NCBI GenBank assembly: GCA_025774935.1
Contig: JALGZK010000006.1
Location: 50,638 to 114,637, forward strand
DNA length: 64,000 bases
Source: a bacterium
GTDB lineage: Bacteria > Joyebacterota > Joyebacteria > Joyebacterales > Joyebacteraceae
Reading direction: 5' to 3'
Part shown: positions 1 through 64,000 of the stretch, piece by piece
Position numbering within the stretch: the stretch's first letter is position 1
How the letters are laid out: every line of letters begins with the position of its first letter
Made by a program: the position numbers and the translations under genes
The notes under the pieces: model-generated
Told to the model about the DNA's origin: nothing
Seen by the model: only the letters and a program-made list of their open reading frames with translations
The model's database searches: none

Positions 1-2
1 TG

Positions 3-326
3 GTCCTCATCGCCGTTGGCCTCGTCGCGGGGCGCGGCGATACGCGTCCGGCCGGGTGGGTCGACGCCGCCATACGGATGCCGCTCCGCGGCAGGGTCGC
101 GTGGGAGCTCCTGTTCGTGGCGTTCCTCGTGCTATCGGTCGACTGGTGGCGGTGGGGGAGGCTCCCGGTACTGCTTGGCGGGATCCCGGGGTGGGTCGCG
201 TACTTCGCGGCACTCGGGGTGCTGCTGGCGATCGCGTTCGTCTTCTTCGGGAGAGCCGTGCTTGCCGGGCCGGGCGGGGAGGGCACGGCGCGCGCGATCC
301 CGGGGGAGTCCCCGACGAGTCGCTAG
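3..326 (+). CDS. 3' end of an integral membrane protein (5' truncated by window edge)
   Basis: The frame is open from the first bases of the window to a TAG at 324-326, so only the last ~107 residues are present. They contain two strongly hydrophobic stretches, roughly residues 35-46 and 60-85 of the visible part, with Trp-rich loops between them and a short Gly/Pro/Arg-rich tail. That pattern fits the C-terminal membrane region of a polytopic or membrane-anchored protein. I do not recognise the family. It converges on the GldG-like gene on the opposite strand, leaving only ~50 bases between stops. Confidence 0.55.
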   Translation, partial: VLIAVGLVAGRGDTRPAGWVDAAIRMPLRGRVAWELLFVAFLVLSVDWWRWGRLPVLLGGIPGWVAYFAALGVLLAIAFVFFGRAVLAGPGGEGTARAIPGESPTSR

Positions 327-379
327 ACCGTCCGGGAGATCGGGTGTCTGAGGCGCGTACTCCCGCAGTCAGTCATCGG

Positions 380-1441
380 TCATTCCGTCGCCCAAGAGAG
401 CCAATCGATCGCGTTCACGAAGAGGACGAGGTTCGACTGGTTCTCTGCGAGCAGCACGTCCTCGAACATCCGCGCGTTCCCGATAACGACGAAACGTGTC
501 CCGATCCCCTTGTCGATCGCGTCCGGCGGGTGCGTGAACCGGACGTTCCCCTCGTCGTCCTCGACGATGACCGGCATCCCCGCGAAGGCGCTCGTGAGCG
601 CGCCCGTGACCGCGACGGCCAGCGGGCGACTCGGACCGCTGCCGGCCCGGACGGCGTCCGCCTGCTCGTCCGGTGGGACGAACGACCCCCTCGGGTCGAG
701 ATCGGACGTCACCGGCACCGTCCACGATCTCCCGGAGGAGCCTGCCAGCACCGTCGCCTCAACACCAGGAGGGAGCCGGTCTGCTACGGCGATCGACGAG
801 GTCCACGTGAAGACGACCGCCTCGAGACTCGCGACGACCGGATGCTCCCTCGACAGGTTCGGCGGGACCGCCTTTGGCCAGCACGGGTAGGGCTTCGTCC
901 CCGTCTCGTCGCCGCGCCGGAACGGCACGTCCGCACTGACCTCGTCGAGCACGAAGTCGCGGTTCACGGTGACCCCGTACGACCGGAGGAAGTCGAAGAC
1001 GTTCACCACGACCGTTCTTCCGCGCATCGTTCCGGGTTCGATTACGCCGCCGTCTAGGAGGAAGAGCGCGCGACCGCCCTTCATGAGGAACTGGTCGATC
1101 TCGAAGAGCTCGGCGTCCGGCACGTCCGGCGCCCCCGCGACGACAAGCGTCGTGACCTCCGCGAGCACGGACGGTGTGTCGGCGAGGTTCACCTCGCGGA
1201 CCTCGTAGTCCGCCTCGAGGGCGGCGACGACGGAACGATACTGCGTTCCGATCTCGCGCTCCCCGTGGCCCGTCAGGAACCCGACCGTGCGAGGTGCTCG
1301 CTCCGTCTGCACGGATCCCTCGTCCGGGCCGACGCGCGAGAAGAAGTTCACGAAGAGAACGGACGCGACGACGAGGATCACCACCACGATGACCGCCCTG
1401 AGGGCAGCGTTCGCGCCGGTGCTGTGCAGGCGGTTTCTCAC
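380..1441 (-). CDS. GldG-like ABC-transport auxiliary protein, short form
   Basis: 353 aa. The GTG start has a good ribosome binding site (GGAGGTG) just upstream on the minus strand. One N-terminal membrane helix (about residues 14-33) is followed by a soluble region with the hallmarks of the GldG family: a G-F-L-T-G-H-G-E segment, a V-A-G-A-P-D/F-L-x-x-G-G-R-A-L-F-L-L-D core, and a C-terminal N-A-I-D-W-L end. In that family GldG works with the ABC proteins GldA/GldF at the inner membrane. This copy looks short: it lacks the long N-terminal region that usually precedes the GHGE segment and any C-terminal membrane helix, and no ABC ATPase or permease gene is next to it. Family assignment is likely; the role is inferred. 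Confidence 0.7.
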   Translation of the reverse strand: MRNRLHSTGANAALRAVIVVVILVVASVLFVNFFSRVGPDEGSVQTERAPRTVGFLTGHGEREIGTQYRSVVAALEADYEVREVNLADTPSVLAEVTTLVVAGAPDVPDAELFEIDQFLMKGGRALFLLDGGVIEPGTMRGRTVVVNVFDFLRSYGVTVNRDFVLDEVSADVPFRRGDETGTKPYPCWPKAVPPNLSREHPVVASLEAVVFTWTSSIAVADRLPPGVEATVLAGSSGRSWTVPVTSDLDPRGSFVPPDEQADAVRAGSGPSRPLAVAVTGALTSAFAGMPVIVEDDEGNVRFTHPPDAIDKGIGTRFVVIGNARMFEDVLLAENQSNLVLFVNAIDWLSWATE

Positions 1442-2276
1442 CGCGTCACCTCCGCCTGGTGGTTCTGCATGTTCTGGTCGGATGCTCGCGACTGGAAAGG
1501 GGGACGGACTTCGACGCCGCGCACGGACGCCTCAAGCCACATTGATATCCGATACCGTCTCGCCGCGCAAGAACCGAATAGGGCACGGAAGCCCCGCGAG
1601 AGCCCGCAGGAGCGCCGGAACGGCACGGCGGGGGGAACCGCGCCGGATCATCGGCGCGGCTGGAGGTTGGGTGTGAGGCCAGCTGGACCTGGTGACCGAG
1701 GGTCACGAATGCGTCCGGGGAGGACGGTCGTGACGAGGTTCCGTCGAGCGCGGGAGTGCAGGAAATAACTTGACCCTGAAACAGGCTGGTGGTACATTGT
1801 GGTTGCCCCACTTCAGAAGGAAGGAGCGTCCGGACCCAAGCAGGACCCCCCCCGAGAGCAGCAGGGATCTGAGACGACCACGCACCGATGAGAGCGACAT
1901 CAGAGAACCGCGATCCCGCAGCGATCGTCTGGACGGACCGCCCACTCAAGGACAGTCCCCACAGAGCTGCGCACTCCCTCGAGTCGACCTCGAGGCGTCG
2001 GCGACGTTTGATCGCCGGTGGATCTGAGCCGCCCTGCGCGCTCGAAGGACACCCGGAGGGAATGTGAACCACGGCCGAATGCGAGAGCGTCGGCCGTCGT
2101 CACAGAGCGCAACTGAAACGAAAGACATGAGGCCGCTGGGGGTACGTCGAGAGAAGACGGGCTAGACTAAAGGTGCCAAGAAGATAGCGTCAGCCGCAGC
2201 CCAGCTCCTATCCTCGACCGTGCTCCCGGAGGCCTCTTTGATTGCCCGCGCAGCTACCAGGCGCGGGCAAATGCTA
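1442..2276. other. ~0.8 kb region without a convincing gene
   Basis: Open frames here encode Arg/Ser/Pro-rich translations with no recognisable motif, and none has a good ribosome binding site. The sequence lacks the strong G/C third-position bias of neighbouring genes. A short minus-strand frame stops at a TGA that overlaps the GldG-like GTG start, which could be the relic of an upstream partner gene, but nothing in its translation supports that. I see no tRNA, repeat or mobile element. It may be decayed DNA. Confidence 0.4.
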
Positions 2277-2305
2277 TTGACCTCCGGTCAGCCTTCAGCT
2301 ATCTT
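2277..2305 (+). promoter_or_regulatory. Sigma70-type promoter of the ferritin/rubredoxin operon
   Basis: TTGACC at 2277-2282, a 17-base spacer, then TATCTT at 2300-2305. It lies about 50 bases before the first gene of the operon. Confidence 0.6.
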
Positions 2306-2353
2306 GAGCGACCTGACACACCCCGCACACATCTGCCGAGACAAGGAGACCTC

Positions 2354-2806
2354 ATGGAGAAGCGCACCTTCGATGAGATCCTCGACTTCGCCATCCAGAA
2401 GGAGGACGAGGCCGCGGAGGGTTATCGGGCGCTGAGCGAGGCGGCGAAACGGTCGAACGTCAGGGACATGTTGATGAGGATGTCGAAGCAGGAGGCAGGC
2501 CACGCCGCGAAGCTGCGCGGAATCAACCGCGAGAAGGTGGAGAGCGCGGCCATAACGAGGGTCCCGGACCTCAAGATCGCGGACTACTCGGACAACGTCG
2601 ACGTGACGCCGGACATGAGCTACCAGGACGTCCTGACCGTGGCGATCAAGCGCGAGCAGAAGGCGCACAACCTGTACATGAGTCTCGCATCAAACACGGA
2701 TGACCAGGGGCTGAGGAAGCTCTTCCAGGTCCTGGCGCAGGAAGAGGCCAAGCACAAGCTCGACCTCGAGATGGAGTACGACGAACACGTTCTGACGGAG
2801 AACTGA
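2354..2806 (+). CDS. Ferritin-like (rubrerythrin-type) diiron protein
   Basis: 150 aa, all helical. The pattern of glutamates and E-x-x-H motifs (EAGH near residue 50, EAKH near residue 135, plus Glu residues at the start of helices 1 and 3) matches the two-iron four-helix bundle of the rubrerythrin/ferritin-like superfamily. Such proteins bind a diiron site and commonly reduce peroxide or store iron. It has no rubredoxin domain of its own, but a separate rubredoxin gene lies two genes downstream, so electron supply in trans is likely. First gene of a four-gene operon under the promoter at 2277. ATG start after a GAGACC leader. A bacterioferritin-like storage role is the alternative. Confidence 0.85.
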   Translation: MEKRTFDEILDFAIQKEDEAAEGYRALSEAAKRSNVRDMLMRMSKQEAGHAAKLRGINREKVESAAITRVPDLKIADYSDNVDVTPDMSYQDVLTVAIKREQKAHNLYMSLASNTDDQGLRKLFQVLAQEEAKHKLDLEMEYDEHVLTEN

Positions 2807-2851
2807 CCGACGCGCTCAGCGCGGGAACCGCTGGACGACGGGAGGAGATTG

Positions 2852-3361
2852 ATGATCGAGTACCTGAATGAGGACGAGGTGTACCGGGTCGGGATGTGCA
2901 TCGAGGAGGCGGGTCTCGACTTCTACACGAAGATGGCAGAGAAGGCGGACGACGCCGCGACGAAGCGGGTCTTCCGGCGCCTCGCCCGCGACGAGAAGCA
3001 GCACCTCGCCTTCTTCGAGTCGATGGACCTCAAGACCGCCGGCGGCATGGGCTCACGACCGGCCGAGCAGGACGCGGAGCTGTCGAGGTACGTCTGCTCG
3101 ATCGTGGACGGCGGCATCTTCAGGAGCGTCGCGAGTATGGACGTCGTCGCGCGAGCCAAGTTCAACGCGGAGAAGGCGCTCGAGCTGGCGCTCCAGGTCG
3201 AGAAGGACGCCGTGCTCTACTACACCGAAGCGTACATGGCGAACAAGAAGAAGAGGGCACGCGAGGCTCTCTCGAGGCTAATCGACGAGGAGAAGGGGCA
3301 CGTCGTCGAGATCCAGAAGCGCCTCGACAACCTCCGGAAGAAGAAGGCGAAGAAGAAGTAG
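2852..3361 (+). CDS. Second ferritin-like diiron protein
   Basis: 169 aa. The ATG at 2852 is preferred over a TTG three bases upstream because the GGAGGAG ribosome binding site is then well spaced. Two E-x-x-H motifs (EKQH near residue 50, EKGH near residue 148) and helical periodicity place it in the rubrerythrin/ferritin-like family. It differs clearly from the preceding protein, so this is not a recent duplication. The tail is very Lys-rich (residues 155-169). It lies 45 bases after the first ferritin-like gene and 17 before rubredoxin, which indicates co-transcription and a shared role in peroxide or oxygen defence. Confidence 0.85.
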
Positions 3362-3378
3362 CGGAACGGAGGAAGGAC

Positions 3379-3537
3379 TTGAAGCAGTACAGGTGCACGA
3401 TCTGCGGGTACGTCTACGACCCCGCCGCGGGTGACCCCGACGCCGGCGTCGCCCCCGATACGGCCTTCGACAACCTGCCCGAGGATTGGGTCTGCCCGAT
3501 CTGCGGCGCGACGAAGGACCAGTTCGAAGAGTTGTAG
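3379..3537 (+). CDS. Rubredoxin
   Basis: 52 aa, the usual rubredoxin length. It has the two C-x-x-C-G knuckles (CTICG and CPICG) that hold a single iron, and the conserved Y-V-Y-D-P and F-x-x-L-P-x-x-W segments. The start is a TTG at 3379 with a strong GGAGGAAGG ribosome binding site about three bases before it; no ATG or GTG lies nearby. As a one-electron carrier it would pass electrons from the oxidoreductase encoded next to the diiron proteins encoded before it. Cytoplasmic. Confidence 0.95.
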
Positions 3538-3559
3538 GACAACAGGCAGGGCGGGGACC

Positions 3560-4780
3560 ATGAAGGTCCACATCATAGGGAACGGCGTTGCGGGCGTGAC
3601 GGCCGCGAGGTGGATCCGCGAACACGATCCAGACTGCGGAATCGAGATCTACGCCCGCGAGCCTTATCATTACTACTACCGGCTCCGCCTCCCCGAGGTC
3701 GTGGCCGGCGAGATCGACATCGACGAGATCGTCGCCAACCCTCCGGACTGGTACGACTCCCACCGGATCGACGTCCATCTCTCGACCCCGGTCGCCTCCG
3801 TCGACGCGGGGGAGAGGACGTTCACCCTCGAGGACGGTTCCACTGTCCCGTACGAGACACTCCTCATCGCTTCCGGCGCCGACCCGTTCATCCCGCCCGT
3901 CGACGGCGTCGACAGGGCTGGCGTCTTCGCGCTCCGGACGGCCGACGACGCGATCGCGATCCGCGATCGGGCGAGGCGGTCGCAGCGGGCGGTCATCGTG
4001 GGAGGAGGGCTGCTCGGTCTCGAGGCCGCGCGCGGGCTCGTGGCGTCGGGTGTCGAGGTCCAAGTTCTCGAGACGGCGCCGCGGCTTCTCCCGCGGCAGC
4101 TCGACGATCGCGGGGCGCACGTGCTCGCGACGGAGATCGAGAGACTGGGAATCAAGCTCCACATCGGTGTCAAGATGTCTGGTGTCACCGGGAACGGAGA
4201 GGCGACCGGCGTCGCGCTCGACGACGGGACCGAGGTGCCCGGCGAGCTCGTCCTTTTCTCGACCGGCGTCCGGTGCACGACCGATCTCCTGAAGGGGAGC
4301 GGGGTCGATGTGAACCGGGGAGTCGTCGTCGACTGCGGCATGAGGACGAACGTCCCCGGCGTCTACGCTGCCGGCGACGTGGCCGAGTACGAAGAGCGGG
4401 TGTGGGGGATCATCCCCGTCGCGCTCGCGCAGGCCGACTCGGCCGCGAAGACGATCACCGGAGACGCCTCGGAGAAGGTCTGCGAGGTGACGCCCCACAA
4501 CACGCTCAAGATCACGGGCATCGACGTCTTCTCCGCGGGCACGGTCACGTGCGAGGCCGAGGGGTGTCGCGAGTACGTCGAGGAGGACCTCGCCAACTGC
4601 CTCTACAGGAAGATCCTCGTGCGGGGCGGGAAGCCGATCGGCGCGATCGTGATAGGCTCCAGAAACGGCGTCAGGCAGCTCGCGCAGATGATCGAGCACG
4701 GCGTCGACGTCCGGAAGTGGGGAGACGCGATCGCCCGGGACGACTTCGACTACGACGGCGCGCTCAAGGCTGCTGTGTGA
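3560..4780 (+). CDS. FAD/NAD-dependent oxidoreductase, NADH-rubredoxin reductase type
   Basis: 406 aa. It begins with a Rossmann FAD motif (G-N-G-V-A-G near residue 7), has an NAD(P)-binding G-G-G-L-L-G-L-E-A-A-R segment near residue 150, and ends the FAD domain with V-Y-A-A-G-D-V-A-E near residue 275. This is the pyridine nucleotide-disulfide oxidoreductase class I fold. Placement right after rubredoxin points to NADH:rubredoxin oxidoreductase. A C-terminal domain of about 90 residues containing two Cys in C-E-A-E-G-C follows the FAD domain, as in many NROR/nitrite-reductase-like relatives. Last gene of the operon. Confidence 0.85.
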   Translation: MKVHIIGNGVAGVTAARWIREHDPDCGIEIYAREPYHYYYRLRLPEVVAGEIDIDEIVANPPDWYDSHRIDVHLSTPVASVDAGERTFTLEDGSTVPYETLLIASGADPFIPPVDGVDRAGVFALRTADDAIAIRDRARRSQRAVIVGGGLLGLEAARGLVASGVEVQVLETAPRLLPRQLDDRGAHVLATEIERLGIKLHIGVKMSGVTGNGEATGVALDDGTEVPGELVLFSTGVRCTTDLLKGSGVDVNRGVVVDCGMRTNVPGVYAAGDVAEYEERVWGIIPVALAQADSAAKTITGDASEKVCEVTPHNTLKITGIDVFSAGTVTCEAEGCREYVEEDLANCLYRKILVRGGKPIGAIVIGSRNGVRQLAQMIEHGVDVRKWGDAIARDDFDYDGALKAAV

Positions 4781-4881
4781 GCAGCGCCGAAGGACGTCAT
4801 CGCAGGATCTCACGCTCTGCCATCCGTCCAGGAAGTCAACCAGCCCTCCCAGTAATCCTGATTCCCGCCCAGCCCTCGAAG

Positions 4882-4890
4882 TGATATAAT
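4882..4890 (+). promoter_or_regulatory. Extended -10 promoter
   Basis: TGATATAAT (4882-4890) is a perfect TATAAT with the TGn extension. No good -35 is visible. It would give a ~135-base leader for the tail-protein gene at 5034. Confidence 0.5.
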
Positions 4891-5033
4891 GACCAACAGA
4901 CAGGATCTCCTGCCTGCGTTCCGCTGAGCTTCAGGAACGGTGCGATGACAGTCGTGCCCGAGTTTCGGGAGCCGGCAGAGCGGAGTTGGACGCGGCCGGA
5001 CACACCCTTCCACTAAAGAGGGAGGTTGTTGCC

Positions 5034-5618
5034 ATGAGACTTGTGCTCACGGTTCTTCTGACCGCGGCCCTCGCAGTGTCCGCGTCCGCAGGCCTGAACC
5101 CCGACGCCCGGATGTACCTCGATTTCGACCCGCCGGACGGCGTTCACCGGATCGAGGAGCCCCCGGACCCCGTCGTGAACATCTACGTTGTGCTGGACTG
5201 CCTCGGAGTGGACAGCGGAATAAACGGGTGCACGATTCACTTCGAGCGGACCTTTGGGGCCACGGCTCACGACGAGGTCTGCCTGATCGGCTTCTTCAGC
5301 GGCGGGGACGTCGAGGACCCGGAGTTCGGATGGTACATCGTTACCCAAGGCGAGTGCATCTACCCCGACGCGAACGGGATGATCATCGTCGGCTACGTTC
5401 TCTACTATTACACTGGTCCTCCCGGCTACGTGAAGATCGCTGCGGCCGAGGTTGCAGGCAAGGAGGTGCTCGACTGCAACAACATGACCGACGTGTACTG
5501 CGTAGCCGACAACGCCGGCATCGGTGCCGACCCGCCTCCGGGCGACCCCGGCTGCTACTGTGGACCGGTGCCCGTCGAGGACGCGAGTTGGGGGACGATC
5601 AAGTCCCTGTACCGGTGA
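5034..5618 (+). CDS. Small secreted protein with WGxIK-type C-terminal tail
   Basis: 194 aa. The ATG is preceded by AGGGAGG. A clear Sec signal peptide (residues 1-19, ending A-S-A) is followed by a beta-rich Cys-containing domain with a pattern suggesting an immunoglobulin-like or cohesin-like fold; I do not recognise a family. The last 15 residues (PVEDASWGTIKSLYR) match the ends of four other secreted proteins in this window, which are otherwise unrelated or only partly related. A C-terminal sorting or anchoring role is inferred from that sharing. It is followed by a strong terminator and then the secreted amylase, so a role in cell-surface glycan handling is possible but unproven. Confidence 0.75.
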   Translation: MRLVLTVLLTAALAVSASAGLNPDARMYLDFDPPDGVHRIEEPPDPVVNIYVVLDCLGVDSGINGCTIHFERTFGATAHDEVCLIGFFSGGDVEDPEFGWYIVTQGECIYPDANGMIIVGYVLYYYTGPPGYVKIAAAEVAGKEVLDCNNMTDVYCVADNAGIGADPPPGDPGCYCGPVPVEDASWGTIKSLYR

Positions 5619-5656
5619 GACAGCGAAGCCGGCGCCGAGCCGGCCTGAGAGCGAAC

Positions 5657-5685
5657 GAAAGGGGCGGCCCAGCGCCGCCCCTTTC
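5657..5685 (+). terminator. Rho-independent-type hairpin
   Basis: A perfect 12-bp stem (5657-5668 with 5674-5685), 5-base loop, followed by TCGTTG. It separates the tail-protein gene from the amylase gene. Confidence 0.75.
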
Positions 5686-5688
5686 TCG

Positions 5689-5718
5689 TTGTGGGGACGC
5701 GGGGACGGCAGGTAGAAT
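5689..5718 (+). promoter_or_regulatory. Possible promoter of the amylase gene
   Basis: TTGTGG (5689-5694), an 18-base spacer, then TAGAAT (5713-5718), just after the terminator and ~90 bases before the amylase ATG. Confidence 0.4.
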
Positions 5719-5810
5719 GGATGAACGCCCGAAATCCACCGAATCGTGCGGACCCTCGGAATCGCGGGAGTCCACGTGGCCTGACCCGTAGTCCGAAGGA
5801 GAGGAACTCC

Positions 5811-8168
5811 ATGCCAGGCAGAGCCTTACGGCCGATCGCCCTCGTCGTCGTGGCAGTCTGCGTCGTCGCGGTCGCGGCGCCGGCGCCGTGCTCGGACTCG
5901 GGATCGGTCCTCCGGAAGGTCCCGTTCACGTTCGTTCCCGAGAGGGACTACGCGAGGGTCTTCCTCGCGGGGACCTTCAACGCATGGAGCACCGACGCGA
6001 CGCGCATGAACGAGGTCGAGGGGAGGTACGAGATCGATCTCCTCCTGCCGCTCGGGCAGTACCAGTACAAGTTCGTGGCGGACGGGGACTGGATTACCGA
6101 CGAGACGGCTCAGGCGTTCGCGCCCGACGGCTTCGGAGGGCAGAACTCCGTCGTGACGGTCGACGGTTCCTTCGAGGCGGTCCCACTCGAGGTCGGCGAC
6201 GGGCGCATCGTGACTGAGCACCTGGGGCACGGGCAGAACGCGTGGGAGGTCGTGCGGGCAGCCGACGGGAGCGTGTCGCTCCGGACGCGCGTCTGGAGCG
6301 GCGACGTCGAGGGGGTCACTGTTCGATGGCGCGTGGACGGTGGAGGGGCCGCCGGTGCGGAGGCGCCCGCGGGGGCCATCCCGATGGACCTCGTCGACGG
6401 CGACGGTCTCTTCGACTACTACGCGGCGACGATCGTGGCCGGCGCCACCTTCGACTACTTCTTCGAGATCGAGGACGGCGGGACGGTCTTCCGCCAGGGG
6501 CCGGACGGCCTGGTGGAGGCGCCGGGGTCGGCGGGGGAGTTCCGATTCGACGCCGATGAGTTCCCTGTCTTCCAGACGCCGGACTGGGTGAAAGAGGGGA
6601 TCATCTACCAGATCTTCCCCGAGCGGTTCGCCAACGGGGACCCCGACAACGACCCCGACTTCTCCGAGTGGTATTACGAGGGACTCACGGACCTCCCGAA
6701 CTCGGGACGGTCCAACGAGGAGTACTTCCACCTCGTCGACGACTGGTACGACATCGAGGGACTCGCGAAGAGCCCGTATCGGACGGACGAGAAGCCGGAC
6801 TGGTACTCGTTCTACGGGGGCGACGTCGCCGGGATCCATCAGCACCTCGACTATCTCGCGAACCTCGGGATCACGATCATCTACCTGAACCCGATCTTCC
6901 AGGCGAAGAGCAACCACAAGTACGACGCCGCGACCTACACGGAGATCGACCCGCACTTCGGGACGAACGAAGAGTTCGCCGCGTTCGTCGAGGCGTGTCA
7001 CGCGCGCGAGATCCGCGTCGTGATCGATCTCGCGTTCAACCACACCGGCGAGACGTTCTGGGCGTTCGTCGACACGCGCGAGCGGGGTGAGCGATCGGAG
7101 TACTGGGATTGGTACGAGTGGAAGAAGTGGCCGCTGCCCGACGGCTGGACGAGCGGAGGCCTCGAGTACTACGACTGCTGGTGGGGGTTCGGGCAGATGC
7201 CGAACCTCAACTTCGACCTCTCACGGCCCAACCCCGAGGAACACACGGTCAGGGACATCGACGACGCCGAGGTCAACTGGCCCGTCGTGAATCACCTGCT
7301 CGACGCGACGATCTACTGGCTCACCGAGATCGACGTCGACGGGTTCCGGCTGGACGTCGCGGGGGAGGTGCCGTTCTGGTTCTGGGAGCTCTTCCGCGGG
7401 CGCGTCCGGGCCGCCAAGCCCGACGCCTACATCCTGGGCGAGCTCTGGGGCGCGTCGCCCGAGTTCGTGAACGGGAAGTACTACGATGCGGTTATGAACT
7501 ACGCGTTCTTCCGCGACCCGCTCCTCGCGTTCGTTGTCCGCGGCGAGATGGACGCCGCGGCGTTCGACAGCGCGATCGCGCCCGGGAGGTTCGTCTACCC
7601 CGACGAGGGCGTGAGGGCGATGATGAACCTCCTCGACAGCCACGACACAGAACGCCTCCTGACGACGGCGTGGGGCGACACGCGCCGGCTCAAGCTCGCG
7701 GTCCTCTTCGGGATGACCTACGTGGGCGCACCGGCCCTCTACTATGGGGACGAGATCGCCATGCAGGGCGGTCGCGATCCGGACTGCCGCCGGCCGTTCC
7801 ACTGGAAGTGGAGGGACGACCCAGTGCGTGCGGACGTGCACGCGTACACGAGGCGGCTCATCGCGCTCCGAAAGGAACACCCGTGCTTCGCGCGGGGTTC
7901 CTTCCGGACGCTTCTCGCCGAGGGGCGCGTGTACGCCTACCACCGGAGCGCCGCCGGCGACGACGCCATCGTCGTCATGAACGCGGGGACCGAGCGGTCG
8001 ACCGTGATGGTCCCGCTCGAGGAGGCGCCGCCGCACGACCTCCTGAACGTCCTCACGCAGGAGACCGTGGCGGTCGCGGAGTCAGGCGACGGCCTCTCGT
8101 TCGAGGTGAGCGTCCCGCCGCTCACGGGCTACGTCTTCACCTACAGGAAATCGGAGAGCGAGCGCTAG
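5811..8168 (+). CDS. Secreted GH13 alpha-amylase-family glycoside hydrolase
   Basis: 785 aa. Signal peptide at residues 1-24. Residues ~30-110 form an AMPK/CBM48-type glycan-binding domain (V-F-L-A-G-T-F-N-A-W ... Y-K-F-V-A-D-G). A second beta domain (~130-245) resembles the N-terminal domain of cyclomaltodextrinase/neopullulanase. The GH13 barrel carries the four classic regions: DLAFNH, GFRLD with nucleophile Asp515, ILGE with acid/base Glu544, and NLLDSHD with Asp612. A small beta domain ends the protein. It would hydrolyse alpha-1,4 (and perhaps alpha-1,6) glucans outside the cytoplasm. It lacks the WGxIK tail found on the protein encoded upstream. The start chosen is the ATG directly before the signal peptide, with a GGAGAGG site. 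Confidence 0.93.
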   Translation: MPGRALRPIALVVVAVCVVAVAAPAPCSDSGSVLRKVPFTFVPERDYARVFLAGTFNAWSTDATRMNEVEGRYEIDLLLPLGQYQYKFVADGDWITDETAQAFAPDGFGGQNSVVTVDGSFEAVPLEVGDGRIVTEHLGHGQNAWEVVRAADGSVSLRTRVWSGDVEGVTVRWRVDGGGAAGAEAPAGAIPMDLVDGDGLFDYYAATIVAGATFDYFFEIEDGGTVFRQGPDGLVEAPGSAGEFRFDADEFPVFQTPDWVKEGIIYQIFPERFANGDPDNDPDFSEWYYEGLTDLPNSGRSNEEYFHLVDDWYDIEGLAKSPYRTDEKPDWYSFYGGDVAGIHQHLDYLANLGITIIYLNPIFQAKSNHKYDAATYTEIDPHFGTNEEFAAFVEACHAREIRVVIDLAFNHTGETFWAFVDTRERGERSEYWDWYEWKKWPLPDGWTSGGLEYYDCWWGFGQMPNLNFDLSRPNPEEHTVRDIDDAEVNWPVVNHLLDATIYWLTEIDVDGFRLDVAGEVPFWFWELFRGRVRAAKPDAYILGELWGASPEFVNGKYYDAVMNYAFFRDPLLAFVVRGEMDAAAFDSAIAPGRFVYPDEGVRAMMNLLDSHDTERLLTTAWGDTRRLKLAVLFGMTYVGAPALYYGDEIAMQGGRDPDCRRPFHWKWRDDPVRADVHAYTRRLIALRKEHPCFARGSFRTLLAEGRVYAYHRSAAGDDAIVVMNAGTERSTVMVPLEEAPPHDLLNVLTQETVAVAESGDGLSFEVSVPPLTGYVFTYRKSESER

Positions 8169-8191
8169 GCCATCCGCCACTGGAGCAGCGA

Positions 8192-9580
8192 ATGAGAGAG
8201 ACACTCAAGACGATCGTCGCGGACTCGAAGCCCTGGCTCGAGCTCCGCGTTCACGACAGGCGCGCCCTCCACATCCTGTCCAGGAAGGGGATCATGGAGG
8301 CCGCGTCGTCCAACAAGAACGCGGGCGTCGGCGTCCGTGTCCTCGTGAACGGGACGTGGGGCTTCTCGAGCACCGCCCGCCTCGACCGCGAGGGCATCGA
8401 GGAGGCCGTGAGGGACGCGACCGTCTCTGCTGAGAAGTCGTCGGGCGGGAGGAACAAGAAGATCGAGTCGCTCGCCGAGTGCGAGCTGGCGGTCGGCGAC
8501 TTCGTCTCGGGCGACGCCGCCGAAGCGGCCTCCCACTCGACCGAGGAGAAGACCGAGCTCGTCGTCGAGACCGAACGCGCGACGCGCGAGTCATCGAGGT
8601 TCGTACGGTCGGCGATGTGCAAATACTCCGAGATCGTCGACGAGAAGTGGATCGTCTCGACCGACGGGGCGGACGCGCACATCGAGGACTCGAAGCTCGA
8701 ATTCGCGGTGAGCGCGGTCGCAGGCGAAGGCGACGACATGCAGGTCAGCTACCACGGGATCGGGGTGACCGGGGGGTGGCCGGAGCTCTTCCGGAAGTGG
8801 ACTCCCGAGAGCATGTCCGAGCACGTGAGCCAGGTCGCCGTCGACCTCCTCACGGCGCCGTACGCGCCCGGCGGGAAGGCGACGGTCGTCATGAACCCCG
8901 AGCTCGTCGGGCTCCTCGCGCACGAGGCCATCGGCCACACGGTCGAGGCCGACTTCATCCTCTCTGGCTCCGCGGCGAGCGGGAAGATCGGTCAGAAGGT
9001 CGCGAGCGACCTCGTCACGATGGTCGACAGCGGACCGGCAACGCTCGGACACAGGTCCGCTGGCGGTGTTGTGCTCGTCGACGACGAGGGAGTCCCGACG
9101 GGGCGCACGGTCTTGATCGGTGGCGGGGTCCTGAAGTCTTACCTGCACGACCGCGAGACCGCCGCGAGGTTCGACGTCGAGCCCACGGGGAACGCGCGAG
9201 CCTGGCAGTACAGCGACGAGCCCCTCATCCGGATGCGGAACACGTACCTCGAGCCCGGCGAGGCCTCGTACGACGAGGTCATCGGGAGCGTCAAGGACGG
9301 CTTCCTGCTCAAGGGGGCGGGAAGCGGGCAGGCCGACGCGAATGCCGAGTTCATGTTCGGCGTGCAGGAGGCGTACGAGATCAAGGACGGGAAGGTCGGC
9401 AGGCTCCTCCGGGGCGCGTCGATCTCGGGCGACGCCTTCGAGGTCTTGAAGAGCGTCGACATGCTGAGCAGCGACTTCGAGTGGGCGATCGGGAGCGGAT
9501 ACTGCGGCAAGGGACAGGCGGCCAAGGTCGACGGCGGCGGACCGTACGTCAGATGTCAGGTCGTCGTGGGAGGGAGATAG
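8192..9580 (+). CDS. tldD: TldD metalloprotease subunit
   Basis: 462 aa. The active-site motif H-E-A-I-G-H (His244-Glu245-x3-His249) is the HExxxH zinc motif of TldD, and the protein ends with the characteristic C-terminal barrel and ...VDGGGPYVRCQVVVGG segment. TldD with TldE forms a cytoplasmic protease that trims small peptides and degrades unfolded peptides. The partner gene follows five bases after the stop, so the two are co-translated. A short gap to the amylase stop (23 bases) suggests read-through from the amylase promoter, although the functions are unrelated. Confidence 0.95.
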   Translation: MRETLKTIVADSKPWLELRVHDRRALHILSRKGIMEAASSNKNAGVGVRVLVNGTWGFSSTARLDREGIEEAVRDATVSAEKSSGGRNKKIESLAECELAVGDFVSGDAAEAASHSTEEKTELVVETERATRESSRFVRSAMCKYSEIVDEKWIVSTDGADAHIEDSKLEFAVSAVAGEGDDMQVSYHGIGVTGGWPELFRKWTPESMSEHVSQVAVDLLTAPYAPGGKATVVMNPELVGLLAHEAIGHTVEADFILSGSAASGKIGQKVASDLVTMVDSGPATLGHRSAGGVVLVDDEGVPTGRTVLIGGGVLKSYLHDRETAARFDVEPTGNARAWQYSDEPLIRMRNTYLEPGEASYDEVIGSVKDGFLLKGAGSGQADANAEFMFGVQEAYEIKDGKVGRLLRGASISGDAFEVLKSVDMLSSDFEWAIGSGYCGKGQAAKVDGGGPYVRCQVVVGGR

Positions 9581-9585
9581 AGCGC

Positions 9586-10923
9586 ATGGACGAGCTTCTC
9601 ACGATCTGCGAGCGGGCCGTCGACCGAGCGCTCGGGGCAGGCGCCGACGAGGCCGAGGCGTTCGCCGTCAGGGAGAAGAGCATCAATGTGGAGGTCCAGA
9701 AGAACGACCTCCAGATCGCGAAGAGCATGATGAGCGACGGGCTCGGAATCCGGCTCTTCAAGGACCGGAGCCTCGGGTTCGCGTTCGTCAACGCGTTCGA
9801 CGAGAAGGGCGTCGGTGAGTCGATCGAGCGGGCGCTCGGGATCGCATCGGCGGCGCCGCGCGACGACCACAACGGGCTTCCCGAGCCGACGGGCGTCGAC
9901 TATCAGGACGGGCTCTTCGACGAAGACGCCGAGTCGTACGGGATCGACAGGGCCGTCGAGCAGGCGCTCGCGATGCTGAGGGCTGCGAGGGACTACGACC
10001 CGCGCGTCACCGTCGACGTCGGCGAGCTCGCCGGCCAGCATGGCTGGAAGGCGATCGTGTCCTCGAAGGGCGTCCGAGCCATGGAGGCCTTGAGCGTCTT
10101 CTACTGCTACATCCTGGGGATGGCGAAGGAGGGGGAAACCGTCTCCTCGTTCGACTACCAGTTCGACGGGTCGGTGTCGCCCGCGGGGTTCGACCCGACC
10201 GCGGTCGCGCGCAAGTTCGCGGAGAACGTGGTGGGCTCGCTCGGCGCCGTGCAGGGCGAGAGCTTCAAGGGTCCGATCCTGCTCGCCCCTAAAGCGGCGG
10301 CCGACGTCGTCGGATACCCGATCGAGTACTCGATCCGGGCGTCGACCGTCCAGAAGGAGACCAGCAAGTTCTGCGGCAAGCTCGGTCACGCGGTCGCCTC
10401 GGATCTCCTCTCCGTGACCGACGACGCCACGCTCAAGGACGGGTTCTCGTCCTCCTCGTTCGATCGCGAGGGCCTGGCGCGGCAGATCCTCCCGATCGTC
10501 GACGGCGGTGTGCTCAGGAACTTCCTGTATGACTCGTACACTGCCCGGAAGGAGGGCCTCGAGAGCACGGGCCACGCGGGAGGCGGCGCCGGAGCTGTGC
10601 CGTCGATCTCCACGACGAACCTCGTGTTCTCGCCGGGGGAGACGCCGCTCGAAGAGATCGTCGCGGGCATCGACCGTGGGATCCTCGTCACGAGGTTCTC
10701 CGGGAACGTCGACCCGGTGAGTGGCGACTTCTCTGGTTCGGTCAAGGGCGGCAGGATGATCCGCGGCGGGAAGCTCGAGGAACCGCTCTGCGGGACCATG
10801 ATCGCTGGGAACATCTTCGGGCTCCTGCCCGGCATCTCCGCGGTCTCGAAGGAGCGCGAGCGGCTCTTCAGCGACGTGCTGCCGTACGTCAAGCTCGAGG
10901 ACGTGGCGGTGACGAGCGGGTAG
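9586..10923 (+). CDS. pmbA: TldE/PmbA protease subunit
   Basis: 445 aa. Same family as TldD but without the HExxxH zinc motif, as expected for the TldE/PmbA partner. It keeps family landmarks such as A-G-A-D-E-A-E near the start, S-F-D-R-E-G with a downstream G-V-L-R-N-F-L-Y-D segment, and G-N-I-F-G near the C-terminus. It forms a heterodimer with TldD. ATG start with a GGAGGG site inside the end of tldD. Transcription ends at the hairpin at 10975. Confidence 0.95.
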   Translation: MDELLTICERAVDRALGAGADEAEAFAVREKSINVEVQKNDLQIAKSMMSDGLGIRLFKDRSLGFAFVNAFDEKGVGESIERALGIASAAPRDDHNGLPEPTGVDYQDGLFDEDAESYGIDRAVEQALAMLRAARDYDPRVTVDVGELAGQHGWKAIVSSKGVRAMEALSVFYCYILGMAKEGETVSSFDYQFDGSVSPAGFDPTAVARKFAENVVGSLGAVQGESFKGPILLAPKAAADVVGYPIEYSIRASTVQKETSKFCGKLGHAVASDLLSVTDDATLKDGFSSSSFDREGLARQILPIVDGGVLRNFLYDSYTARKEGLESTGHAGGGAGAVPSISTTNLVFSPGETPLEEIVAGIDRGILVTRFSGNVDPVSGDFSGSVKGGRMIRGGKLEEPLCGTMIAGNIFGLLPGISAVSKERERLFSDVLPYVKLEDVAVTSG

Positions 10924-10974
10924 CGGTCGTGAGCCGCTCGTCGCGAGATGGCCGCCCGGACGCACGAAGTCCAA

Positions 10975-11000
10975 CGGCGGGCCCCGCTGGGGGCCCGCCG
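10975..11000. terminator. Bidirectional terminator hairpin between convergent genes
   Basis: A perfect 11-bp GC stem (10975-10985 with 10990-11000) with a 4-base loop, lying between the stops of pmbA and the convergent pilin-like gene. Confidence 0.7.
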
Positions 11001-11046
11001 TCTCGTTGGCGCAGACGAGGGCGCCGCGGATTCGTCTCTTTTCCTT

Positions 11047-12507
11047 CTAGGTCTGCTGCCCGTCCTCCAGGGGAACCTCCCGCCAGCCGAGACGCGTGTA
11101 CCCGCCCGTCTGTGAGAAGCGATAGAACCCCGGCGGGTACATCTCCTGAAGCCTCCAGTCGTAGTGGTAGTCCTTCGCGTACCCCGACGTGATGATGACC
11201 TCGTCGCCCTGGATGAGTCCGCTACCCACCGGACCGCGGAAGCTCTGGACGAGGCTGCCGTGCACAGTGAGGTCCCCCCTCGGGACCCCGGAGTTCCAGT
11301 TCTGCGCGGTGAACGAGTTCGCGAGGGTCATGAGCGCCCCGTGGATCTCGCAGTCGTCCTGGTTGGGGGCCGTGTCGCCTATGACGATGTCGTTGCAAGC
11401 GATGAGCCCGAGGAGATCGTCGCAGCCCTCCAGGGGTCCGTACTCGTCGCTCCCCGCGTAGACAACATCGTCGGTGATCTCGATGATCCCGTTCGTCGCG
11501 ATCGTCACCTGGCCGTCGACCACGCCGTGGACGCTCAGGTTCCCGTTGACATAGATGAGTCCGTTGATTGAGCTCAGGTCGACGTCGACCCACCCGAGTC
11601 CGGGCTTGCTGTAGCTCACGTAACCGAGCATCGGGTCGCCGTTCTCGTCCGGTCTCCCGAAGTAGAAGTCGTAGTCGCCCGAGACGCTGACTCCGCCGGC
11701 GCGCGCCTCATCCTTGAGAAGGCTAATGTCGCCGGTGGACGGGAGGGTAAGCTGCGGCGCGCCGAGGGTGTAGCTGTCGACGAACGTCGGCTCGTCGTGC
11801 GGCGCGTTGCTCTCGAGCTCCGACTCGAGGTGATTCGTCGACGATCCGTTATAGTACAGGAAGAGCGGTTCGTGGTTGTCGTTGTTGTCGCCGGGTCCGC
11901 CGTAGGCGCTCGTCACCCTGCTCAGGAACGTGGGGTCGCCGAAGATGCTGATCTGGTCGTTCGTGAACAGCGGCCCGTCGACCACGTCCGGCGTGACGAA
12001 CCAGAGCGGGTTGCCGCCGCCGGGCATGTGCTCGGTGTCGGTGAAGTAGAGGAAGTCGGAGAGAAGCTGCGTCTGGATGTCGACCTCCACGCACCGCGAG
12101 TGATCACCCTCAGTACCTCTCGAGACGATCGTGAAGTTGTGCCGCCACGTGGTCCCGTTCGTCGTGTCGGGGACGATCGTCACGAAGTACTTCCCTCCCG
12201 CAAGCCCCTGCTCCTCCGCCCCGAACGGATGGAAGGGCGCGAGCTGGGCCGGCGGGGTCCCCTGAGCGCAGAGCCACACCATCGCCCGCGCTGCCCCGGA
12301 CTCCGCGAGGTAGAGCGCCTGGGACCTGTCGTGGGCGTGAGCCACGAGGATTGCGTCCTGCGTGGCCAGCTGGAAGAGGGCGAGGATGGCTATGAGCACG
12401 ATGGCGGCGATGAACGTCACCGAGACGATGGTGAAGCCGCCCTGGGCCCGGGGCCTCGAAAAGGGCCTCTGGGGCCGTTTGGTCCGGTTCTCTCGTGTGT
12501 GTCCCAT
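11047..12507 (-). CDS. Pilin-like/PilX-type membrane-anchored protein (DUF4900-like)
   Basis: 486 aa. The N-terminus is basic and then reads Q-G-G-F-T-I-V-S-V before a ~22-residue hydrophobic helix, the form of a type III (prepilin) signal, with an L-Y-L-A-E-S-G-A-A-R-A segment typical of PilX/pseudopilin-like proteins. The long C-terminal part is beta-rich, with repeated N-G-x-I/V-x-V turns (residues ~310-350) resembling the beta-helical DUF4900 region. It would sit in the inner membrane or a pilus-like fibre. It stands alone: no other pilus or type II secretion genes are in the window. Confidence 0.65.
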   Translation of the reverse strand: MGHTRENRTKRPQRPFSRPRAQGGFTIVSVTFIAAIVLIAILALFQLATQDAILVAHAHDRSQALYLAESGAARAMVWLCAQGTPPAQLAPFHPFGAEEQGLAGGKYFVTIVPDTTNGTTWRHNFTIVSRGTEGDHSRCVEVDIQTQLLSDFLYFTDTEHMPGGGNPLWFVTPDVVDGPLFTNDQISIFGDPTFLSRVTSAYGGPGDNNDNHEPLFLYYNGSSTNHLESELESNAPHDEPTFVDSYTLGAPQLTLPSTGDISLLKDEARAGGVSVSGDYDFYFGRPDENGDPMLGYVSYSKPGLGWVDVDLSSINGLIYVNGNLSVHGVVDGQVTIATNGIIEITDDVVYAGSDEYGPLEGCDDLLGLIACNDIVIGDTAPNQDDCEIHGALMTLANSFTAQNWNSGVPRGDLTVHGSLVQSFRGPVGSGLIQGDEVIITSGYAKDYHYDWRLQEMYPPGFYRFSQTGGYTRLGWREVPLEDGQQT

Positions 12508-12654
12508 GAGTTCACACTCCGGCTGTCACAGTCCGGTGAAGGGTGTTACCGTACTTCCATTCAAAAGCACATTCTGGGCCATTTTGGCAGGATGTTACAG
12601 AGTAGGCGGGGCGTAGGGGGGAGGTCCAGCGTGGAGAGGCGGGAGCGACAGAAG

Positions 12655-12680
12655 AGGGGCCCCGGATGACCGGGGCCCCT
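12655..12680 (-). terminator. Terminator hairpin after the lipoprotein gene
   Basis: A perfect 11-bp stem (12655-12665 with 12670-12680), loop ATGA on the plus strand, ~40 bases past the stop of the minus-strand lipoprotein gene. Confidence 0.7.
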
Positions 12681-12721
12681 CCCTCGTGGTTGCCTCGCTC
12701 GCGTTCACCTGCACGCGGATA

Positions 12722-13354
12722 CTACTCGTCGCCTCCCACGTTCGGGATGTTCTCCGCGAGTTTCGGGTGCACGAGGTGGATGGTGACGCAGCCCTCCCAG
12801 TCGAACTCGAGCGGCTCGGGCATGGGGTCAGGTGAGCCGCTGTCGTTCTCCACGCTGAAGATGAATGTAGGATTCGCACCCCAAAGCCTGTAGTCCGTTA
12901 TCGCGTCGTTGATGAGCTGAACGCCAGCGGTGGTGAGGTCCGCGTAGATCGGCGCGGGCATCGCAGCGGCGAGGTTCTGACTCGTGTACGTTATGAGAGT
13001 GTACGGTCCTTCCTCGTAGCCGGCATCGGTCCGCTCGACAGTGATCGAACCCGAGATCACCCAGTCGGTCGTTCCCGCGATATCGATGACCTGATATGTC
13101 GCGCTTACCACGAACGCCGTGTCGATGTCGGCTCGCGTCAGCTCCAGATCAGCAAGGATGTCGTCGAGCTCGTCTGCGACGTCCACCTCTTCGGGCGTCG
13201 TCCAGTTGAAGTCCGTGTGGTACTCCGGGAACAGAACGCAGACGTAGCCGGTGAGCACAAGCTCGACGATTCTGTCGACGAGGAGACAGCCGGCCCCGCT
13301 CATCATCGCGAAGACGAGGAGCGCGAGAACCGGAACGAGCAGTTTCTTTCTCAT
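12722..13354 (-). CDS. Unrecognised lipoprotein
   Basis: 210 aa. Lipoprotein signal: basic start, hydrophobic core and lipobox S-G-A-G-C with Cys near residue 23. The mature part starts with another hydrophobic stretch and continues as mixed alpha/beta without motifs I recognise. The ATG has a strong GGAGGAGAAG site. It lies 27 bases downstream of the outer-membrane protein gene on the same strand and is probably co-transcribed with it. Confidence 0.7.
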   Translation of the reverse strand: MRKKLLVPVLALLVFAMMSGAGCLLVDRIVELVLTGYVCVLFPEYHTDFNWTTPEEVDVADELDDILADLELTRADIDTAFVVSATYQVIDIAGTTDWVISGSITVERTDAGYEEGPYTLITYTSQNLAAAMPAPIYADLTTAGVQLINDAITDYRLWGANPTFIFSVENDSGSPDPMPEPLEFDWEGCVTIHLVHPKLAENIPNVGGDE

Positions 13355-13381
13355 GGTCTTCTCCTCCCTGCTCCGATGGGC

Positions 13382-14293
13382 CTAGAAGCCGGCTCCGATG
13401 CCGAAAGCGAAGTTGTTCAGCGTGGTAGTCAGATGGTACTCGCCGAACGCGAAGACGATCCCGGCGTCGACCTTGATCCCGAGCGTCCCGGCGAGATTCG
13501 TCCCGGAATCGAACGAGACCTCGGTGTCCTCCGGCGTGCCGGACGCGTTGCTCGTGTACTTCAGCTCGAGCTGCGTCGACTCCGCCATGAGGCCGACATA
13601 CGACTCCAGAACGCCCACCTTTTTGCTGGCCTGGATGCCGAAGGAAAGGGCAGTAGTCTGCATGAGGTCGCCGCCCTGCTCGAACTGCTGCCAGAAGGCG
13701 CCCGCCGCGAGCTCCACCGGGAAGTCCTCGCCGAAGTACTGCGAGATGTTGTGGCGCGCACCGCCTCCGTAGAGCTTGAGATCGCCGATCTCCGTGTCCC
13801 CGATCTCGCCGGCCATGAACCTCACGAGGATCTCAGTCCCGCTCGTGAACCCGACGCGTACTTGCGGTACCGCGAGCGAGAACGTCTGCAGGTTGAACCC
13901 TCCTGGGAACGCGTACTGCGCGTCGTGGTCGCCTGAGATGATGGTGGATGCTTCCGGACCGACGACGGTGGACGCCTCGACGGTCTGCTCCGGCGAGAAG
14001 CCCGACTCCGTCGTCGCCGTAAACGTCGACTGCTCGTCCTTGAAGAGAGCCGTCATGGCGATCAGTTCCAGTTTGACGCTCACGCCCTTCTTGGGGATGG
14101 CGGCCGAGTTGTACAGCCCCGAGTTCAGGTCGGCGCCGATCGCGTCGACGAGCGGTTGCAGATAGCCGGTCGCGTTGGCACCCGTGTACGAGGACAGGTA
14201 GTCCTCGATCGTCTGAGCGGCCGCAGGCGCCGCAAGAGCGACCACCAGCACCACGCACACGGTCACCCTGAGAAGCCCGACACGAACGTGCAT
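13382..14293 (-). CDS. Predicted outer-membrane beta-barrel protein (DUF6588-like)
   Basis: 303 aa. The ATG at 14293 has an AGGAGG site; the signal peptide ends A-A-A-Q near residue 23. The mature protein has alternating hydrophobic strands and ends in G-I-G-A-G-F with a C-terminal Phe, the usual BAM recognition feature. The early part (T-I-E-D-Y-L-S-S-Y...Y-L-Q-P-L-V-D-A) resembles the DUF6588 family seen in FCB bacteria. Function unknown. Confidence 0.7.
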   Translation of the reverse strand: MHVRVGLLRVTVCVVLVVALAAPAAAQTIEDYLSSYTGANATGYLQPLVDAIGADLNSGLYNSAAIPKKGVSVKLELIAMTALFKDEQSTFTATTESGFSPEQTVEASTVVGPEASTIISGDHDAQYAFPGGFNLQTFSLAVPQVRVGFTSGTEILVRFMAGEIGDTEIGDLKLYGGGARHNISQYFGEDFPVELAAGAFWQQFEQGGDLMQTTALSFGIQASKKVGVLESYVGLMAESTQLELKYTSNASGTPEDTEVSFDSGTNLAGTLGIKVDAGIVFAFGEYHLTTTLNNFAFGIGAGF

Positions 14294-14438
14294 GGGATCC
14301 TCCTTGTTTGGGGGACTTCCGAACAACACTCAATCGGTTTGCAGTAGGCTACAGCTAAGCCGAATCTCTGTCAAGTTCCATCCGGTTAACGGCTTCTGAG
14401 CGAAGGAACACCGGGAAGGAGCGCCACCAAGAACGCGC

Positions 14439-14467
14439 TTGACAGACCCTCACCGATTGGATAGCGT
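14439..14467 (+). promoter_or_regulatory. Promoter of the ParA-CBM operon
   Basis: TTGACA (14439-14444), 17-base spacer, TAGCGT (14462-14467). It gives a ~140-base untranslated leader before the ATG at 14616. Confidence 0.55.
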
Positions 14468-14615
14468 ATCGGCGGGTTCGCCGAACCCCCTTGAGACACA
14501 TGGTTTAGATGTCAATGAGCCGGAAGAGCACCGGCCTGCTTCGTACAGTTGCGGGCCGAGTGGTCTTGTACGTGCTGTTCGCCAAGCTCCTCGACGCCTC
14601 ACGCTCGGAGGGACC

Positions 14616-15737
14616 ATGAGGACGATCGCTCTCGTGAACCAGAAGGGCGGCTGCGGGAAGACCACGACGGCCGTCAACCTCGCCTCGTACATCGCCGACA
14701 CCGGCAGGAGAGTGCTTCTGGTCGACTGCGATCCACAGTCACACGCTTCCATCGGACTCGGTATCGACACGGACGAGCTCGAGAGGTCCACCTACGATCT
14801 CTTCATGGACCCGGCCGTGCATGTGCGCGACGTCGTCCACCCGGTGACCGACACCCTCGACGTCGCCCCGTCGAACGTCATCCTCTCCGCCGTCGAGCAG
14901 CAGCTCTCGGGTCAGCCGGACCGCGAGAACAGGCTCCGGCGGAAGCTCGAGGCGTGTTCGGGCGAGTACGACTATGTGCTCGTCGACTGCCCGCCGAGCG
15001 TCGGACTCCTCACGTTCAACGCGCTCGTCGCCTGCGACGAGTCGCTCGTCGTGATGGAGCCGTCCTACTTCTCGCTCCACGGTGCGCTCAAGGTCGTCGA
15101 GACGATACGACTTGTCAGGGATCAGCTCGGGATGCGCAAGCGCACGCGCGTACTACTTACGATGTTCGATCGACGAACCCGATTTGCCCGCGAGTTCCTG
15201 CGCGAGGCGAGAACCCGGTTCGGCCGCGAGATGTTCGAGACGGTGATCCGGCACACCGTGCGGTTCCGCGAGGCGGCGAACTGGGGCGTGTCGATCTCCC
15301 ACTACGCGAAGAGCTGCGGGGGCGCGAGGGACTACCGCGAGCTGTCGGAGGAAGTGATCGCCGACGAGGAGCGGATCGCGGCGGCGGAGTACGAGCCTGC
15401 GGCCGAGGTGGTGGAGTCGAGCCTCGAGCCGGGAATGGACGAGTGGATACTCTCGCAGCCCGGGCCGCACTTCGTGGACGGCGGCGTCCTGTTCTCGCTC
15501 GTGGCTCCCGAGGCGAACGAGGTCGAGCTCGTCGGCACGTTCAACGACTGGGAGCGTCAGCACGGCCTGCAGCTGACGCGGAGCACGAACGGCGTGTGGC
15601 ACACGACAGTGGCCCTGGGGCCAGGCAGGCATCTCTACAAGTTCGTAATAGACGGGGTCTGGGTTCCGGACCCCTCCAACGATAACCGGGAAGCGCCCAA
15701 CGAGGACTGCGTCCTCGAAGTCTACCGTTCCGGTTAG
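14616..15737 (+). CDS. ParA-family ATPase fused to a C-terminal AMPK/CBM48-type glycogen-binding domain
   Basis: 373 aa. Residues 1-255 are a ParA/Soj ATPase: deviant Walker A K10-G-G-C-G-K15-T, D-C-D-P-Q-S-H after strand 2, and V-D-C-P-P-S Walker B. After an acidic, Glu-rich linker (~255-285), residues ~288-373 form a glycogen-binding E-set domain (V-E-L-V-G-T-F-N-D-W, then H-L-Y-K-F-V-I-D-G-V-W, then D-P-S-N-D-N). ParA proteins place DNA or other cargo in the cytoplasm by ATP-driven surface cycling; CBM48 domains bind alpha-glucans. The start chosen is the ATG with a GGAGGG site directly before the P-loop. No ParB is adjacent. Both domain calls are firm; glycogen as cargo is inference. Confidence 0.88.
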   Translation: MRTIALVNQKGGCGKTTTAVNLASYIADTGRRVLLVDCDPQSHASIGLGIDTDELERSTYDLFMDPAVHVRDVVHPVTDTLDVAPSNVILSAVEQQLSGQPDRENRLRRKLEACSGEYDYVLVDCPPSVGLLTFNALVACDESLVVMEPSYFSLHGALKVVETIRLVRDQLGMRKRTRVLLTMFDRRTRFAREFLREARTRFGREMFETVIRHTVRFREAANWGVSISHYAKSCGGARDYRELSEEVIADEERIAAAEYEPAAEVVESSLEPGMDEWILSQPGPHFVDGGVLFSLVAPEANEVELVGTFNDWERQHGLQLTRSTNGVWHTTVALGPGRHLYKFVIDGVWVPDPSNDNREAPNEDCVLEVYRSG

Positions 15738-15783
15738 GCGCTCCCGGCACGAACGAAATCGCAGAGATCTTCGGACGGGCGAG

Positions 15784-16785
15784 ATGAGCGAACGCGCTGG
15801 CGACAAGTCTCCGAAGACGCTCGCGGACGTCTCTCACCTCTTCTTCTCCAACGACGAAGAGCGCAGGACGACTGCGCCGGTGAGTTCGGCGGACGCCCCC
15901 GCTGAAGACGGGGGATCGCCGGTCGTCGAGGAGCGCCCGCCGCAGGGAGGCGACGGTGCGGTCCCTGTCGAGCCGACCGCTCCCGGGGGGGCTGCCTCGG
16001 GGGCAGCCGCGGGGGAGCGCACGCGGACCGACGGGCGGTGGCACCGGACCGGCGTCTTCGTCGTCACCGGGGGCGCCCGCTCGCCCGGGAAGTCGACCGT
16101 CGCCGTGAACCTGGCCCACGCGCTCATGTCGAGAGGGCGCGTCGGTCTTGTGGACGCCGATCCGAAGCTCCCGAACGCGCGGTTCTACATGGGTCTCCCG
16201 TCGTGGCACTACCTCTCGCCCGTGACGTGGGAAGGGAGGCCTGCCCCGAACACGCTCTCGGACTCGGGACTCGTCGTCGTCGACAGAGCCTCGGGGACCT
16301 CGGCTTCCGATGAGCTCGTGGGCGTGGGCGACGTGACCTACGTCGACATCTCCGGGGGCGGGAGGGTGCCCCTGCACTACCTCGTCGTCGACCTGCCGGC
16401 TCCGCGCGCCGCGTGGCTCCGGCCGGTGACCGAGCGCGTCGGCCTCTTCGTCGTCGTGATGGGACCGGACCGGGCGAGCTTCGAGGAGACGTACGTGGTT
16501 CTCTCCGAGCTCAGGGGGTCGCTCGGGCTCGAGCACGTAGGGCTCGTGGTCAACAAGGTTCGGGACCAGGAAGACGCCCGGGACATTCACGCGAAGACGG
16601 CCGCCGCGGCGGAGCGACTGCTGTCGATGCGCGTCAGTCTCTTGGGAGGGGTGGCGGTCGAGGAGAACCTCGGGAGCCGCCAGCGGGAGCGGGGGGCGAT
16701 CGTGCGGTCTCGTCCGGACGCTGTGGCCGCACTGCAGCTGAGAGAAGTTGCCACACAGGCGCTCGGGATCGTGGCGGGGTCGTAG
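15784..16785 (+). CDS. Divergent ParA/MinD-like P-loop ATPase
   Basis: 333 aa. An N-terminal segment T-L-A-D-V-S-H-L-F-F-S (residues ~11-21) and a ~70-residue Gly/Pro/Ala-rich linker precede a ParA/MinD-like domain with P-loop G-G-A-R-S-P-G-K103-S-T, V-D-A-D-P-K-L-P-N-A and L-V-V-D-L-P. The first, signature lysine of the K-G-G-x-G-K-T motif is replaced (A/R), so if it hydrolyses ATP it may not do so by the usual dimer mechanism. Second gene of the operon, 46 bases after the ParA-CBM stop. It may be a regulator or partner of the first ATPase. A role in exopolysaccharide or secretion control, as for BcsQ-like proteins, is an alternative. Confidence 0.75.
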   Translation: MSERAGDKSPKTLADVSHLFFSNDEERRTTAPVSSADAPAEDGGSPVVEERPPQGGDGAVPVEPTAPGGAASGAAAGERTRTDGRWHRTGVFVVTGGARSPGKSTVAVNLAHALMSRGRVGLVDADPKLPNARFYMGLPSWHYLSPVTWEGRPAPNTLSDSGLVVVDRASGTSASDELVGVGDVTYVDISGGGRVPLHYLVVDLPAPRAAWLRPVTERVGLFVVVMGPDRASFEETYVVLSELRGSLGLEHVGLVVNKVRDQEDARDIHAKTAAAAERLLSMRVSLLGGVAVEENLGSRQRERGAIVRSRPDAVAALQLREVATQALGIVAGS

Positions 16786-16834
16786 GGACTCCGGCGCGCC
16801 CGGCGAGGACAACGTGACGTACAGGGAGGACACC

Positions 16835-17755
16835 ATGAGGTCACGCATCGAACGTACGTCGCTCCCTGATCTCGACGCTCTCCGAGGCCTCCTCGGCGAG
16901 CGCGCAGGTCAGATCCGCGAAGGAGCGAAGCTCGTAGACGCCGACGCCCAGGGGCCGACGGGCGTCGATCTCATCGTTGCCAACGACGAGGGCAGTCCCG
17001 TTTTCGTGGACATCGTCCTGGACAGGGCGCAGGAGGTGCCGACCCTTATCTTCGACCACCTCGACTGGGTCGAGAGGAACAGCAGGCTGTTCCTCAAGGC
17101 CTACGCCTCCGACGGCATCAGCAAGGCGGACGAGCCCGGATTCGTGTTCGTCGCCGACGAGTTCCCGCCGGGAGTCGTTCGAGCGGTCGGCGCCATGCAG
17201 GGCATCGACGTGAGACTGATCCGGGCCGAGTACCTGCTGGTCGACGGCAGCGGCGACGTGCTTCTCACGGACGTGACGCCTGACGCCGCAGGTACCGCCG
17301 CGGACATCGTCGTGAGGCGACCGGGCGGGGACGGCGGGGCGCCCCCGACGCGCTCCGACGAGAGCAGCAGCGGACGCCGAATCGAGTCGAACGCGGTTCG
17401 CACGCTGATGGCCCTCTTCACCTCCGGCGTGGACGGTCTCGACGCGAGGATCACGCAGGTGGAGACGGACTCCGGCACCGTCTTCGCCCTCGGCGAGAGG
17501 ACGCTGGCCCGCGTCGCAGTCTCGCCCGGGAGCTTCACGGTGTCGCCGGGCGACCGGAACGAGAACCCGATCGTCGTCTCCGACCGCGTGTCGCTCGAGC
17601 GCGCGCTGAACGCCGTCGTCTCTCTCTTCGTGAGGGACGGTGGAACGCAGGGAGAGAGCGCGACCGAGGCGGCCACGGTCGAGCTTCCTGAGGAGGAGAA
17701 GGCGGAACTCGCGAGCATCTGGGAGAGCGTTGCCGCGCAGGGCGAGGCAGGCTAG
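16835..17755 (+). CDS. Unknown protein with possible degenerate PD-(D/E)XK-like N-terminal domain
   Basis: 306 aa. Residues ~45-90 (G-V-D-L-I-V-A ... P-V-F-V-D-I-V-L ... D-W-V-E-R-N) resemble the core of NucS/DUF91-type nuclease-fold proteins, where D ... E-x-K would be catalytic. Here the E-x-K position reads D-I-V, so activity is doubtful. The rest (~190-300) is mixed alpha/beta with no motif I know. ATG start with an AGGGAGGA site. Third and last gene of the ParA-CBM operon, followed by stacked hairpins. The fold assignment is tentative. Confidence 0.6.
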   Translation: MRSRIERTSLPDLDALRGLLGERAGQIREGAKLVDADAQGPTGVDLIVANDEGSPVFVDIVLDRAQEVPTLIFDHLDWVERNSRLFLKAYASDGISKADEPGFVFVADEFPPGVVRAVGAMQGIDVRLIRAEYLLVDGSGDVLLTDVTPDAAGTAADIVVRRPGGDGGAPPTRSDESSSGRRIESNAVRTLMALFTSGVDGLDARITQVETDSGTVFALGERTLARVAVSPGSFTVSPGDRNENPIVVSDRVSLERALNAVVSLFVRDGGTQGESATEAATVELPEEEKAELASIWESVAAQGEAG

Positions 17756-17790
17756 AGAGGCCCCGAACAGGGCACGGAAGGCACGAAAAG

Positions 17791-17818
17791 GCCCGGCGGC
17801 TCCTGGGAGCCGCCGGGC
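17791..17818 (+). terminator. GC-rich hairpin after the ParA-CBM operon
   Basis: Perfect 12-bp stem (17791-17802 with 17807-17818), loop CTGG. A second small hairpin (17828-17843) follows directly. Confidence 0.6.
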
Positions 17819-17864
17819 AAACAAAACAGGGGCTTTCGCCCCTTCATATAGTTAATACCGGGAA

Positions 17865-17910
17865 GTCCCCCGAAGTGAGAAGCCTTTTCTCAGCGGGGGA
17901 CGCTTTTTTT
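17865..17910 (+). terminator. Long hairpin with T-run
   Basis: A 7-bp outer stem (17865-17871 with 17895-17901) and an inner TGAGAA/TTCTCA stem, then GC and seven T. It is the clearest rho-independent terminator in the window and ends the plus-strand operon just before the convergent sigma-like gene. Confidence 0.8.
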
Positions 17911-17917
17911 CTCCCCG

Positions 17918-18460
17918 TCAGGAGGGCCTGGGGTGGAGCTCCTCCTCGATCTCCCTGAAGGCCGTCCTGATGCGCGACAGCTCGGTCGCCACGGTCCGTC
18001 TCGAGACCGAGAGTGCCTGAGCGACCTCAGTTTGAGTGAACCCTTGTGCTATAGCATGTGCAATCGTCTGCTGGCGAGGGGTGAGCTGGGCCAGTGTCTC
18101 GCTGATCTCCACCGAGAGAGCGAAGGCCTCCGGGACGACCTCGATCGGGGAGGTGAGCAGGATGTCGTGCCACTCGGTCGGGATGAACCTCAGGACCTCC
18201 GGATCGACGTCGCCGAGCACGCCGTAGAGGATCATCTGACGGCTCATGTCGCCGTCGGGACAGTCGACCGCGGTCCGGCTCATGAACTTCACGGCTCGCC
18301 AGCGGGCGCTCGAGAGGTACCAGCCCTTGGTCTTCCCCTCGGGCGCTCGCCAGATGTCGATCCTCATCTCCTGGGCGAGATCCTGCTGGAGCATCTCGTC
18401 CGGTGTGAGTCTCGCGGCGATGCGAGCGATCTCAGGTTCGAGTTCCCGCCACTTCTCCAT
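17918..18460 (-). CDS. Sigma-70-like/ECF-type regulator
   Basis: 180 aa from the ATG at 18460. An upstream GTG at 18538 would add 26 residues of low-complexity basic sequence and is less likely. The N-terminal half has the helix pattern of sigma region 2 (D-E-M-L-Q-Q-D-L-A-Q-E ... W-R-A-V-K-F-M). The C-terminal half has a clear region 4 helix-turn-helix (L-T-P-R-Q-Q-T-I-A-H-A-I-A-Q-G-F-T-Q-T-E-V-A then V-S-R-R-T-V). It would direct RNA polymerase or act as a LuxR-type DNA binder. No anti-sigma gene is adjacent, so the regulon is unknown. Confidence 0.75.
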   Translation of the reverse strand: MEKWRELEPEIARIAARLTPDEMLQQDLAQEMRIDIWRAPEGKTKGWYLSSARWRAVKFMSRTAVDCPDGDMSRQMILYGVLGDVDPEVLRFIPTEWHDILLTSPIEVVPEAFALSVEISETLAQLTPRQQTIAHAIAQGFTQTEVAQALSVSRRTVATELSRIRTAFREIEEELHPRPS

Positions 18461-18624
18461 GGTTCGCGATCCGCTCTTCGGTCCGCGGCACCGCCTTCGC
18501 CGGTGCCCTGTCGATGCCCTCACCCCTGATTCTGTCACGAGGCGTGCCCCGTGTCAAGAACGCGCCGGCTTCGCGGCTGCGCGCGAGCCACCTCCGCGGC
18601 GTCCGGGTCGTTCGGGCAAATAGG

Positions 18625-18654
18625 TTGACACTGCTTCCGTCTCGTCCATAGAAT
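18625..18654 (+). promoter_or_regulatory. Sigma70-type promoter
   Basis: TTGACA (18625-18630), 18-base spacer, TAGAAT (18649-18654), ~100 bases before the coiled-coil lipoprotein gene and divergent from the sigma-like gene. Confidence 0.65.
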
Positions 18655-18752
18655 ACACTAACAAGTTCCATGCCTGCCGGACGCGCCTCGTCGGGTGTGG
18701 GGGTCCGCCGACGCGGAGCCCGCCGCTCGACTCCCCAAGATCGGGAGGAACG

Positions 18753-19094
18753 ATGAGACGACTGACGACCCCGACTGCGCTCGCTCTTCTTCTGGTACTC
18801 GCCTTGCTACTTCTAGGAGGATGCGCCGGGAAGGACCAGTCGAACATCCCCGACGATCCTCGGCTGGTCTACAAGGAGCTCTACGAGATCGATGTCGACA
18901 TCGCGAACACCGAGGAGATCCTCAAGGGAAGCAAGGCTCAGCAGCAGATCGACGACAGCGCCGAGCTCAGGGAGGAGATTCGCAGGCTCGAGATGGAGCT
19001 CTACGAGCTCAGGGCCCAGCGGATGGCGCTGCAGGAGAGGCTCGACGAGCTCGAGGCCGAAGGCAAGGTGATGGAGCGCCAGGAGACGGAGTAG
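18753..19094 (+). CDS. Small coiled-coil lipoprotein
   Basis: 113 aa. Leu-rich signal with lipobox L-L-G-G-C (Cys near residue 24). The mature part from about residue 50 onward is a charged heptad-like coiled coil (repeated E/R/L with L at every third or fourth position). ATG with a GGGAGGAA site. It resembles small envelope spacer or scaffold lipoproteins (Lpp/YbgF-like) in form only; the family is not recognised. First gene of a short plus-strand set that continues with the transglutaminase-like protein. Confidence 0.75.
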   Translation: MRRLTTPTALALLLVLALLLLGGCAGKDQSNIPDDPRLVYKELYEIDVDIANTEEILKGSKAQQQIDDSAELREEIRRLEMELYELRAQRMALQERLDELEAEGKVMERQETE

Positions 19095-19250
19095 ACCGAC
19101 CCCGGTCTGCAGGCGCCAGCACACCAGGCGCCCGACGCGACGGTCCGGCCGCGGTCCTGGCGGACCTGGCCCGTGCTCTCGGCTCTGAACAAGCTCCCGG
19201 TGACCCAAGTGGACAGCCAACTCCCCCGACAATCCACCTCGTGGGCGGCA

Positions 19251-20744
19251 ATGCGTCGCCCGTGTGCCGCAGTCGCCCTGGCCCTTGTGGCGGCGGCTCC
19301 GGCCGTGCGCGCCGAGATCGTGAGCGACGCGTGGTACGTGTCGACACTCGGAGGGAGGCCGCTCGGCTACGCGCACGAGGTCGTCGAGGTGGGGGAGGAC
19401 GGTGTCATCCTCACGACCACTGAGACTCGGCTCACGATGCGTCGCGGGCCGGAGACCGTCAGCGTCGGCGCGACCGAGCGGTGGACGGAGAATGCAGCAG
19501 CTCGGCCCATGGAGTACGCGGCGACGATCCGGATGGCGTCAGAAGTGACGGTCATCACGGCCGTGGCGGGTGGTGGGCGCCTGAGGTTCGCGAAGCGCAT
19601 CGGAGACGATGAGACGGCGCGCGCCGTCGAAGCGCCGCCCGACCTTCTCTTCCCGGAGGGCGTGGCGAGGCTCCACGCCGCGCAGGGCTTCGCGGAGGGG
19701 AGCGCGTACGGCTACACGATCTTCGACCAGGAGTTCGAGGACCTCGGCGCCTGCGAGGTCCGCGTCGTGGGCCTGGACAGCCTCGAGCTCCTCGGAGAGG
19801 AGAGGCTCCTTCACAGACTCGTCGTCGTCAACGAGCTCTACGACGGGGTCGAGGTGCTGGAGTGGAGGGACGACGACGGCCGTCTCTGGAGGGAGGAGAC
19901 CCCCGCGCTCGGCCTCGTGCGAGAGAGGACGACCCGGGAGCTGGCGACTCAAACGCGCGAACCGGACGACATCATCGCCACGACTCTCGTCCGGAGCAAC
20001 GTCGTGCTGGCCGACCCGCACGCCGTCGACGCCGCCCTCTACGAGATCTGGCTCGACGGCACGGACGCGGCCCCGCGGGTGGTCGAGGACGCGAGGCAGT
20101 CGATCGAGGGGGAGACGGAACGCGGGGTCCGGCTCAGGGTCGAGAGAACCGAGCCTGCTCGCGGCGCCGCCGAAGCGCTCGGGACGGGGACGCTCGGGAT
20201 GGACGAGGCACTCGCCGAGTTCCTCGAACCCAGTCCCGTCCTGCCGTCGGACGATCCCGAGTTCGTGACGCTCGCCGCCTCGATCGTGGCCGAGGAGGAA
20301 GACGCCTGGGCTGCGGCGGTGGCGATCGAGCGGTGGGTCCGGGCGGCAGTGGAGGACAAGGGGTTCGGGACGGCGTTCGCCTCTGCGCGAGAAGTGCTGG
20401 AGGAAGGGGCGGGCGACTGCAGCGAACACGCGGTTCTGATGGCTGCGCTCGCCCGGGCCGCCGGCATCCCCTCGAGGATCGCCGCGGGACTCGTGTACTG
20501 GCAGGGCGCGTTCGCGTATCATATGTGGGTGGAGGTCTGGACTGGGGACGGGTGGTACGCCCTGGATCCGACGGTGGGGAAGGGGAGCGTCGACGCGACG
20601 CACGTGACGTTCGCCTCGAGCCCGGTGTCTGGAGGCAATGTGGCGGAGCTGTCTCTCGCCGTCATGCAGCTGGTCAACCGGGTCCGTGTCGAGCTGATCG
20701 AATACACGATCGATGGGAAGGTGTTCCGGGCCGCCGGCCACTGA
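19251..20744 (+). CDS. Secreted transglutaminase-like protein
   Basis: 497 aa. The ATG at 19251 sits directly before a signal peptide (residues 1-22, ending V-R-A). The C-terminal third has the transglutaminase/papain-like triad: G-D-C-S-E-H-A with Cys390, A-Y-H-M-W-V-E-V with His424, and Y-A-L-D-P-T with Asp439. The N-terminal ~350 residues are beta-rich and family-specific. Bacterial proteins of this type are mostly periplasmic and often act as proteases or crosslinkers; the substrate is unknown. A lipoprotein gene follows 55 bases later. Confidence 0.88.
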   Translation: MRRPCAAVALALVAAAPAVRAEIVSDAWYVSTLGGRPLGYAHEVVEVGEDGVILTTTETRLTMRRGPETVSVGATERWTENAAARPMEYAATIRMASEVTVITAVAGGGRLRFAKRIGDDETARAVEAPPDLLFPEGVARLHAAQGFAEGSAYGYTIFDQEFEDLGACEVRVVGLDSLELLGEERLLHRLVVVNELYDGVEVLEWRDDDGRLWREETPALGLVRERTTRELATQTREPDDIIATTLVRSNVVLADPHAVDAALYEIWLDGTDAAPRVVEDARQSIEGETERGVRLRVERTEPARGAAEALGTGTLGMDEALAEFLEPSPVLPSDDPEFVTLAASIVAEEEDAWAAAVAIERWVRAAVEDKGFGTAFASAREVLEEGAGDCSEHAVLMAALARAAGIPSRIAAGLVYWQGAFAYHMWVEVWTGDGWYALDPTVGKGSVDATHVTFASSPVSGGNVAELSLAVMQLVNRVRVELIEYTIDGKVFRAAGH

Positions 20745-20799
20745 TGGGCCGCGGCAGCCGGAGAGCAGCGACACTCACAAAGGACGGCAGGTGATTGCG

Positions 20800-21411
20800 A
20801 TGAACAGACTGGCGCTTGGGGCGGTGATCGTCATCACGGGGCTTCTCGTCCTCGGTTGCTCGAACGGTGAGGAGGCCGCGAGCGAGACCGAGGTCGACGT
20901 CGAGTCGCTCTCGGAGGGCGAGGTCATCGAGGAAGACGAGACCAGCGAGGCCGCGCGGGCGCGTGGGATCGCGGTCGAAGGAACGGAAGAAGAAGGCGAG
21001 CCCCAGATTCTGCTCGACAACCTCGTCTACGAGTGGCGCGTCGAACCCGAACCGGGCCTCCACGTGAAGCTCAAGTTCGTCAACCCGGTGGGGGGATACG
21101 AACGCGCGCGGGGACGGCTGTTCATGATCGCGTCGTCGAGGGTATACGATGTGACGGGCGTCTACCCCTGGGGTGTCGAGGTCGAGCGCGGGACGCCGAC
21201 GAACCACAGGGAAGGGACGCGGCTGCTCTTCCGCGACGAGCAGACCGTGCGCGCGGTCATCCCGTACAAGGCCACCGCGGGCTACTACGACGTTCTGAAG
21301 ATCATCGTGTTCGACGAAGAGGGCGGGATGTTCGTCAACACGACGTACGATCTGGAACTCACAGGAGAGCCGTCGGGCCCGAAGGAGCCGAAGCCCGACA
21401 TGGTCCTCTGA
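20800..21411 (+). CDS. Unrecognised lipoprotein with acidic N-terminal linker
   Basis: 203 aa. Lipobox L-V-L-G-C with Cys near residue 20, followed by ~45 residues rich in Glu/Ser/Thr, a linker that would extend the domain away from the membrane. The rest is beta-rich (about residues 70-190), possibly an immunoglobulin-like sandwich. The ATG at 20800 has a weak AGGACGG/GGCAGG site. Function unknown. It is followed closely by a 38-codon Lys-rich gene. Confidence 0.75.
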   Translation: MNRLALGAVIVITGLLVLGCSNGEEAASETEVDVESLSEGEVIEEDETSEAARARGIAVEGTEEEGEPQILLDNLVYEWRVEPEPGLHVKLKFVNPVGGYERARGRLFMIASSRVYDVTGVYPWGVEVERGTPTNHREGTRLLFRDEQTVRAVIPYKATAGYYDVLKIIVFDEEGGMFVNTTYDLELTGEPSGPKEPKPDMVL

Positions 21412-21432
21412 TCTGAGCCGGAGGAGGAACCC

Positions 21433-21549
21433 ATGTACCGCAAGGACAGGGCCGGACACGAGACCAAGAAGAAGGCGGTGCTCTCCAAGAAGGAGAAGCG
21501 CAAGAAGAAGAAGGAGAAGAAGCAGCAGAAGAACACGAGCCTCATCTAG
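21433..21549 (+). CDS. Lys-rich 38-aa protein
   Basis: 38 aa with a very strong GGAGGAGG ribosome binding site 6 bases before the ATG, 21 bases after the preceding stop. About 17 of 38 residues are Lys or Arg, in runs such as K-K-K-K-E-K-K, with an uncharged end (N-T-S-L-I). It is probably a real small basic protein, possibly binding nucleic acid or ribosomes, because the strong site and in-operon spacing are unlikely by chance. No family recognised. Confidence 0.6.
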   Translation: MYRKDRAGHETKKKAVLSKKEKRKKKKEKKQQKNTSLI

Positions 21550-21616
21550 GCCCGCGTCCCATGTGAGCGGGGGGCGCGGAATCCTATCCGTGGGCCCCGT
21601 CTTCGTCCTGCTTGCC

Positions 21617-22222
21617 CTACTCCCAGATGACCGTCAAGTCCTCGTCGGGCAGGAAGTCAGTTCTCTTCATATAGTAGAGGGTCGTGTCGCCGCGCACCTC
21701 CTCGCGGTCGGGCTCGAACGAGAGCTGCACGTCCGAGAGGTCCGCCGGTATCCGGAACTCGAACTCCGCGACCTCGATCGGACGACCCCACTGCTTCGTC
21801 GTCGTCACGATGTAGATCGCGTGGTTCCTCCTTATCTCCTGGACGTACTCGACGCGCACGGCACGCTCCTCGCGCGGCTCGAACGCCATGCTCCAATCGA
21901 TCCCGGTGGCCGACCTTGTGTATCCCAGCGGCTTCCACTCGCCGTCGACGAGCTGTCGCGCGCCGATGCGCAGCGGGTAGAGGTGATGCCTGTCGACGGG
22001 GAAGGGGTAGTGGATCGCGATCTCGAGGGGTTCGTCCGCAGCGCTCCGGAAGTAGTACGTCCCGTCGACCCGCGTTCGTCCCCGCGCGGTCTCCACGATC
22101 ACATACTCACGGTAGAACGAGACAGGTGGGGCCGGATACGCCTCGGGCCTCCCCTCGTGGCACGAAGGGAGGCCCGCAGCACAGAGCGCCAGACACACGG
22201 TGGCGAGCAGCCTGCTCTTCAC
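21617..22222 (-). CDS. Unrecognised lipoprotein
   Basis: 201 aa. Signal peptide with lipobox L-P-S-C near residue 21. The mature part is beta-rich with W-x-P-L-G-Y-T and an E-V-A-E-F-E-F-R-I-P strand pattern, like an interface or beta-sandwich domain. It lies 39 bases downstream of the beta-barrel gene on the same strand. Convergent with the Lys-rich gene. Function unknown. Confidence 0.7.
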   Translation of the reverse strand: MKSRLLATVCLALCAAGLPSCHEGRPEAYPAPPVSFYREYVIVETARGRTRVDGTYYFRSAADEPLEIAIHYPFPVDRHHLYPLRIGARQLVDGEWKPLGYTRSATGIDWSMAFEPREERAVRVEYVQEIRRNHAIYIVTTTKQWGRPIEVAEFEFRIPADLSDVQLSFEPDREEVRGDTTLYYMKRTDFLPDEDLTVIWE

Positions 22223-22261
22223 GATCCGTCCTTCGGGCGGCGCGCGCCCGCTCGCTGCGCG

Positions 22262-22759
22262 CTAGAGGTACAGGAACGCCGCCAGCCTGGTTCCCGTGTT
22301 GAGCTCGAACGAGCCGAAGAAGAGGCCGAGCCCAACCTCGCCGAGGAGACTGAGGTTCCTCATCACGAAGTACTCCCCGCCGAGCACGCCCATCAGCCCG
22401 AACTTCGTGTCGTCGTGCTTCTCTTCGCGGACCGTGCGCGACGTGTGTGTGACGTTCACGCGCCCGCCCACGTACGGCTGGAACCTCTCCTCGGTGTTCC
22501 AGAGTCTCCTGAGACCGAAGCCGACTCCGAAGTCCGTCTGGTCGTCAGAGTCGTCGGACGAGACCCTGAGCGCGACCCCGAGCTCGAGCGCGAGGTTCTC
22601 GCCCAGCCGCGTCGTCGCGAGGACAGTCGGACTCCCGCTCGGGAGCAGGACGCCGCCGATTCCGAATCCCTGCCCCCTCGTCTGGGTCTGCGACGCGGCG
22701 ATCGAGGGGATGATGATCAGGCAGGCGAGCGCGAGCGCCGCCGGGATGCGATGCTTCAT
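22262..22759 (-). CDS. Small outer-membrane beta-barrel protein
   Basis: 165 aa. ATG with a GAGGAGG site and a signal peptide ending A-S-Q near residue 24. Alternating amphipathic strands (G-F-G-I-G-G-V-L-L, Y-V-G-G-R-V-N-V, L-G-E-V-G-L-G-L-F-F) fit an 8-strand barrel of the OmpW/porin-family type. The extreme C-terminus A-A-F-L-Y-L has aromatic/hydrophobic ends. Probably co-transcribed with the following lipoprotein. Confidence 0.75.
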   Translation of the reverse strand: MKHRIPAALALACLIIIPSIAASQTQTRGQGFGIGGVLLPSGSPTVLATTRLGENLALELGVALRVSSDDSDDQTDFGVGFGLRRLWNTEERFQPYVGGRVNVTHTSRTVREEKHDDTKFGLMGVLGGEYFVMRNLSLLGEVGLGLFFGSFELNTGTRLAAFLYL

Positions 22760-23076
22760 GGAACCTCCTCCGGGTGGCGTGAGGCCGACCGGGCCGGCCC
22801 CGACCGTTGCTGTCTCGCGCGCCTCGGATGTCCCCGGGGCGAGCGAGCGCATCCTAGCACCGGCCCCGGGAGGTGTCAACACAGCCAACCCGCGCTCCCG
22901 GGGACGTTGGACCGCTGAGGAGCGCCCCTTCCTCGGCACCCGAAATCCGGTCAGGCCCGGCTCTTTCCACTTGACCTGAGGTGGGCAGCATGTTACGTTT
23001 TGATGGAGAATCTGCATGTGGTCAACGGAAGTCACGAGGCAGCCCGGCCGGGCTGGTTGTCGCAAAGGAGCTTCAG

Positions 23077-23646
23077 ATGCCGAACGCGCAGGAGGTAGGA
23101 CAGAGGCTGAAGGCAGTGCGCAAGGAACGCGGGATGACGCTCAAGCAGGTGGCCGAGTCCTCAGGCATGTCGCCGACCCACATCTCGGAGATCGAGCGCG
23201 GCAAGACGTCTCCGACGGTCGGGGCGCTCAGGAAGATCGCGGGCGCTCTCGACAAGGAGACCGCGTACTTCGTCGAGGACAGACCGCTCCCGCGTGTTTC
23301 CGTTGTCAAGAAAGAGGACCGCGACGTCGTGCTGGTCGAGGGCGCGGACGAGGCGTTCGTCACGGGGAAGGCATTGACGAGCGGGATCCCCGCGGGACGC
23401 GTCCGTCTGCTTCAGCTCGACGGGAACGACGGGAACGCGACCATCAACCATAGGCACGACGGCGAGGAAGCGCTGATCATGCTGAGCGGGAAGGCGAAGG
23501 TGGTGGTCGGGGAGGACGAGTTCACGCTCGACCCCGGCGACTGCCTGCACTTCGCCGCAGGGACTGAGCACACGATCTCCTTCACCGGAGACGGCAGGAA
23601 CCGTGCGCTCCAGGTTCTGGTCTCGCCCGGCTCCATTCGCTGGTAG
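23077..23646 (+). CDS. XRE-family regulator with C-terminal cupin
   Basis: 189 aa from the ATG at 23077 (AAAGGAG site). Residues ~6-62 are a helix-turn-helix (G-Q-R-L-K-A-V-R ... T-L-K-Q-V-A-E ... T-H-I-S-E-I-E-R-G-K). Residues ~110-185 are a cupin_2 barrel with H-R-H-D-G-E-E-A-L and G-D-C-L-H-F ... E-H metal-site positions. This is the PuuR/SutR-type architecture, in which the cupin senses a small ligand. No metabolic genes are adjacent, so the target is unknown. A possible promoter (TTGACC at 22971-22976) lies upstream. Confidence 0.9.
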   Translation: MPNAQEVGQRLKAVRKERGMTLKQVAESSGMSPTHISEIERGKTSPTVGALRKIAGALDKETAYFVEDRPLPRVSVVKKEDRDVVLVEGADEAFVTGKALTSGIPAGRVRLLQLDGNDGNATINHRHDGEEALIMLSGKAKVVVGEDEFTLDPGDCLHFAAGTEHTISFTGDGRNRALQVLVSPGSIRW

Positions 23647-23677
23647 CCACAACGTCGCGAGCCACACAGACAAGAAT

Positions 23678-23701
23678 GCGGGGCGGCTGCTGCCGCCCCG
23701 C
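23678..23701. terminator. Terminator hairpin between convergent genes
   Basis: A perfect 10-bp stem (23678-23687 with 23692-23701), loop TGCT, then TTCTTC on the plus strand. It lies between the regulator and the convergent PorV-like gene. Confidence 0.75.
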
Positions 23702-23802
23702 TTCTTCGCTCTCCGGGAATGTCGTCTGTCGGGTCTGTGTGTCGTCGCGGCCTCTCGGCAAGAAGCGGGCCGTCCGGAAAGCCACCCACTACGTTCCAGT
23801 CG

Positions 23803-24813
23803 CTACAGTCCGAATCCCATCGATAGTCTCAGCGTGTCCTCCAGGTGGCCGAAGAGGTACGCGATGTCCAGGCCGATGACGCTCGATCCGGCCGCGACGT
23901 TCGCGCCCGCCCCCACGGAGAACTCCGAGAGCTCGCCCGACGATATCTCCTTGCGGTAGCCGCCGCGCAGAGCCGCCACGTCGAACAGCGTCACCTCCGC
24001 GCCGAGGAGCACGAGGTCGCGGCTGTCCTGGTGGAGGGCCTTGTCGAGATCGAGCTCCAGCAGAACGTTCCGGTGCGGCCGTGCCGCGACGCCGAACGCC
24101 AGCGCTGGCGGTACGCCTTCGTTGTACGAACCGCCGGCCGTGCTCTCCCAGCTGAGCGTGCTCAGTATGTCGCGCGCGGCGATTCCGAACGTGACGCGTT
24201 CTGTCACCGGGATCGTGGCGCCCGCGTCCAGCCCGAAGCCCAGCGCGCTTCCGGACACGTCGTCCTCGAAGCCGCTCGGGCTTCCGAAGGACGCCAGTCT
24301 CGTCCGGACGGTCGCCCCGACGTTCGTCGGACCGGCGTCGAGCCAGGGGAGTGACGACAGCGACGTCGCCGCTCCGAGGAGGACGGTCGTCTCCGAGAGC
24401 ACGTCGTCCCCCGAGTAGAGCAGCCCGATCCCGAGCGTGTACCGCTCACTCAGGCGGTAGGCAGCCGACGCCGCCGTGTAGGGGACGAGCCCCATGACGT
24501 CGGCGTAGTCGACGCTGAACTCCTTCGACCGTTCCCCGACGGCGAGCCCTGCCGGATTCCAGTAGAGGGAGCCCGCGCCGTGCGAGGTCACGACGACCGC
24601 TCCGCCCATGCCCATCGAGCGGGCGCCGATGCCCACGTCGACGAACGCGCCGGGGATGTCTGACACGCCTTCCGCCGAGGCGCCGGCGGGGAAGCACACC
24701 CCGAGCCCGATCGCCACGACCAGGGCGGCCGCCACTCCCGCCGACCGTCGGACCATCGCCCCTGAGCGGGCGACCGACGGGTGCAGCCTTCTACTGCGTG
24801 ATGTTCTCTCCAT
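23803..24813 (-). CDS. PorV/PorQ-type outer-membrane protein
   Basis: 336 aa. After a signal region (the hydrophobic core ends near residue 47), it begins D-I-P-G-A-F-V-D-V-G-I-G-A-R-S-M-G-M-G-G-A, with S-L-Y-W-N-P-A-G-L, the signature of the PorV/UPF0164 family. In type IX secretion PorV shuttles cargo carrying C-terminal domains. The remainder is a beta-barrel ending L-R-L-S-M-G-F-G-L. It is encoded 28 bases downstream of the 1704-aa protein whose C-terminal domain is of the cargo type, so the two probably work together. The start could be either Met 1 or Met 20. Confidence 0.85.
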   Translation of the reverse strand: MERTSRSRRLHPSVARSGAMVRRSAGVAAALVVAIGLGVCFPAGASAEGVSDIPGAFVDVGIGARSMGMGGAVVVTSHGAGSLYWNPAGLAVGERSKEFSVDYADVMGLVPYTAASAAYRLSERYTLGIGLLYSGDDVLSETTVLLGAATSLSSLPWLDAGPTNVGATVRTRLASFGSPSGFEDDVSGSALGFGLDAGATIPVTERVTFGIAARDILSTLSWESTAGGSYNEGVPPALAFGVAARPHRNVLLELDLDKALHQDSRDLVLLGAEVTLFDVAALRGGYRKEISSGELSEFSVGAGANVAAGSSVIGLDIAYLFGHLEDTLRLSMGFGL

Positions 24814-24841
24814 CGTGTCTTCCCTCGCTCTCTGGCGTCGG

Positions 24842-27800
24842 CTACTTGACCAGCACGATCGTCGCGTTCGCCGTTTCCGTGCGGCTCGCGTCCTCTGCCT
24901 CGATCCGCACCACGTACCTTCCGTTTCTCGCCGCCTTCCCCGCGTCGGTGAGCCCGTCCCAGAGGACCTGCGAGCGTCCCTTCGCCTGTGGTTCGTTGAC
25001 CACGATCTCCCTCACGAGCTGCGACGCCATGTTGTAGATCTTGACCGTCACGAACGGCATCCTGGATCTCGTCGAGGAGAGCTCATAGGAGATCACGGCG
25101 TCGGACGATCCGGGCGAGAACGGGTTCGGCTGGACCGCGATGTCGGTGATTCCGAGCTCCTCGGACTCCGTCGCCGTGACGAACTTCCCGAGCGCGGTGA
25201 GATCGACCGTGACGCCGTTCACCGCCTCCCAGCTGTTCATCAGCTCCCACTCGAGCTCGTCGCCGCTCCAGCGTGCGATCATCGCGTCCGCCATGGAGGT
25301 CGGAAGCATGAGCTCCGCCGGATGCTCCGGGTCGAACCCGAGATCGTCCGGCTTCAGGTGATAAGCGGCGCCGCGCACCTCGAACTCCTCTGTGGCGGCG
25401 AGCGCGTCGGGTACTTCCTCGTGCGCGAGGAACATCACCTGCGACTCGGTCACGGCGCCCGGCTCGATCACGAGCGTCATTCCCGTCGAGTCGAAGTAGG
25501 TCTCCTCCGTCTCAGGGGCGACGAGCGCGAAGACCGACGTCTCGAGTCTGCCGGTAAGGCCGGACTCCGCGTCTCTCGCGCCGATCATGAGCTCGCCGAT
25601 GTAGCCGTCCTTGCACCTGAGCTCGCCAGTTCGGTCCCCGATCGATCCGGCGGACTCCGGCGAGATCCACCACTCGAGGTCGACGTCGACGAGCCGCTCG
25701 CCCTGCGCGAACGCGACGCCCGTGAAGACCGACTCGCTCCCGGTCATGACCATGGACGAGCCTTCGATCTCGATCCTGTTGAGAACGGCTCGCTCGACGG
25801 TGAAGTCCTGACCCATCACGACCTCGCCCTCGCCGAGCACGAGCGACACCTGCGCCGGCGTCCCGAGACAGCGATCACCGGAGATGGTGAGGACGTAGGT
25901 CCCGGGCCTCACGTCCATGATCTCGTAGGCGCCGAGCTCGTCTGGCACGCACGAGCGCGAGTCGCCCGCGTACATCGTGCTCGTCGCGACTGCCTCGACG
26001 TCCTCCATCGCGAGGTCACCGCCGAGTAGGCTCACGGCGCCGATGATGCGTGCGAAGTTGCGCGGGAGGTTGAGGTCGATCAGCTCGCCTCCGACGGGTA
26101 CGCCCAGAGCCGTCTTCTCGAAGTAACCGTAGAGCGAAGCAGAGACCTCGTACGTTCCCATGGGGGCGAGCCCATCCAGCACGAACGCACCGTCCGGACC
26201 GGAGGTGGCTTCTCCGAAGTACCCCTGGCCGTTGTCCGCTGTGACCGCCGCGGCGGCGAGCGGCTCGCCAGTCTGCGCGTCGTGCACGTGGCCGACGATC
26301 GTGCCGTCCGCCGCGAGCATCGTGAAGCCGACGTCAAGCGTCTCGGTCGGGACGTCAGTCACCGGGTTGTCTGAGACGCAGTAGAGGCCTTCCTTCGACA
26401 CGAATATGTCGTAGACCTGTTCGTCGTCGAGGTCGCTCAGGAAGAAGAGCCCGTCTCCGTCCGTCACGTCCGTCGCCGCCACGTTCTCGCCGATCTTGGC
26501 ACGGACCGAGGCGCCTTCGATCCCGGCGCCGCCGGGGTCGGTGACGCTGCCGGCGATCGCGCCGGTGAGTTCGACCAGATCGATGTCGAAGAGCAGGTTC
26601 TCGAGCTCCCCGACCTCGACAGAGGCCCAGCCGCTCTTGTAGCCGTTGAGCGTGGCCCTGACGTCGACTAAGCCCGGAACGACGGGACCACTGTCGAACC
26701 AGCCGGACCGTCCCGTGACGTCGGACGTGGCGCCGCCCTCCCACCTGGCGGTGACGAGCGCTCCCTCGAGTGCCTCGCCCGAGACCGAGTCGCGGACCGT
26801 TCCCTGAATCGTCGCGAAGAGCTGGTTGAGCTCTACGGTCATGTCGACCACTTCGTCGGGCGCCACGGAGATCCCGGACACCGTCTCGGTCTCGTACCCG
26901 GGGCGCACGACCCTCAGGCTCGACGTGCCCGCCTCTACGGGCAGGTTGAACCAACCGCTTCGACCGGTCCTTCCAGACCGGATCCAGACGCTGTCTCCCC
27001 AGGACGCGACGACGAGGGCATCGTCGACGGTGTTCCCGCTCCCGTCTTCGATGTATCCCTGGATCACGCCGGGATATGGTGTCAGAGAGACGTACTCAGC
27101 GTGCTCGTCCTCGACGTTCATCGCGGCGATGGCGATGCTCCGGCACCCGTGTCCGTCCGCGCGCGCCTCGAGCGTGTACATCTCGTCGGCGGCGACGTTG
27201 ATCACGTAGTAGCCGTTCATGCCCGTGACAGTGCTGTATGAGGGCGCGTTCTCTCCCTCTCGGTACAGCTGCACGGACGCCCTCTGCAGGGCGTCGCGTC
27301 CGCCGCTCACGACTCCGTAGACTGTGGCCCATGCGGCGGAGACCTCGAGGTCGACTCCAGTGGCTGACTGCCCCGCCGCGAGGAGTACCTGCACGGGCTC
27401 CGACGCTCCGAATCCGTCCTTGGAGGCCGCGACAGCCCAGTCGCCGCCTTCGAGGAGGAGTGCGTAGTTGCCGGCCACGTCGGCCGACGTCAGAATCTGC
27501 TGCGCGTTGTTCGTGGCCGTCACGAACGCGTGCGCGACGGGGGCACCGTTGTGAAGGACAGCGCCCGAGATGAGACCCGCACCCGGCGCAACGGTGATCA
27601 CGATTCCCGAGATCTCCTGACCTGGTGACGTCGCCACGAGGACCGGCGGTCCCGTGGAATACCCGGCCTTGACAGTCGAGAGGTGGTGGAGTCCGGGCGC
27701 GACCTGGAGCGAGAACGCTCCCGCCGCGTCGGTCGTCGTCTGCGCGTCGCCGTCAGAGACGACGGCGCCTTCGACCGGTTCGCCGCCCGCGAGCACCAGG

Positions 27801-29956
27801 CCCTCGATGAGGCAGCTTCGCGCCTCGACGATGAGGTCGAGTCCCGTGTAGATCTCGCCTGTCTCGACCGTCACCTGCTGCGCGTTCGCCGGCCGATACC
27901 CGGAAACCTCCGCCCACATCTGATAGGTCCCGCTCGGAGGTGTGAGGACGAACTCGCCGTAGGTGTCGGTCGTGGTGGTGAGAACGGTTCCGGCTGGAGG
28001 CACCGCGTGGACGAGCGCGTTCGCGAAGAACACGTCGCCGTCTGTGACCCTGCCTGAGACCGTCGCGGCCACGGGCGAGAGAACGAACGAGGGCGTGACC
28101 TCGACGTGCCCGCCTGCCGGGACGTCGACCTCCCTCGGGTCGGTTGGCACGAAGCCGCTCTTCTCTGCCCAGAGCGTCCACTGCCCCGGGGCGAGCTCCA
28201 GCGAGAAGTGCCCGTTCGCGGTCGTCGCGGCCGCGTGCGACTCGGCGGCGTTCTCGGCCCAGACGGTCGCTCCCGAGACCGGACTTCCGGCCGCGTTGAC
28301 CACGCTGCCCGTCACCGTCCCGGCCTCGCCCGTGAGCACGAGCGGATTCGGGAGCTGCACGTGCTCGTATGACTCGGCGTCGACGAACTGGCTCTCCGAC
28401 GGGATATACCCGCCCTTCTTGGCGTAGACCTCCCACGGTCCCGCCGTCACCGAGAGCAGGAAGTTCCCGTTCTGGTCGCTGAACCCGTTGACGTCCGCGT
28501 GGGCCTCCGACTGCCCAAAGATCTCCGCGTCGAAGACCGGGGCGCCGAACTCGTCGACCACGGTCCCGCTGATCTGTGCCGGGGCGCGGGGGAGTCGGAA
28601 GAGCACGCTCGTGTCCGAGCCCGGGTTGATCGGAACGTGCGCGTATTCGGTGACGTAGTAGTTCTTGCTTGCCGTGAGGAGGTAGTTGCCCGGCGGGAGC
28701 TGGCGTTCACAGATCCCGTCGTCGTTCGTCATGGATGGAGGCAGGGTGACCCCACCTGCCTCGTACTCGATCTCGATCAGGACGTTGGGGAGAACGTCAC
28801 CGTTGGACGTCTCCGTCTTAATGAGCGCCGTTCCGGCGGCATCCGCATCGTACATGAACGAGCGCAGGTCCGAAGGGGCTCCCGCGCCCTGGGAGTCGAG
28901 CGCGACCACGCGCCACCTGTGTTCGCCGTGCGTCAGGATGGAGCCGAGATTGACCTGTCTCTCGGTCGTGCTCGAAGCGCCGTCCCAGATGGGGAACGCC
29001 GCGTCTCTGCCCCCGAAGTCGCGAAGCTGGTAGATGTAGAGGTGGTACCCCGCGGCGTCGTCTACCGAGGCCCACGTGAAGTCGACGAACTGACCTCCGA
29101 CGACTGCGGAGTCCGCCGGGGCTAACTGCAGCGGACTCTGGACCGCCGCCTGGACGTCGGTCGTGAACCCGGACATTCCCACCGCCGCGAGCGACGACAT
29201 GAGCGGGTGGTTGCCGTAGTTGTTGAGTACGAGCCAGTTGTACGTGAGTCCCTCCATGAGCGGCGGACTCGTGCCGTTCGAGTCGGTGAAGTGACCCGAG
29301 GGGTCGATGCTCCCGTACTGGATCGAGGTCTCGCTCGTGATCGCCTGCCAGACGATGTTCAGGTTCTTAACGGAGATCCTGGAGCCGTCGGGCTCCACAG
29401 CGATCTCGGTGTCGCAGACGATGACGTGGTAGTAAGGGGTCCCGAAGACCGGGTCCCACCCGAGCGTTGTCGTCGTCTCATGGATGACGCTGCCGTTCGG
29501 CGGCGACGTCGGCTGCGGCGCGATCGGCGCCTCGATAACGAGCTGGAACTGCTCGGAGTGATCGGGGAAGCTCGCGCGGTGGACGATGCAGTAGTAGATG
29601 CCTGGGGGCATGAGCTCGTCCGCGGGCCTGAAGCTCAGCGACTGCGTCCCGCTGGCTGAGGTCATGTTCGTGAAGACACCCGGCTCCGTCCCGTAGTCGA
29701 TGTGGCAGAAGTACGGCTCCTCCCACGTGATCACGACCTCGTCGTAGATACCGACCATCTCCTGGGGGTGGCTCAGGAGTGTGATGGTGGCCGGGTTGCG
29801 CATGTCGACCGGGTCCGCTCCCGCGTCGGTCGTCCACAGGAGGATCGCGCCGACCGCCGCGACCGCGCAGATCGCGATGCGGCGCGGAAGCGAGATCGCC
29901 CGCGTCCGTTCCTGACGCCCGTGCCTTCTCCTGCGTCTGTGCTTCCTCGCTATCAT
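24842..29956 (-). CDS. Giant secreted multi-domain protein with FlgD-like/T9SS-type C-terminal domain
   Basis: 1704 aa. A basic start and signal helix (residues ~24-48) are followed by two or three fibronectin-like domains (~50-375). About ten carboxypeptidase-regulatory-like domains follow (~375-1330; repeated I-x-G-x-V-x-D/N ... G-A-x-V ... T-D-x-x-G-x-F), each a ~85-residue beta sandwich. Then comes a non-repeat region (~1340-1600) and a last domain of ~95 residues (V-Q-P-N-P-F-S-P-G ... V-K-I-Y-N-M ... W-D-G-L-T-D-A-G-K ... G-R-Y-V-V-R-I-E-A) typical of FlgD-Ig/T9SS type A sorting domains. It is probably exported by a type IX-like route and surface bound, with adhesive or structural function. 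The PorV-like gene follows. Confidence 0.85.
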   Translation of the reverse strand: MIARKHRRRRRHGRQERTRAISLPRRIAICAVAAVGAILLWTTDAGADPVDMRNPATITLLSHPQEMVGIYDEVVITWEEPYFCHIDYGTEPGVFTNMTSASGTQSLSFRPADELMPPGIYYCIVHRASFPDHSEQFQLVIEAPIAPQPTSPPNGSVIHETTTTLGWDPVFGTPYYHVIVCDTEIAVEPDGSRISVKNLNIVWQAITSETSIQYGSIDPSGHFTDSNGTSPPLMEGLTYNWLVLNNYGNHPLMSSLAAVGMSGFTTDVQAAVQSPLQLAPADSAVVGGQFVDFTWASVDDAAGYHLYIYQLRDFGGRDAAFPIWDGASSTTERQVNLGSILTHGEHRWRVVALDSQGAGAPSDLRSFMYDADAAGTALIKTETSNGDVLPNVLIEIEYEAGGVTLPPSMTNDDGICERQLPPGNYLLTASKNYYVTEYAHVPINPGSDTSVLFRLPRAPAQISGTVVDEFGAPVFDAEIFGQSEAHADVNGFSDQNGNFLLSVTAGPWEVYAKKGGYIPSESQFVDAESYEHVQLPNPLVLTGEAGTVTGSVVNAAGSPVSGATVWAENAAESHAAATTANGHFSLELAPGQWTLWAEKSGFVPTDPREVDVPAGGHVEVTPSFVLSPVAATVSGRVTDGDVFFANALVHAVPPAGTVLTTTTDTYGEFVLTPPSGTYQMWAEVSGYRPANAQQVTVETGEIYTGLDLIVEARSCLIEGLVLAGGEPVEGAVVSDGDAQTTTDAAGAFSLQVAPGLHHLSTVKAGYSTGPPVLVATSPGQEISGIVITVAPGAGLISGAVLHNGAPVAHAFVTATNNAQQILTSADVAGNYALLLEGGDWAVAASKDGFGASEPVQVLLAAGQSATGVDLEVSAAWATVYGVVSGGRDALQRASVQLYREGENAPSYSTVTGMNGYYVINVAADEMYTLEARADGHGCRSIAIAAMNVEDEHAEYVSLTPYPGVIQGYIEDGSGNTVDDALVVASWGDSVWIRSGRTGRSGWFNLPVEAGTSSLRVVRPGYETETVSGISVAPDEVVDMTVELNQLFATIQGTVRDSVSGEALEGALVTARWEGGATSDVTGRSGWFDSGPVVPGLVDVRATLNGYKSGWASVEVGELENLLFDIDLVELTGAIAGSVTDPGGAGIEGASVRAKIGENVAATDVTDGDGLFFLSDLDDEQVYDIFVSKEGLYCVSDNPVTDVPTETLDVGFTMLAADGTIVGHVHDAQTGEPLAAAAVTADNGQGYFGEATSGPDGAFVLDGLAPMGTYEVSASLYGYFEKTALGVPVGGELIDLNLPRNFARIIGAVSLLGGDLAMEDVEAVATSTMYAGDSRSCVPDELGAYEIMDVRPGTYVLTISGDRCLGTPAQVSLVLGEGEVVMGQDFTVERAVLNRIEIEGSSMVMTGSESVFTGVAFAQGERLVDVDLEWWISPESAGSIGDRTGELRCKDGYIGELMIGARDAESGLTGRLETSVFALVAPETEETYFDSTGMTLVIEPGAVTESQVMFLAHEEVPDALAATEEFEVRGAAYHLKPDDLGFDPEHPAELMLPTSMADAMIARWSGDELEWELMNSWEAVNGVTVDLTALGKFVTATESEELGITDIAVQPNPFSPGSSDAVISYELSSTRSRMPFVTVKIYNMASQLVREIVVNEPQAKGRSQVLWDGLTDAGKAARNGRYVVRIEAEDASRTETANATIVLVK

Positions 29957-30042
29957 CGTCCGGTCCTCTCTTCCACCCGGTCGCCCCCCTGCTCCGGGCT
30001 AGGTCCCCTCCGTGCGCCGGCGGGCCGCCTGCGTGGTGTCTG

Positions 30043-31461
30043 CTAGAACTCGTAGCTCGCCGAGATCCTCAGGACCTCGGTGGACGCCGACAGAATCGAC
30101 GAGTCGAGCCTCAGGCTGTCGCCGATGCCGAATCCGATGCCGACGTTCGCCATCGGGAGGAGCATCTCCTCGGGCTCATGATCTTCGGACGTCCCGACGG
30201 TCGTGGCGCGCACGACTCCGCCACCGATCCTGAAGATGCCGGCGTCGAGCATGACGCCGACGCCGTCGCTGAGGTCGACGCCCCTCGTCTCGTTGTCGTA
30301 GCTGAACGTCAGGCCGTTCGAGTACCTGCGGTACTCGAGCGTCGTGAGAAGGAAGCCCGTCCTGAACGACGCGGTCGCTCCGAGGTAGGAGGGTAGCTGG
30401 AACGCGACGCTGTCGTGCTCGATGGTCACCTCACCCGCCGTGAGGGTGGGCTGGGTCGGGGAGAGCTCGCCGAGCTCGAGGCCGTCGTCCGAGAACGCCT
30501 CAAGCGTGTTCTCCTCGGTCACGAGCTCACCGGACAGCGTGAGTTCCGGTCCCTTCACGTACGCGGCGTCGACCGTGATCCAGTCGGTCGCGCGCCACGA
30601 GAGGCCGGCGGTCCAGCCCGTCGCGTCACCCGAGTAGCTCCCGTTCGCGCTGTACCCGAGGTCGTTGTGCCACGGGTCGGAGGGATCATTGAACGTGAAC
30701 TCCTGGCCGGCGTAGCTGACGGTGCCGTCCATGCGGACCACTCCGACCGCCGAGGCGGCTCCGGTGTAGCGCTGCACGGACGCCCCGAACGCGATCGACG
30801 GAGTGACGTTCCCGCCGGCCGCGAACGACGTCCGGCGCATCTCGAAGGAGAGATCAGCGGCCGCGTCCGCCATCGCGCGGAGCTCGATCTCGATCTGCGT
30901 TCCGCCGGTGTCCTTCACGCTCTCGGCGAAGCCCTCGACGCCCGTGCTGACCATGCCGAAGCTGATCGACACCGGTTCTTCGAGGGAGGCGCCGGCGACG
31001 ACGGGTCCGAGCCGGAACGCGGCCACGCCGGCGACGAGGCGGCCCTGCTGTCCGGCTGTCGCCTGGATGCTCGGGTAGACCGGCGTCAGCGTGGGCGAGG
31101 CCATGCCCTCGAGCGCGTCGTCGATCATGTCCTCCGCCTGTCCGTCGATGTCGACGTAGTCGGTGATCGAAGCAGAGAGGGCGGGGAGGACGTCTATAAG
31201 AACGCCGCCGGTCTCGAGGTAGGCGAGGCCGGCGGGGTTCCCCGTGACCGAGGCCACGTGCGAACGGACCGTGCTGACGGGCGTCCCGAGGGCGTCCGGG
31301 CGGGACCCGGCACCGTAGAGGAAGCCGAGGGAGACGTACCCACCGGCGGTCAGCTCACCGCCTTCGAAGATGTCCAGGGTAGCCCCTTCGTCGGCCAGGA
31401 CGGCCGACGGGAACACAAATGTAACAACCGCGAGCGCAGCGAAGGTCGCGAGAGGGCGCAT
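30043..31461 (-). CDS. PorV/FadL-like outer-membrane protein
   Basis: 472 aa. The ATG at 31461 follows GGGAGGTG; the signal peptide ends V-L-A near residue 23. It contains A-S-V-T-G-N-P-A-G-L-A-Y-L (residues ~70), the N-P-A-G-L signature of PorV/PorP/FadL-like barrels, many amphipathic strands, and a C-terminal Phe. First gene of the minus-strand set that continues with the giant protein (86 bases away) and the second PorV-like protein. A role as a secretion-linked barrel is inferred from family and context. Confidence 0.75.
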   Translation of the reverse strand: MRPLATFAALAVVTFVFPSAVLADEGATLDIFEGGELTAGGYVSLGFLYGAGSRPDALGTPVSTVRSHVASVTGNPAGLAYLETGGVLIDVLPALSASITDYVDIDGQAEDMIDDALEGMASPTLTPVYPSIQATAGQQGRLVAGVAAFRLGPVVAGASLEEPVSISFGMVSTGVEGFAESVKDTGGTQIEIELRAMADAAADLSFEMRRTSFAAGGNVTPSIAFGASVQRYTGAASAVGVVRMDGTVSYAGQEFTFNDPSDPWHNDLGYSANGSYSGDATGWTAGLSWRATDWITVDAAYVKGPELTLSGELVTEENTLEAFSDDGLELGELSPTQPTLTAGEVTIEHDSVAFQLPSYLGATASFRTGFLLTTLEYRRYSNGLTFSYDNETRGVDLSDGVGVMLDAGIFRIGGGVVRATTVGTSEDHEPEEMLLPMANVGIGFGIGDSLRLDSSILSASTEVLRISASYEF

Positions 31462-31649
31462 CGTACACCTCCCATCCGGGTTATAAACTGCTTTGACGCA
31501 GCACCTTACGAACGACAACCCCATGCTGCCCCTGCTGCTCAATCTGCGCCGTCTGTCCTGCAGGAGTCGTGCCATCCTGTACACGCGCAGACATCTGCGC
31601 ACGTCGGAGAGGCGGCGACGGCCGGAGGAGCGGTTTCCCGGCGGCGTTG

Positions 31650-31679
31650 TTGACACCCTTTCGGCGCGGCTGATAGGCT
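31650..31679 (+). promoter_or_regulatory. Promoter of murJ
   Basis: TTGACA (31650-31655), 18-base spacer, TAGGCT (31674-31679). The 315-base gap is divergent; on the minus strand a TATAAC-like element sits ~20 bases before the PorV-like gene but its -35 is poor. Confidence 0.5.
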
Positions 31680-31776
31680 CACGCGCCCGAACCGGGGCGC
31701 GACCGCCGACGCGGACGTCGGGGCGGCTACACGCGGGCCACGCTTCAGCGCGGCGGCGCGTGATCAGGAGTTGAAC

Positions 31777-33420
31777 ATGGACCGACCGAAAGACGACCCA
31801 GGAAGCCGCGAATCAAGAGGTCCCGCCGGGGGCGGGGTAGTCCGCGGGTTCGCGAACATCGGTCTCGGGACACTCGTCTCGAGGGGCTCGGGGTTCGTCC
31901 GCGAGATCGTCACCGCCGCCCTCTTCGGGGCGGGGACGTCGATGGACATCTTCGTCGCGGCGTTCACCATCCCGAACCTCCTCTGCCGTGCCCTCGGCGA
32001 ACAGGCGGTCGAGGCGGCGTTCATGCCCGTCTTCAAGGGGCTCCACTCGCGGGGGGAGACGGGCAGAGCCTGGCGTCTCGCGTCACGCACCTTCGCGCAC
32101 CTCACGCTCGTCCTCGTCGCGATCGTGATCGTCGGCATAGTCGTTGCGCCGTTCCTCGTGAACATCGTCGTCCACGGGTTCCGCGGCGAGAACGCGGAGG
32201 CGACCGTCCGCATGACGAGGCTGATGTTCCCGTTCGGCCTCGCGATCGGGCTCGCGGCGCTCATGGGCGCGATTCTTCTCGCGTTCAAGCGCTACCGCGT
32301 CTATAGCCTCGCGCCGGTCCTTCTGAACGTCGGGATCGTCGTGTCGGTCCTCACGCTCTCGGGGAGGCTCGGCTACGTGAGCCTCGCGGTCGGTGTCCTG
32401 GTCGGCGGGCTCCTCCAGTTCCTGGTTCAGGTGCCCTTCGTGAGCCGGCTCGCTCGCCGTGATGGGCAGAGGCTCATCGGCAGAAGGGAGGCGGACGGCG
32501 CCGTGAGCGCCGCTGCCGTCGACTCGAAGCAGGTCGCACGGCTCGCGGGACCGGTTCTCATTGCGGCAGCCGTCCAGCGGGTCAGCATCGTGGTCGACAG
32601 AACGATCGCCTCGTTCCTCGCGCCCGGGAGCATCTCGTCGCTCTACTACTCGTTCCGACTCATGCAGCTGCCGTTTGCGATCTTGGCGCTCGCGGTCGGC
32701 CGCGCCGTGGCACCGGTTCTCGCGGAGCAGCACGCGCTCGGGAAGCACCGGGAGTTCGGTGACACGGTGCTGTCCGGGATCAGAATGAACCTCGCGTACA
32801 TCCTGCCGGTGACCCTGCTATCGGTGTGGTTCGCCGAGCCGGTCGTAGGCCTCGTCTACCAGCGAGGCGCGTTCGACGACACAGACCTCGCGATGACAGC
32901 TTCGGCCCTCGCGATGTACGCGCTCGGCCTCGCGGGGTCGGCCGGCGTGTTCCTCTTCGTCCGCGTATTCGCGGCGAGGCTGAACACGAAGACCCCCGTC
33001 AAGGTGTCGCTCGGAGTCTTTGCGTTCGACGTGGCCCTGAAACTCATCCTCGTGAGGACACCGCTACGCCACGCCGGTCTCGCGCTCGCGACGTCGATCT
33101 CCCTCACAGTCCACTCGCTCGTCCTCTACGCGATCCACCAGAGGACGTCTCCCGACGCGGCGAGGATCGTTCCCCGCGACCTCGCGGGCTGCGCGTGGCG
33201 CGTCGCGGCGGCGGGAGGTGCGCTCCTGGCCGTTCTCTGGGCGGTCGACGGGTGGGCTGGCATGTCACTTGCTGACCAGAGCTCGTTCGGCGGTCGCGCG
33301 ATAAGGGTCGTCGTCGGAACCGGGGCGGGAGTCGCGGCGTACGCGGCCACGGCGTTCGCGCTCGGCATCCCCGAGGTGAGGAAGCTCCTCCCGCGGAGGT
33401 GGACTGGTCGGGAGGTCTGA
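31777..33420 (+). CDS. murJ: Lipid II flippase MurJ
   Basis: 547 aa from the ATG at 31777, preceded by CAGGAG. Twelve to fourteen membrane helices. Early motifs G-L-G-T-L-V-S-R-G-S-G-F-V-R-E, F-V-A-A-F-T-I-P-N-L-L-C-R and E-Q-A-V-E-A-A-F-M-P-V-F characterise MurJ/MviN, which flips lipid-linked peptidoglycan precursor across the inner membrane. Length is normal for the family. galE follows 51 bases later, making a small envelope-synthesis pair. Confidence 0.95.
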   Translation: MDRPKDDPGSRESRGPAGGGVVRGFANIGLGTLVSRGSGFVREIVTAALFGAGTSMDIFVAAFTIPNLLCRALGEQAVEAAFMPVFKGLHSRGETGRAWRLASRTFAHLTLVLVAIVIVGIVVAPFLVNIVVHGFRGENAEATVRMTRLMFPFGLAIGLAALMGAILLAFKRYRVYSLAPVLLNVGIVVSVLTLSGRLGYVSLAVGVLVGGLLQFLVQVPFVSRLARRDGQRLIGRREADGAVSAAAVDSKQVARLAGPVLIAAAVQRVSIVVDRTIASFLAPGSISSLYYSFRLMQLPFAILALAVGRAVAPVLAEQHALGKHREFGDTVLSGIRMNLAYILPVTLLSVWFAEPVVGLVYQRGAFDDTDLAMTASALAMYALGLAGSAGVFLFVRVFAARLNTKTPVKVSLGVFAFDVALKLILVRTPLRHAGLALATSISLTVHSLVLYAIHQRTSPDAARIVPRDLAGCAWRVAAAGGALLAVLWAVDGWAGMSLADQSSFGGRAIRVVVGTGAGVAAYAATAFALGIPEVRKLLPRRWTGREV

Positions 33421-33471
33421 GCGAAGCGACGGTGACGGTCGCCCTCGAGGTGCGGTCCCAGGAGGACGGAC

Positions 33472-34458
33472 ATGAGCTCATCGGTGTTGGTCACAGGCGG
33501 CGCCGGGTACATCGGCAGCATCACCGTCGAGAGGCTCGCAGGCGCCGGACACAGAGTCGTCGTCCTCGACGACCTGTCGAAGGGCCACCGGGCCGCGGTC
33601 GCTCCCGGCGTACCGCTCGTGGTCGGGGGCGTGGGGGACGTCGAGCTCGTGAAGCGCGTCCTCCGCGAACACGACGTCGACTCCGTGATCCACTTCGCCG
33701 CGATGAGTCTCGTCGGCGAGTCGATGGAGCGGCCGGGTGACTACTACGAGGCCAACGTCGTTCACGGCGCGCGCCTCCTCATGGCGATGGCGGAGGCCGG
33801 CGTCCGGAAGATCGTCTTCTCGTCGTCGGCGGGAGTCTACGGGGAGCCGGAGACCGTTCCGATCAGCGAGTCGCATCCGGCGAGACCCGTGAACGTCTAC
33901 GGCGACACGAAGCTCGCCTTCGAGCGCATCCTCGAGTGGCAGGCGGCGTCGGACGATCTCCGGTACGTCTCACTCAGGTACTTCAACGCCGCGGGCGCCT
34001 CCGAGAAGTTCGGGGAAGACCACCGCCCGGAGACGCACCTCATCCCGATCGTGCTTGAGGTCGCCGCCGGAACGAGGCCCGAGCTCGCGGTCTTCGGGGA
34101 CGACTACGAGACCCCCGACGGTACATGCATCCGGGACTACATCGACGTGCGGGATCTCTCGGACGCGCACATCGCGGCGATCGACGCGCTCGGTCGCGGT
34201 GAGAGCGGGATCTACAACCTCGGGAACGGGGAGGGGTGGAGCGTGCTCAACGTCATCGACGCCGCGAGGTCCGTTACCGGGAAGGAGATTCCGTGGAAGA
34301 TGGGCCGCAGGCGGGCGGGCGACCCCGCGCGCCTCGTCGCGAGCTCGTCGCTGGCGGAGAAGGAACTCGGGTGGACGCCGGAGCACCCCGAGCTCGAGGA
34401 CATGATCGGCGCGGCCTGGGACTGGATGGGCCGCCATCCCGGGGGCTACCCCGAGTAG
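33472..34458 (+). CDS. galE: UDP-glucose 4-epimerase
   Basis: 328 aa. Extended short-chain dehydrogenase: NAD motif G-G-A-G-Y-I-G-S near the start, S-S-S-A-G-V-Y-G, catalytic Tyr143-x3-Lys147, and the GalE-type R-Y-F-N-A-A-G-A and G-T-C-I-R-D-Y-I-D-V segments. It interconverts UDP-glucose and UDP-galactose for surface polysaccharide. ATG with a CAGGAGGA site. Last gene before the tRNA pair. Confidence 0.95.
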   Translation: MSSSVLVTGGAGYIGSITVERLAGAGHRVVVLDDLSKGHRAAVAPGVPLVVGGVGDVELVKRVLREHDVDSVIHFAAMSLVGESMERPGDYYEANVVHGARLLMAMAEAGVRKIVFSSSAGVYGEPETVPISESHPARPVNVYGDTKLAFERILEWQAASDDLRYVSLRYFNAAGASEKFGEDHRPETHLIPIVLEVAAGTRPELAVFGDDYETPDGTCIRDYIDVRDLSDAHIAAIDALGRGESGIYNLGNGEGWSVLNVIDAARSVTGKEIPWKMGRRRAGDPARLVASSSLAEKELGWTPEHPELEDMIGAAWDWMGRHPGGYPE

Positions 34459-34492
34459 AAGGGTGCCGGCCGGGCGCCTCGGGGCTTGCGGC

Positions 34493-34521
34493 TTGACTTG
34501 GGTTACCCCCGTTGCTAGACT
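34493..34521 (+). promoter_or_regulatory. tRNA promoter
   Basis: TTGACT (34493-34498), 17-base spacer, TAGACT (34516-34521), 19 bases before the first tRNA. Confidence 0.75.
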
Positions 34522-34539
34522 GCCAGATGTTGACGACGT

Positions 34540-34615
<76 letters not shown>

Positions 34616-34637
34616 TTCTCGAAGCGGGAGAGCGAGA

Positions 34638-34713
<76 letters not shown>

Positions 34714-34732
34714 GACACACCCGTTCGGGACA

Positions 34733-34756
34733 GACGGCCGCCACCCGGCGGCCGTC
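34733..34756 (+). terminator. Terminator of the tRNA unit
   Basis: A perfect 10-bp stem (34733-34742 with 34747-34756), loop ACCC, 20 bases after tRNA-Thr. Confidence 0.75.
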
Positions 34757-35181
34757 CCTCGTTCGGGCTCTCCTGCCGCCGGATCTCCTCGTCGGCCGCA
34801 CGAAGTCCCGGGGAACCGGGCTCCGCCCTCCGGACCCACTTCAGTAGCCCCCAAGTACGACCCCGCGCCCCTGCCGTCATCTAAAGGACTGGAGAGCGGT
34901 ACGGGAGACCCTTTCCCGCCGCTGCGCGCCTGCGGGAGGGACATTGACACGCTCAGCGTCCTGTGCTATCATGGTAAATGAGCACAATAAGGGGTCGGAG
35001 GCGCCGCCCGCTGGCGGGGATGCCGACGACCGCCCCGAACGGGTTCACTACGCCGCGATACTGATGTGCGTCGGGAGACCTGGAAAGGGTAACTGTATGT
35101 TGCGGAGGCTGGTGTCAGGCCGACGCGACTGGTCCTCTCATGGGTCCGCCGAAGGGCGGGGCCCTGGAAGGAGGAGGAAGG
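34757..35181 (+). other. Gene-free stretch ending in a ~205-base leader of the secreted-protein cluster
   Basis: No convincing gene. The first part is featureless. After the promoter at 34944-34972 the transcript would carry ~205 bases before the ATG at 35182. A GGGTCCGCC/GGGCGGGGCCC hairpin just before the ribosome binding site could mask it. I do not recognise a known riboswitch. Confidence 0.4.
34944..34972 (+). promoter_or_regulatory. Near-consensus sigma70 promoter
   Basis: TTGACA (34944-34949), exactly 17 bases, TATCAT (34967-34972). It is among the best promoters in the window and would drive the tail-protein cluster with a long leader. Confidence 0.75.
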
Positions 35182-36009
35182 ATGAAGCGGCTTGCCACGA
35201 TCCTCGTGACCGGAGCGATCCTCCTCGCGTTCGCTTCGAGTTCGATGGGCGCCATCGGCTGGTGCGGGAACATCTGGCCCAACAACGGCGTCCAGTACAC
35301 GTCGAACGACAACATCGACGTGTACGTGCAGGTCTGGAAGGACGGCTGCACAGGCTGCGACCTCGGCCCGTGCGCCGACATCGAGGCCTACCTGTACTAC
35401 CGCTGCGAGGGCGACCCGGACTTCATCGAGGTCCCGATGACCTTCAACGTCTGCGTCTTCAACAACGACGAGTTCATCGGACAGATCCCGGCCGGACACG
35501 GCTGCGACGTCGTCGAGTACTACGTGAAGGTGGTCGACACGACCGACAACGACGAGTGCTACGGGAACGATCAGGCGGGCAATCCCCCGAACTTCTTCCT
35601 GCCCATCGTCGAGGTCACCGGCCAGGACGTCACAGTGCGCTTCAACCTGTGCCTGACGAGCGCCATCGAGACGGCCGGCGGCGTCTGCGTGACCGGCGCG
35701 GGCGACCCGCTCACGAACTGGGGCGACGGCGTGCCCATGAACTTCAACTGCGAAGCGGCCAGCCCGAAGCTCTACTTCGTCGACGTGCTCTTCCCGGCCG
35801 GTACGAATCCCTACGTCGAGTACAAGTACAAGAAGGACGACTGCGCGACGTGGGAAGGCACTGGGAACCACAGCTTCTCGATCGACGACTCGGGTGCGAC
35901 CCAGGAGCTTCCTCTGGACGGTTGGGAGTGGTTGGACCCCGACTGTCCCGAGTGCCCGAGCCCCGTCGAGGACGCGACGTGGGGCACGATCAAGGGGTTG
36001 TACCGATAG
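35182..36009 (+). CDS. Secreted Cys-rich protein with CBM20-like domain and WGxIK tail
   Basis: 275 aa. Strong GGAGGAGGAAGG site; signal peptide ends M-G-A near residue 23. An N-terminal beta domain (~24-145) has several paired Cys. The domain at ~150-258 (V-T-V-R-F-N-L-C ... V-C-V-T-G ... W-G-D-G-V-P-M ... Y-K-Y-K-K-D-D-C-x-T-W-E) resembles a starch-binding CBM20/E-set fold. It ends in PSPVEDATWGTIKGLYR, the tail shared with four other secreted proteins here. Its C-terminal domain is closely paralogous to that of the next gene. Starch-type glycan binding outside the cell is inferred from the fold. Confidence 0.78.
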   Translation: MKRLATILVTGAILLAFASSSMGAIGWCGNIWPNNGVQYTSNDNIDVYVQVWKDGCTGCDLGPCADIEAYLYYRCEGDPDFIEVPMTFNVCVFNNDEFIGQIPAGHGCDVVEYYVKVVDTTDNDECYGNDQAGNPPNFFLPIVEVTGQDVTVRFNLCLTSAIETAGGVCVTGAGDPLTNWGDGVPMNFNCEAASPKLYFVDVLFPAGTNPYVEYKYKKDDCATWEGTGNHSFSIDDSGATQELPLDGWEWLDPDCPECPSPVEDATWGTIKGLYR

Positions 36010-36046
36010 TGGGGCCTGCTTATTCAGTCGGATGAGTACGTGCGAT

Positions 36047-36075
36047 CAGGCCCCGGCGGCGGACGTCGGGGCCTG
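36047..36075 (+). terminator. Terminator-like hairpin between cluster genes
   Basis: CAGGCCCC (36047-36054) pairs with GGGGCCTG (36068-36075), loop of 13. No T-run follows, so it may only attenuate. Confidence 0.45.
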
Positions 36076-36157
36076 ACTCGCGACTTGGCCTGACAGACGC
36101 CGGGGATGGCCCGAGGCACGAAGTCGCGGGCACCCCGAGCGGAAGGGGGATGCAGAG

Positions 36158-37174
36158 ATGAAGTGGATTGCGGCGATTCTGACGGCTGCCTTTCTCGTCG
36201 TTCCGGCCGCGGCACTCGCGGGCCCGAGCGTCGTCGGCAGCATGCAGGGCTGGGATCCTGCGGATCCCAACTACGATCTGTCGCTGAACGGAAATGGAGT
36301 CTGGGTCCTGACGAAGTCCCTGCTCGCGGGCTTCCACGAGTACAAGGTCACGGAGACCGACGCGTGGGACGGGAACGACTTCCCCGGCGCGAACCAGTCG
36401 TTCACGCTCGCCGGTGACGATGACGTGACCTGGTACGTCAACCTCGGCGCCACCGTCGGCGTCAAGGAGGGTGACGAGTTCGTCTTCCACAGCCCGAACC
36501 CGCCCATCATGGCCGGTGACTTCCAGAGCGAGCTCGGCGGCATCGACTGGGATCCGTTCGACACGGTGAACACGGTCATGACCGACACCAACGGTGACGA
36601 CGTCTGGGAGTTCACAGCCGTCATCGCGCCCGGGGGCGACTACCAGGGCAAGGTCGTCCTGAACAACAATTGGGACCAGAGCACCGGCGACAACGTCTCC
36701 TTCAGCTCCGACGGCACGAGCCCGATCACGTTCACGTACGACATGGCGACGAACACGACGGCGGTCTCCACGCAGGTCGTGACACAGCAGGACGTCACCG
36801 TCACGTTCCACCTCTGCCTGAGCGACACGACCGTGACGTCGGGCGCCGTCTGCGTGACCGGCAACCAGCCCCCGATCACCGTCTGGGGGAACGGCGTGCC
36901 GATGGAGGCGGACTGCCCGTCGGTGAGCCCCGGGCTCTACTCGGTCGACGTGCTCTTCCCCGCGGGGAGCGATCCGTTCGTCGAGTACAAGTACAGGAAG
37001 GACGACTGCGAGACGTGGGAGGACGGTGGGAATCGGAGCTTCAACATCGACGACTCCGGGTCTACCATGGAGCTCGAGCTCGACGGATGGAGCTACATCG
37101 AGCCCGACTGCCCGCCGTGCTCGTCCCCGGTCGAGAACGCGACCTGGGGCGTCATCAAGGCTCTCTATAGATAG
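36158..37174 (+). CDS. Secreted chimeric glycan-binding-like protein with WGxIK tail
   Basis: 338 aa. Signal peptide ends A-L-A near residue 21. Residues ~22-125 (S-V-V-G-S-M-Q-G-W-D-P-A-D-P-N-Y ... Y-K-V-T-E-T-D-x-W-D-G-N-D-F) resemble the X25/pullulanase-type starch-associated domain; residues ~125-200 are a second such unit. Residues ~205-320 are the CBM20-like domain found in the preceding gene. The end is SSPVENATWGVIKALYR. The N-terminal ~200 residues match the following gene and the C-terminal ~130 match the preceding one, so it is a mosaic of its two neighbours. Surface glycan binding is inferred. Confidence 0.78.
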   Translation: MKWIAAILTAAFLVVPAAALAGPSVVGSMQGWDPADPNYDLSLNGNGVWVLTKSLLAGFHEYKVTETDAWDGNDFPGANQSFTLAGDDDVTWYVNLGATVGVKEGDEFVFHSPNPPIMAGDFQSELGGIDWDPFDTVNTVMTDTNGDDVWEFTAVIAPGGDYQGKVVLNNNWDQSTGDNVSFSSDGTSPITFTYDMATNTTAVSTQVVTQQDVTVTFHLCLSDTTVTSGAVCVTGNQPPITVWGNGVPMEADCPSVSPGLYSVDVLFPAGSDPFVEYKYRKDDCETWEDGGNRSFNIDDSGSTMELELDGWSYIEPDCPPCSSPVENATWGVIKALYR

Positions 37175-37299
37175 CGCCAGAGACGGAAGACAGGCAGCAC
37201 TCGGAAGACGTGTACCGCTGAGACGTCGAGGATGCGGGGTCCGCGCGGGCCCCGAGCGACCGGACGAACGATCTCTCGGTGCGAAGGAGGGAGGTTGGC

Positions 37300-39024
37300 A
37301 TGAAATTCATCACGGCGGCCCTCGTGGTCGCTCTGTTTGCCGCCCCGGCCGCGTTCGCGGATCCGAGCGTGGTCGGGAGCATGCAGGGATGGGATCCTGC
37401 GGATCCGGATTACATCTTGGAGCTCCAGGCGAACGGCGTCTGGGAGCTCGAGAAGCTGCTCGAGGCCGGGTCGTACGACTACAAGGTGACGGAGACCGAC
37501 CTCTGGGACGGGAACGACTTCCCCAGCAACAACCAGACGGTCTCCGTCGACGGGTTCGACTTCCTCGTCTGGTACGTCAACCTGGGCGCGACGGTAGGCA
37601 CGAAGGAGGGGGACGAGTACGTCTTCCATAGCGAGAACCCGCCGATCGTCTGCGGCGACTTCATGGACGAGCTCGGCGGGACCGACTGGGATCAGACCGA
37701 CGAGACGCTGACGGACATGAACGACGACGGGCTCGAGGGCGACGGCGTTGCCGGCGACGGCATCTACTCGTGGGAGTCGGTGATCCCAGCGGGGAGCTAC
37801 AACTTCAAGGTCGTGCTGAACAACAACTGGGACCAGGACACGTACCCGCCGGCACAGAACTACGTGTTCGGCTCGAACGGAACCGACGCGGTCCTCTTCC
37901 GCTACCACATGTACGACAACACTACCGAGGTCTTCACCGAGGCGCCGGGCTCTGTCCTCTACGCGAGGGCGGAGACGGGGGACGGCCCCGTCCGCGTCAA
38001 GTTCTCGAAGAACATGGACCCAGTCACTTCCCAGGTCCCTGGGAACTACAGCCTCGTTGGTGACGTGTCGGGTGCCCAGGCAATCGTCTCCGCGATCCAG
38101 GACCCGGACGACCACAGCATCGTGCGCCTGATCCTCGGCGCGCGCGCCATCCTGCCGGCGGGCGACGACTTCACGCTGACGGTGACCGGCGTCGAGGACG
38201 CAAGCGGGAACCCCATCGATCCCCTGAACAACACCGGCTGCTTCTACACCAACGAGGTGACGTTCGAGATCAACATGCACGTCTACATCGAGGAGAACGG
38301 TCTTCCCGCGACGCTTCACATCCAGGGGGACACCGAGCCTCTGACGTGGGGACAGTGCGAGGGGTCCGAGGCCTTCGACAACGGCGTCGCGCCCGACGTA
38401 GCGGCGGCAGACAGCACGTACACGCTTCAGGAGTTCTTCGCGATCCCGTACGACTGCGACGACACGCCCGCGGGCGTCCAGGTCAAGTACAAGTACATCG
38501 TGGACTGCACGACGTGGGAGGGCGACTTCGACTTCGGGCACTTCGTGGATCTGTCTCCTGACTCGTCGAGCTTCGGGGTGAACGTGTGGTGGAACGACAT
38601 GGCGCCTCAGGACTTCACGACGTGCGACGTCAACGTCCTCTTCCGCGTGTCGAACGCGGCGGCGGGATGCGACACGATCGCGCTCGCGGGATCGGAGCTT
38701 CCGCTCGACTGGGATCCTCCGTACGACTTCCTGCTGAACGACGACGGGCTCATGGGCGACGAGACGCCGGGCGACGGGATCTTCTCGCGGCTCGTCACGT
38801 TCCCGAGCGGGACGTTCAGGTCTCTGAACTACAAGTACGTCTGCAACAACGCCCTCGAGTGCGACGGTCTGCCGGACCGTACGCTCGAGCTCGACGACGT
38901 GAACGCGTGCGCACCGAACCAGATGGAGGTTCTCGACCTCTACGACTGGTGCTCGCCGGTCACCGGGATCGAGCTCCAGCCGATCTCGTGGGGCAAGCTG
39001 AAATCGATGTACCAGGCGAAGTAG
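37300..39024 (+). CDS. Large secreted multi-domain protein with variant WGxIK tail
   Basis: 574 aa from the ATG at 37300 (GGAGGGAGG site). Signal peptide ends A-F-A near residue 20. Two X25/SusE-like units (~20-205) are paralogous to the previous gene. A fibronectin/Big-like domain follows (~210-315: V-R-V-K-F-S-K-N-M-D-P ... F-T-L-T-V-T-G-V-E-D-A-S-G-N), then two further E-set domains each with several Cys (~320-435, ~440-555). The last residues read ISWGKLKSMYQAK, a diverged form of the tail with a four-residue insertion before the Trp-Gly. It is followed by a strong terminator. Probably surface-located, binding alpha-glucan. Confidence 0.75.
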   Translation: MKFITAALVVALFAAPAAFADPSVVGSMQGWDPADPDYILELQANGVWELEKLLEAGSYDYKVTETDLWDGNDFPSNNQTVSVDGFDFLVWYVNLGATVGTKEGDEYVFHSENPPIVCGDFMDELGGTDWDQTDETLTDMNDDGLEGDGVAGDGIYSWESVIPAGSYNFKVVLNNNWDQDTYPPAQNYVFGSNGTDAVLFRYHMYDNTTEVFTEAPGSVLYARAETGDGPVRVKFSKNMDPVTSQVPGNYSLVGDVSGAQAIVSAIQDPDDHSIVRLILGARAILPAGDDFTLTVTGVEDASGNPIDPLNNTGCFYTNEVTFEINMHVYIEENGLPATLHIQGDTEPLTWGQCEGSEAFDNGVAPDVAAADSTYTLQEFFAIPYDCDDTPAGVQVKYKYIVDCTTWEGDFDFGHFVDLSPDSSSFGVNVWWNDMAPQDFTTCDVNVLFRVSNAAAGCDTIALAGSELPLDWDPPYDFLLNDDGLMGDETPGDGIFSRLVTFPSGTFRSLNYKYVCNNALECDGLPDRTLELDDVNACAPNQMEVLDLYDWCSPVTGIELQPISWGKLKSMYQAK

Positions 39025-39077
39025 TCCCCGGGGTGGTTCCGGGAGGACTGATCGCCGATGTGGTACCCGCAAGAGCT

Positions 39078-39111
39078 GAGGCCGGACAGGGGGACACCCT
39101 CGTCCGGCCTC
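39078..39111 (+). terminator. Terminator of the secreted-protein cluster
   Basis: A perfect 10-bp stem (39078-39087 with 39102-39111) extended by AGGG/CCCT, followed by GATCTCTCTCT. Confidence 0.75.
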
Positions 39112-39147
39112 GATCTCTCTCTCGTCCGGATTCCGGTAAAGTGGTCA

Positions 39148-39176
39148 TTGACAGGGTGGTTCGGATGTCATAGCTT
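39148..39176 (+). promoter_or_regulatory. Promoter of the sigma/anti-sigma operon
   Basis: TTGACA (39148-39153), 17-base spacer, TAGCTT (39171-39176), ~75 bases before the GTG start. Confidence 0.6.
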
Positions 39177-39251
39177 GGGGCCTGCTCTCTGGATTGCGAA
39201 ACGGGCCGGAAACGGCCCGTCAAACGGAACTAAACGTAGAGGCAGTGGAAC

Positions 39252-39833
39252 GTGTCAGATGCTGTGAACGGGGCAGCGGGAGCTCCGACTACCGAAAACA
39301 CCCAAGCCCTGATCAGGCGGCTCAAGGCCGGCGATGAAAAGGCCTTTGACGAACTCGTAACCGAGTACCGCGAGAGAATCTATCGCGTCGCCTGGAGGAT
39401 CCTGCGGGAAGACGAGGCCGCGGAGGATGCGGCGCAGGAAGCCTTCATCAAGGTGTTCCGGCACATCGGGAGGTTCGAAGGACGGTCGAGTCTCTACACC
39501 TGGATCTACCGGATCACCGTCAACATCGCTCTTAACAAACTGAAGAGAGACAGGTTCCGGCAGATGCTGCCGCTGGGCGACCTCCCGAGACGGGAGAGAA
39601 GGCCTACCGCCGATCCGGCGAGGATGGCCGAGAGCTCGGAGATCGCGCACAGGATCAGGGAGGCGGTCGAGACGCTGCCGGACAAGCAGAAAGCGGTTTT
39701 CACGCTGAAGTTTTATGAAGGAATGAGTCATCGGGAGATTGCGGACATCGTGGGCTGCTCCGAAGGGACTTCGAAGGCCAACTACTTCCACGCGATCAGG
39801 AAGCTCAGGACGCAACTCGAGGATCTAAGATGA
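39252..39833 (+). CDS. ECF RNA polymerase sigma factor (RpoE-like)
   Basis: 193 aa, GTG start. Region 2 reads F-D-E-L-V-T-E-Y-R-E-R-I-Y-R-V-A-W ... D-E-A-A-E-D-A-A-Q-E-A-F-I-K-V-F; region 4 reads L-P-D-K-Q-K-A-V-F-T-L-K-F-Y-E-G-M-S-H-R-E-I-A-D-I-V-G-C-S-E-G-T. This is a standard ECF sigma factor of the RpoE/SigW type that would answer envelope stress. Its stop overlaps the ATG of the anti-sigma factor (ATGA), so the two are translationally coupled. Confidence 0.93.
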   Translation: MSDAVNGAAGAPTTENTQALIRRLKAGDEKAFDELVTEYRERIYRVAWRILREDEAAEDAAQEAFIKVFRHIGRFEGRSSLYTWIYRITVNIALNKLKRDRFRQMLPLGDLPRRERRPTADPARMAESSEIAHRIREAVETLPDKQKAVFTLKFYEGMSHREIADIVGCSEGTSKANYFHAIRKLRTQLEDLR

Positions 39834-40429
39834 AACGGTGCTGCGAAGGAATGGAAGAGCTTCTCATCGAGTACGTCGATGGGGATCTCACACAGGCGGA
39901 CCGGGATGCGGTCGACGCGCACTGCAGTGAATGCGAATGCTGCGCCGAGGAGCTCCAGGAGATCGAGGCGCTCAAGTGCTGCCTCGTCGAGGACGGCTAC
40001 GTCGAGCCCTCGCCGTTCTACTGGACCCGCTTCAACGCCCGCCTGAGGAAGAGGCTCCACCCGGCAGGACGCTGGGCGGAAGCCGCGGGACGCTGGCAGG
40101 TGCTGGCGCCGAAGCTGGTTCCGGTGGCGGTGGCGGTGGTGTGCTTCGGTGTCGGTCTCTGGCTCGGCGTCAGGCCGGTCACGGAGCCGGCGACGGTCGG
40201 GGGACAGGCCCCCGCGTACACGGAGGCGCAGTACACCTCCGACGGACCACTGGTCTCTCCGAAGAGCAAGCACCTCGTCGAGAGCGGACTCGAGTACGCC
40301 TCGTACGGCACGCCCGGCGGCGACACGCTCCAGCCTCAGAGCTACGACCAGCCGCGCGTGTACCTCACGGGCGACAAGACCCCTGCCCAGCAGGAGATCG
40401 AGGAACGCCTCGAGGAGTTGAACGAATAG
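39830..40429 (+). CDS. Anti-sigma factor with zinc-binding motif
   Basis: 199 aa. The N-terminal domain has a ZAS-type zinc motif (H-C-S-E-C-E-C-C near residues 31-38) after M-E-E-L-L-I-E-Y-V-D-G-D-L; Cys-rich flanks (C-C at 4-5, C-C near 50) are unusual. One membrane helix (~95-113) and an extracytoplasmic tail of ~85 residues follow. It would hold the ECF sigma factor at the membrane until released. The unusually high Cys content might make it redox sensitive. Confidence 0.88.
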   Translation: MKRCCEGMEELLIEYVDGDLTQADRDAVDAHCSECECCAEELQEIEALKCCLVEDGYVEPSPFYWTRFNARLRKRLHPAGRWAEAAGRWQVLAPKLVPVAVAVVCFGVGLWLGVRPVTEPATVGGQAPAYTEAQYTSDGPLVSPKSKHLVESGLEYASYGTPGGDTLQPQSYDQPRVYLTGDKTPAQQEIEERLEELNE

Positions 40430-40482
40430 CGGCAGCGGCTGACGCTCGGTGACCGTCGCAGGTCGCCAGCCGCTCACGATGG

Positions 40483-40512
40483 AAGGGCCGTCACTGACGT
40501 GGCGGCCCTTCT
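40483..40512 (+). terminator. Terminator of the sigma/anti-sigma operon
   Basis: A 9-bp stem (40483-40491 with 40504-40512) extended by a CAC/GTG pair, followed by TCTCATTAG. Confidence 0.7.
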
Positions 40513-40716
40513 CTCATTAGTAGTGGTCGCGGCGGTGCGCGGTCCGGTCCGGGAACGCTCGCGGGCCTCGCGCTTCGATTCCGCTTGTCGGCGGGTCCCC
40601 CTCGTGATACTAGTTCGATTGGCTGGCGCCGCGCCGGCCGACCCTCGAAGACAGCACGGACGTGAGGCCGCGCCCCTTGCCGGGCGGCCCTCCTTATGAA
40701 TGAGAGGCGGACAGCG

Positions 40717-42003
40717 ATGAAGGTCCTCGTCGTAGGTGGGGGAGGGCGCGAGCACGCGCTCGTCTGGAAGATCGCGCAGAGCCCGCTCGTCACGGAAGTC
40801 CTCGCCGCGCCCGGGAACGCGGGCACGGCCGCGCAGGCGCGGAACGTGCCGCTCAAGGCCGACGACATCGACGGGCTAACCGCGCTCGCGGCCGACGAAG
40901 GGTGCGGACTCACGGTGATCGGACCCGAGGTGCCGCTGACGCTCGGTCTCGCCGATCGGCTTGCCGAACGGGGGCTCCCCGTCTTCGGTCCGTCGAAGGC
41001 AGCCGCCAGGCTCGAGGGCAGCAAGGCGTTCGCGAAGGAGATCATGAAGCGCGGAGGAGTGCCGACCGCCCGCGCCTGGCTCACGGAGGATCGCGGCGAG
41101 GCGCTCGGGCGCGCGAGGGAGCTCGGGTTCCCGGTCGTCGTCAAGGCCGACGGGCTCGCGGCGGGGAAGGGCGTGGTCATCGCCACCGACGAGCCGGCGG
41201 CGGCCGCCGCGATCGACGACGCGCTCGTAGACCGCAGGTTCGGGGACTCGGGCTCGAGCGTTCTGATTGAGGAATACCTCGAGGGTGAGGAAGCGTCCGT
41301 GCTCGCGATCGTCGACGGCGAGCGCATCGCGCTCCTCGTCCCCTCGCAGGATCACAAGCGCGCGCTCGACGGCGACAGGGGTCCGAACACCGGCGGGATG
41401 GGAGCGTACGCTCCGGCGCCCGTCGTCACGCCCGCGGTATTCGAGACGACCGCGACGGACGTGATCCGGGCGACCGTCCGCGCGCTCTCCGAGTTCGACG
41501 GGACCGTCTACCGCGGTGTGCTCTACGCCGGACTCATGATCACCGGCGACCGAGTGAGGGTCCTCGAGTTCAACTGCCGCTTCGGGGACCCCGAGGCGCA
41601 GGTGGTGCTTCCGCTCCTCGACGGCGACATCGTCGAGATCATGCTCGCCGCGTCGCGGGGTCAGCTGGACCCGGCGACCGTGCGCGCGAAGGGAGGCGCG
41701 GCCGCCTGTGTCGTGATGGCGTCGGGCGGCTATCCGGGTTCGTACGAGAAGGGGAAGGTCATCGCGGGGCTCGACGCTGCGGACGACATGGACGACGTCA
41801 TCGTCTTCCACGCGGGCACCGCGATCGCAGACGGCCAGGTCGTGACGTCGGGGGGGCGCGTGCTCGGGGTCACCGGGCTCGGGGCCGACCTCGAGCGGGC
41901 GATCGGCTCCGCGTACGCGGCGGTCGGCGCGATCGACTTCGAGGGCGCCAACTCCAGGAAGGACATCGGGCACCGGGCGCTGAACAGGTGTGGCGCGCGA
42001 TGA
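40717..42003 (+). CDS. purD: Phosphoribosylamine-glycine ligase
   Basis: 428 aa from the ATG at 40717, the normal PurD length; an in-frame ATG at 40696 is also possible but has a poorer ribosome site. ATP-grasp enzyme: G-G-G-G-R-E-H-A-L near the start, G-P-E-V-P-L, K-A-D-G-L-A-A-G-K-G-V in the grasp, and E-F-N-C-R-F-G-D-P-E. It makes glycinamide ribonucleotide in purine synthesis. The stop overlaps the next start (ATGA). Confidence 0.96.
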   Translation: MKVLVVGGGGREHALVWKIAQSPLVTEVLAAPGNAGTAAQARNVPLKADDIDGLTALAADEGCGLTVIGPEVPLTLGLADRLAERGLPVFGPSKAAARLEGSKAFAKEIMKRGGVPTARAWLTEDRGEALGRARELGFPVVVKADGLAAGKGVVIATDEPAAAAAIDDALVDRRFGDSGSSVLIEEYLEGEEASVLAIVDGERIALLVPSQDHKRALDGDRGPNTGGMGAYAPAPVVTPAVFETTATDVIRATVRALSEFDGTVYRGVLYAGLMITGDRVRVLEFNCRFGDPEAQVVLPLLDGDIVEIMLAASRGQLDPATVRAKGGAAACVVMASGGYPGSYEKGKVIAGLDAADDMDDVIVFHAGTAIADGQVVTSGGRVLGVTGLGADLERAIGSAYAAVGAIDFEGANSRKDIGHRALNRCGAR

Positions 42004-42641
42004 AGGAGATCGACCTCACCGCGAGGAGCGACGAGAGCCGGAAGGAACTCCTCCAGCCGGCAGCGCTCGCCATCAAGGACGGTCACCTCGTGATCGTCCC
42101 CACCTCGACCTACTACGCGCTCGCCGCCGACGCGACGAACCCCGCGGCCGTGCGCCGGGTCTTCTCCGCCAAGAAGCGCGACCCCTCCAAGCCGCTCATC
42201 GTACTCGTCGACTCGTTCCAGATGGTGAAGAGCTACGTGCGGGAGGTCCCGGCCGCCGCGAAGGAGCTCGACTGGCGGTTCGGGGGCAAGGGACTCACGT
42301 ACGTGCTCGAGGCGTCGCCCGGCCTCCCCGAGGAGCTCACGGGCGGGACGGGCACGGTCGCCGTCCGCGTCGAGCGGAACGAGGTGCTCCAGGAGCTCCT
42401 GGGGCTCATCGGACGGCCGATCACGGGCACCTCGGCGAACGTGGAGGGGAAACCGGCCCCCGCCAACGTCGACCAGGCCGTCGCCGGCCTCAGGGACTGG
42501 ATCGAGGTGGCCGTGCGCGGGTGGCCGTCGAAGGCAGGAGCGCCCACGACGATCGTCGACCTCACCGGCGAGAAGCCCTCGCTCGTCCGCGAGGGGACGG
42601 TTCCGTGGGACGACCTCGAGGCCGCGCTCGGGCTTACGTAG
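42000..42641 (+). CDS. tsaC: L-threonylcarbamoyladenylate synthase (TsaC/Sua5/YrdC family)
   Basis: 213 aa. ATG overlapping the purD stop. YrdC-fold features: V-P-T-S-T-Y-Y-A-L-A-A-D, K-K-R-D-P-S-K-P-L, and G-R-P-I-T-G-T-S-A-N-V. It makes the threonylcarbamoyl-AMP used for t6A37 in tRNAs; tRNA-Thr and others would be substrates. Single YrdC domain without the Sua5 C-terminal domain, so TsaC type. Family placement is firm. Confidence 0.88.
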   Translation: MKEIDLTARSDESRKELLQPAALAIKDGHLVIVPTSTYYALAADATNPAAVRRVFSAKKRDPSKPLIVLVDSFQMVKSYVREVPAAAKELDWRFGGKGLTYVLEASPGLPEELTGGTGTVAVRVERNEVLQELLGLIGRPITGTSANVEGKPAPANVDQAVAGLRDWIEVAVRGWPSKAGAPTTIVDLTGEKPSLVREGTVPWDDLEAALGLT

Positions 42642-42741
42642 CGCGTCCTTTGCCCGGGTGATCCCCCGCCACCGTCGTCGTCGTCGCCGTGGTCGCCGGA
42701 GCGGCCGGAGCTCCAGGAGCGGCCGGGCACGGCGTTGACTC

Positions 42742-42771
42742 TTGACCGCCCGCGGTCTCGTGGCCTACACT
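42742..42771 (+). promoter_or_regulatory. Promoter before the phosphatase-rpiB-glyA-deaminase set
   Basis: TTGACC (42742-42747), 18-base spacer, TACACT (42766-42771); a second TTGACT lies at 42735. ~30 bases before the ATG at 42803. Confidence 0.55.
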
Positions 42772-42802
42772 TTCTCGACGCCACTTCACGTGTGAGGAAC
42801 CC

Positions 42803-43279
42803 ATGAAGTTCTCAGTCCTGATCATCTGCACGGGGAACTCGTGCAGGAGCGCGATGGGGGAGGGGATCCTGAAGTCAATGATCCCCCAGAAGTACGAGGA
42901 CACGCTCCTCGTGGTCTCCGCCGGAACGGCGAACCTGCCGGGCATGCCCGCAACCGCGCTCGCGCGGGAGGTCTCGTCCGAGCACGACGTCGACATCGAC
43001 GGGCACGTGTCGAGCGGGCTGTCCGAGTGGGAGCTCGACCTCGCCGACCTCATCCTCTGCATGACGAAAGAGCAGTGCGACCACGTCATCGCGATGGACC
43101 CGACCGCCAAGGAGCGGGCCTTCCTCCTCTCCGAGTTCGCGGGCGCCGACTCGGAGGACATCCCCGATCCCATCGGGGGCACGAAGGTCGAGTACGAGGC
43201 GGTCTTCGAGAAGCTCGAGGACTACCTCGAGGAGGCCTTGCCGAAGATCCTCGACATGGCAGAGAAAGCCAACCAATGA
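42803..43279 (+). CDS. Low-molecular-weight protein tyrosine phosphatase family
   Basis: 158 aa. The P-loop C-T-G-N-S-C-R-S (Cys9-x5-Arg15) and the D-P-I near residue 117 (general acid) define the LMW-PTP family. It would dephosphorylate phosphotyrosine or a sugar phosphate. It is followed with a 4-base overlap (ATGA) by rpiB; the Sua5-LMWPTP-RpiB-GlyA-deaminase order is a known conserved string in bacteria, which points to a phosphatase role in that context. Confidence 0.9.
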
Positions 43280-43734
43280 GGATCTCGATCGCGTCCGACC
43301 ACGCCGGCTACGAACTCAAGGAAGCCGTGAAGCGTCACCTGCTCGACGCCGGGAACGAGGTCGTCGACTTCGGAACCGACAGCGCCGAGTCGACCGACTA
43401 TCCCGACTACGGCGCGCCGGCCGCGCGGGCGGTGTCCGGGGGCAGCGTCGAACGCGGCGTCCTCGTGTGCGGCTCGGGGCAGGGGATGTGCATGGTCGGC
43501 AACAAGGTACTGGGCGTCCGGGCCGCCCTCGCGTGGGACCCCGAGATCGCGCGCCTCTCGAGGCAGCACAACGACTCCAACGTGCTCTGCCTCCCGGCGC
43601 GGTTCGTCGACCCCGCCGCCGCGCTCGCGATCGTCGACGAGTGGCTCGCCACGGCCTTCGAGGGAGGCAGGCACTCCCGCAGGGTCGACAAGATCATGCT
43701 CACCGAGAAGGAGGAACAGGAATGCCAGCCCTGA
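43276..43734 (+). CDS. rpiB: Ribose-5-phosphate isomerase B
   Basis: 152 aa. Starts [15 protein letters not shown] as RpiB does, with D-Y-P-D-Y and [10 protein letters not shown] (active-site Cys) and H-N-D-S-N-V-L-C. It interconverts ribose-5-P and ribulose-5-P. The start overlaps the previous stop and its end overlaps glyA by 13 bases. Confidence 0.95.
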
Positions 43735-45014
43735 GGGACGTCGATCCGGAGGTCTACGAAGCGGTCCAGGGCGAGATCCACCGGGAGACCGACAAGCTCG
43801 AGCTCATCGCGTCCGAGAACTTCACGAGCGAGGCCGTCCGCGAAGCCGTCGGCTCGGTCATGACGAACAAGTACGCCGAGGGCTACCCGTACTTCCGCAG
43901 GAAGGACGGCACGATCAACTGGGACCGGCACGGGCGGTACTACGGGGGCTGCGAGTACGTCGACGTCGCGGAGCTGCTGGCCATCGCGCGCGCAAAGGAG
44001 CTCTTCGGCGCGGACCACGCGAACGTCCAGCCGCACTCCGGGAGCCAGGCGAACATGGCGGTCTACTTCTCGCTCCTCGACGTTGGCGACACGTACTTCG
44101 GTCTCGAGCTCTCGCACGGCGGGCATCTCACACACGGCCACCCGATCAACTTCTCCGGGATGTTCTACGACGTCGTCCACTACGGGGTCGATCGCGAGAC
44201 GGAAGTGATCGACTACGCCGTCCTCCGGAAGCTCGCACTCGAGAAGAAGCCCAAGCTCATCGTGACCGGCGCCTCCGCGTACCCGCGGACGCTCGACTTC
44301 GTGAAGTTCCGCGAGATCGCCGACGAGGTCGGCGCGTACCTCATGGTCGACATGGCGCACATCGCGGGGATCATCGCGGCCGGTCTCCACCCGAGCCCGG
44401 TGCCGTACGCCGACGTCGTCACGACGACGACCCACAAGACGCTCCGAGGACCGCGCGGCGGGATGATCCTCGCGAAGGAAGCCGTCGCGGCGGGAATCGA
44501 CAAGACGGTCTTCCCCGGCATCCAGGGCGGGCCGCTCATGCACGTGATCGCCGGGAAGGCGGTCTGCCTCCGCGAGGCGATGCAGCCCGAGTTCAAGGAG
44601 TACCAGGCGAAGATCCTCGAGAACGCTCAGCACATGGCCGAGGCGTTCAAACGCCACGGCTACCGGCTCGTCTCCGACGGGACGGACACGCACCTGATGT
44701 CCGTCGACCTCCGGGGAAAGGGCGTGACGGGGAGAGACGCGGAGAAGGGCCTCGAGAAGGCCGGCATCACGGTCAACAAGAACACGATCCCGTTCGATCC
44801 CGAGAAGCCGTTCATCACGAGCGGCATTCGTATCGGGACGCCCGCGATCACGACCCGGGGGATGGGGAAGGACGAGATCGGCACCATCGTCGAGCTCGTC
44901 GACCGGGCGCTCTCGGACCTCGAGAACGAGCAGGTTCTCGAAGATATCAAGAAGGGTGTCATCGAGCTCTGTGAGGCCTTTCCGCTCGTGACGGGGGAGA
45001 AGAGGCCCGTCTAG
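43722..45014 (+). CDS. glyA: Serine hydroxymethyltransferase
   Basis: 430 aa. PLP enzyme with L-E-L-I-A-S-E-N-F near residue 28, N-K-Y-A-E-G-Y-P, and the PLP lysine in T-T-T-T-H-K239-T-L-R-G-P-R-G-G. It makes glycine and 5,10-methylene-THF from serine, feeding purine synthesis (purD upstream) and thymidylate. Translation is coupled to rpiB by overlap. Confidence 0.97.
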
Positions 45015-45089
45015 GGGTCATTCAACGGAGTCTGGGGGTCGCAGGGGCGGGTGACGGGCCCGCGCCGGGCCTCCGGGCAGGAGAAAAGC

Positions 45090-45608
45090 GTGGCAGCCGC
45101 GAGACCCCCCTGGGACGAGTACTTCATGAGCATCGCCCGGCTCGTGGCGGGGCGGTCGACGTGCCTGAGGCGGCGCGTCGGGGCGATCCTGGTCAAGGAC
45201 CGTCGCATTCTCGCCACCGGTTACAACGGTGCCCCCGCCGGACTGCCCCACTGCGAGACGACCGGCTGCGTGAGGCAGCGGATGCAGGTTCCTCCCGGGG
45301 AGCGACACGAGCTGTGCCGCGGCATCCACGCGGAACAGAACGCGATCATCCAGTCGGCGAACTACGGCACGGGCATCAGCGGCTCCACGATCTACACGAC
45401 CCACCATCCCTGTTCGGTCTGCACGAAGATGATCATCAACGCGGGTGTCGTCCGAGTCGTGACCGACGACGCCTACCCGGACAAGCTCGCGGCCGGCATG
45501 CTCGACTGCGCCGGGGTCGAGGTCGTGAGTCTCGGCGGCCAGACGGCGGGGGCCGAGCCCGTCACCGCCGGTCGTCCCGCCGGGAAGGCAGCCGACCAGG
45601 AGCGCTGA
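45090..45608 (+). CDS. dCMP deaminase family protein
   Basis: 172 aa from a GTG at 45090 with a GCAGGAG site; an in-frame GTG at 45051 would add 13 residues and is less favoured. Zinc deaminase motifs H-A-E-Q-N-A-I and P-C-S-V-C, with the extra Cys/His in the G-C-V-R-Q-R loop typical of the ComEB/dCMP deaminase type. It makes dUMP for thymidylate synthesis. It ends the glyA set. Confidence 0.92.
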   Translation: MAAARPPWDEYFMSIARLVAGRSTCLRRRVGAILVKDRRILATGYNGAPAGLPHCETTGCVRQRMQVPPGERHELCRGIHAEQNAIIQSANYGTGISGSTIYTTHHPCSVCTKMIINAGVVRVVTDDAYPDKLAAGMLDCAGVEVVSLGGQTAGAEPVTAGRPAGKAADQER

Positions 45609-46018
45609 GCCGGGTGCAACCGGTCGGGCCTGACCGACCGCCCCGCCCGGCCCACCCCGGCCGGCCAGGTCCGCCGCGAGCCGCCCCCCGACTCGACCGG
45701 GCGCGGCCCGGCCGAGCCTCCGATCCGAGCCCTCACCCGAGGTGAATCCTGAGCCGCCTCACCGCATCGCCCCCTCGCGAGAAAAAAACCTCTCGCTTCC
45801 GAGCTTCCCGCTTGACAGCCTCCGGCCGTCGGATGTAATCTGCCCAAGCTATTGGCGATGACAGCGCGCGGATGAGTGGAGGAAGTGGAACACCTTCCGT
45901 GGCAACACCCCTGACCTTTTTCTTACAGATTCCGAATCGATGAGCCCCGGACGAGCAGCTCCCGTACGAGGCTCGCACGACTCGCCGTTCTGTTCACGAG
46001 AGGATCGGTGTCGGACCT
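45609..46018 (+). other. 410-base GC-rich intergenic region with promoter and long leader of nrdD
   Basis: The first ~120 bases are very GC-rich with partly overlapping inverted repeats. A TTGACA (45812) promoter follows and leaves ~170 bases of leader before the nrdD ATG. The leader carries a GGAAG...CTTCC hairpin at ~45880-45900. I could not match it to a B12 or other known riboswitch, or to an NrdR box. Confidence 0.4.
45812..45841 (+). promoter_or_regulatory. Promoter of nrdD
   Basis: TTGACA (45812-45817), 18-base spacer, TAATCT (45836-45841). Confidence 0.55.
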
Positions 46019-48658
46019 ATGTCGAGTGAGAACGAGAAGAGACACTCCATCGACGAAGGGTCGTCCGCGTCCGCGACGACCGCCGTCGACGAAGTCGTCG
46101 AGGACGTGATCGAGCAGGAGACGATCGAACACGTTGACGACGGCAGCGTCGACGCGCCCGACGACGAAGTCCTGTCGGGCGGCGAGCACACAGCTGTGCC
46201 CCTCCAGCTCTTCATGGACGAGGACGATCTGCTCGGACTCCACCGACGCCTGGCGAACAAGCTGTTCAGGCTCGTGCGGAAGAGGAGCGGGAAGATCGTC
46301 CCGTTCGACAGGAAGAAGATCACGACCGCCATCTTCAAGGCGGCCGAGGAGGTGGGCGGCAGGGACAAGGAGATCGCCGAGAGGCTCACCGACGAGGTCG
46401 TCCTGTACCTCTACTCCGAACAGGGCGATAACTTGCCGCAGGTAGAGGAGATACAGGACGCGATCGAGAAGGTCCTCATCGAGCGGGGCCACGCCAAGAC
46501 CGCCAAGGCGTTCATCCTCTACAGGGACAAGCGTCAGAGGGTGCGCAGGAAGGACATCTCCTCCGACCTCGCCGGACTCGAGAAGAAGAGGGCCGATCAG
46601 AAGCTCGACGCCACCGACCTCGCGCTCTTCGTGAGGACGTCGGGCGACGACATGGTCGTCTGGGATCGCGAGAAGATCATCGAGACGCTCGTGCGCGAAG
46701 CGGACGTCACGATCGGGACCGCCGAGAAGATCAGTCGCGAAGTCGAAGACCAGATCGTCCTCTCGAAGATCAAGGTGATCACCGCGCCGCTCATTCGCGA
46801 GCTCGTCGACGCGAAGCTCATCGAGCACGGACTCGAGACCGCGCGGCGCAAGCACACCCGCCTCGGCGTTCCGCTCTACGACGCGGAGCGGATCATCCTC
46901 GTTCCGAACAAAGAGAACGCGAACATCCCGCACAACCCCGAAGCGACGAACATGACTCTGGCGGAGTCGGTGAAGAAGCAGTACGCACTTCTCGCCATCT
47001 TCAGTCAGGAGATCGCCGACGCGCACGCGCGCGGGGACATCCACCTCCACGACCTCGGGTTCTTCGACCGGCCGTACTGCTCGGGTCAGTCGCTCGAGTA
47101 CGTGAAGAAGTTCGGGCTGCATCTCCCGAACGCGCTGTCGATCGCGAAGCCTGCGAAGCACCCAGACATCCTGCTCGCTCACATGGTGAAGTTCTCCGCC
47201 GCGCTCCAGGGGCACTTCGCCGGCGCCATCGGATGGGACGCGGTGAACGTCTTCTTCGCTCCGTTCCTCGAAGGCCTGTCCGACCGCGACGTGCACCAGC
47301 TCGCGCAGATGCTCATCTTCGAGTACTCGCAGCAGAGCGTCGCGCGCGGGGGACAGGCGATCTTCAGCGACATCAACATCTACTGGGAGACGCCGAAGCA
47401 CTTCGCGGGTGTCGAGGCGATCGGCCCGGGCGGGAAGATGACGGGTCGGACGTACTACGAGTTCCAGAAGGAGTCGCAGCGGTTCGCGATGGCGCTCTTC
47501 GACACCTACAAGGAGGGCGACGGGACAGGGCGTCCGTTCTTCTTCCCGAAGCCTCTCGTTCACATCACCGACCGGTTCTTCAGGACGCCGGGCCACGAGG
47601 AGTTCCTCGAGCACATCTGCGACGTGGCAGCCGACAAGGGCAACACCTACTTCGTCTTCGATCGGGGCGACACGGCCAAGATCTCCGAGTGCTGCAGGCT
47701 CTCGTTCAAGCTGGAGCAGTCGGACCTCGATGACGCCAAGGAGCCCTGGAGGATGCGGTATTCGGCACTTCAGAACGTCACGCTGAACCTCCCGAGGACG
47801 GCCTACTACGCGGACGGGGACGAGGGGAAGCTCTTCGAGAAGCTCCAGGAGCTTCTCGATCTGGCGGTCCAGGCGCACATCCAGAAGCGGGAGACCATCG
47901 AGCGGATCCTGTCGATGGGGGACAGGGGTCCCCTGGCGCTCCTCACGATGAACCCGGACGGCCAGCAGTACCTGCGCATGCACCGCGTGACCTATCTGGT
48001 CGGGCTCCTCGGCCTGAACGAGCTCGTGCAGAGCCACGTCGGGCAGGAGCTCCACGAGTCCGAGGAGGCTTTCAGGTTCGGCCTGAAGGTCATCGCCTAC
48101 CTCAAGCTCGCCTGCGACAGGGCCTCCAAGGAGACCGGAATGCGGTTCGTCCTCGAGCAGACGCCGGCAGAGTCCGCGGCGTACCGCCTCGCGAAGCTCG
48201 ACATCGAGCACTTCCCGAGACAGGCCGGGAAGGTCGTGAAGGGGAACATGGAGCTCGGGGAGATCTACTACACGAACTCGACGTTCCTGAACGTCTCGCA
48301 CGAGGTGAGCGCCATCGAGCGCGTGAAGCTCGAGGGCAAGTTCCACGACATGATCGAGGCCGGAGCGCTCTCGCACGTGTGGATCGCCGACAGCCGTCCG
48401 AACGCGGCGGCGGTCGCGAGCTTCGTCAAGCGGACGTTCACTCACACGAGGAACGCGCAGATCGCGTTCTCGCCGGAGTTCACGACCTGCAACACGTGTC
48501 TCAGGGTGACGCGCGGTCTCGTCGACCGCTGCCCGCACTGCCAGTCGTCCATGGTCGACGGCCTCACCCGAGTCAGCGACTACATGTCGCAGACCTCGGG
48601 GTGGAACGCCGGCAAGAGGGGCGAGCTGGCCGATCGCCACAGGAGCGACATCACATGA
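46019..48658 (+). CDS. nrdD: Anaerobic (class III) ribonucleoside-triphosphate reductase with two ATP cones
   Basis: 879 aa, longer than usual. An acidic N-terminal extension (~1-80) is followed by two ATP cones in tandem (~85-175, R-S-G-K-I-V-P-F-D-R-K-K-I; ~204-290, V-W-D-R-E-K-I) that set allosteric control. The NrdD barrel follows, with E-C-C-R-L-S-F-K-L and M-R-Y-S-A-L-Q-N-V-T-L-N-L-P-R. A C-terminal zinc site (C-N-T-C ... C-P-H-C) is present. The expected glycyl-radical motif R-V-x-G-Y reads R-V-S-D-Y, with Asp854 in place of Gly. The end S-G-W-N-A-G-K-R matches Thermotoga-type NrdD. No NrdG is in the window. The start overlaps no upstream gene; the stop overlaps the glutaredoxin-like gene. 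Confidence 0.92.
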   Translation: MSSENEKRHSIDEGSSASATTAVDEVVEDVIEQETIEHVDDGSVDAPDDEVLSGGEHTAVPLQLFMDEDDLLGLHRRLANKLFRLVRKRSGKIVPFDRKKITTAIFKAAEEVGGRDKEIAERLTDEVVLYLYSEQGDNLPQVEEIQDAIEKVLIERGHAKTAKAFILYRDKRQRVRRKDISSDLAGLEKKRADQKLDATDLALFVRTSGDDMVVWDREKIIETLVREADVTIGTAEKISREVEDQIVLSKIKVITAPLIRELVDAKLIEHGLETARRKHTRLGVPLYDAERIILVPNKENANIPHNPEATNMTLAESVKKQYALLAIFSQEIADAHARGDIHLHDLGFFDRPYCSGQSLEYVKKFGLHLPNALSIAKPAKHPDILLAHMVKFSAALQGHFAGAIGWDAVNVFFAPFLEGLSDRDVHQLAQMLIFEYSQQSVARGGQAIFSDINIYWETPKHFAGVEAIGPGGKMTGRTYYEFQKESQRFAMALFDTYKEGDGTGRPFFFPKPLVHITDRFFRTPGHEEFLEHICDVAADKGNTYFVFDRGDTAKISECCRLSFKLEQSDLDDAKEPWRMRYSALQNVTLNLPRTAYYADGDEGKLFEKLQELLDLAVQAHIQKRETIERILSMGDRGPLALLTMNPDGQQYLRMHRVTYLVGLLGLNELVQSHVGQELHESEEAFRFGLKVIAYLKLACDRASKETGMRFVLEQTPAESAAYRLAKLDIEHFPRQAGKVVKGNMELGEIYYTNSTFLNVSHEVSAIERVKLEGKFHDMIEAGALSHVWIADSRPNAAAVASFVKRTFTHTRNAQIAFSPEFTTCNTCLRVTRGLVDRCPHCQSSMVDGLTRVSDYMSQTSGWNAGKRGELADRHRSDIT

Positions 48659-48975
48659 AGGTGACCTACTTCGTCAAGGACGGTTGCGACGCCTGCAAGA
48701 AGGCGCGGCACAAGGTCGGGTTCTACCTCGACCGCTGGGGACTGGCCGACGAGATCGAGGCCGAGTCGTTCAACGTCTCTAACGTGGACGGTCTCGCGGA
48801 GTCCGCGTGGAGGGAGATCGCGGACATCCCCTGCGTCATTCTGGAGGAGGACGGAGCCGAGGTCGCCCGCTGGACGAAGAACCCGCCCACGTCCGCGGAG
48901 CTCATGACCGTGCTCGGGCTCGGCGAGGGCCGGCCCGACGCGCCCGCCCCCGAGCTGGCCGAGACCACGGCCTAG
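48655..48975 (+). CDS. Glutaredoxin/thioredoxin-fold protein (NrdH-like)
   Basis: 106 aa. Thioredoxin fold with C-D-A-C at residues 11-14 (C-x-x-C) and the cis-Pro region I-A-D-I-P-C. The ATG overlaps the nrdD stop (ATGA), so it is co-translated. Class III NrdD enzymes of the Thermotoga type take electrons from a small redox protein rather than formate, and this is the likely partner. It has a ~20-residue Pro/Ala-rich C-terminal tail of unknown use. Confidence 0.82.
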   Translation: MKVTYFVKDGCDACKKARHKVGFYLDRWGLADEIEAESFNVSNVDGLAESAWREIADIPCVILEEDGAEVARWTKNPPTSAELMTVLGLGEGRPDAPAPELAETTA

Positions 48976-49020
48976 GGCCCGGACCCACGGAAAACGGGTG
49001 TCCCTCGACGGACCCCCGCG

Positions 49021-49029
49021 TGCTATAAT
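49021..49029 (+). promoter_or_regulatory. Extended -10 promoter
   Basis: TGCTATAAT (49021-49029): perfect TATAAT with TGn extension, ~75 bases before the lipoprotein ATG; -35 weak. Confidence 0.6.
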
Positions 49030-49102
49030 CCCAGCTCGATACAAGCTGTCGGAGCGCGGCCGGAGGCCGCGCCCGTCGTCACTCCGGAGGGAGGCTCACG
49101 CC

Positions 49103-49993
49103 ATGACTACGCGGAGAATCGCCACGTCGGTCCTGCTCGCGGCCCTGGCAGCGGGCATCGTAGGAGCCGGTTGCGGGGGTGGAGGTGTCGGGGGACGGGA
49201 CATCGACGTCGAGGGGCCGGTCAGGATCACGAGGGAGTTCGTGGAAGGCAAGACCTTCAAGTACAAGTTCAAGGCCGAGAGCGAGTCGGGCGTCAAGCGG
49301 ACCGCGTACGAGCAGTCGATCGCCACGCAGACCGAGCTCAAGACCACGAACACCATCACCGAGGTCACCGACGAATCGGTCCAGATGAAGATGCACTTCG
49401 ACTACGCCGTCGGGGCGATCACGGTCAGCGACAGGATGCAGCCCGACGAGGCGGTCTCCGCTCTCCGCGGGAAGGAGCTCATCTTCGACGTCACGCCGGA
49501 CGGCGACGTGCTCGGGTGGACCGGGCTCTCCGGCGAGGAGTCGCTCGAGGCCGGCGCGGGGCAGATGGCCATGCTCCTCTACGACATCCTCCCGCCGCTC
49601 CCCGACGAGGACGTCACGGTCGGCACGACCTGGACGGTCGACTACGAGATTCCCGACATCACGGCGAACGTGGACCGCGACTTCATCGGCGAGACCACCT
49701 ACACCGTCACCGGCTTCAAGACGAAGTACGACATCCGCTGCGTCGCGGTCGACCGCGTCACGACCTTCGAGTTCGAGGGGCGCGCCGAGCAGGGCGGCGA
49801 GGTCTGGCTCATGTCCGGCGAAGGCGAGATTACCGGCGAGCTCATCGTGGCGATCGACGACGGGCACGTCGTTCACAGCACGAGCGAGGCGGAGCTCACC
49901 CTGACCGGCGAAGGCGCGTCGGTCGCGGGCGCCGCTGCGTCGGGCGTCGTGGAGATGGGCATCCGCACGCGGCTCGTCGTGGAGATGCTGTAG
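49103..49993 (+). CDS. Unrecognised lipoprotein upstream of the rnf operon
   Basis: 296 aa. Lipobox V-G-A-G-C with Cys near residue 24, then Gly-rich linker. The body is beta-rich, with repeated strand patterns such as Y-K-F-K-A-E-S and T-W-T-V-D-Y-E-I-P, similar in form to DUF6263-like lipoproteins. It has its own promoter and ends 52 bases before rnfC. Whether it acts with Rnf is unknown. Confidence 0.7.
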   Translation: MTTRRIATSVLLAALAAGIVGAGCGGGGVGGRDIDVEGPVRITREFVEGKTFKYKFKAESESGVKRTAYEQSIATQTELKTTNTITEVTDESVQMKMHFDYAVGAITVSDRMQPDEAVSALRGKELIFDVTPDGDVLGWTGLSGEESLEAGAGQMAMLLYDILPPLPDEDVTVGTTWTVDYEIPDITANVDRDFIGETTYTVTGFKTKYDIRCVAVDRVTTFEFEGRAEQGGEVWLMSGEGEITGELIVAIDDGHVVHSTSEAELTLTGEGASVAGAAASGVVEMGIRTRLVVEML

Positions 49994-50045
49994 CGGTCGA
50001 AGGCGGCAGCGCGCGAGCGCGACGCCGGACCATCAGGAGCAGAAC

Positions 50046-51401
50046 CTGAGACTCAGGACCTTCTCCGGCGGGGTTCACCCCCCGACATCGAAAGAACTCA
50101 CCAAGGGCGAGTCGATAGCGGAGGCCGCGCTCCCCGAGCGCGTCGTCGTTCCGCTCAGACAGGCGCTCGGCGCTCCCGCCACCGCCGTCGTCAAGGTCGG
50201 CGACGAGGTCAAGGTGGGGCAGCCGATTGGCGAGGCCGCCGGGTTCGTCTCGGTGCCCGTCCATGCGCCGATCGCCGGGAAGGTCGCGGCCGTCGGCCGC
50301 TTCCCGCACCCTCTGGGCGGCGAGCAGGAAGCCATCGTGATCGAGGGCGACGGCACCGACGACTGGCACGAGTCGGTGACGGCCCGCGAGAATGTCGACT
50401 CGCTCACGCCCGAGGAGATCAAGAACATCGTCCGCGACGCCGGCATCGTCGGCCTCGGGGGCGCCGCTTTCCCGACGCACGTCAAGCTGTCCCCGCCCGA
50501 GTCGAAGCCCATCGACACCGCGATCCTGAACGGCTGCGAGTGCGAGCCGTGGCTCACCGCGGACCACCGCCTCATGCTCGAGAAGCCCTACGAGATCCTG
50601 AGCGGGTTCACCCTCATCATGAAGGGGCTCGGCTGCGAGCGCGGGATCGTGGGGGTCGAGGCGAACAAGCCGGACGCGGTCGAGGCCATGCGCTCCGCGG
50701 TGCCTTCGGGCTCGGGCCTCAAGGTCGTCGCGCTCCAGGTCAAGTACCCCCAGGGCGCGGAGAAGCAGCTCATCTCGGCGACCCTGGGCCGTCAGGTCCC
50801 GAGCGGCGGCCTGCCCATGGACGTCGGCGTGGTCGTCCAGAACGTGGGCACGGCCCTCGCCGTCTACGAGGCGTGCCACCTCGGGCGGCCCCTCACGCGG
50901 CGCGTGGTGACCCTGACGGGGAACCCGCTCGCCAGGCCTTCGAACTTCATGGCGCGCATAGGGACCCTCGTCTCGAGTCTCGTCGACCAGGCGGGCGGCC
51001 TCGAGGGCGACGCCGCGAAGGTCGTCTCCGGCGGCCCGATGATGGGCATGACGCAGTTCACGCTCGACGTCCCAGTCATCAAGGGGATGTCGGGCATCCT
51101 GTTCCTGGGGCCTTCCGAGATCGATGTCAAGGACCCCGACCCCTGCATCCGATGCGGGCACTGCGTGCACTCGTGTCCGATGAAGCTCCTCCCGACGACG
51201 ATCGAGAAGTTCGTCATGGTGGAGCAGATCGAGAAGGCCGTCGACATCGGTCTCAATGACTGCATCGAGTGCGGCTCGTGCGCGTACGTCTGCCCGTCGA
51301 GGCGGCGCCTCGTGCACCAGTTCAAGTACGGGAAGTACATCGCGTGGGAGCGGAAGAAGGCGGCGCAGGAGAAGAGCGAGAGGGAGAAGAGAGAGAACTA
51401 A
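50046..51401 (+). CDS. rnfC: Rnf electron transport complex subunit C
   Basis: 451 aa counted from a CTG at 50046, which is spaced 6 bases from an AGGAG site. This start keeps the conserved R-T-F-S-G-G-V-H-P-P beginning; the first ATG, GTG or TTG in frame is at 50214 and would remove it. The protein has the NADH/FMN-binding SLBB-type middle (G-L-G-G-A-A-F-P-T-H-V-K) and two [4Fe-4S] motifs, C-I-R-C-G-H-C-V-H-S-C-P near 368 and C-I-E-C-G-S-C near 406. It takes electrons from NADH in the ferredoxin:NAD oxidoreductase that pumps Na+ or H+. First gene of rnfCDGEAB. Confidence 0.93.
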   Translation: MRLRTFSGGVHPPTSKELTKGESIAEAALPERVVVPLRQALGAPATAVVKVGDEVKVGQPIGEAAGFVSVPVHAPIAGKVAAVGRFPHPLGGEQEAIVIEGDGTDDWHESVTARENVDSLTPEEIKNIVRDAGIVGLGGAAFPTHVKLSPPESKPIDTAILNGCECEPWLTADHRLMLEKPYEILSGFTLIMKGLGCERGIVGVEANKPDAVEAMRSAVPSGSGLKVVALQVKYPQGAEKQLISATLGRQVPSGGLPMDVGVVVQNVGTALAVYEACHLGRPLTRRVVTLTGNPLARPSNFMARIGTLVSSLVDQAGGLEGDAAKVVSGGPMMGMTQFTLDVPVIKGMSGILFLGPSEIDVKDPDPCIRCGHCVHSCPMKLLPTTIEKFVMVEQIEKAVDIGLNDCIECGSCAYVCPSRRRLVHQFKYGKYIAWERKKAAQEKSEREKREN

Positions 51402-52456
51402 TGCGCGAGCGCCTCATCATCTCCGCATCCCCTCATGTCCGGGACGACGTCTCGGTCGAGAAGGTGATGTACGGCGTCGTCATCGCGCTCGTGCCGGCGC
51501 TCGTGGGCTCGATCTACTTCTACGGGATGCGCGCCGCGTTCCTCACACTCCTCGCGGTCGTCGCGTGCCTCCTCACCGAGGCCGTCATCCAGCGCATGCG
51601 TGGCGTCCCCGTCACCATCCGGGACGGGAGCGCGCTCGTCACCGGCATCCTCATCGCGTTCAACCTGCCGCCGGGAGTCCCGTGGTGGATCCCAGTCGTC
51701 GGCTCGATCTTCGGGATCGCGATCGGGAAGCAGGTCTTCGGGGGCCTCGGGTACAACCCCCTGAACCCCGCGCTCGTGGGACGGGCGTTCCTCCTGGCGT
51801 CATGGCCGGTCCACATGACCACGACCTGGCTCCCCCCGAACGGCGGGACGCTCTCCGGGACGGCGCTCCGCGGCATCGACGCCATCTCCCAGGCGACGCC
51901 GCTCGCGGTCCTCCGGAAGGCGTCGGACCTCATCGCCGACCCGTCGTCGACCACGCACCAGCTCGTTCAGGCCCGCGAGGTACTGACCGACCTGGGATCC
52001 GCCGACACCATCGTGAACTTGTTCATCGGGAACGTCGGCGGGTGCATAGGCGAGACGTCGGTGCTCCTCCTCCTCGTGGGCGCGGCGTACCTTCTCTACA
52101 AACACCTGATCGACTGGCGTGTCCCCGGCGCGTACATCGTGACCGTCGCCGTCCTCGCGTGGGTCTTCGGCGGTCCGTCCGGGCTCCTCAGCGGGAACGC
52201 GCTCTTCCACGTGCTCTCCGGCGGGCTTATCCTCGGCGCCTTCTTCATGGCGACCGACATGGTCACGTCGCCCGTGAGTCCGAAAGGGATGATCATCTTC
52301 GGCGTCGGGTGCGGAGTGCTCACGACCGTGATCCGTCTCATAGGTGGATACCCCGAGGGCGTCAGCTACTCGATCCTCCTCATGAACGTGGCGACGCCTC
52401 TGATCGATCGGCACACGCGGCCGAAGAAGTTCGGGGAGGTGAAGAAGAGTGGCTAA
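51401..52456 (+). CDS. rnfD: Rnf complex subunit D
   Basis: 351 aa. Membrane protein of 9-10 helices with a flavin-attachment-type segment I-S-Q-A-T166-P (Thr166 expected to carry covalent FMN). G-G-L-G-Y-N-P-L-N-P-A-L-V-G-R-A-F is a family signature. Its start overlaps the rnfC stop (TAATG). Confidence 0.95.
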   Translation: MRERLIISASPHVRDDVSVEKVMYGVVIALVPALVGSIYFYGMRAAFLTLLAVVACLLTEAVIQRMRGVPVTIRDGSALVTGILIAFNLPPGVPWWIPVVGSIFGIAIGKQVFGGLGYNPLNPALVGRAFLLASWPVHMTTTWLPPNGGTLSGTALRGIDAISQATPLAVLRKASDLIADPSSTTHQLVQAREVLTDLGSADTIVNLFIGNVGGCIGETSVLLLLVGAAYLLYKHLIDWRVPGAYIVTVAVLAWVFGGPSGLLSGNALFHVLSGGLILGAFFMATDMVTSPVSPKGMIIFGVGCGVLTTVIRLIGGYPEGVSYSILLMNVATPLIDRHTRPKKFGEVKKSG

Positions 52457-53183
52457 CTTCCTCCGACTCGTCGGGACCCTCGCCGCGATCGCGCTCGTCG
52501 CGAGCTTCGGGCTCTCGGCCGTCTACAACGCGACCCACGAGATCACCGAGGAGTACAAGCGCCAGGCGGAGGCGCAGGCGCGGTTCGAAGCGCTCGGGTG
52601 CAGCCCCGACGCGTTCTTCGTCGAGACCACGAGCGACTCGATCGTGGGCGGGAAGCAGTTCGCGTACCACACGGCCTACGCTTCCGAGGGGAGCGAGGAG
52701 GTGGTCGGCTACTCATTCAAGGCGTTCGGCAGGGGCTACTCGAGCACGATCGAGACGATCGTCGGCGTCGACACGGCCGGGCTGATCTGCGAGATCGAGA
52801 TCACCTCGCAGCAGGAGACGCCGGGACTCGGCGCCAAGGTCGTCGAGGTCGCCTCGCAGAACACGCTGTGGGCGGTGCTCGGCGGGAACGCGGTCGACGA
52901 GTCGGACGTCGAGCCCTGGTTCGAGGAGCAGTTCAACGGCGAGGGCTCGGACCGGCTCGTGGTCGTGAAGAGCGATTCCGACGATGGGATCCTGGCGATA
53001 ACGGGCGCCACGATCAGCTCCGAAGCGGTCACGGAGTCGATCCGCGAGGGCCTCGAGACGCTTATCGCGATCGAGGGGCTCGTGGGCGGGGCGTCGGGGG
53101 ACGACGGGACGGACGACCCCGGAACCGCCGAGGCGGCGGAAGAGGCGGCCGGAGAGACGAACGGCGGGGAGGGCTCCCGATGA
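52449..53183 (+). CDS. rnfG: Rnf complex subunit G
   Basis: 244 aa, GTG start overlapping the rnfD end. One N-terminal helix, then the FMN-binding domain with G-L-G-A-K-V and I-T-G-A-T-I-S-S. The residue aligned with the flavin-linked Thr of the S-G-A-T-x-T motif is Ser190. The last ~25 residues are Gly/Glu/Ala-rich and look disordered. ATGA overlap with rnfE. Confidence 0.93.
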   Translation: MANFLRLVGTLAAIALVASFGLSAVYNATHEITEEYKRQAEAQARFEALGCSPDAFFVETTSDSIVGGKQFAYHTAYASEGSEEVVGYSFKAFGRGYSSTIETIVGVDTAGLICEIEITSQQETPGLGAKVVEVASQNTLWAVLGGNAVDESDVEPWFEEQFNGEGSDRLVVVKSDSDDGILAITGATISSEAVTESIREGLETLIAIEGLVGGASGDDGTDDPGTAEAAEEAAGETNGGEGSR

Positions 53184-53812
53184 AGGCGATGGCGGAGCTC
53201 GTCAAGGGGATCTACAGGGAGAACCCGGTCTTCCGGCTGGCGCTCGGGCTGTGCCCCGCGCTGGCCGTGTCGACGTCCGTCGAGAACGCGCTCGGCATGG
53301 GCGGGGCGGCGACGTTCGTGCTCCTCGGCTCGAACATCGTGATCTCGCTCCTCCGGAAGGCGATCCCGGCCAAGGTCAGGATCCCGTGCTTCATCGTCGT
53401 CATCGCGAGCTTCGTCACGATCGTCGAGCTCGTGATGGGCGCGTACCTCCCCGAGCTCGCGAAGTCGCTCGGCATCTTCATCCCGCTCATCGTCGTGAAC
53501 TGCATCATCCTCGGCCGCGCCGAGGCGTTCGCGTCGAAGCACGGGCTCGGTCTCGCGGTCATTGACGGGATCGGGATGGGGATCGGCTTCACGTTCGCGC
53601 TCGTCCTCATAGCAGCCATCCGCGAGCTCCTCGGGAACGGAACGCTCTTCGGCTACATGGTCTTCGGGCCGCAGTTCCAGCCGGTGCTCCTCATGATCCT
53701 CTCGCCTGGCGCGTTCGTAACGATCGGACTCCTCATGGGCTACTTCAACATCCTCGACGAGAAGATGCGCAGGAAGGCCGAGGCTGCCGAGGCCGGAGGA
53801 GGGGGACGCTGA
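53180..53812 (+). CDS. rnfE: Rnf complex subunit E
   Basis: 210 aa. Six membrane helices with N-P-V-F-R-L-A-L-G-L-C-P-A-L-A-V-S and V-N-C-I-I-L-G-R-A-E-A-F-A, the RnfE/RsxE signatures. Forms the membrane core with RnfA. Overlaps rnfA (TGATG). Confidence 0.95.
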   Translation: MKAMAELVKGIYRENPVFRLALGLCPALAVSTSVENALGMGGAATFVLLGSNIVISLLRKAIPAKVRIPCFIVVIASFVTIVELVMGAYLPELAKSLGIFIPLIVVNCIILGRAEAFASKHGLGLAVIDGIGMGIGFTFALVLIAAIRELLGNGTLFGYMVFGPQFQPVLLMILSPGAFVTIGLLMGYFNILDEKMRRKAEAAEAGGGGR

Positions 53813-54423
53813 TGGATCTCGGACAGCTCTTCGCAATCATCATCGGCGCCATCTTCGTCTCGAACTTCGTGCTCATGCGCTTCCTCGGGCTGTGCCCGTT
53901 CGTCGGGGTCTCGAAGGACTCCGACTCGGCACTCGGCATGGGGATGGCCGTCATCTTCGTCATGACGATGGCGTCGCTCGTGACGTGGTTCGTCTACAAC
54001 TACATCCTCGTGCCGCTCGAGATCACGTACCTCCGGACGATCGCGTTCATCCTCGTGATCGCGACGCTCGTGCAGTTCGTGGAGATGGTCATCGAGAAGA
54101 CGTCTCCAGCGCTCCACAAGTCGCTCGGCATCTACCTGCCGCTCATCACGACGAACTGCGCCGTCCTCGGCGTGGCGGTGGTCAACGTCGACAGCTTCAT
54201 GGTCACCGACCTCCCGAGGAACGCGAGCTTCATCTATACCGTGGTGCACGGTCTCTCTGCGGGGATTGGGTTCACGCTCGCGCTCATCCTCATGGCGGCG
54301 ATCCGCGAGCGCCTCGACCTCGTCGACATCCCGAAGTCGATGCGCGGCATCGCCATCACGTTCATCGTGGCCGGACTCATGGCCATCGCGTTCCAGGGGT
54401 TCTCGGGACTCAAGATCGGGTAG
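53812..54423 (+). CDS. rnfA: Rnf complex subunit A
   Basis: 203 aa. Six helices with N-F-V-L-M-R-F-L-G-L-C-P-F-V-G-V-S and T-N-C-A-V-L-G-V-A, the RnfA/RsxA signatures; it shares the inverted-repeat fold with RnfE and the two cysteines that place an intramembrane [2Fe-2S]. Confidence 0.95.
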   Translation: MDLGQLFAIIIGAIFVSNFVLMRFLGLCPFVGVSKDSDSALGMGMAVIFVMTMASLVTWFVYNYILVPLEITYLRTIAFILVIATLVQFVEMVIEKTSPALHKSLGIYLPLITTNCAVLGVAVVNVDSFMVTDLPRNASFIYTVVHGLSAGIGFTLALILMAAIRERLDLVDIPKSMRGIAITFIVAGLMAIAFQGFSGLKIG

Positions 54424-54464
54424 GAAGCGGGGCCTGGTGGACAGGGCCTTGGGAAGGACGCTCA

Positions 54465-55400
54465 ATGCAGTCGGTCGTCGCGAAGTCCATGATCGCGCTC
54501 ACGAGCATGGCCGCCGTCTTCGGCGCCGTCCTCGCGTTCGCCTCGAGGATCTTCGCGGTCCACCGCGACCCGCGCGTCGAGCACGTGCTCGACCTCCTGC
54601 CCGGAGCGAACTGCGGCGCGTGCGGGTTCCCCGGGTGCCAGGGCCTCGCCGAGGCGATGGTCAAAGGCGAGGCGCTTCCGAACGCGTGCCCGCCCGGAGG
54701 CGCGGAGACGGCCGCGGCGATCGCCGAGCTCCTGGGCGGCGACGCGGGAGATGTGGTTCCGAGGATCGCGGTCGTGCACTGCAAGGGGGGCCTCTCGAAC
54801 TCCGTCCAGCGGCTCGACTACGAGGGAATCGAGGACTGTCGCGCCGCGCTCCTCGTCGGCGGGAACCCGAAGGCCTGCATCTTCGGGTGCCTCGGGTTCG
54901 GGACGTGCAAGGCGGTCTTTCCGTTCGACGCGGTCGAACTCGACGAAGAGGGACTCGTACACATCGACCGCGTGAAGTGCACGCGCTGCGGGAACTGCGT
55001 CGTCGCGTGTCCGGTGAACGCGTGCATCGCCTGCCAGCTCTGCGTCAAGAAGTGCCCGAGCGACGCGATCTACATGGACGACAACCTCGCCGTCATCGAC
55101 TACTCGAAGTGCACGAACTGCGGTGTCTGCGCCGCCGTGTGCCCGACGAACGCGATCGTCGACGAGATCCCGGCGCGCCCGAAGGCCGTGATCGGCGGGA
55201 AGTGCGAGGGAGTGGGGAAGTGCAAGGAGGTCTGCCCGGTCAAGGCCATCGAGGGCGAGCCGGGCGAGCGGCACGAGATCATCCGCGAGAAGTGCATCGG
55301 GTGCGGGCTCTGCATGGAGGCGTGCCCGACGAAGGCCGTCAACATGGTCGGGGCTCTCGGGCACCAGCGCGCGAAGGTCGGGGCCCTCGAACAGGATTAG
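54465..55400 (+). CDS. rnfB: Rnf complex subunit B (polyferredoxin)
   Basis: 311 aa. One N-terminal helix, then N-C-G-A-C-G-F-P-G-C ... N-A-C-P-P-G, a four-Cys middle domain, and five ferredoxin-type motifs. The first two motifs are fused, C-T-R-C-G-N-C-V-V-A-C-P followed directly by V-N-A-C-I-A-C-Q-L-C-V-K-K-C-P. In relatives a loop of some 30-40 residues normally lies between them. The fourth motif (K-C-E-G-V-G-K-C-K-E-V-C-P) has unusual spacing. It accepts electrons from ferredoxin. ATG start 41 bases after rnfA. Confidence 0.93.
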   Translation: MQSVVAKSMIALTSMAAVFGAVLAFASRIFAVHRDPRVEHVLDLLPGANCGACGFPGCQGLAEAMVKGEALPNACPPGGAETAAAIAELLGGDAGDVVPRIAVVHCKGGLSNSVQRLDYEGIEDCRAALLVGGNPKACIFGCLGFGTCKAVFPFDAVELDEEGLVHIDRVKCTRCGNCVVACPVNACIACQLCVKKCPSDAIYMDDNLAVIDYSKCTNCGVCAAVCPTNAIVDEIPARPKAVIGGKCEGVGKCKEVCPVKAIEGEPGERHEIIREKCIGCGLCMEACPTKAVNMVGALGHQRAKVGALEQD

Positions 55401-55412
55401 GGGGGAAGCGAA

Positions 55413-56414
55413 GTGACGCACGGGGATGCGAGAGGCGAGACCGGGCCCACCGGCGAGGGCGCCGGCGACAAGCGCGCTGAGATTCCGAGGGGCCGGGTCG
55501 CGATCTTCCTCCGGGCGGCGCGCGCTCCTTTCCTGACGGCGTCCGCGATGCCCGTTCTCATCGGCTCGACGCTCCCGTTCTGGCTGAGACCTGACGGGTT
55601 CGCGTGGAGCTGGCTGCACTTCGTCGAGGCCCTCGTCGGCGTCGTCCTCCTCCACGCGGCGGCCAACCTCTCGAACTGCTACTACGACCACCTCTCCGGA
55701 GCCGACCCGTCGAACCCGAACACGAACGTCATGAGCGGGGGCTCGGGGCTCCTCACGGAGGGCGTCGTCAAGCCCTCGTACTTCCTGAGGAGCGCGATCG
55801 TGTGTTTCGCGATCGGCGGCGCGATCGGGCTCCACCTGAACTTCGTCAGCCCTGGGAACACCATCCTGATCCTGGGCATAATCGCGATCGTTGTCGCCCA
55901 CTTCTACACCGCGCCGCCGGTCAAGCTCTGCTACCGGGGCCTCGGCGAGGTCGCCGTCGGCCTCACGTTCGGGGTCCTTCCCGTCGTGGGCGCCTATTTC
56001 GTCCAGGCGGGGGAGATCTCGTGGCGGGTCGTGCTCGCGTCCCTCCCGATCACGTTCGCCGTCGTGCTCATCCTCTGGGTGAACCAGGTCGTCGACTACG
56101 TCCCGGACCGCGACGCCGGCAAGCGCACGCTCGCCGTCATCCTCGGCCCGAAGGCGGCCGGACGCGGAGTCGTCCTCGCGCTCGCGCTCCTCATCTTCGG
56201 CTCGCTCTTCGTGGCGGTCTTCACCGGCGCGGTCATCCCGCTCACGCTCGTCGCCGTCCTCGCGTTCGGCCTCATCCGGACGGTCGTGGCCGACTGCTGG
56301 AACCACTACCGCGACCCGTCGAAGCTCGCTGAGGCGTCGTTCTCCGCGATCAAGCTCCACCTCATCCTCGGCCTCATTATCGCGGGCTCCGCGCTTGCCG
56401 CGATCGGGAACTGA
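55413..56414 (+). CDS. UbiA-family prenyltransferase (MenA-like)
   Basis: 333 aa, GTG start with a GGGGGAAG site 12 bases after the rnfB stop. Nine or so membrane helices; the two Asp-rich motifs are N-C-Y-Y-D-H-L-S-G-A-D near residue 90 and N-Q-V-V-D-Y-V-P-D-R-D near residue 228. This family attaches prenyl chains to aromatic rings; MenA (1,4-dihydroxy-2-naphthoate) is the best fit. Linkage to rnf suggests supply of a quinone to the same membrane electron chain. No other menaquinone genes are here. Confidence 0.85.
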   Translation: MTHGDARGETGPTGEGAGDKRAEIPRGRVAIFLRAARAPFLTASAMPVLIGSTLPFWLRPDGFAWSWLHFVEALVGVVLLHAAANLSNCYYDHLSGADPSNPNTNVMSGGSGLLTEGVVKPSYFLRSAIVCFAIGGAIGLHLNFVSPGNTILILGIIAIVVAHFYTAPPVKLCYRGLGEVAVGLTFGVLPVVGAYFVQAGEISWRVVLASLPITFAVVLILWVNQVVDYVPDRDAGKRTLAVILGPKAAGRGVVLALALLIFGSLFVAVFTGAVIPLTLVAVLAFGLIRTVVADCWNHYRDPSKLAEASFSAIKLHLILGLIIAGSALAAIGN

Positions 56415-56622
56415 GGCCGCGGAACCGCGCGGCCAGCGGCTCACCCAAGCCACACCCCGCAGCCACACTGAGGCCGCTCAGGATTGAGTCCACGTTCATA
56501 CTTACATGTTGACGGCTCGGGCGCCCTCGTGGTACTCCGTGACTTCGAGAGGAGCCCCGTCGGTCCCGGCTTGCGCCGGTTCACCGAGCTCCCCGCTCGC
56601 GGATGAGAAGGAGGTGCGAACC

Positions 56623-57255
56623 ATGCGGTTCTGCCATCTCGGTGGTAGCCTGTTGGTCTGTGCGCTCGCGGCGGTCTTGGTCGTGACCCTTGCGCCCGCC
56701 GCGGACGCACAGGACCAGTTCCACTTCGAGCTCGTCGCCGTGCCGGACGGTGCGACGCGCGACATCCCGCCCGACGGGTCGCCGTGGCACGAGCTCTACC
56801 CGACGTTCTGCGTCGATCACGAGCAGACCGGCTACGAGGACAACGGCGACGGCTACGTCAGCGAATGCGACTTCATCTACATCGACGGCCTTCGGTTCCA
56901 CATCATCTGGGCAGGTCCGACCTACAAGCTCGAGACCGGGCCGACCGAGGGCGACAGGCCGGGGCACGAGAAGTACATGGAGCCCATGGGGTTCGGACCC
57001 GAGCGGAACCCGTTGTGCGAGATCTGGCACGAGGTCTACCCGGACTACTGCATGGAGTGGCACGTCGAGGACTGGGCCGACAACGGGGACGGCTACGTGA
57101 GCCCCTGCGACTTCGTGTGGATCTGGAGCGAGGGGCACGGGATGGAGCAGTTCCACGTCACGGAGGTGAACCTCAACATCATCGCCGTGCCCGACAGCCC
57201 GGTCGAGGACAGCACCTGGGGCAAGATCAAGTCGTTCTTCTCCGAGCTCTTTTAG
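56623..57255 (+). CDS. Secreted two-repeat protein with EF-hand-like loops and WGxIK tail
   Basis: 210 aa from the ATG at 56623, with an AAGGAGGTG site. Signal peptide ends A-D-A near residue 29. Two internal repeats of ~65 residues each contain W-H-E-x-Y-P-x-x-C followed by a calcium-loop-like D-N-G-D-G-Y-V-S-x-C-D-F (near residues 83 and 150), like one half of an EF-hand or dockerin. The end is DSPVEDSTWGKIKSFFSELF, the fifth tail protein in the window. Strong terminator follows. Calcium binding and surface location are inferences. Confidence 0.78.
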   Translation: MRFCHLGGSLLVCALAAVLVVTLAPAADAQDQFHFELVAVPDGATRDIPPDGSPWHELYPTFCVDHEQTGYEDNGDGYVSECDFIYIDGLRFHIIWAGPTYKLETGPTEGDRPGHEKYMEPMGFGPERNPLCEIWHEVYPDYCMEWHVEDWADNGDGYVSPCDFVWIWSEGHGMEQFHVTEVNLNIIAVPDSPVEDSTWGKIKSFFSELF

Positions 57256-57293
57256 ACGACCACGGGCGGCATCGAGCGACCCGTTCGACCATC

Positions 57294-57321
57294 GCGGGGC
57301 GCCCCCAGAGGGGCGCCCCGC
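57294..57321 (+). terminator. Terminator of the tail-protein gene
   Basis: A perfect 12-bp GC stem (57294-57305 with 57310-57321), 4-base loop. Confidence 0.75.
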
Positions 57322-57327
57322 GCCCGT

Positions 57328-57356
57328 TTGACATCCGCATGTGCCTGTGTTACCTT
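57328..57356 (+). promoter_or_regulatory. Promoter of amrS
   Basis: TTGACA (57328-57333), 17-base spacer, TACCTT (57351-57356), directly after the terminator. Confidence 0.65.
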
Positions 57357-57461
57357 CCGTTGGCCGCGTAGCGCCAGAATCCGTTCGACCCGACGCGGGG
57401 GCCCCGGGGGTCTCCGGGCGGGGTCGTGCGTTCGGGCCCCGGAGGGCCCTCTCGAGGCACC

Positions 57462-58454
57462 ATGGTCGAGGCGAGGTACTGGCACAGGCTGGACGACGGC
57501 CGCGTGGCCTGCGAGCTATGTCCGCAGGCCTGCAGGATCGCCGACGGGAAGTCGGGGATCTGCCTCGGCCGGACGAACCAGGGCGGCACCCTCTTCGCGG
57601 AGAACTTCGGGCAGTGCGTCTCGGTCGCGATGGACCCGATCGAGAAGAAGCCGCTCTACCACGTCTGCCCGGGCAGGCAGGTGCTGTCTGTCGCCTGCAA
57701 CGGCTGCAACCTCCGGTGCGACTTCTGCCAGAACTGGACGATCTCGCAGGAGCGGACCGCCACGAGGGCGGTGTCCCCGGAGGAACTGGTCGAGCTCGCC
57801 GTCGGGAGCGGCTCGTTCGGGATCGCGTACACGTACACCGAGCCGATCATCTGGTTCGAGTACCTGCTCGCAGCCGGGGCGCTCGCGCACGAGAAGGGGA
57901 TCAAGAACATCCTCGTCACGAACGGCATCGTGAACGAGGAACCGCTCCTTGAACTCCTGCCGCTCGTCGACGCGATGAACGTCGATCTGAAGTCGATGAC
58001 GGCGGAGTTCTACCGGGAGTACTGCCACGTCGACGGCCTCGAGGCCGTCAAGCGCACGATCCGTCTGGGGGCGGAGGCCGCGTTCGTCGAGGTGACGAAC
58101 CTCCTCATCCCCGGGCTGAACGACTCGGAGGAGGAGACGCGGGAGCTCGTGGAGTTCGTCGCGGGAATAGACCCCGCGATCCCGCTCCACTTCTCGCGCT
58201 ACTTCCCGACGTACAGGATGACGGTCCCCGGCACGCCGCTGGCGACCGTCGAGCGCGCCGCGGAGATCGCGAGGGAGAATCTGCACTACGTCTACCTCGG
58301 GAACGTCGGTCCCGCGGAAGACTCGGACACGATCTGCCCGACGCGCGGGAACGTGCTCGTGAGGAGGGCCGGCTACAGGAGCGAGGTGGTCGGCATCGAG
58401 GACGGGAAGTGCACGCAGTGCGGGAGGCCCGCGGACTTCCTGTGGTGCGACTGA
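57462..58454 (+). CDS. amrS: AmmeMemoRadiSam system radical SAM enzyme
   Basis: 330 aa from the ATG at 57462. The radical SAM cluster is Cys82-x3-Cys86-x2-Cys89 (C-N-L-R-C-D-F-C-Q-N-W). An N-terminal C-E-L-C-P-Q-A-C and a C-terminal C-T-Q-C-G-R ... C-D pair flank it. These features and H-F-S-R-Y-F-P-T-Y-R-M identify AmrS, formerly annotated as a pyruvate-formate-lyase activase homologue. Its partners AmrA and Memo/AmrB are not in the window. The system's reaction is not settled. First of a run with the RseC-like gene and rsfS. Confidence 0.9.
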   Translation: MVEARYWHRLDDGRVACELCPQACRIADGKSGICLGRTNQGGTLFAENFGQCVSVAMDPIEKKPLYHVCPGRQVLSVACNGCNLRCDFCQNWTISQERTATRAVSPEELVELAVGSGSFGIAYTYTEPIIWFEYLLAAGALAHEKGIKNILVTNGIVNEEPLLELLPLVDAMNVDLKSMTAEFYREYCHVDGLEAVKRTIRLGAEAAFVEVTNLLIPGLNDSEEETRELVEFVAGIDPAIPLHFSRYFPTYRMTVPGTPLATVERAAEIARENLHYVYLGNVGPAEDSDTICPTRGNVLVRRAGYRSEVVGIEDGKCTQCGRPADFLWCD

Positions 58455-58475
58455 CCCGCCGGGCAAGGAGCGAAC

Positions 58476-58943
58476 TTGAAAGAGATCGGATGCGTCGTGT
58501 CCGTGAGCGGTGACGCCGCGGTGGTCACGATGCCGATGTCGCCGGATTGCGAGAAGTGCGGCGCCTGCGTCGTCGCGGACGAGGGGAAGGAGCTCCTCCT
58601 CCTCGCCCAGAACGCGGCGGGCGCCGGGCAGGGCGACACGGTCGAGATCGAGATCAGCGCCGGGCGCGTCCTCGCGGCGGCTTTCATCATCTACATGGTC
58701 CCGGTCCTCATGACGATCGTCGGGTTCATCCTCGGCAACGCGCTCTCGGGAGGGGACGAGGAGGCGAACCTCCCCATCTTGCTCGCGCTCGCGTTCCTGG
58801 TAGTCTCGTTCCTGTCGGTGTGGCTCTACGACATGAGGCTCCGCCGGGTCGAGCGCAGACAGGCGGTCGTGACGAGGGTCCTCTCTCAGGAGGAAGCGAG
58901 GCTTCACCGGAGCCGGATCGAGCCGGCGAAGCTCGGAGGGTAG
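58476..58943 (+). CDS. RseC/MucC-family membrane protein
   Basis: 155 aa, TTG start with an AAGGAG site. The N-terminal G-x-V-x-x-x-x-G-D-A-A-V-V ... C-x-x-C-G-A-C segment (Cys near residues 25-31) and two membrane helices (~70-88, ~100-118) are those of RseC, a SoxR-reducing or sigmaE-modulating protein that in other bacteria works with the Rnf/Rsx complex. The rnf operon is only ~3 kb upstream. It fits between amrS and rsfS. Confidence 0.82.
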   Translation: MKEIGCVVSVSGDAAVVTMPMSPDCEKCGACVVADEGKELLLLAQNAAGAGQGDTVEIEISAGRVLAAAFIIYMVPVLMTIVGFILGNALSGGDEEANLPILLALAFLVVSFLSVWLYDMRLRRVERRQAVVTRVLSQEEARLHRSRIEPAKLGG

Positions 58944-58946
58944 CGA

Positions 58947-59300
58947 TTGTACAAGAGCTCGAAGCGGCTCGCGACGAAGGCCGCGAAGCTGGCGCTCATC
59001 AAGAAGGCCGAGAACGTCGTCACGATGGATCTCCGCGGCCTGGTTACGACCTGCGACTTCTTCGTGATCTGCAACGGCACAAGCGACGTGCACGTGAAGG
59101 CCATCGCGGACGCGATCGAGGACGGCCTGAGAGAGGTCGACGAGAAGGCCTGGCACGTCGAGGGCTCGGAGGGGAAGCGCTGGATACTGCTGGACTACGT
59201 GAACGTCGTCGTCCACGTCTTCGATGAAGAGACGCGGGACTACTACCAGCTCGAACGGCTGTGGGGCGACGCGAAGATAGAGAAGCACGAGGACGAATAG
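58947..59300 (+). CDS. rsfS: Ribosome silencing factor RsfS
   Basis: 117 aa, TTG start with a GGAGGG site. Iojap/YbeB family: D-F-F-V-I-C-N-G-T-S-D-V-H-V-K-A-I-A-D-A-I, W-H-V-E-G-S-E-G-K-R-W-I-L-L-D-Y and V-V-V-H-V-F. It binds ribosomal protein uL14 and blocks subunit joining in starvation. Confidence 0.95.
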   Translation: MYKSSKRLATKAAKLALIKKAENVVTMDLRGLVTTCDFFVICNGTSDVHVKAIADAIEDGLREVDEKAWHVEGSEGKRWILLDYVNVVVHVFDEETRDYYQLERLWGDAKIEKHEDE

Positions 59301-59356
59301 AGCCGGCCAGGACCACGTGGGCGAGCTCGTCGTGAACATCCCGCGGGAGGCGTACC

Positions 59357-59854
59357 ATGATCGAACCGATCCTGGCGAGAAGGAGCATCAGGAAGTACAC
59401 CGACGAGCCGGTGACCGACCTCGAGATCCGGCGGCTCCTGGAGGCCGCGATGTCCGCGCCGTCGGCGAGCAACCACCAGCCGTGGCACTTCGTGGTCATC
59501 ACCGACCGGTGGACGCTCGACCAGATGGCGGAGTACGGCCCGCACTGGCAGATGCTCCGCGAGGCTCCACTCGCGATCATCGTGTGCGGCGACACGTCGA
59601 TCTCCGAGAAGTACTGGGTCCAGGACTGCTCGGCGGCGACCGAGAACCTGCTCCTGGCCGTCTCGATGATGGGGCTCGGGGGAGTGTGGCTCGGGTGCTA
59701 CCCGAGGACGGAGCGGATGGGCCCGTGCCGCGAGCTCCTCGACGTCCCGCACGAGATCGAGCCGCTGGCGGTGCTGTCGATCGGGCACCCGGCGGAGGAG
59801 AAGGAACCGCGCACCCAGTACAACGAGGAGCGCGTGCACAGGGAGAAGTGGTAG
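59357..59854 (+). CDS. Nitroreductase-family FMN protein
   Basis: 165 aa. R-R-S-I-R-K-Y near the start, A-P-S-A-S-N-H-Q-P-W-H-F-V-V-I, and G-L-G-G-V-W-L-G-C-Y-P form the FMN site. It is a short monodomain member that would reduce nitro compounds or quinones with NAD(P)H, or a flavin-linked dehydrogenase. ATG after a CGGGAGG site. It shares the plus-strand run with rsfS and the FKBP gene. Confidence 0.9.
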   Translation: MIEPILARRSIRKYTDEPVTDLEIRRLLEAAMSAPSASNHQPWHFVVITDRWTLDQMAEYGPHWQMLREAPLAIIVCGDTSISEKYWVQDCSAATENLLLAVSMMGLGGVWLGCYPRTERMGPCRELLDVPHEIEPLAVLSIGHPAEEKEPRTQYNEERVHREKW

Positions 59855-59954
59855 ACCGCCCCCACGGCGGTACGTGAGTCGCGAAGCGGACACCCTCGAC
59901 CGGTTCCCGACATCGCTTTCAGAGTTGCGACCGAGGGGAGAAAGGACAGCAGGC

Positions 59955-60665
59955 GTGAAGAAGCTTGCAGCAGTTGCCGCGGTGGCGGTCATCTGCCTGG
60001 CGTTCGCATCCTGTTCGGACCAGGGCGGAGCACCGAGGAAGACCGAACTCACGACGTTCGAGGAGCGCGCCAGCTACGCGCTGGGCCTGGACGTGGCGTC
60101 CTCGCTCCTGAGGTCCGGCGCAGAGGTCGACGCCGACCTGTTCATGCAGGGGTTCCGGGACACGCTCGAGGGACACACGCCGCTCATGACTCAGACCGAG
60201 GTGCGGACGGTACTTCAGGAGTTCTCCAACACGATGCGGGAGCAGGCCATGGCGAAGATGCAGGAGGAGGCCGAGGCGAACCTGGCCACGGGTGCTGAGT
60301 TCCTCGAGGCGAACAAGGTGAAGGACGGGGTCCACACGACCGTGACCGGCCTCCAGTACATGATCATGGAGGAAGGCACGGGTCCGAAGCCGACGAGCGA
60401 CTCGACCGTGAGCGTCCACTACACCGGCACGCTGATCGACGGCACGCAGTTCGACAGCTCCGTCGACCGCGGTCAGCCGGCGACGTTCCCCGTCGGGGGC
60501 GTGATCCCGGGCTGGACCGAGGCGCTCCAGCTCATGAGCGTCGGCAGCAAGTACAAGCTCTTCATCCCGGCCGAGCTCGCCTACGGCGAGAGGGGCTCAC
60601 CGCCGGCGATTCCGCCGAACTCGACGCTCATCTTCGATGTGGAGCTTCTGGAGATCACCGAGTAG
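59955..60665 (+). CDS. FKBP-type peptidyl-prolyl isomerase lipoprotein
   Basis: 236 aa, GTG start. Lipobox A-F-A-S-C with Cys near residue 20. The N-terminal helical dimerisation domain (~35-125, Y-A-L-G-L-D-V-A-S-S-L) and an FKBP domain (~135-236: V-S-V-H-Y-T-G-T-L-I-D-G-T-x-F-D-S-S, F-P-V-G-G-V-I-P-G-W-T-E-A-L, I-P-A-E-L-A-Y-G) give the Mip/FkpA architecture. It folds proteins at the outer or inner membrane face. Confidence 0.93.
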   Translation: MKKLAAVAAVAVICLAFASCSDQGGAPRKTELTTFEERASYALGLDVASSLLRSGAEVDADLFMQGFRDTLEGHTPLMTQTEVRTVLQEFSNTMREQAMAKMQEEAEANLATGAEFLEANKVKDGVHTTVTGLQYMIMEEGTGPKPTSDSTVSVHYTGTLIDGTQFDSSVDRGQPATFPVGGVIPGWTEALQLMSVGSKYKLFIPAELAYGERGSPPAIPPNSTLIFDVELLEITE

Positions 60666-60692
60666 CAGGCCCCGCTGTGCGGGAGTACTACG

Positions 60693-60758
60693 TTGAAGTA
60701 CGCCGTCGGCATCGTCATTCTCTCCGGAATCGCCGGCGTCGACGCGTATCTCATCTGA
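60693..60758 (+). CDS. Possible 21-aa hydrophobic peptide
   Basis: A TTG at 60693 with a GGGAG site opens a 21-residue frame (starts M-K-Y-A-V-G, ends D-A-Y-L-I) between the FKBP stop and the terminator. It is a plausible single-helix micropeptide, but TTG starts and short frames occur by chance, so support is weak. Confidence 0.25.
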   Translation: MKYAVGIVILSGIAGVDAYLI

Positions 60759-60760
60759 AG

Positions 60761-60790
60761 GGGGGCGGGGGTCCATAGCCCTCGCCCCCT
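60761..60790 (+). terminator. Terminator of the amrS-FKBP run
   Basis: A GGGGGCGGGGG/CCCTCGCCCCC-type stem (11 bp with one G-U) between 60761 and 60790. Confidence 0.6.
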
Positions 60791-60878
60791 CCATGCAGTC
60801 TACGCGACAGGCGGGCCGTGCTCGTCTGGAACGCAATGAGAGGTTCGTGACAAGGGCATCGCGGGACGGAGCAGTGAC

Positions 60879-62525
60879 GTGTTCGACCAGGATCTAAGGG
60901 AAGCGCTCGACAGGGCCATTCGGAAGCTCGGCTACGACGTCGAGAAGATCGAGGTGTCCCCGCCGAAGGACCCGTCGCATGGCGACGCCGCGACGAACGT
61001 GGCGCTCGCCCTCGCGAAGCCGCTCAAGAAGAACCCGCGAGAGATCGCGCAGTCGCTCGTCGACGCCCTCGAGCTCCCGGCCGAGTTCGTCGCGAAGATC
61101 GAGATCGCGGGCCCCGGGTTCATCAACTTCCGGTTCGCTCCGCAGTGGTACGACGCTTCACTCCGCGCAGTGGTACGCGAGGGCGAGGCCTACGGGCGCA
61201 CGGAGTCGCACCGCGGCGAGAAGATCCAGATCGAGTTCGTGAGCGCGAACCCGACGGGCCCCCTGAACGTCGTGAGCGCGCGCGCCGCGGCGGTCGGAGA
61301 CGCGATCGGGAACCTGCTCGAGGCGACCGGCGTCGATGTCCAGCGCGAGTACTACGTGAACGACGGCGGTCAGCAGATCGAGAAGCTCGCGCTCTCCGTC
61401 GAGGCGCGCTTCCGCGAGATGGAAGGGGAGGAGCTCGAGATCCCCGAGGGCGGCTACCACGGCGAGTACCTGGTCGACGTGACGAAGGCGATCGTCGAGG
61501 AGACGCCCGCCGTCAGGGACATGTCTGGCGACGAGCGCATCGCGCACTTCAGGCGCGCCGCCGTCGACGCGATCGTGGGCGGACAGAAGCGCGACCTCGA
61601 GGCGTACGGCGTCGGGTTCGACAGATGGTTCCACGAGAGCGAGGTGGCCGAGGCGGGGGAGGTCGACGCTGCGCTCGAGAAGCTGCGCGCGTCGGGGGAG
61701 ACGTACGAGAAGGAAGAGGCGCTCTGGCTCGCGACGGCGGCCCACGGCACGAACGACGACAAGGTCATCGTCAAGCGCGACGGCGTTCCGACCTACCTCC
61801 TTCCGGACGTCGCGTACCATCTGAACAAGTTCGACCGCGGCTTCGATCCCGTCATCGACCTCTGGGGACCCGACCATCACGCGCACGTCGCCGAGACGCA
61901 CGCGGCGCTCGAGATCCTCGGCTTCCCGCGCGAGAGGCTCGAGATCCAGATCGTGCAGCAGGTGAACCTGCTCGAGGGCGGGGAGATCGTGAAGATGTCG
62001 AAGCGCGCCGGGAAGATCGTCTCGCTCAGGGAGCTCGTCGAGGACGTCGGCGTTGACGTCGCGAAGTTCTTCTTCCTCATGCGGAAGCAGTCCGCGCATC
62101 TCGACTTCGATCTCGACCTCGCTCGCGAGCAAGGTGAGGAGAACCCCGTCTTCTACGTCCAGTACGCGCACGCGAGGGTCGCGAGCCTCGTGAGGTTCGC
62201 GGAGGAGCGCGGGTACGAGGTGCCATCGCCCGACGACGTCGATCTCTCAGACGTCGTCACCTCGGGCGACGCCAACGGTCTCATCCTTCTCCTCGCGGAG
62301 TTCCCGATGCTCGTCGAGGGAGCGGCGAGGGCGCGCGAGCCGCACCGCCTGACCACGTACCTCCGCGACGTGTCGGCGAAGTTCCACGCCTACTACCACG
62401 ACCACCGTGTCGTGACCGACGACGAGAAGACATCGGCCGCGCGGCTCTTCCTCTCACAGGCCACGCGGAATGTCCTGAGAAACGGCCTCACGCTCCTCGG
62501 CGTTGGCGCCCCCGACCGGATGTAG
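60879..62525 (+). CDS. argS: Arginyl-tRNA synthetase with altered HIGH motif
   Basis: 548 aa, GTG start. ArgRS landmarks: an N-terminal Add1 domain, S-A-N-P-T-G-P-L, the E-Y-Y-V-N-D-G-G-Q-Q segment, K-M-S-K-R, and the C-terminal anticodon domain with Q-Y-A-H-A-R. The class I HIGH motif, usually H-x-G-H after P-T-G-P-L, reads N130-V-V-S133. Both His are absent. The rest of the enzyme is complete, so it is probably active and the change is a family variant. Confidence 0.95.
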   Translation: MFDQDLREALDRAIRKLGYDVEKIEVSPPKDPSHGDAATNVALALAKPLKKNPREIAQSLVDALELPAEFVAKIEIAGPGFINFRFAPQWYDASLRAVVREGEAYGRTESHRGEKIQIEFVSANPTGPLNVVSARAAAVGDAIGNLLEATGVDVQREYYVNDGGQQIEKLALSVEARFREMEGEELEIPEGGYHGEYLVDVTKAIVEETPAVRDMSGDERIAHFRRAAVDAIVGGQKRDLEAYGVGFDRWFHESEVAEAGEVDAALEKLRASGETYEKEEALWLATAAHGTNDDKVIVKRDGVPTYLLPDVAYHLNKFDRGFDPVIDLWGPDHHAHVAETHAALEILGFPRERLEIQIVQQVNLLEGGEIVKMSKRAGKIVSLRELVEDVGVDVAKFFFLMRKQSAHLDFDLDLAREQGEENPVFYVQYAHARVASLVRFAEERGYEVPSPDDVDLSDVVTSGDANGLILLLAEFPMLVEGAARAREPHRLTTYLRDVSAKFHAYYHDHRVVTDDEKTSAARLFLSQATRNVLRNGLTLLGVGAPDRM

Positions 62526-62566
62526 GCCCCGAAACCGCCCCGCCCGTGGGCACTCCCCGTTACATC

Positions 62567-62596
62567 TTGGCATCCGGCTGTAGTTTATGGTATTGT
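62567..62596 (+). promoter_or_regulatory. Promoter after argS
   Basis: TTGGCA (62567-62572), 18-base spacer, TATTGT (62591-62596). Confidence 0.45.
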
Positions 62597-62697
62597 TGAA
62601 CTTGGCGTGACATCACGGGCGCAGCCTCGGCTCGCCGCTGATCAGGGGGGAGACCATCCTACTCAAGGGACGCGACCGCGTATTCCCCATCGAGGAC

Positions 62698-63414
62698 GTG
62701 GAGCAGACGATCCGCGGCCTCAAGAACGTCAGATCCGCACGGGTTATCTCGGATAGCAAGGGCGGGATCCTCGAAGTGCACGTCGTTTCGGACTCGGAAC
62801 GAGCCCCCAAGCAGATCTCGCGCGACGTAGAATCCATGCTGGTGGCGAAGCTGGGTGTTGCGGTAGACTACCGCAAGATCAGCGTTGCCCAGGTCGACGG
62901 CGAGGTCGGCGACGAGGGCGCCGAGTTCGTGCGCGTGGTAGAGGTGCCCGAACTCGATGACGGAGCCGATGTCGTTCGGTCGGAGGGCGCGCGGGTCAGG
63001 TTCATCGGCGTGAGCGTCGCGCAGTCGGAGCTCATGGCCGACGCGAAGGTGGAGGTCGCCCTCGGGAGCGTCACGACCGCCGCTGCGGTGTCCGGGGCCG
63101 ACTCGACCGACTCGGTCCTCAGGCTGATAGCGGAGGCGACGCTCGAAGCAGTGCAGCGGTTCTTCGAGGGGGGCGGGCTCTTCTCGATCAGCTCGATCGA
63201 GCAGACCACGATCGGCGGGAGATCGATCATCGTCGTCAACGTCGCCCACCTCGCGGAGCGGCACGAGAGACTGCTCGTGGGCGCGTGTCCCGTCAACGGA
63301 GACGTTCCGAAGGCGGCGGCGCTCGCGACACTGGACGCGGTCAATCGGTTCCTGGGGAGGTTGAGCCTCAAGGAGCCGACGGAATACGAAATCGGGCCGG
63401 CATCGGAGAGCTAG
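62698..63414 (+). CDS. Conserved protein of unknown function
   Basis: 238 aa from a GTG at 62698. The frame is open further upstream, and residues read I-L-L-K-G-R-D-R-V-F-P-I-E-D before the GTG look coding; an ATC at 62656 after a GGGGGGAG site is a possible true start. Domain 1 (~1-75) has E-Q-T-I-R-G-L-K-N-V-R-S-A-R-V ... P-K-Q-I-S-R-D-V-E-S, and domain 2 (~95-220) is a two-layer alpha/beta fold with repeated A-x-A-T-L-x-A-V. Homologues with the same beginning occur in other bacteria, but I know no function. It precedes the membrane sensor at the right edge. Confidence 0.65.
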   Translation: MEQTIRGLKNVRSARVISDSKGGILEVHVVSDSERAPKQISRDVESMLVAKLGVAVDYRKISVAQVDGEVGDEGAEFVRVVEVPELDDGADVVRSEGARVRFIGVSVAQSELMADAKVEVALGSVTTAAAVSGADSTDSVLRLIAEATLEAVQRFFEGGGLFSISSIEQTTIGGRSIIVVNVAHLAERHERLLVGACPVNGDVPKAAALATLDAVNRFLGRLSLKEPTEYEIGPASES

Positions 63415-63471
63415 AACCCAGAGCAGGAAGAAGCGGAGCGAATCACCTCACTGAGCGAAGCGGTGCCCCTT

Positions 63472-63529
63472 TTGCCCCATGCCGTCGTCTGCCGAAGAGT
63501 CAGCGGTGATCATCACCCGGCAGGGGCAA
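63472..63529 (+). other. Structured RNA leader upstream of a 19-codon ORF
   Basis: TTGCCCC (63472-63478) pairs with GGGGCAA (63523-63529), and GCCG (63481-63484) with CGGC (63518-63521). Inside lies the palindromic GGTGATCATCACC (63505-63517). The hairpin ends 8 bases before the ribosome binding site of the 19-codon ORF, so it could control its translation or serve as a terminator of the gene before. Confidence 0.45.
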
Positions 63530-63547
63530 TCCGCAAGGAGGTGAGTA

Positions 63548-63607
63548 ATGTACTTCGTACGCATCCTGATCGAGCTCTTCCTGGCGGGTAAGTCTGGTTG
63601 GATGTAG
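63548..63607 (+). CDS. 19-aa ORF with very strong ribosome binding site
   Basis: AAGGAGGTG lies 4 bases before the ATG. The 19-residue product (starts M-Y-F-V-R-I-L-I-E-L-F-L, ends K-S-G-W-M) is hydrophobic and amphipathic. It ends 45 bases before the TTG start of a membrane sensor-like gene. It could be a leader peptide, a membrane micropeptide or a signalling-peptide precursor; I do not recognise a family. Confidence 0.45.
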   Translation: MYFVRILIELFLAGKSGWM

Positions 63608-63652
63608 CATCCCTTTCCATGCCGGCCCGTTCCCCCACTGAAAGGTGAACCC

Positions 63653-64000
63653 TTGAGCGACGCTCCTCCCAAGGGGCCTTTTGAGGGCACATCACTCGCG
63701 TTCAGGATCTACTACGCGGGAATCGTCTTTGCAGGTGTCTGGCTTGCTGTCCGGACCTTTCCGGGGGTTCAGGTAGAGTCGTGGGCGCCGATCCTCTGGT
63801 GGTTGACGTTCGCATTCGCTGCGGAGCTCAGTCCAATCCCACTTCCCGGACTTAACGCCTACATCACAGTCAGTTCTGCGCTCGACTACGCAGCGATCGT
63901 TGTGTTTGGGCCCGTTGTCGCCGCCATGTTGTCCACGATTAGCACGGTAGCGACGTCGCTCTTCGTTCGCCGGCTGTCCCCTCACAAGGTCCTCTTCAAC
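63653..64000 (+). CDS. N-terminus of a polytopic membrane protein, probably a sensor (3' truncated by window edge)
   Basis: TTG start at 63653 with an AAAGGTG site. The visible ~116 residues have hydrophobic helices at about 18-33, 45-58 and 73-95, with a W-W-L-T-F-A-F-A-A-E-L motif and Y-A-A-I-V-V-F-G-P. The start resembles the membrane sensor regions that precede HD-GYP or GGDEF output domains, but the output domain lies outside the window. The base composition is less GC-biased than in neighbouring genes. Confidence 0.55.
   Translation, partial: MSDAPPKGPFEGTSLAFRIYYAGIVFAGVWLAVRTFPGVQVESWAPILWWLTFAFAAELSPIPLPGLNAYITVSSALDYAAIVVFGPVVAAMLSTISTVATSLFVRRLSPHKVLFN

Follow-up and report, generated by a model that had tools for sequence, protein, structure and literature searches.

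The window, as we call the whole 64,000-nucleotide stretch of bacterial DNA analyzed here, contains five genes for secreted proteins that end, directly before the stop codon, in variants of one short peptide, the tail. The original prediction described these genes by their signal peptides and common ending, and we find all five on the + strand, with the endings it gave and with plausible signal-peptide starts; the tail of the fourth gene, which it called diverged, is indeed so. The genes, their tails and two neighbors given for context are as follows.

5034..5618, + strand: secreted protein of 194 aa with a predicted cohesin fold (structure model; no Pfam match), tail-ended
5568..5615, + strand: tail of gene 5034, VPVEDASWGTIKSLYR (tail HMM)
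23803..24813, − strand: PorV/PorQ-family outer-membrane protein, T9SS-type shuttle family (98 bits, cut-off 90; context only)
24842..29956, − strand: surface protein of 1704 aa with a C-terminal FlgD-Ig (T9SS-type) domain (context only)
35182..36009, + strand: secreted protein with a CBM20 starch-binding domain, tail-ended
35959..36006, + strand: tail of gene 35182, SPVEDATWGTIKGLYR (tail HMM)
36158..37174, + strand: secreted protein with pullulanase X25 and CBM20 domains, tail-ended
37124..37171, + strand: tail of gene 36158, SPVENATWGVIKALYR (tail HMM)
37300..39024, + strand: secreted protein with X25 and choice-of-anchor X domains (the latter 73 bits, cut-off 25)
38968..39021, + strand: diverged tail of gene 37300, IELQPISWGKLKSMYQAK (tail HMM)
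56623..57255, + strand: secreted protein with two EF-hand/dockerin-like loops (DNGDGYVSxCDF)
57196..57252, + strand: tail of gene 56623, with a few extra terminal residues, SPVEDSTWGKIKSFFSELF (tail HMM)

The bodies of 5034 and 56623 had been called unrelated to each other and to the 35182 cluster. We refine this in two points: the bodies of 35182, 36158 and 37300 are related, and that of 5034 belongs to a large cohesin-like family of its own. The FlgD-Ig (T9SS-type) domain is the other C-terminal signal of the source genome.

A 16-residue tail on unrelated secreted proteins

An HMM built on the five window tails returns 98 matches at E ≤ 10 in the 3.2-Mb source genome, 95–96 of which are ORFs with the motif at their end. 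With about 95 proteins genome-wide, the family is far larger than first described. Its consensus spans 16 residues, [ST]-P-V-E-x-[AS]-[TS]-W-G-x-I-K-[AGS]-[LM]-[YF]-R-stop. In 3349 source-genome ORFs, we counted 95 occurrences of the core W[GS]x[IVLM]K no more than 12 residues before the stop and 6 at other places; since the set includes regions fetched for their tails, the count measures motif position and not frequency. Chance would place about 9% of such motifs terminally, and four permuted control motifs give 0–2 terminal matches each in the same ORFs, so the C-terminal enrichment is above expectation. Information per column is ~0.2–0.5 bit upstream and jumps to 0.9–6.4 bits in precisely the 16 terminal positions, with the values at W and K partly set by the registration pattern used for alignment.

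A signal peptide is predicted on 88 of the 95 tail proteins by a crude predictor (73 of 95 against a background of 28 of 80 when starts are restricted to the first 60 codons), which argues against a mostly cytoplasmic family. The bodies fall into some 50 unrelated clusters, one of which holds 15 tail proteins, and the tail is therefore not limited to one homologous family. As anticipated, it lacks a PEP-CTERM-like hydrophobic helix: within the last 60 residues, a transmembrane-like 17-residue window above 1.6 occurs in only 2 of the 95. No Pfam or NCBIfam model covers the motif, and no description was found in the literature searched; the original prediction likewise knew no sorting signal of this sequence.

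Several bodies carry choice-of-anchor V, J or X domains above NCBI cut-offs, and homologous bodies end either in the tail or, elsewhere, in a FlgD/T9SS-type domain. Together, these observations indicate that the tail behaves like an interchangeable sorting signal. The NCBIfam and Pfam matches listed, which cover 92 tail proteins, include no T9SS sorting-domain model (TIGR04183 / PF18962-type), and the T9SS motif D (GxY) is absent from the tail, whose conservation is limited to the 16 residues.

All 20 of the 20 genomes examined from the source phylum encode tails, at 34–110 per genome, and tails also occur in Eisenbacteria, Krumholzibacteria, Latescibacterota, UBP1 and other lineages; most bacteria have none. 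The lone matches seen in Ignavibacteria, Chlorobi, Zixibacteria and Caldithrix look fortuitous. A literature search on Eisenbacteria and type IX secretion returned nothing. The tail thus offers a handle on the surface proteins of whole uncultured phyla, flagging ~100 proteins per genome, most of them lacking a family assignment.

Gamma, a PorU-like C25 paralogue

The suggestion that the tail might co-occur with one sortase-like gene is upheld by gamma, a PorU-like C25 paralogue that tracks the tails and often adjoins tail genes. In the source genome its gene lies outside the window, on contig C15:2746–6531. The protein is a C25 peptidase (PF01364, 204 bits versus 23; propeptide, 61 versus 22), and the catalytic His and Cys are kept in 12 of 12 aligned members. 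Two gammas reach 252 and 258 bits against the NF033707 (PorU) equivalog cut-off of 420, whereas the true PorU of the source genome, which encodes both PorU and PorV, scores 531. In a full-length tree gamma forms a clade (100/99 support) apart from the PorU of the same genomes; this tree left out gingipain fragments, with which a quick version showed alignment artefacts, and a tree restricted to the C25 domain does not resolve gamma as one clade.

Outside the source phylum, gamma is present in 28 of 31 tail-rich genomes versus 6 of 31 tail-poor ones (p = 1e-8, ignoring relatedness). With lineages collapsed and seed lineages excluded, the proportions are 8 of 10 against 0 of 19 (p = 1e-5). Its presence also correctly predicted tails in two genomes, G085 and G255, where 19 and 18 were then found. 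The gamma gene often sits directly downstream of tail genes, and at 8 of 15 gamma loci not chosen for their tails the 6 kb upstream of gamma contain a tail gene in the same orientation, compared with 0.3 expected. Against the pairing, gamma was not detected in three tail-rich draft assemblies (G297, with 52 matches; G310, with 12; G316, with 9), where gaps may have removed it, and it accompanies only 0–2 tails in G347 and in one Eisenbacteria family (f224). Taken together, co-occurrence and gene neighborhood make gamma the likely partner enzyme of the tail.

Other candidates were set aside. C25 peptidases as such do not discriminate: every panel genome with tails has them, but so do most without tails and 47 of 47 genomes of the Eisenbacteria phylum. 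Gingipain-like C25 genes following tail genes at three loci (L245, L246, L251) were rejected because they have T9SS-type ends, fall into another clade and do not occur generally. Clustering the neighbors of random tail loci revealed no recurrent partner, and a PorV-family gene, sought around gamma loci, was found only in G346.

The T9SS C-terminal domain consists of 40–80 residues with beta-strands and motifs B, D (GxY) and E (PMC11969387). Like the type A domain (TIGR04183, FlgD_ig PF13860) read by PorU, the tail is a C-terminal signal on Sec-exported proteins with a C25 PorU relative as partner, and the two occur in the same genomes on homologous bodies; however, the tail has 16 rather than ~40–80 residues, no beta-sandwich and no GxY, and its candidate partner is a separate clade, not PorU. 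Second PorU- and PorV-like proteins of T9SS genomes have been modeled as PorU2 (NF052324) and PorV2 (NF052325), but gamma scores only 97–105 bits against the PorU2 cut-off of 450 and so is not of that family; a literature search on PorU2 found no paper. The tail resembles PEP-CTERM/exosortase, GlyGly-CTERM/rhombosortase and MYXO-CTERM in its many-to-one pairing, in which many secreted proteins without common ancestry carry a short terminal signal for a single (here candidate) enzyme, and choice-of-anchor bodies are common to these systems and to tail proteins. The tail differs in having neither a transmembrane helix nor a basic cluster after it, and gamma is related to surface cysteine peptidases whereas their enzymes are intramembrane. 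With LPXTG and class A sortase the tail shares the principle of a transpeptidase recognizing a sorting signal, but the motif is different, the host is diderm, there is no membrane anchor, and the enzyme family is unrelated.

A proposed sorting pathway and its alternatives

Since the tail sits on unrelated secreted proteins and recurs with gamma across phyla, it probably marks proteins to be fixed to the cell surface, as a label not described before. The original reading of the tail as a C-terminal sorting signal is thus supported by the genomic data, and we consider it probable that this new signal is read by gamma as a dedicated T9SS-derived sortase. In the pathway we propose, a Sec signal peptide would bring the protein to the periplasm, where the tail, a short terminal peptide behind the folded body and probably flexible or amphipathic, would route it to gamma, a PorU-like C25 cysteine transpeptidase. 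We infer that the T9SS translocon takes tail proteins across the outer membrane and that gamma recognizes and processes the tail, cleaving or joining the protein near it, with anchoring on the outer surface as the end point, as for PorU with T9SS cargo.

The tail could instead be a minimal T9SS signal for ordinary PorV and PorU, in which case gamma would be a paralogue co-inherited by the same phyla, its linkage to the cohesin-like genes having some other cause. The phyla with gamma and tails may share ancestry, which leaves room for co-inheritance; PorU and PorV are at hand in the source genome, C25 peptidases accompany every tail-bearing panel genome, the same bodies swap the tail for a T9SS-type domain, and Prevotella intermedia has short T9SS domains of 40–55 residues (PMC11969387). 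However, many genomes with PorU-like proteins are tail-free, the tail lacks GxY and is too short for the three strands of the known short domains, and it is tracked by gamma and not by PorU, all of which makes this reading unlikely.

We find it more doubtful still that the tail is an uncleaved amphipathic docking peptide for an outer-membrane or surface-scaffold receptor, with gamma not its enzyme. The terminal residues of the 5034 model, a single low-confidence model, show poor order and a short helix, and a few tails have 5–13 residues past the K, so that the tail may work without a free end; yet such a peptide leaves unexplained why a cysteine transpeptidase homologue is linked to the tail and co-occurs with it. 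PDZ-type proteases can read short hydrophobic and basic C-terminal peptides, and a periplasmic degradation or quality-control tag is thereby conceivable, but the tail is retained on ~95 secreted proteins that are diverse and apparently functional, and it is exchanged with a secretion domain, which makes this reading very improbable. Mere shared ancestry of the terminal segment, or an alignment artefact, could draw on the one cluster of 15 tail proteins, but with bodies from 50 unrelated clusters, a placement exactly at the C-terminus and recurrence in several phyla its chance is negligible and we count it as already refuted. On inspection alone, we discarded the idea that the tail is an OMP beta-signal.

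If gamma does read the tail, a C-terminal signal would work via a T9SS-type sortase with no folded domain, making the minimal requirements of such sortases testable, and an anchoring tag of 16 residues that has an enzyme to itself would be a compact surface-display tool.

Cohesin- and dockerin-like neighbors of gamma

The founding substrates of gamma seem to have been small cohesin-like proteins, whose genes lie beside the gamma gene along with one for a dockerin-like protein, and the signal would later have spread to dozens of other secreted proteins in these phyla. Gamma-adjacent tail proteins from several phyla group with the 5034 protein in a single family; the 5034 body has, according to its structure model, a cohesin fold: the top 41 structural matches are cohesins or cohesin modules (VIA Z 11.4 over 126 residues, rmsd 2.9; model pLDDT only 58). 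The 5034 protein matches no Pfam family at E ≤ 1, PF00963 (cohesin) included, and one other tail protein of the source genome matches PF00963 at 2e-25. These cohesin-like genes and gamma are adjoined by a dockerin-like gene.

The modeled fold and a protein with two dockerin-type repeats beside gamma recall the cohesins and dockerins of cellulosomes; here, however, the sequences fall under the family cut-offs, and the cohesin-like proteins are single and small, unlike a multi-cohesin scaffoldin. The linkage suggests a cellulosome-like surface outside the usual anaerobes. More tentatively, several uncultured phyla may possess a second T9SS-derived display pathway, in which a dedicated PorU-like sortase reads a 16-residue peptide in place of a folded domain and builds a cohesin/dockerin surface layer holding dozens of enzymes and binding proteins. 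Two gamma-adjacent proteins score 18.8 and 17.4 bits against Dockerin_1, below the cut-off of 22.9, and paired dockerin-type repeats are visible in gamma-adjacent proteins of nine genomes.

A short C-terminal tail on secreted proteins

All five genes that the original prediction had singled out (starting at 5034, 35182, 36158, 37300 and 56623) are present in the sequence, with the endings claimed for them. An HMM built from these five tails gave 98 matches at E ≤ 10 in the whole 3.24-Mb source genome (G000; the window is C21:50638-114637), and the flanking regions of almost all these matches were retrieved. The motif lies near the stop in 96 of the 98 matched ORFs, and exactly four residues follow the lysine of WGxIK in 81 of these tail ORFs. 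Registered on the tryptophan, the consensus reads [ST]-P-V-E-x-[AS]-[TS]-W-G-x-I-K-[AGS]-[LM]-[YF]-R-stop, and column information rises from ~0.2–0.5 bit before the tail to 0.9–6.4 bits across just 16 tail positions, W and K being partly fixed by the pattern that registered the tails. Within the ORFs of this genome the core W[GS]x[IVLM]K occurs 95 times at the C-terminus and 6 times elsewhere; permuted control motifs are rare and not terminal.

A crude signal-peptide finder accepted 88 of 95 tail proteins; its background is high, for when starts are restricted to the first 60 codons, 73/95 tail ORFs pass and so do 28/80 other ORFs. Of the seven tail proteins that it missed, four are shorter than 100 aa and look like gene fragments. 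A lipobox-like sequence occurs in only 4 of the 88 positive proteins, and a hydrophobic stretch near the end in only 2 of 95, which bears out the predicted absence of a hydrophobic helix; neither a lipid nor a transmembrane anchor is therefore usual. The tail does sit on unrelated bodies, as had been proposed: once trimmed of it, they sort into 50 BLAST clusters, of which the biggest has 15 members. Their Pfam and NCBIfam domains include beta-helix, PKD, LTD, plastocyanin, pectate lyase, cohesin, CBM20/X25 and MAM-like types, and choice-of-anchor V, J and X domains score over their cut-offs. 'Choice-of-anchor' is the NCBI name for domains that carry different C-terminal anchors in different taxa. 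No known sorting-signal model appeared among these matches, and the motif is absent from the literature searched. The tail's status as a C-terminal sorting signal is well supported.

All 20 genomes examined from the same phylum, Joyebacterota, carry 34–110 tails each. Six genomes from outside the phylum reach E ≤ 1e-5 in a broad 290-genome set, and five of these have 27–47 tails when the cut-off is loosened. When named genomes were scanned with a DNA pattern, tails turned up in Candidatus Eisenbacteria, Krumholzibacteriia, Latescibacterota, UBP1 and others; several Joyebacterota genomes share identical tail counts and coordinates with MAGs in that scan, one of which is Candidatus Eisenbacteria CSMAG_2135. 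The phylum of genome G213 usually shows 7–38 tails, yet 0–2 in the Eisenbacteria family f224. In one tail variant, [ST]FGxVK, F replaces W and the final R is sometimes missing; it occurs in genes directly upstream of the sortase paralogue gamma (L339:13164-18917; L334:13468-15225). Because the W-based model misses such variants, Krumholzibacteriota counts are lower bounds.

A C25-family sortase paralogue as candidate reader

Peptidase C25 as a whole family was rejected as the partner, since its presence does not tell genomes with tails from those without. Among the C25 loci inspected near tails, one type, gamma, adjoins tail clusters in Joyebacterota and Eisenbacteria. Gamma carries a C25 domain and a propeptide, has its catalytic His and Cys conserved in 12/12 aligned sequences, and scores 252–258 bits against a PorU cut-off of 420. 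A careful tree of full-length sequences places gamma and PorU in separate clades (100/99 each); a tree from the C25 domain alone does not resolve gamma. Tested for membership, tail and gamma fell outside the T9SS type A domain family, the tripartite CTERM signals and PorU/PorU2 proper.

Using a search model built only from Joyebacterota and Eisenbacteria gammas, we found gamma, full-length or contig-cut, in 28/31 tail-rich versus 6/31 tail-poor genomes outside Joyebacterota (Fisher p=1e-8, without correction for relatedness), part of the tail-poor genomes being scored by the strict tail cut-off only. With lineages collapsed and seed lineages excluded, the split is 8/10 versus 0/19 (p=1e-5). 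Two genomes with gamma that were negative in the strict tail search (G085 and G255) gave 19 and 18 tails in the looser one, and nine PorU-only genomes gave 0–2. Of the six tail-poor genomes with gamma, one is G347 and the other five belong to f224; one of the six (G373) has a tail gene ~2.5 kb from gamma. Three tail-rich genomes have no detectable gamma: G297 (DHS20C21), G310 (Gemmatimonadaceae COS4_bin_9) and G316; assembly gaps or some other partner would account for the first two.

Gene order was examined at 15 gamma loci outside Joyebacterota, not chosen for tails. At eight of them a same-strand tail gene lies no more than 6 kb upstream (expected 0.3), among them a four-tail cluster in Latescibacterota, two tails in UBP1, and runs with the [ST]FGxVK variant in Krumholzibacteriota and genome G044. 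At least 12 Joyebacterota genomes have same-strand tail clusters upstream of gamma. Support for gamma as the reader of the tail comes from three lines: co-occurrence, gene order and prediction. In the best-supported mechanism the enzyme that reads the tail would be gamma, a sortase of T9SS origin that forms a clade of its own; the anchoring chemistry and outer-membrane passage of tail proteins we infer by analogy with PorU.

Cohesin-like and dockerin-like neighbours

The gamma-adjacent tail proteins of these phyla and the window's 5034 protein form one connected family, in which some links are weak and partly tail-based. The 5034 structural model has a low mean pLDDT of 58 (below 50 for the last 18 residues) and a short helix at 189-193; at that low confidence, it matches cohesins above all else (best Foldseek 4e-4; VIA Z 11.4). 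In the best-supported mechanism, gamma's ancestral cargo would be a cohesin-like protein. In nine genomes a gamma-neighbouring gene encodes two dockerin-type repeats at the protein end, under the Pfam cut-off. Two EF-hand/dockerin-like loops (DNGDGYVSxCDF) are present in the window's tail protein at 56623-57255, a possible dockerin partner. Just downstream of the 5034 gene lies an alpha-amylase/cyclomaltodextrinase-like gene (5691-8168), and the genes at 35182-39024 encode CBM20 and X25 starch-binding modules; 5034-8168 and 35182-39024 are perhaps a surface starch system.

Exchange with T9SS-type endings

Long proteins of the same genomes end in a FlgD-Ig/T9SS-type domain (...WDGRDDxGxxVASGVYFxRLxAGxxxxxRKMVLLK), and homologous bodies carry either this ending or the tail. 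Such exchange links the tailed 5034 family to a 981-residue protein in L183 and the tailed 37300 protein to L200:5882-7921, both with the T9SS-type ending; it also links locus regions L043/L045/L085 to five proteins in L089, and one pair inside L204. A true PorU (531 bits against a cut-off of 420) is encoded in the source genome, as are PorV-family proteins. The minus strand of the window (23803-29956) encodes a 1704-aa protein that has eleven carboxypeptidase-regulatory-like repeats and ends in a FlgD-Ig domain; the PorV/PorQ-family gene that comes next may encode this protein's own shuttle. C25 peptidases are unusually many in this genome (26 matches genome-wide), and the complete ones examined end in T9SS-type domains. 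In three Joyebacterota genera a conserved order places two tail genes before a gingipain-like C25 peptidase (L251:3416-9603, L245:7378-13599, L246:5325-9501), which, where complete, itself has a T9SS-type ending.
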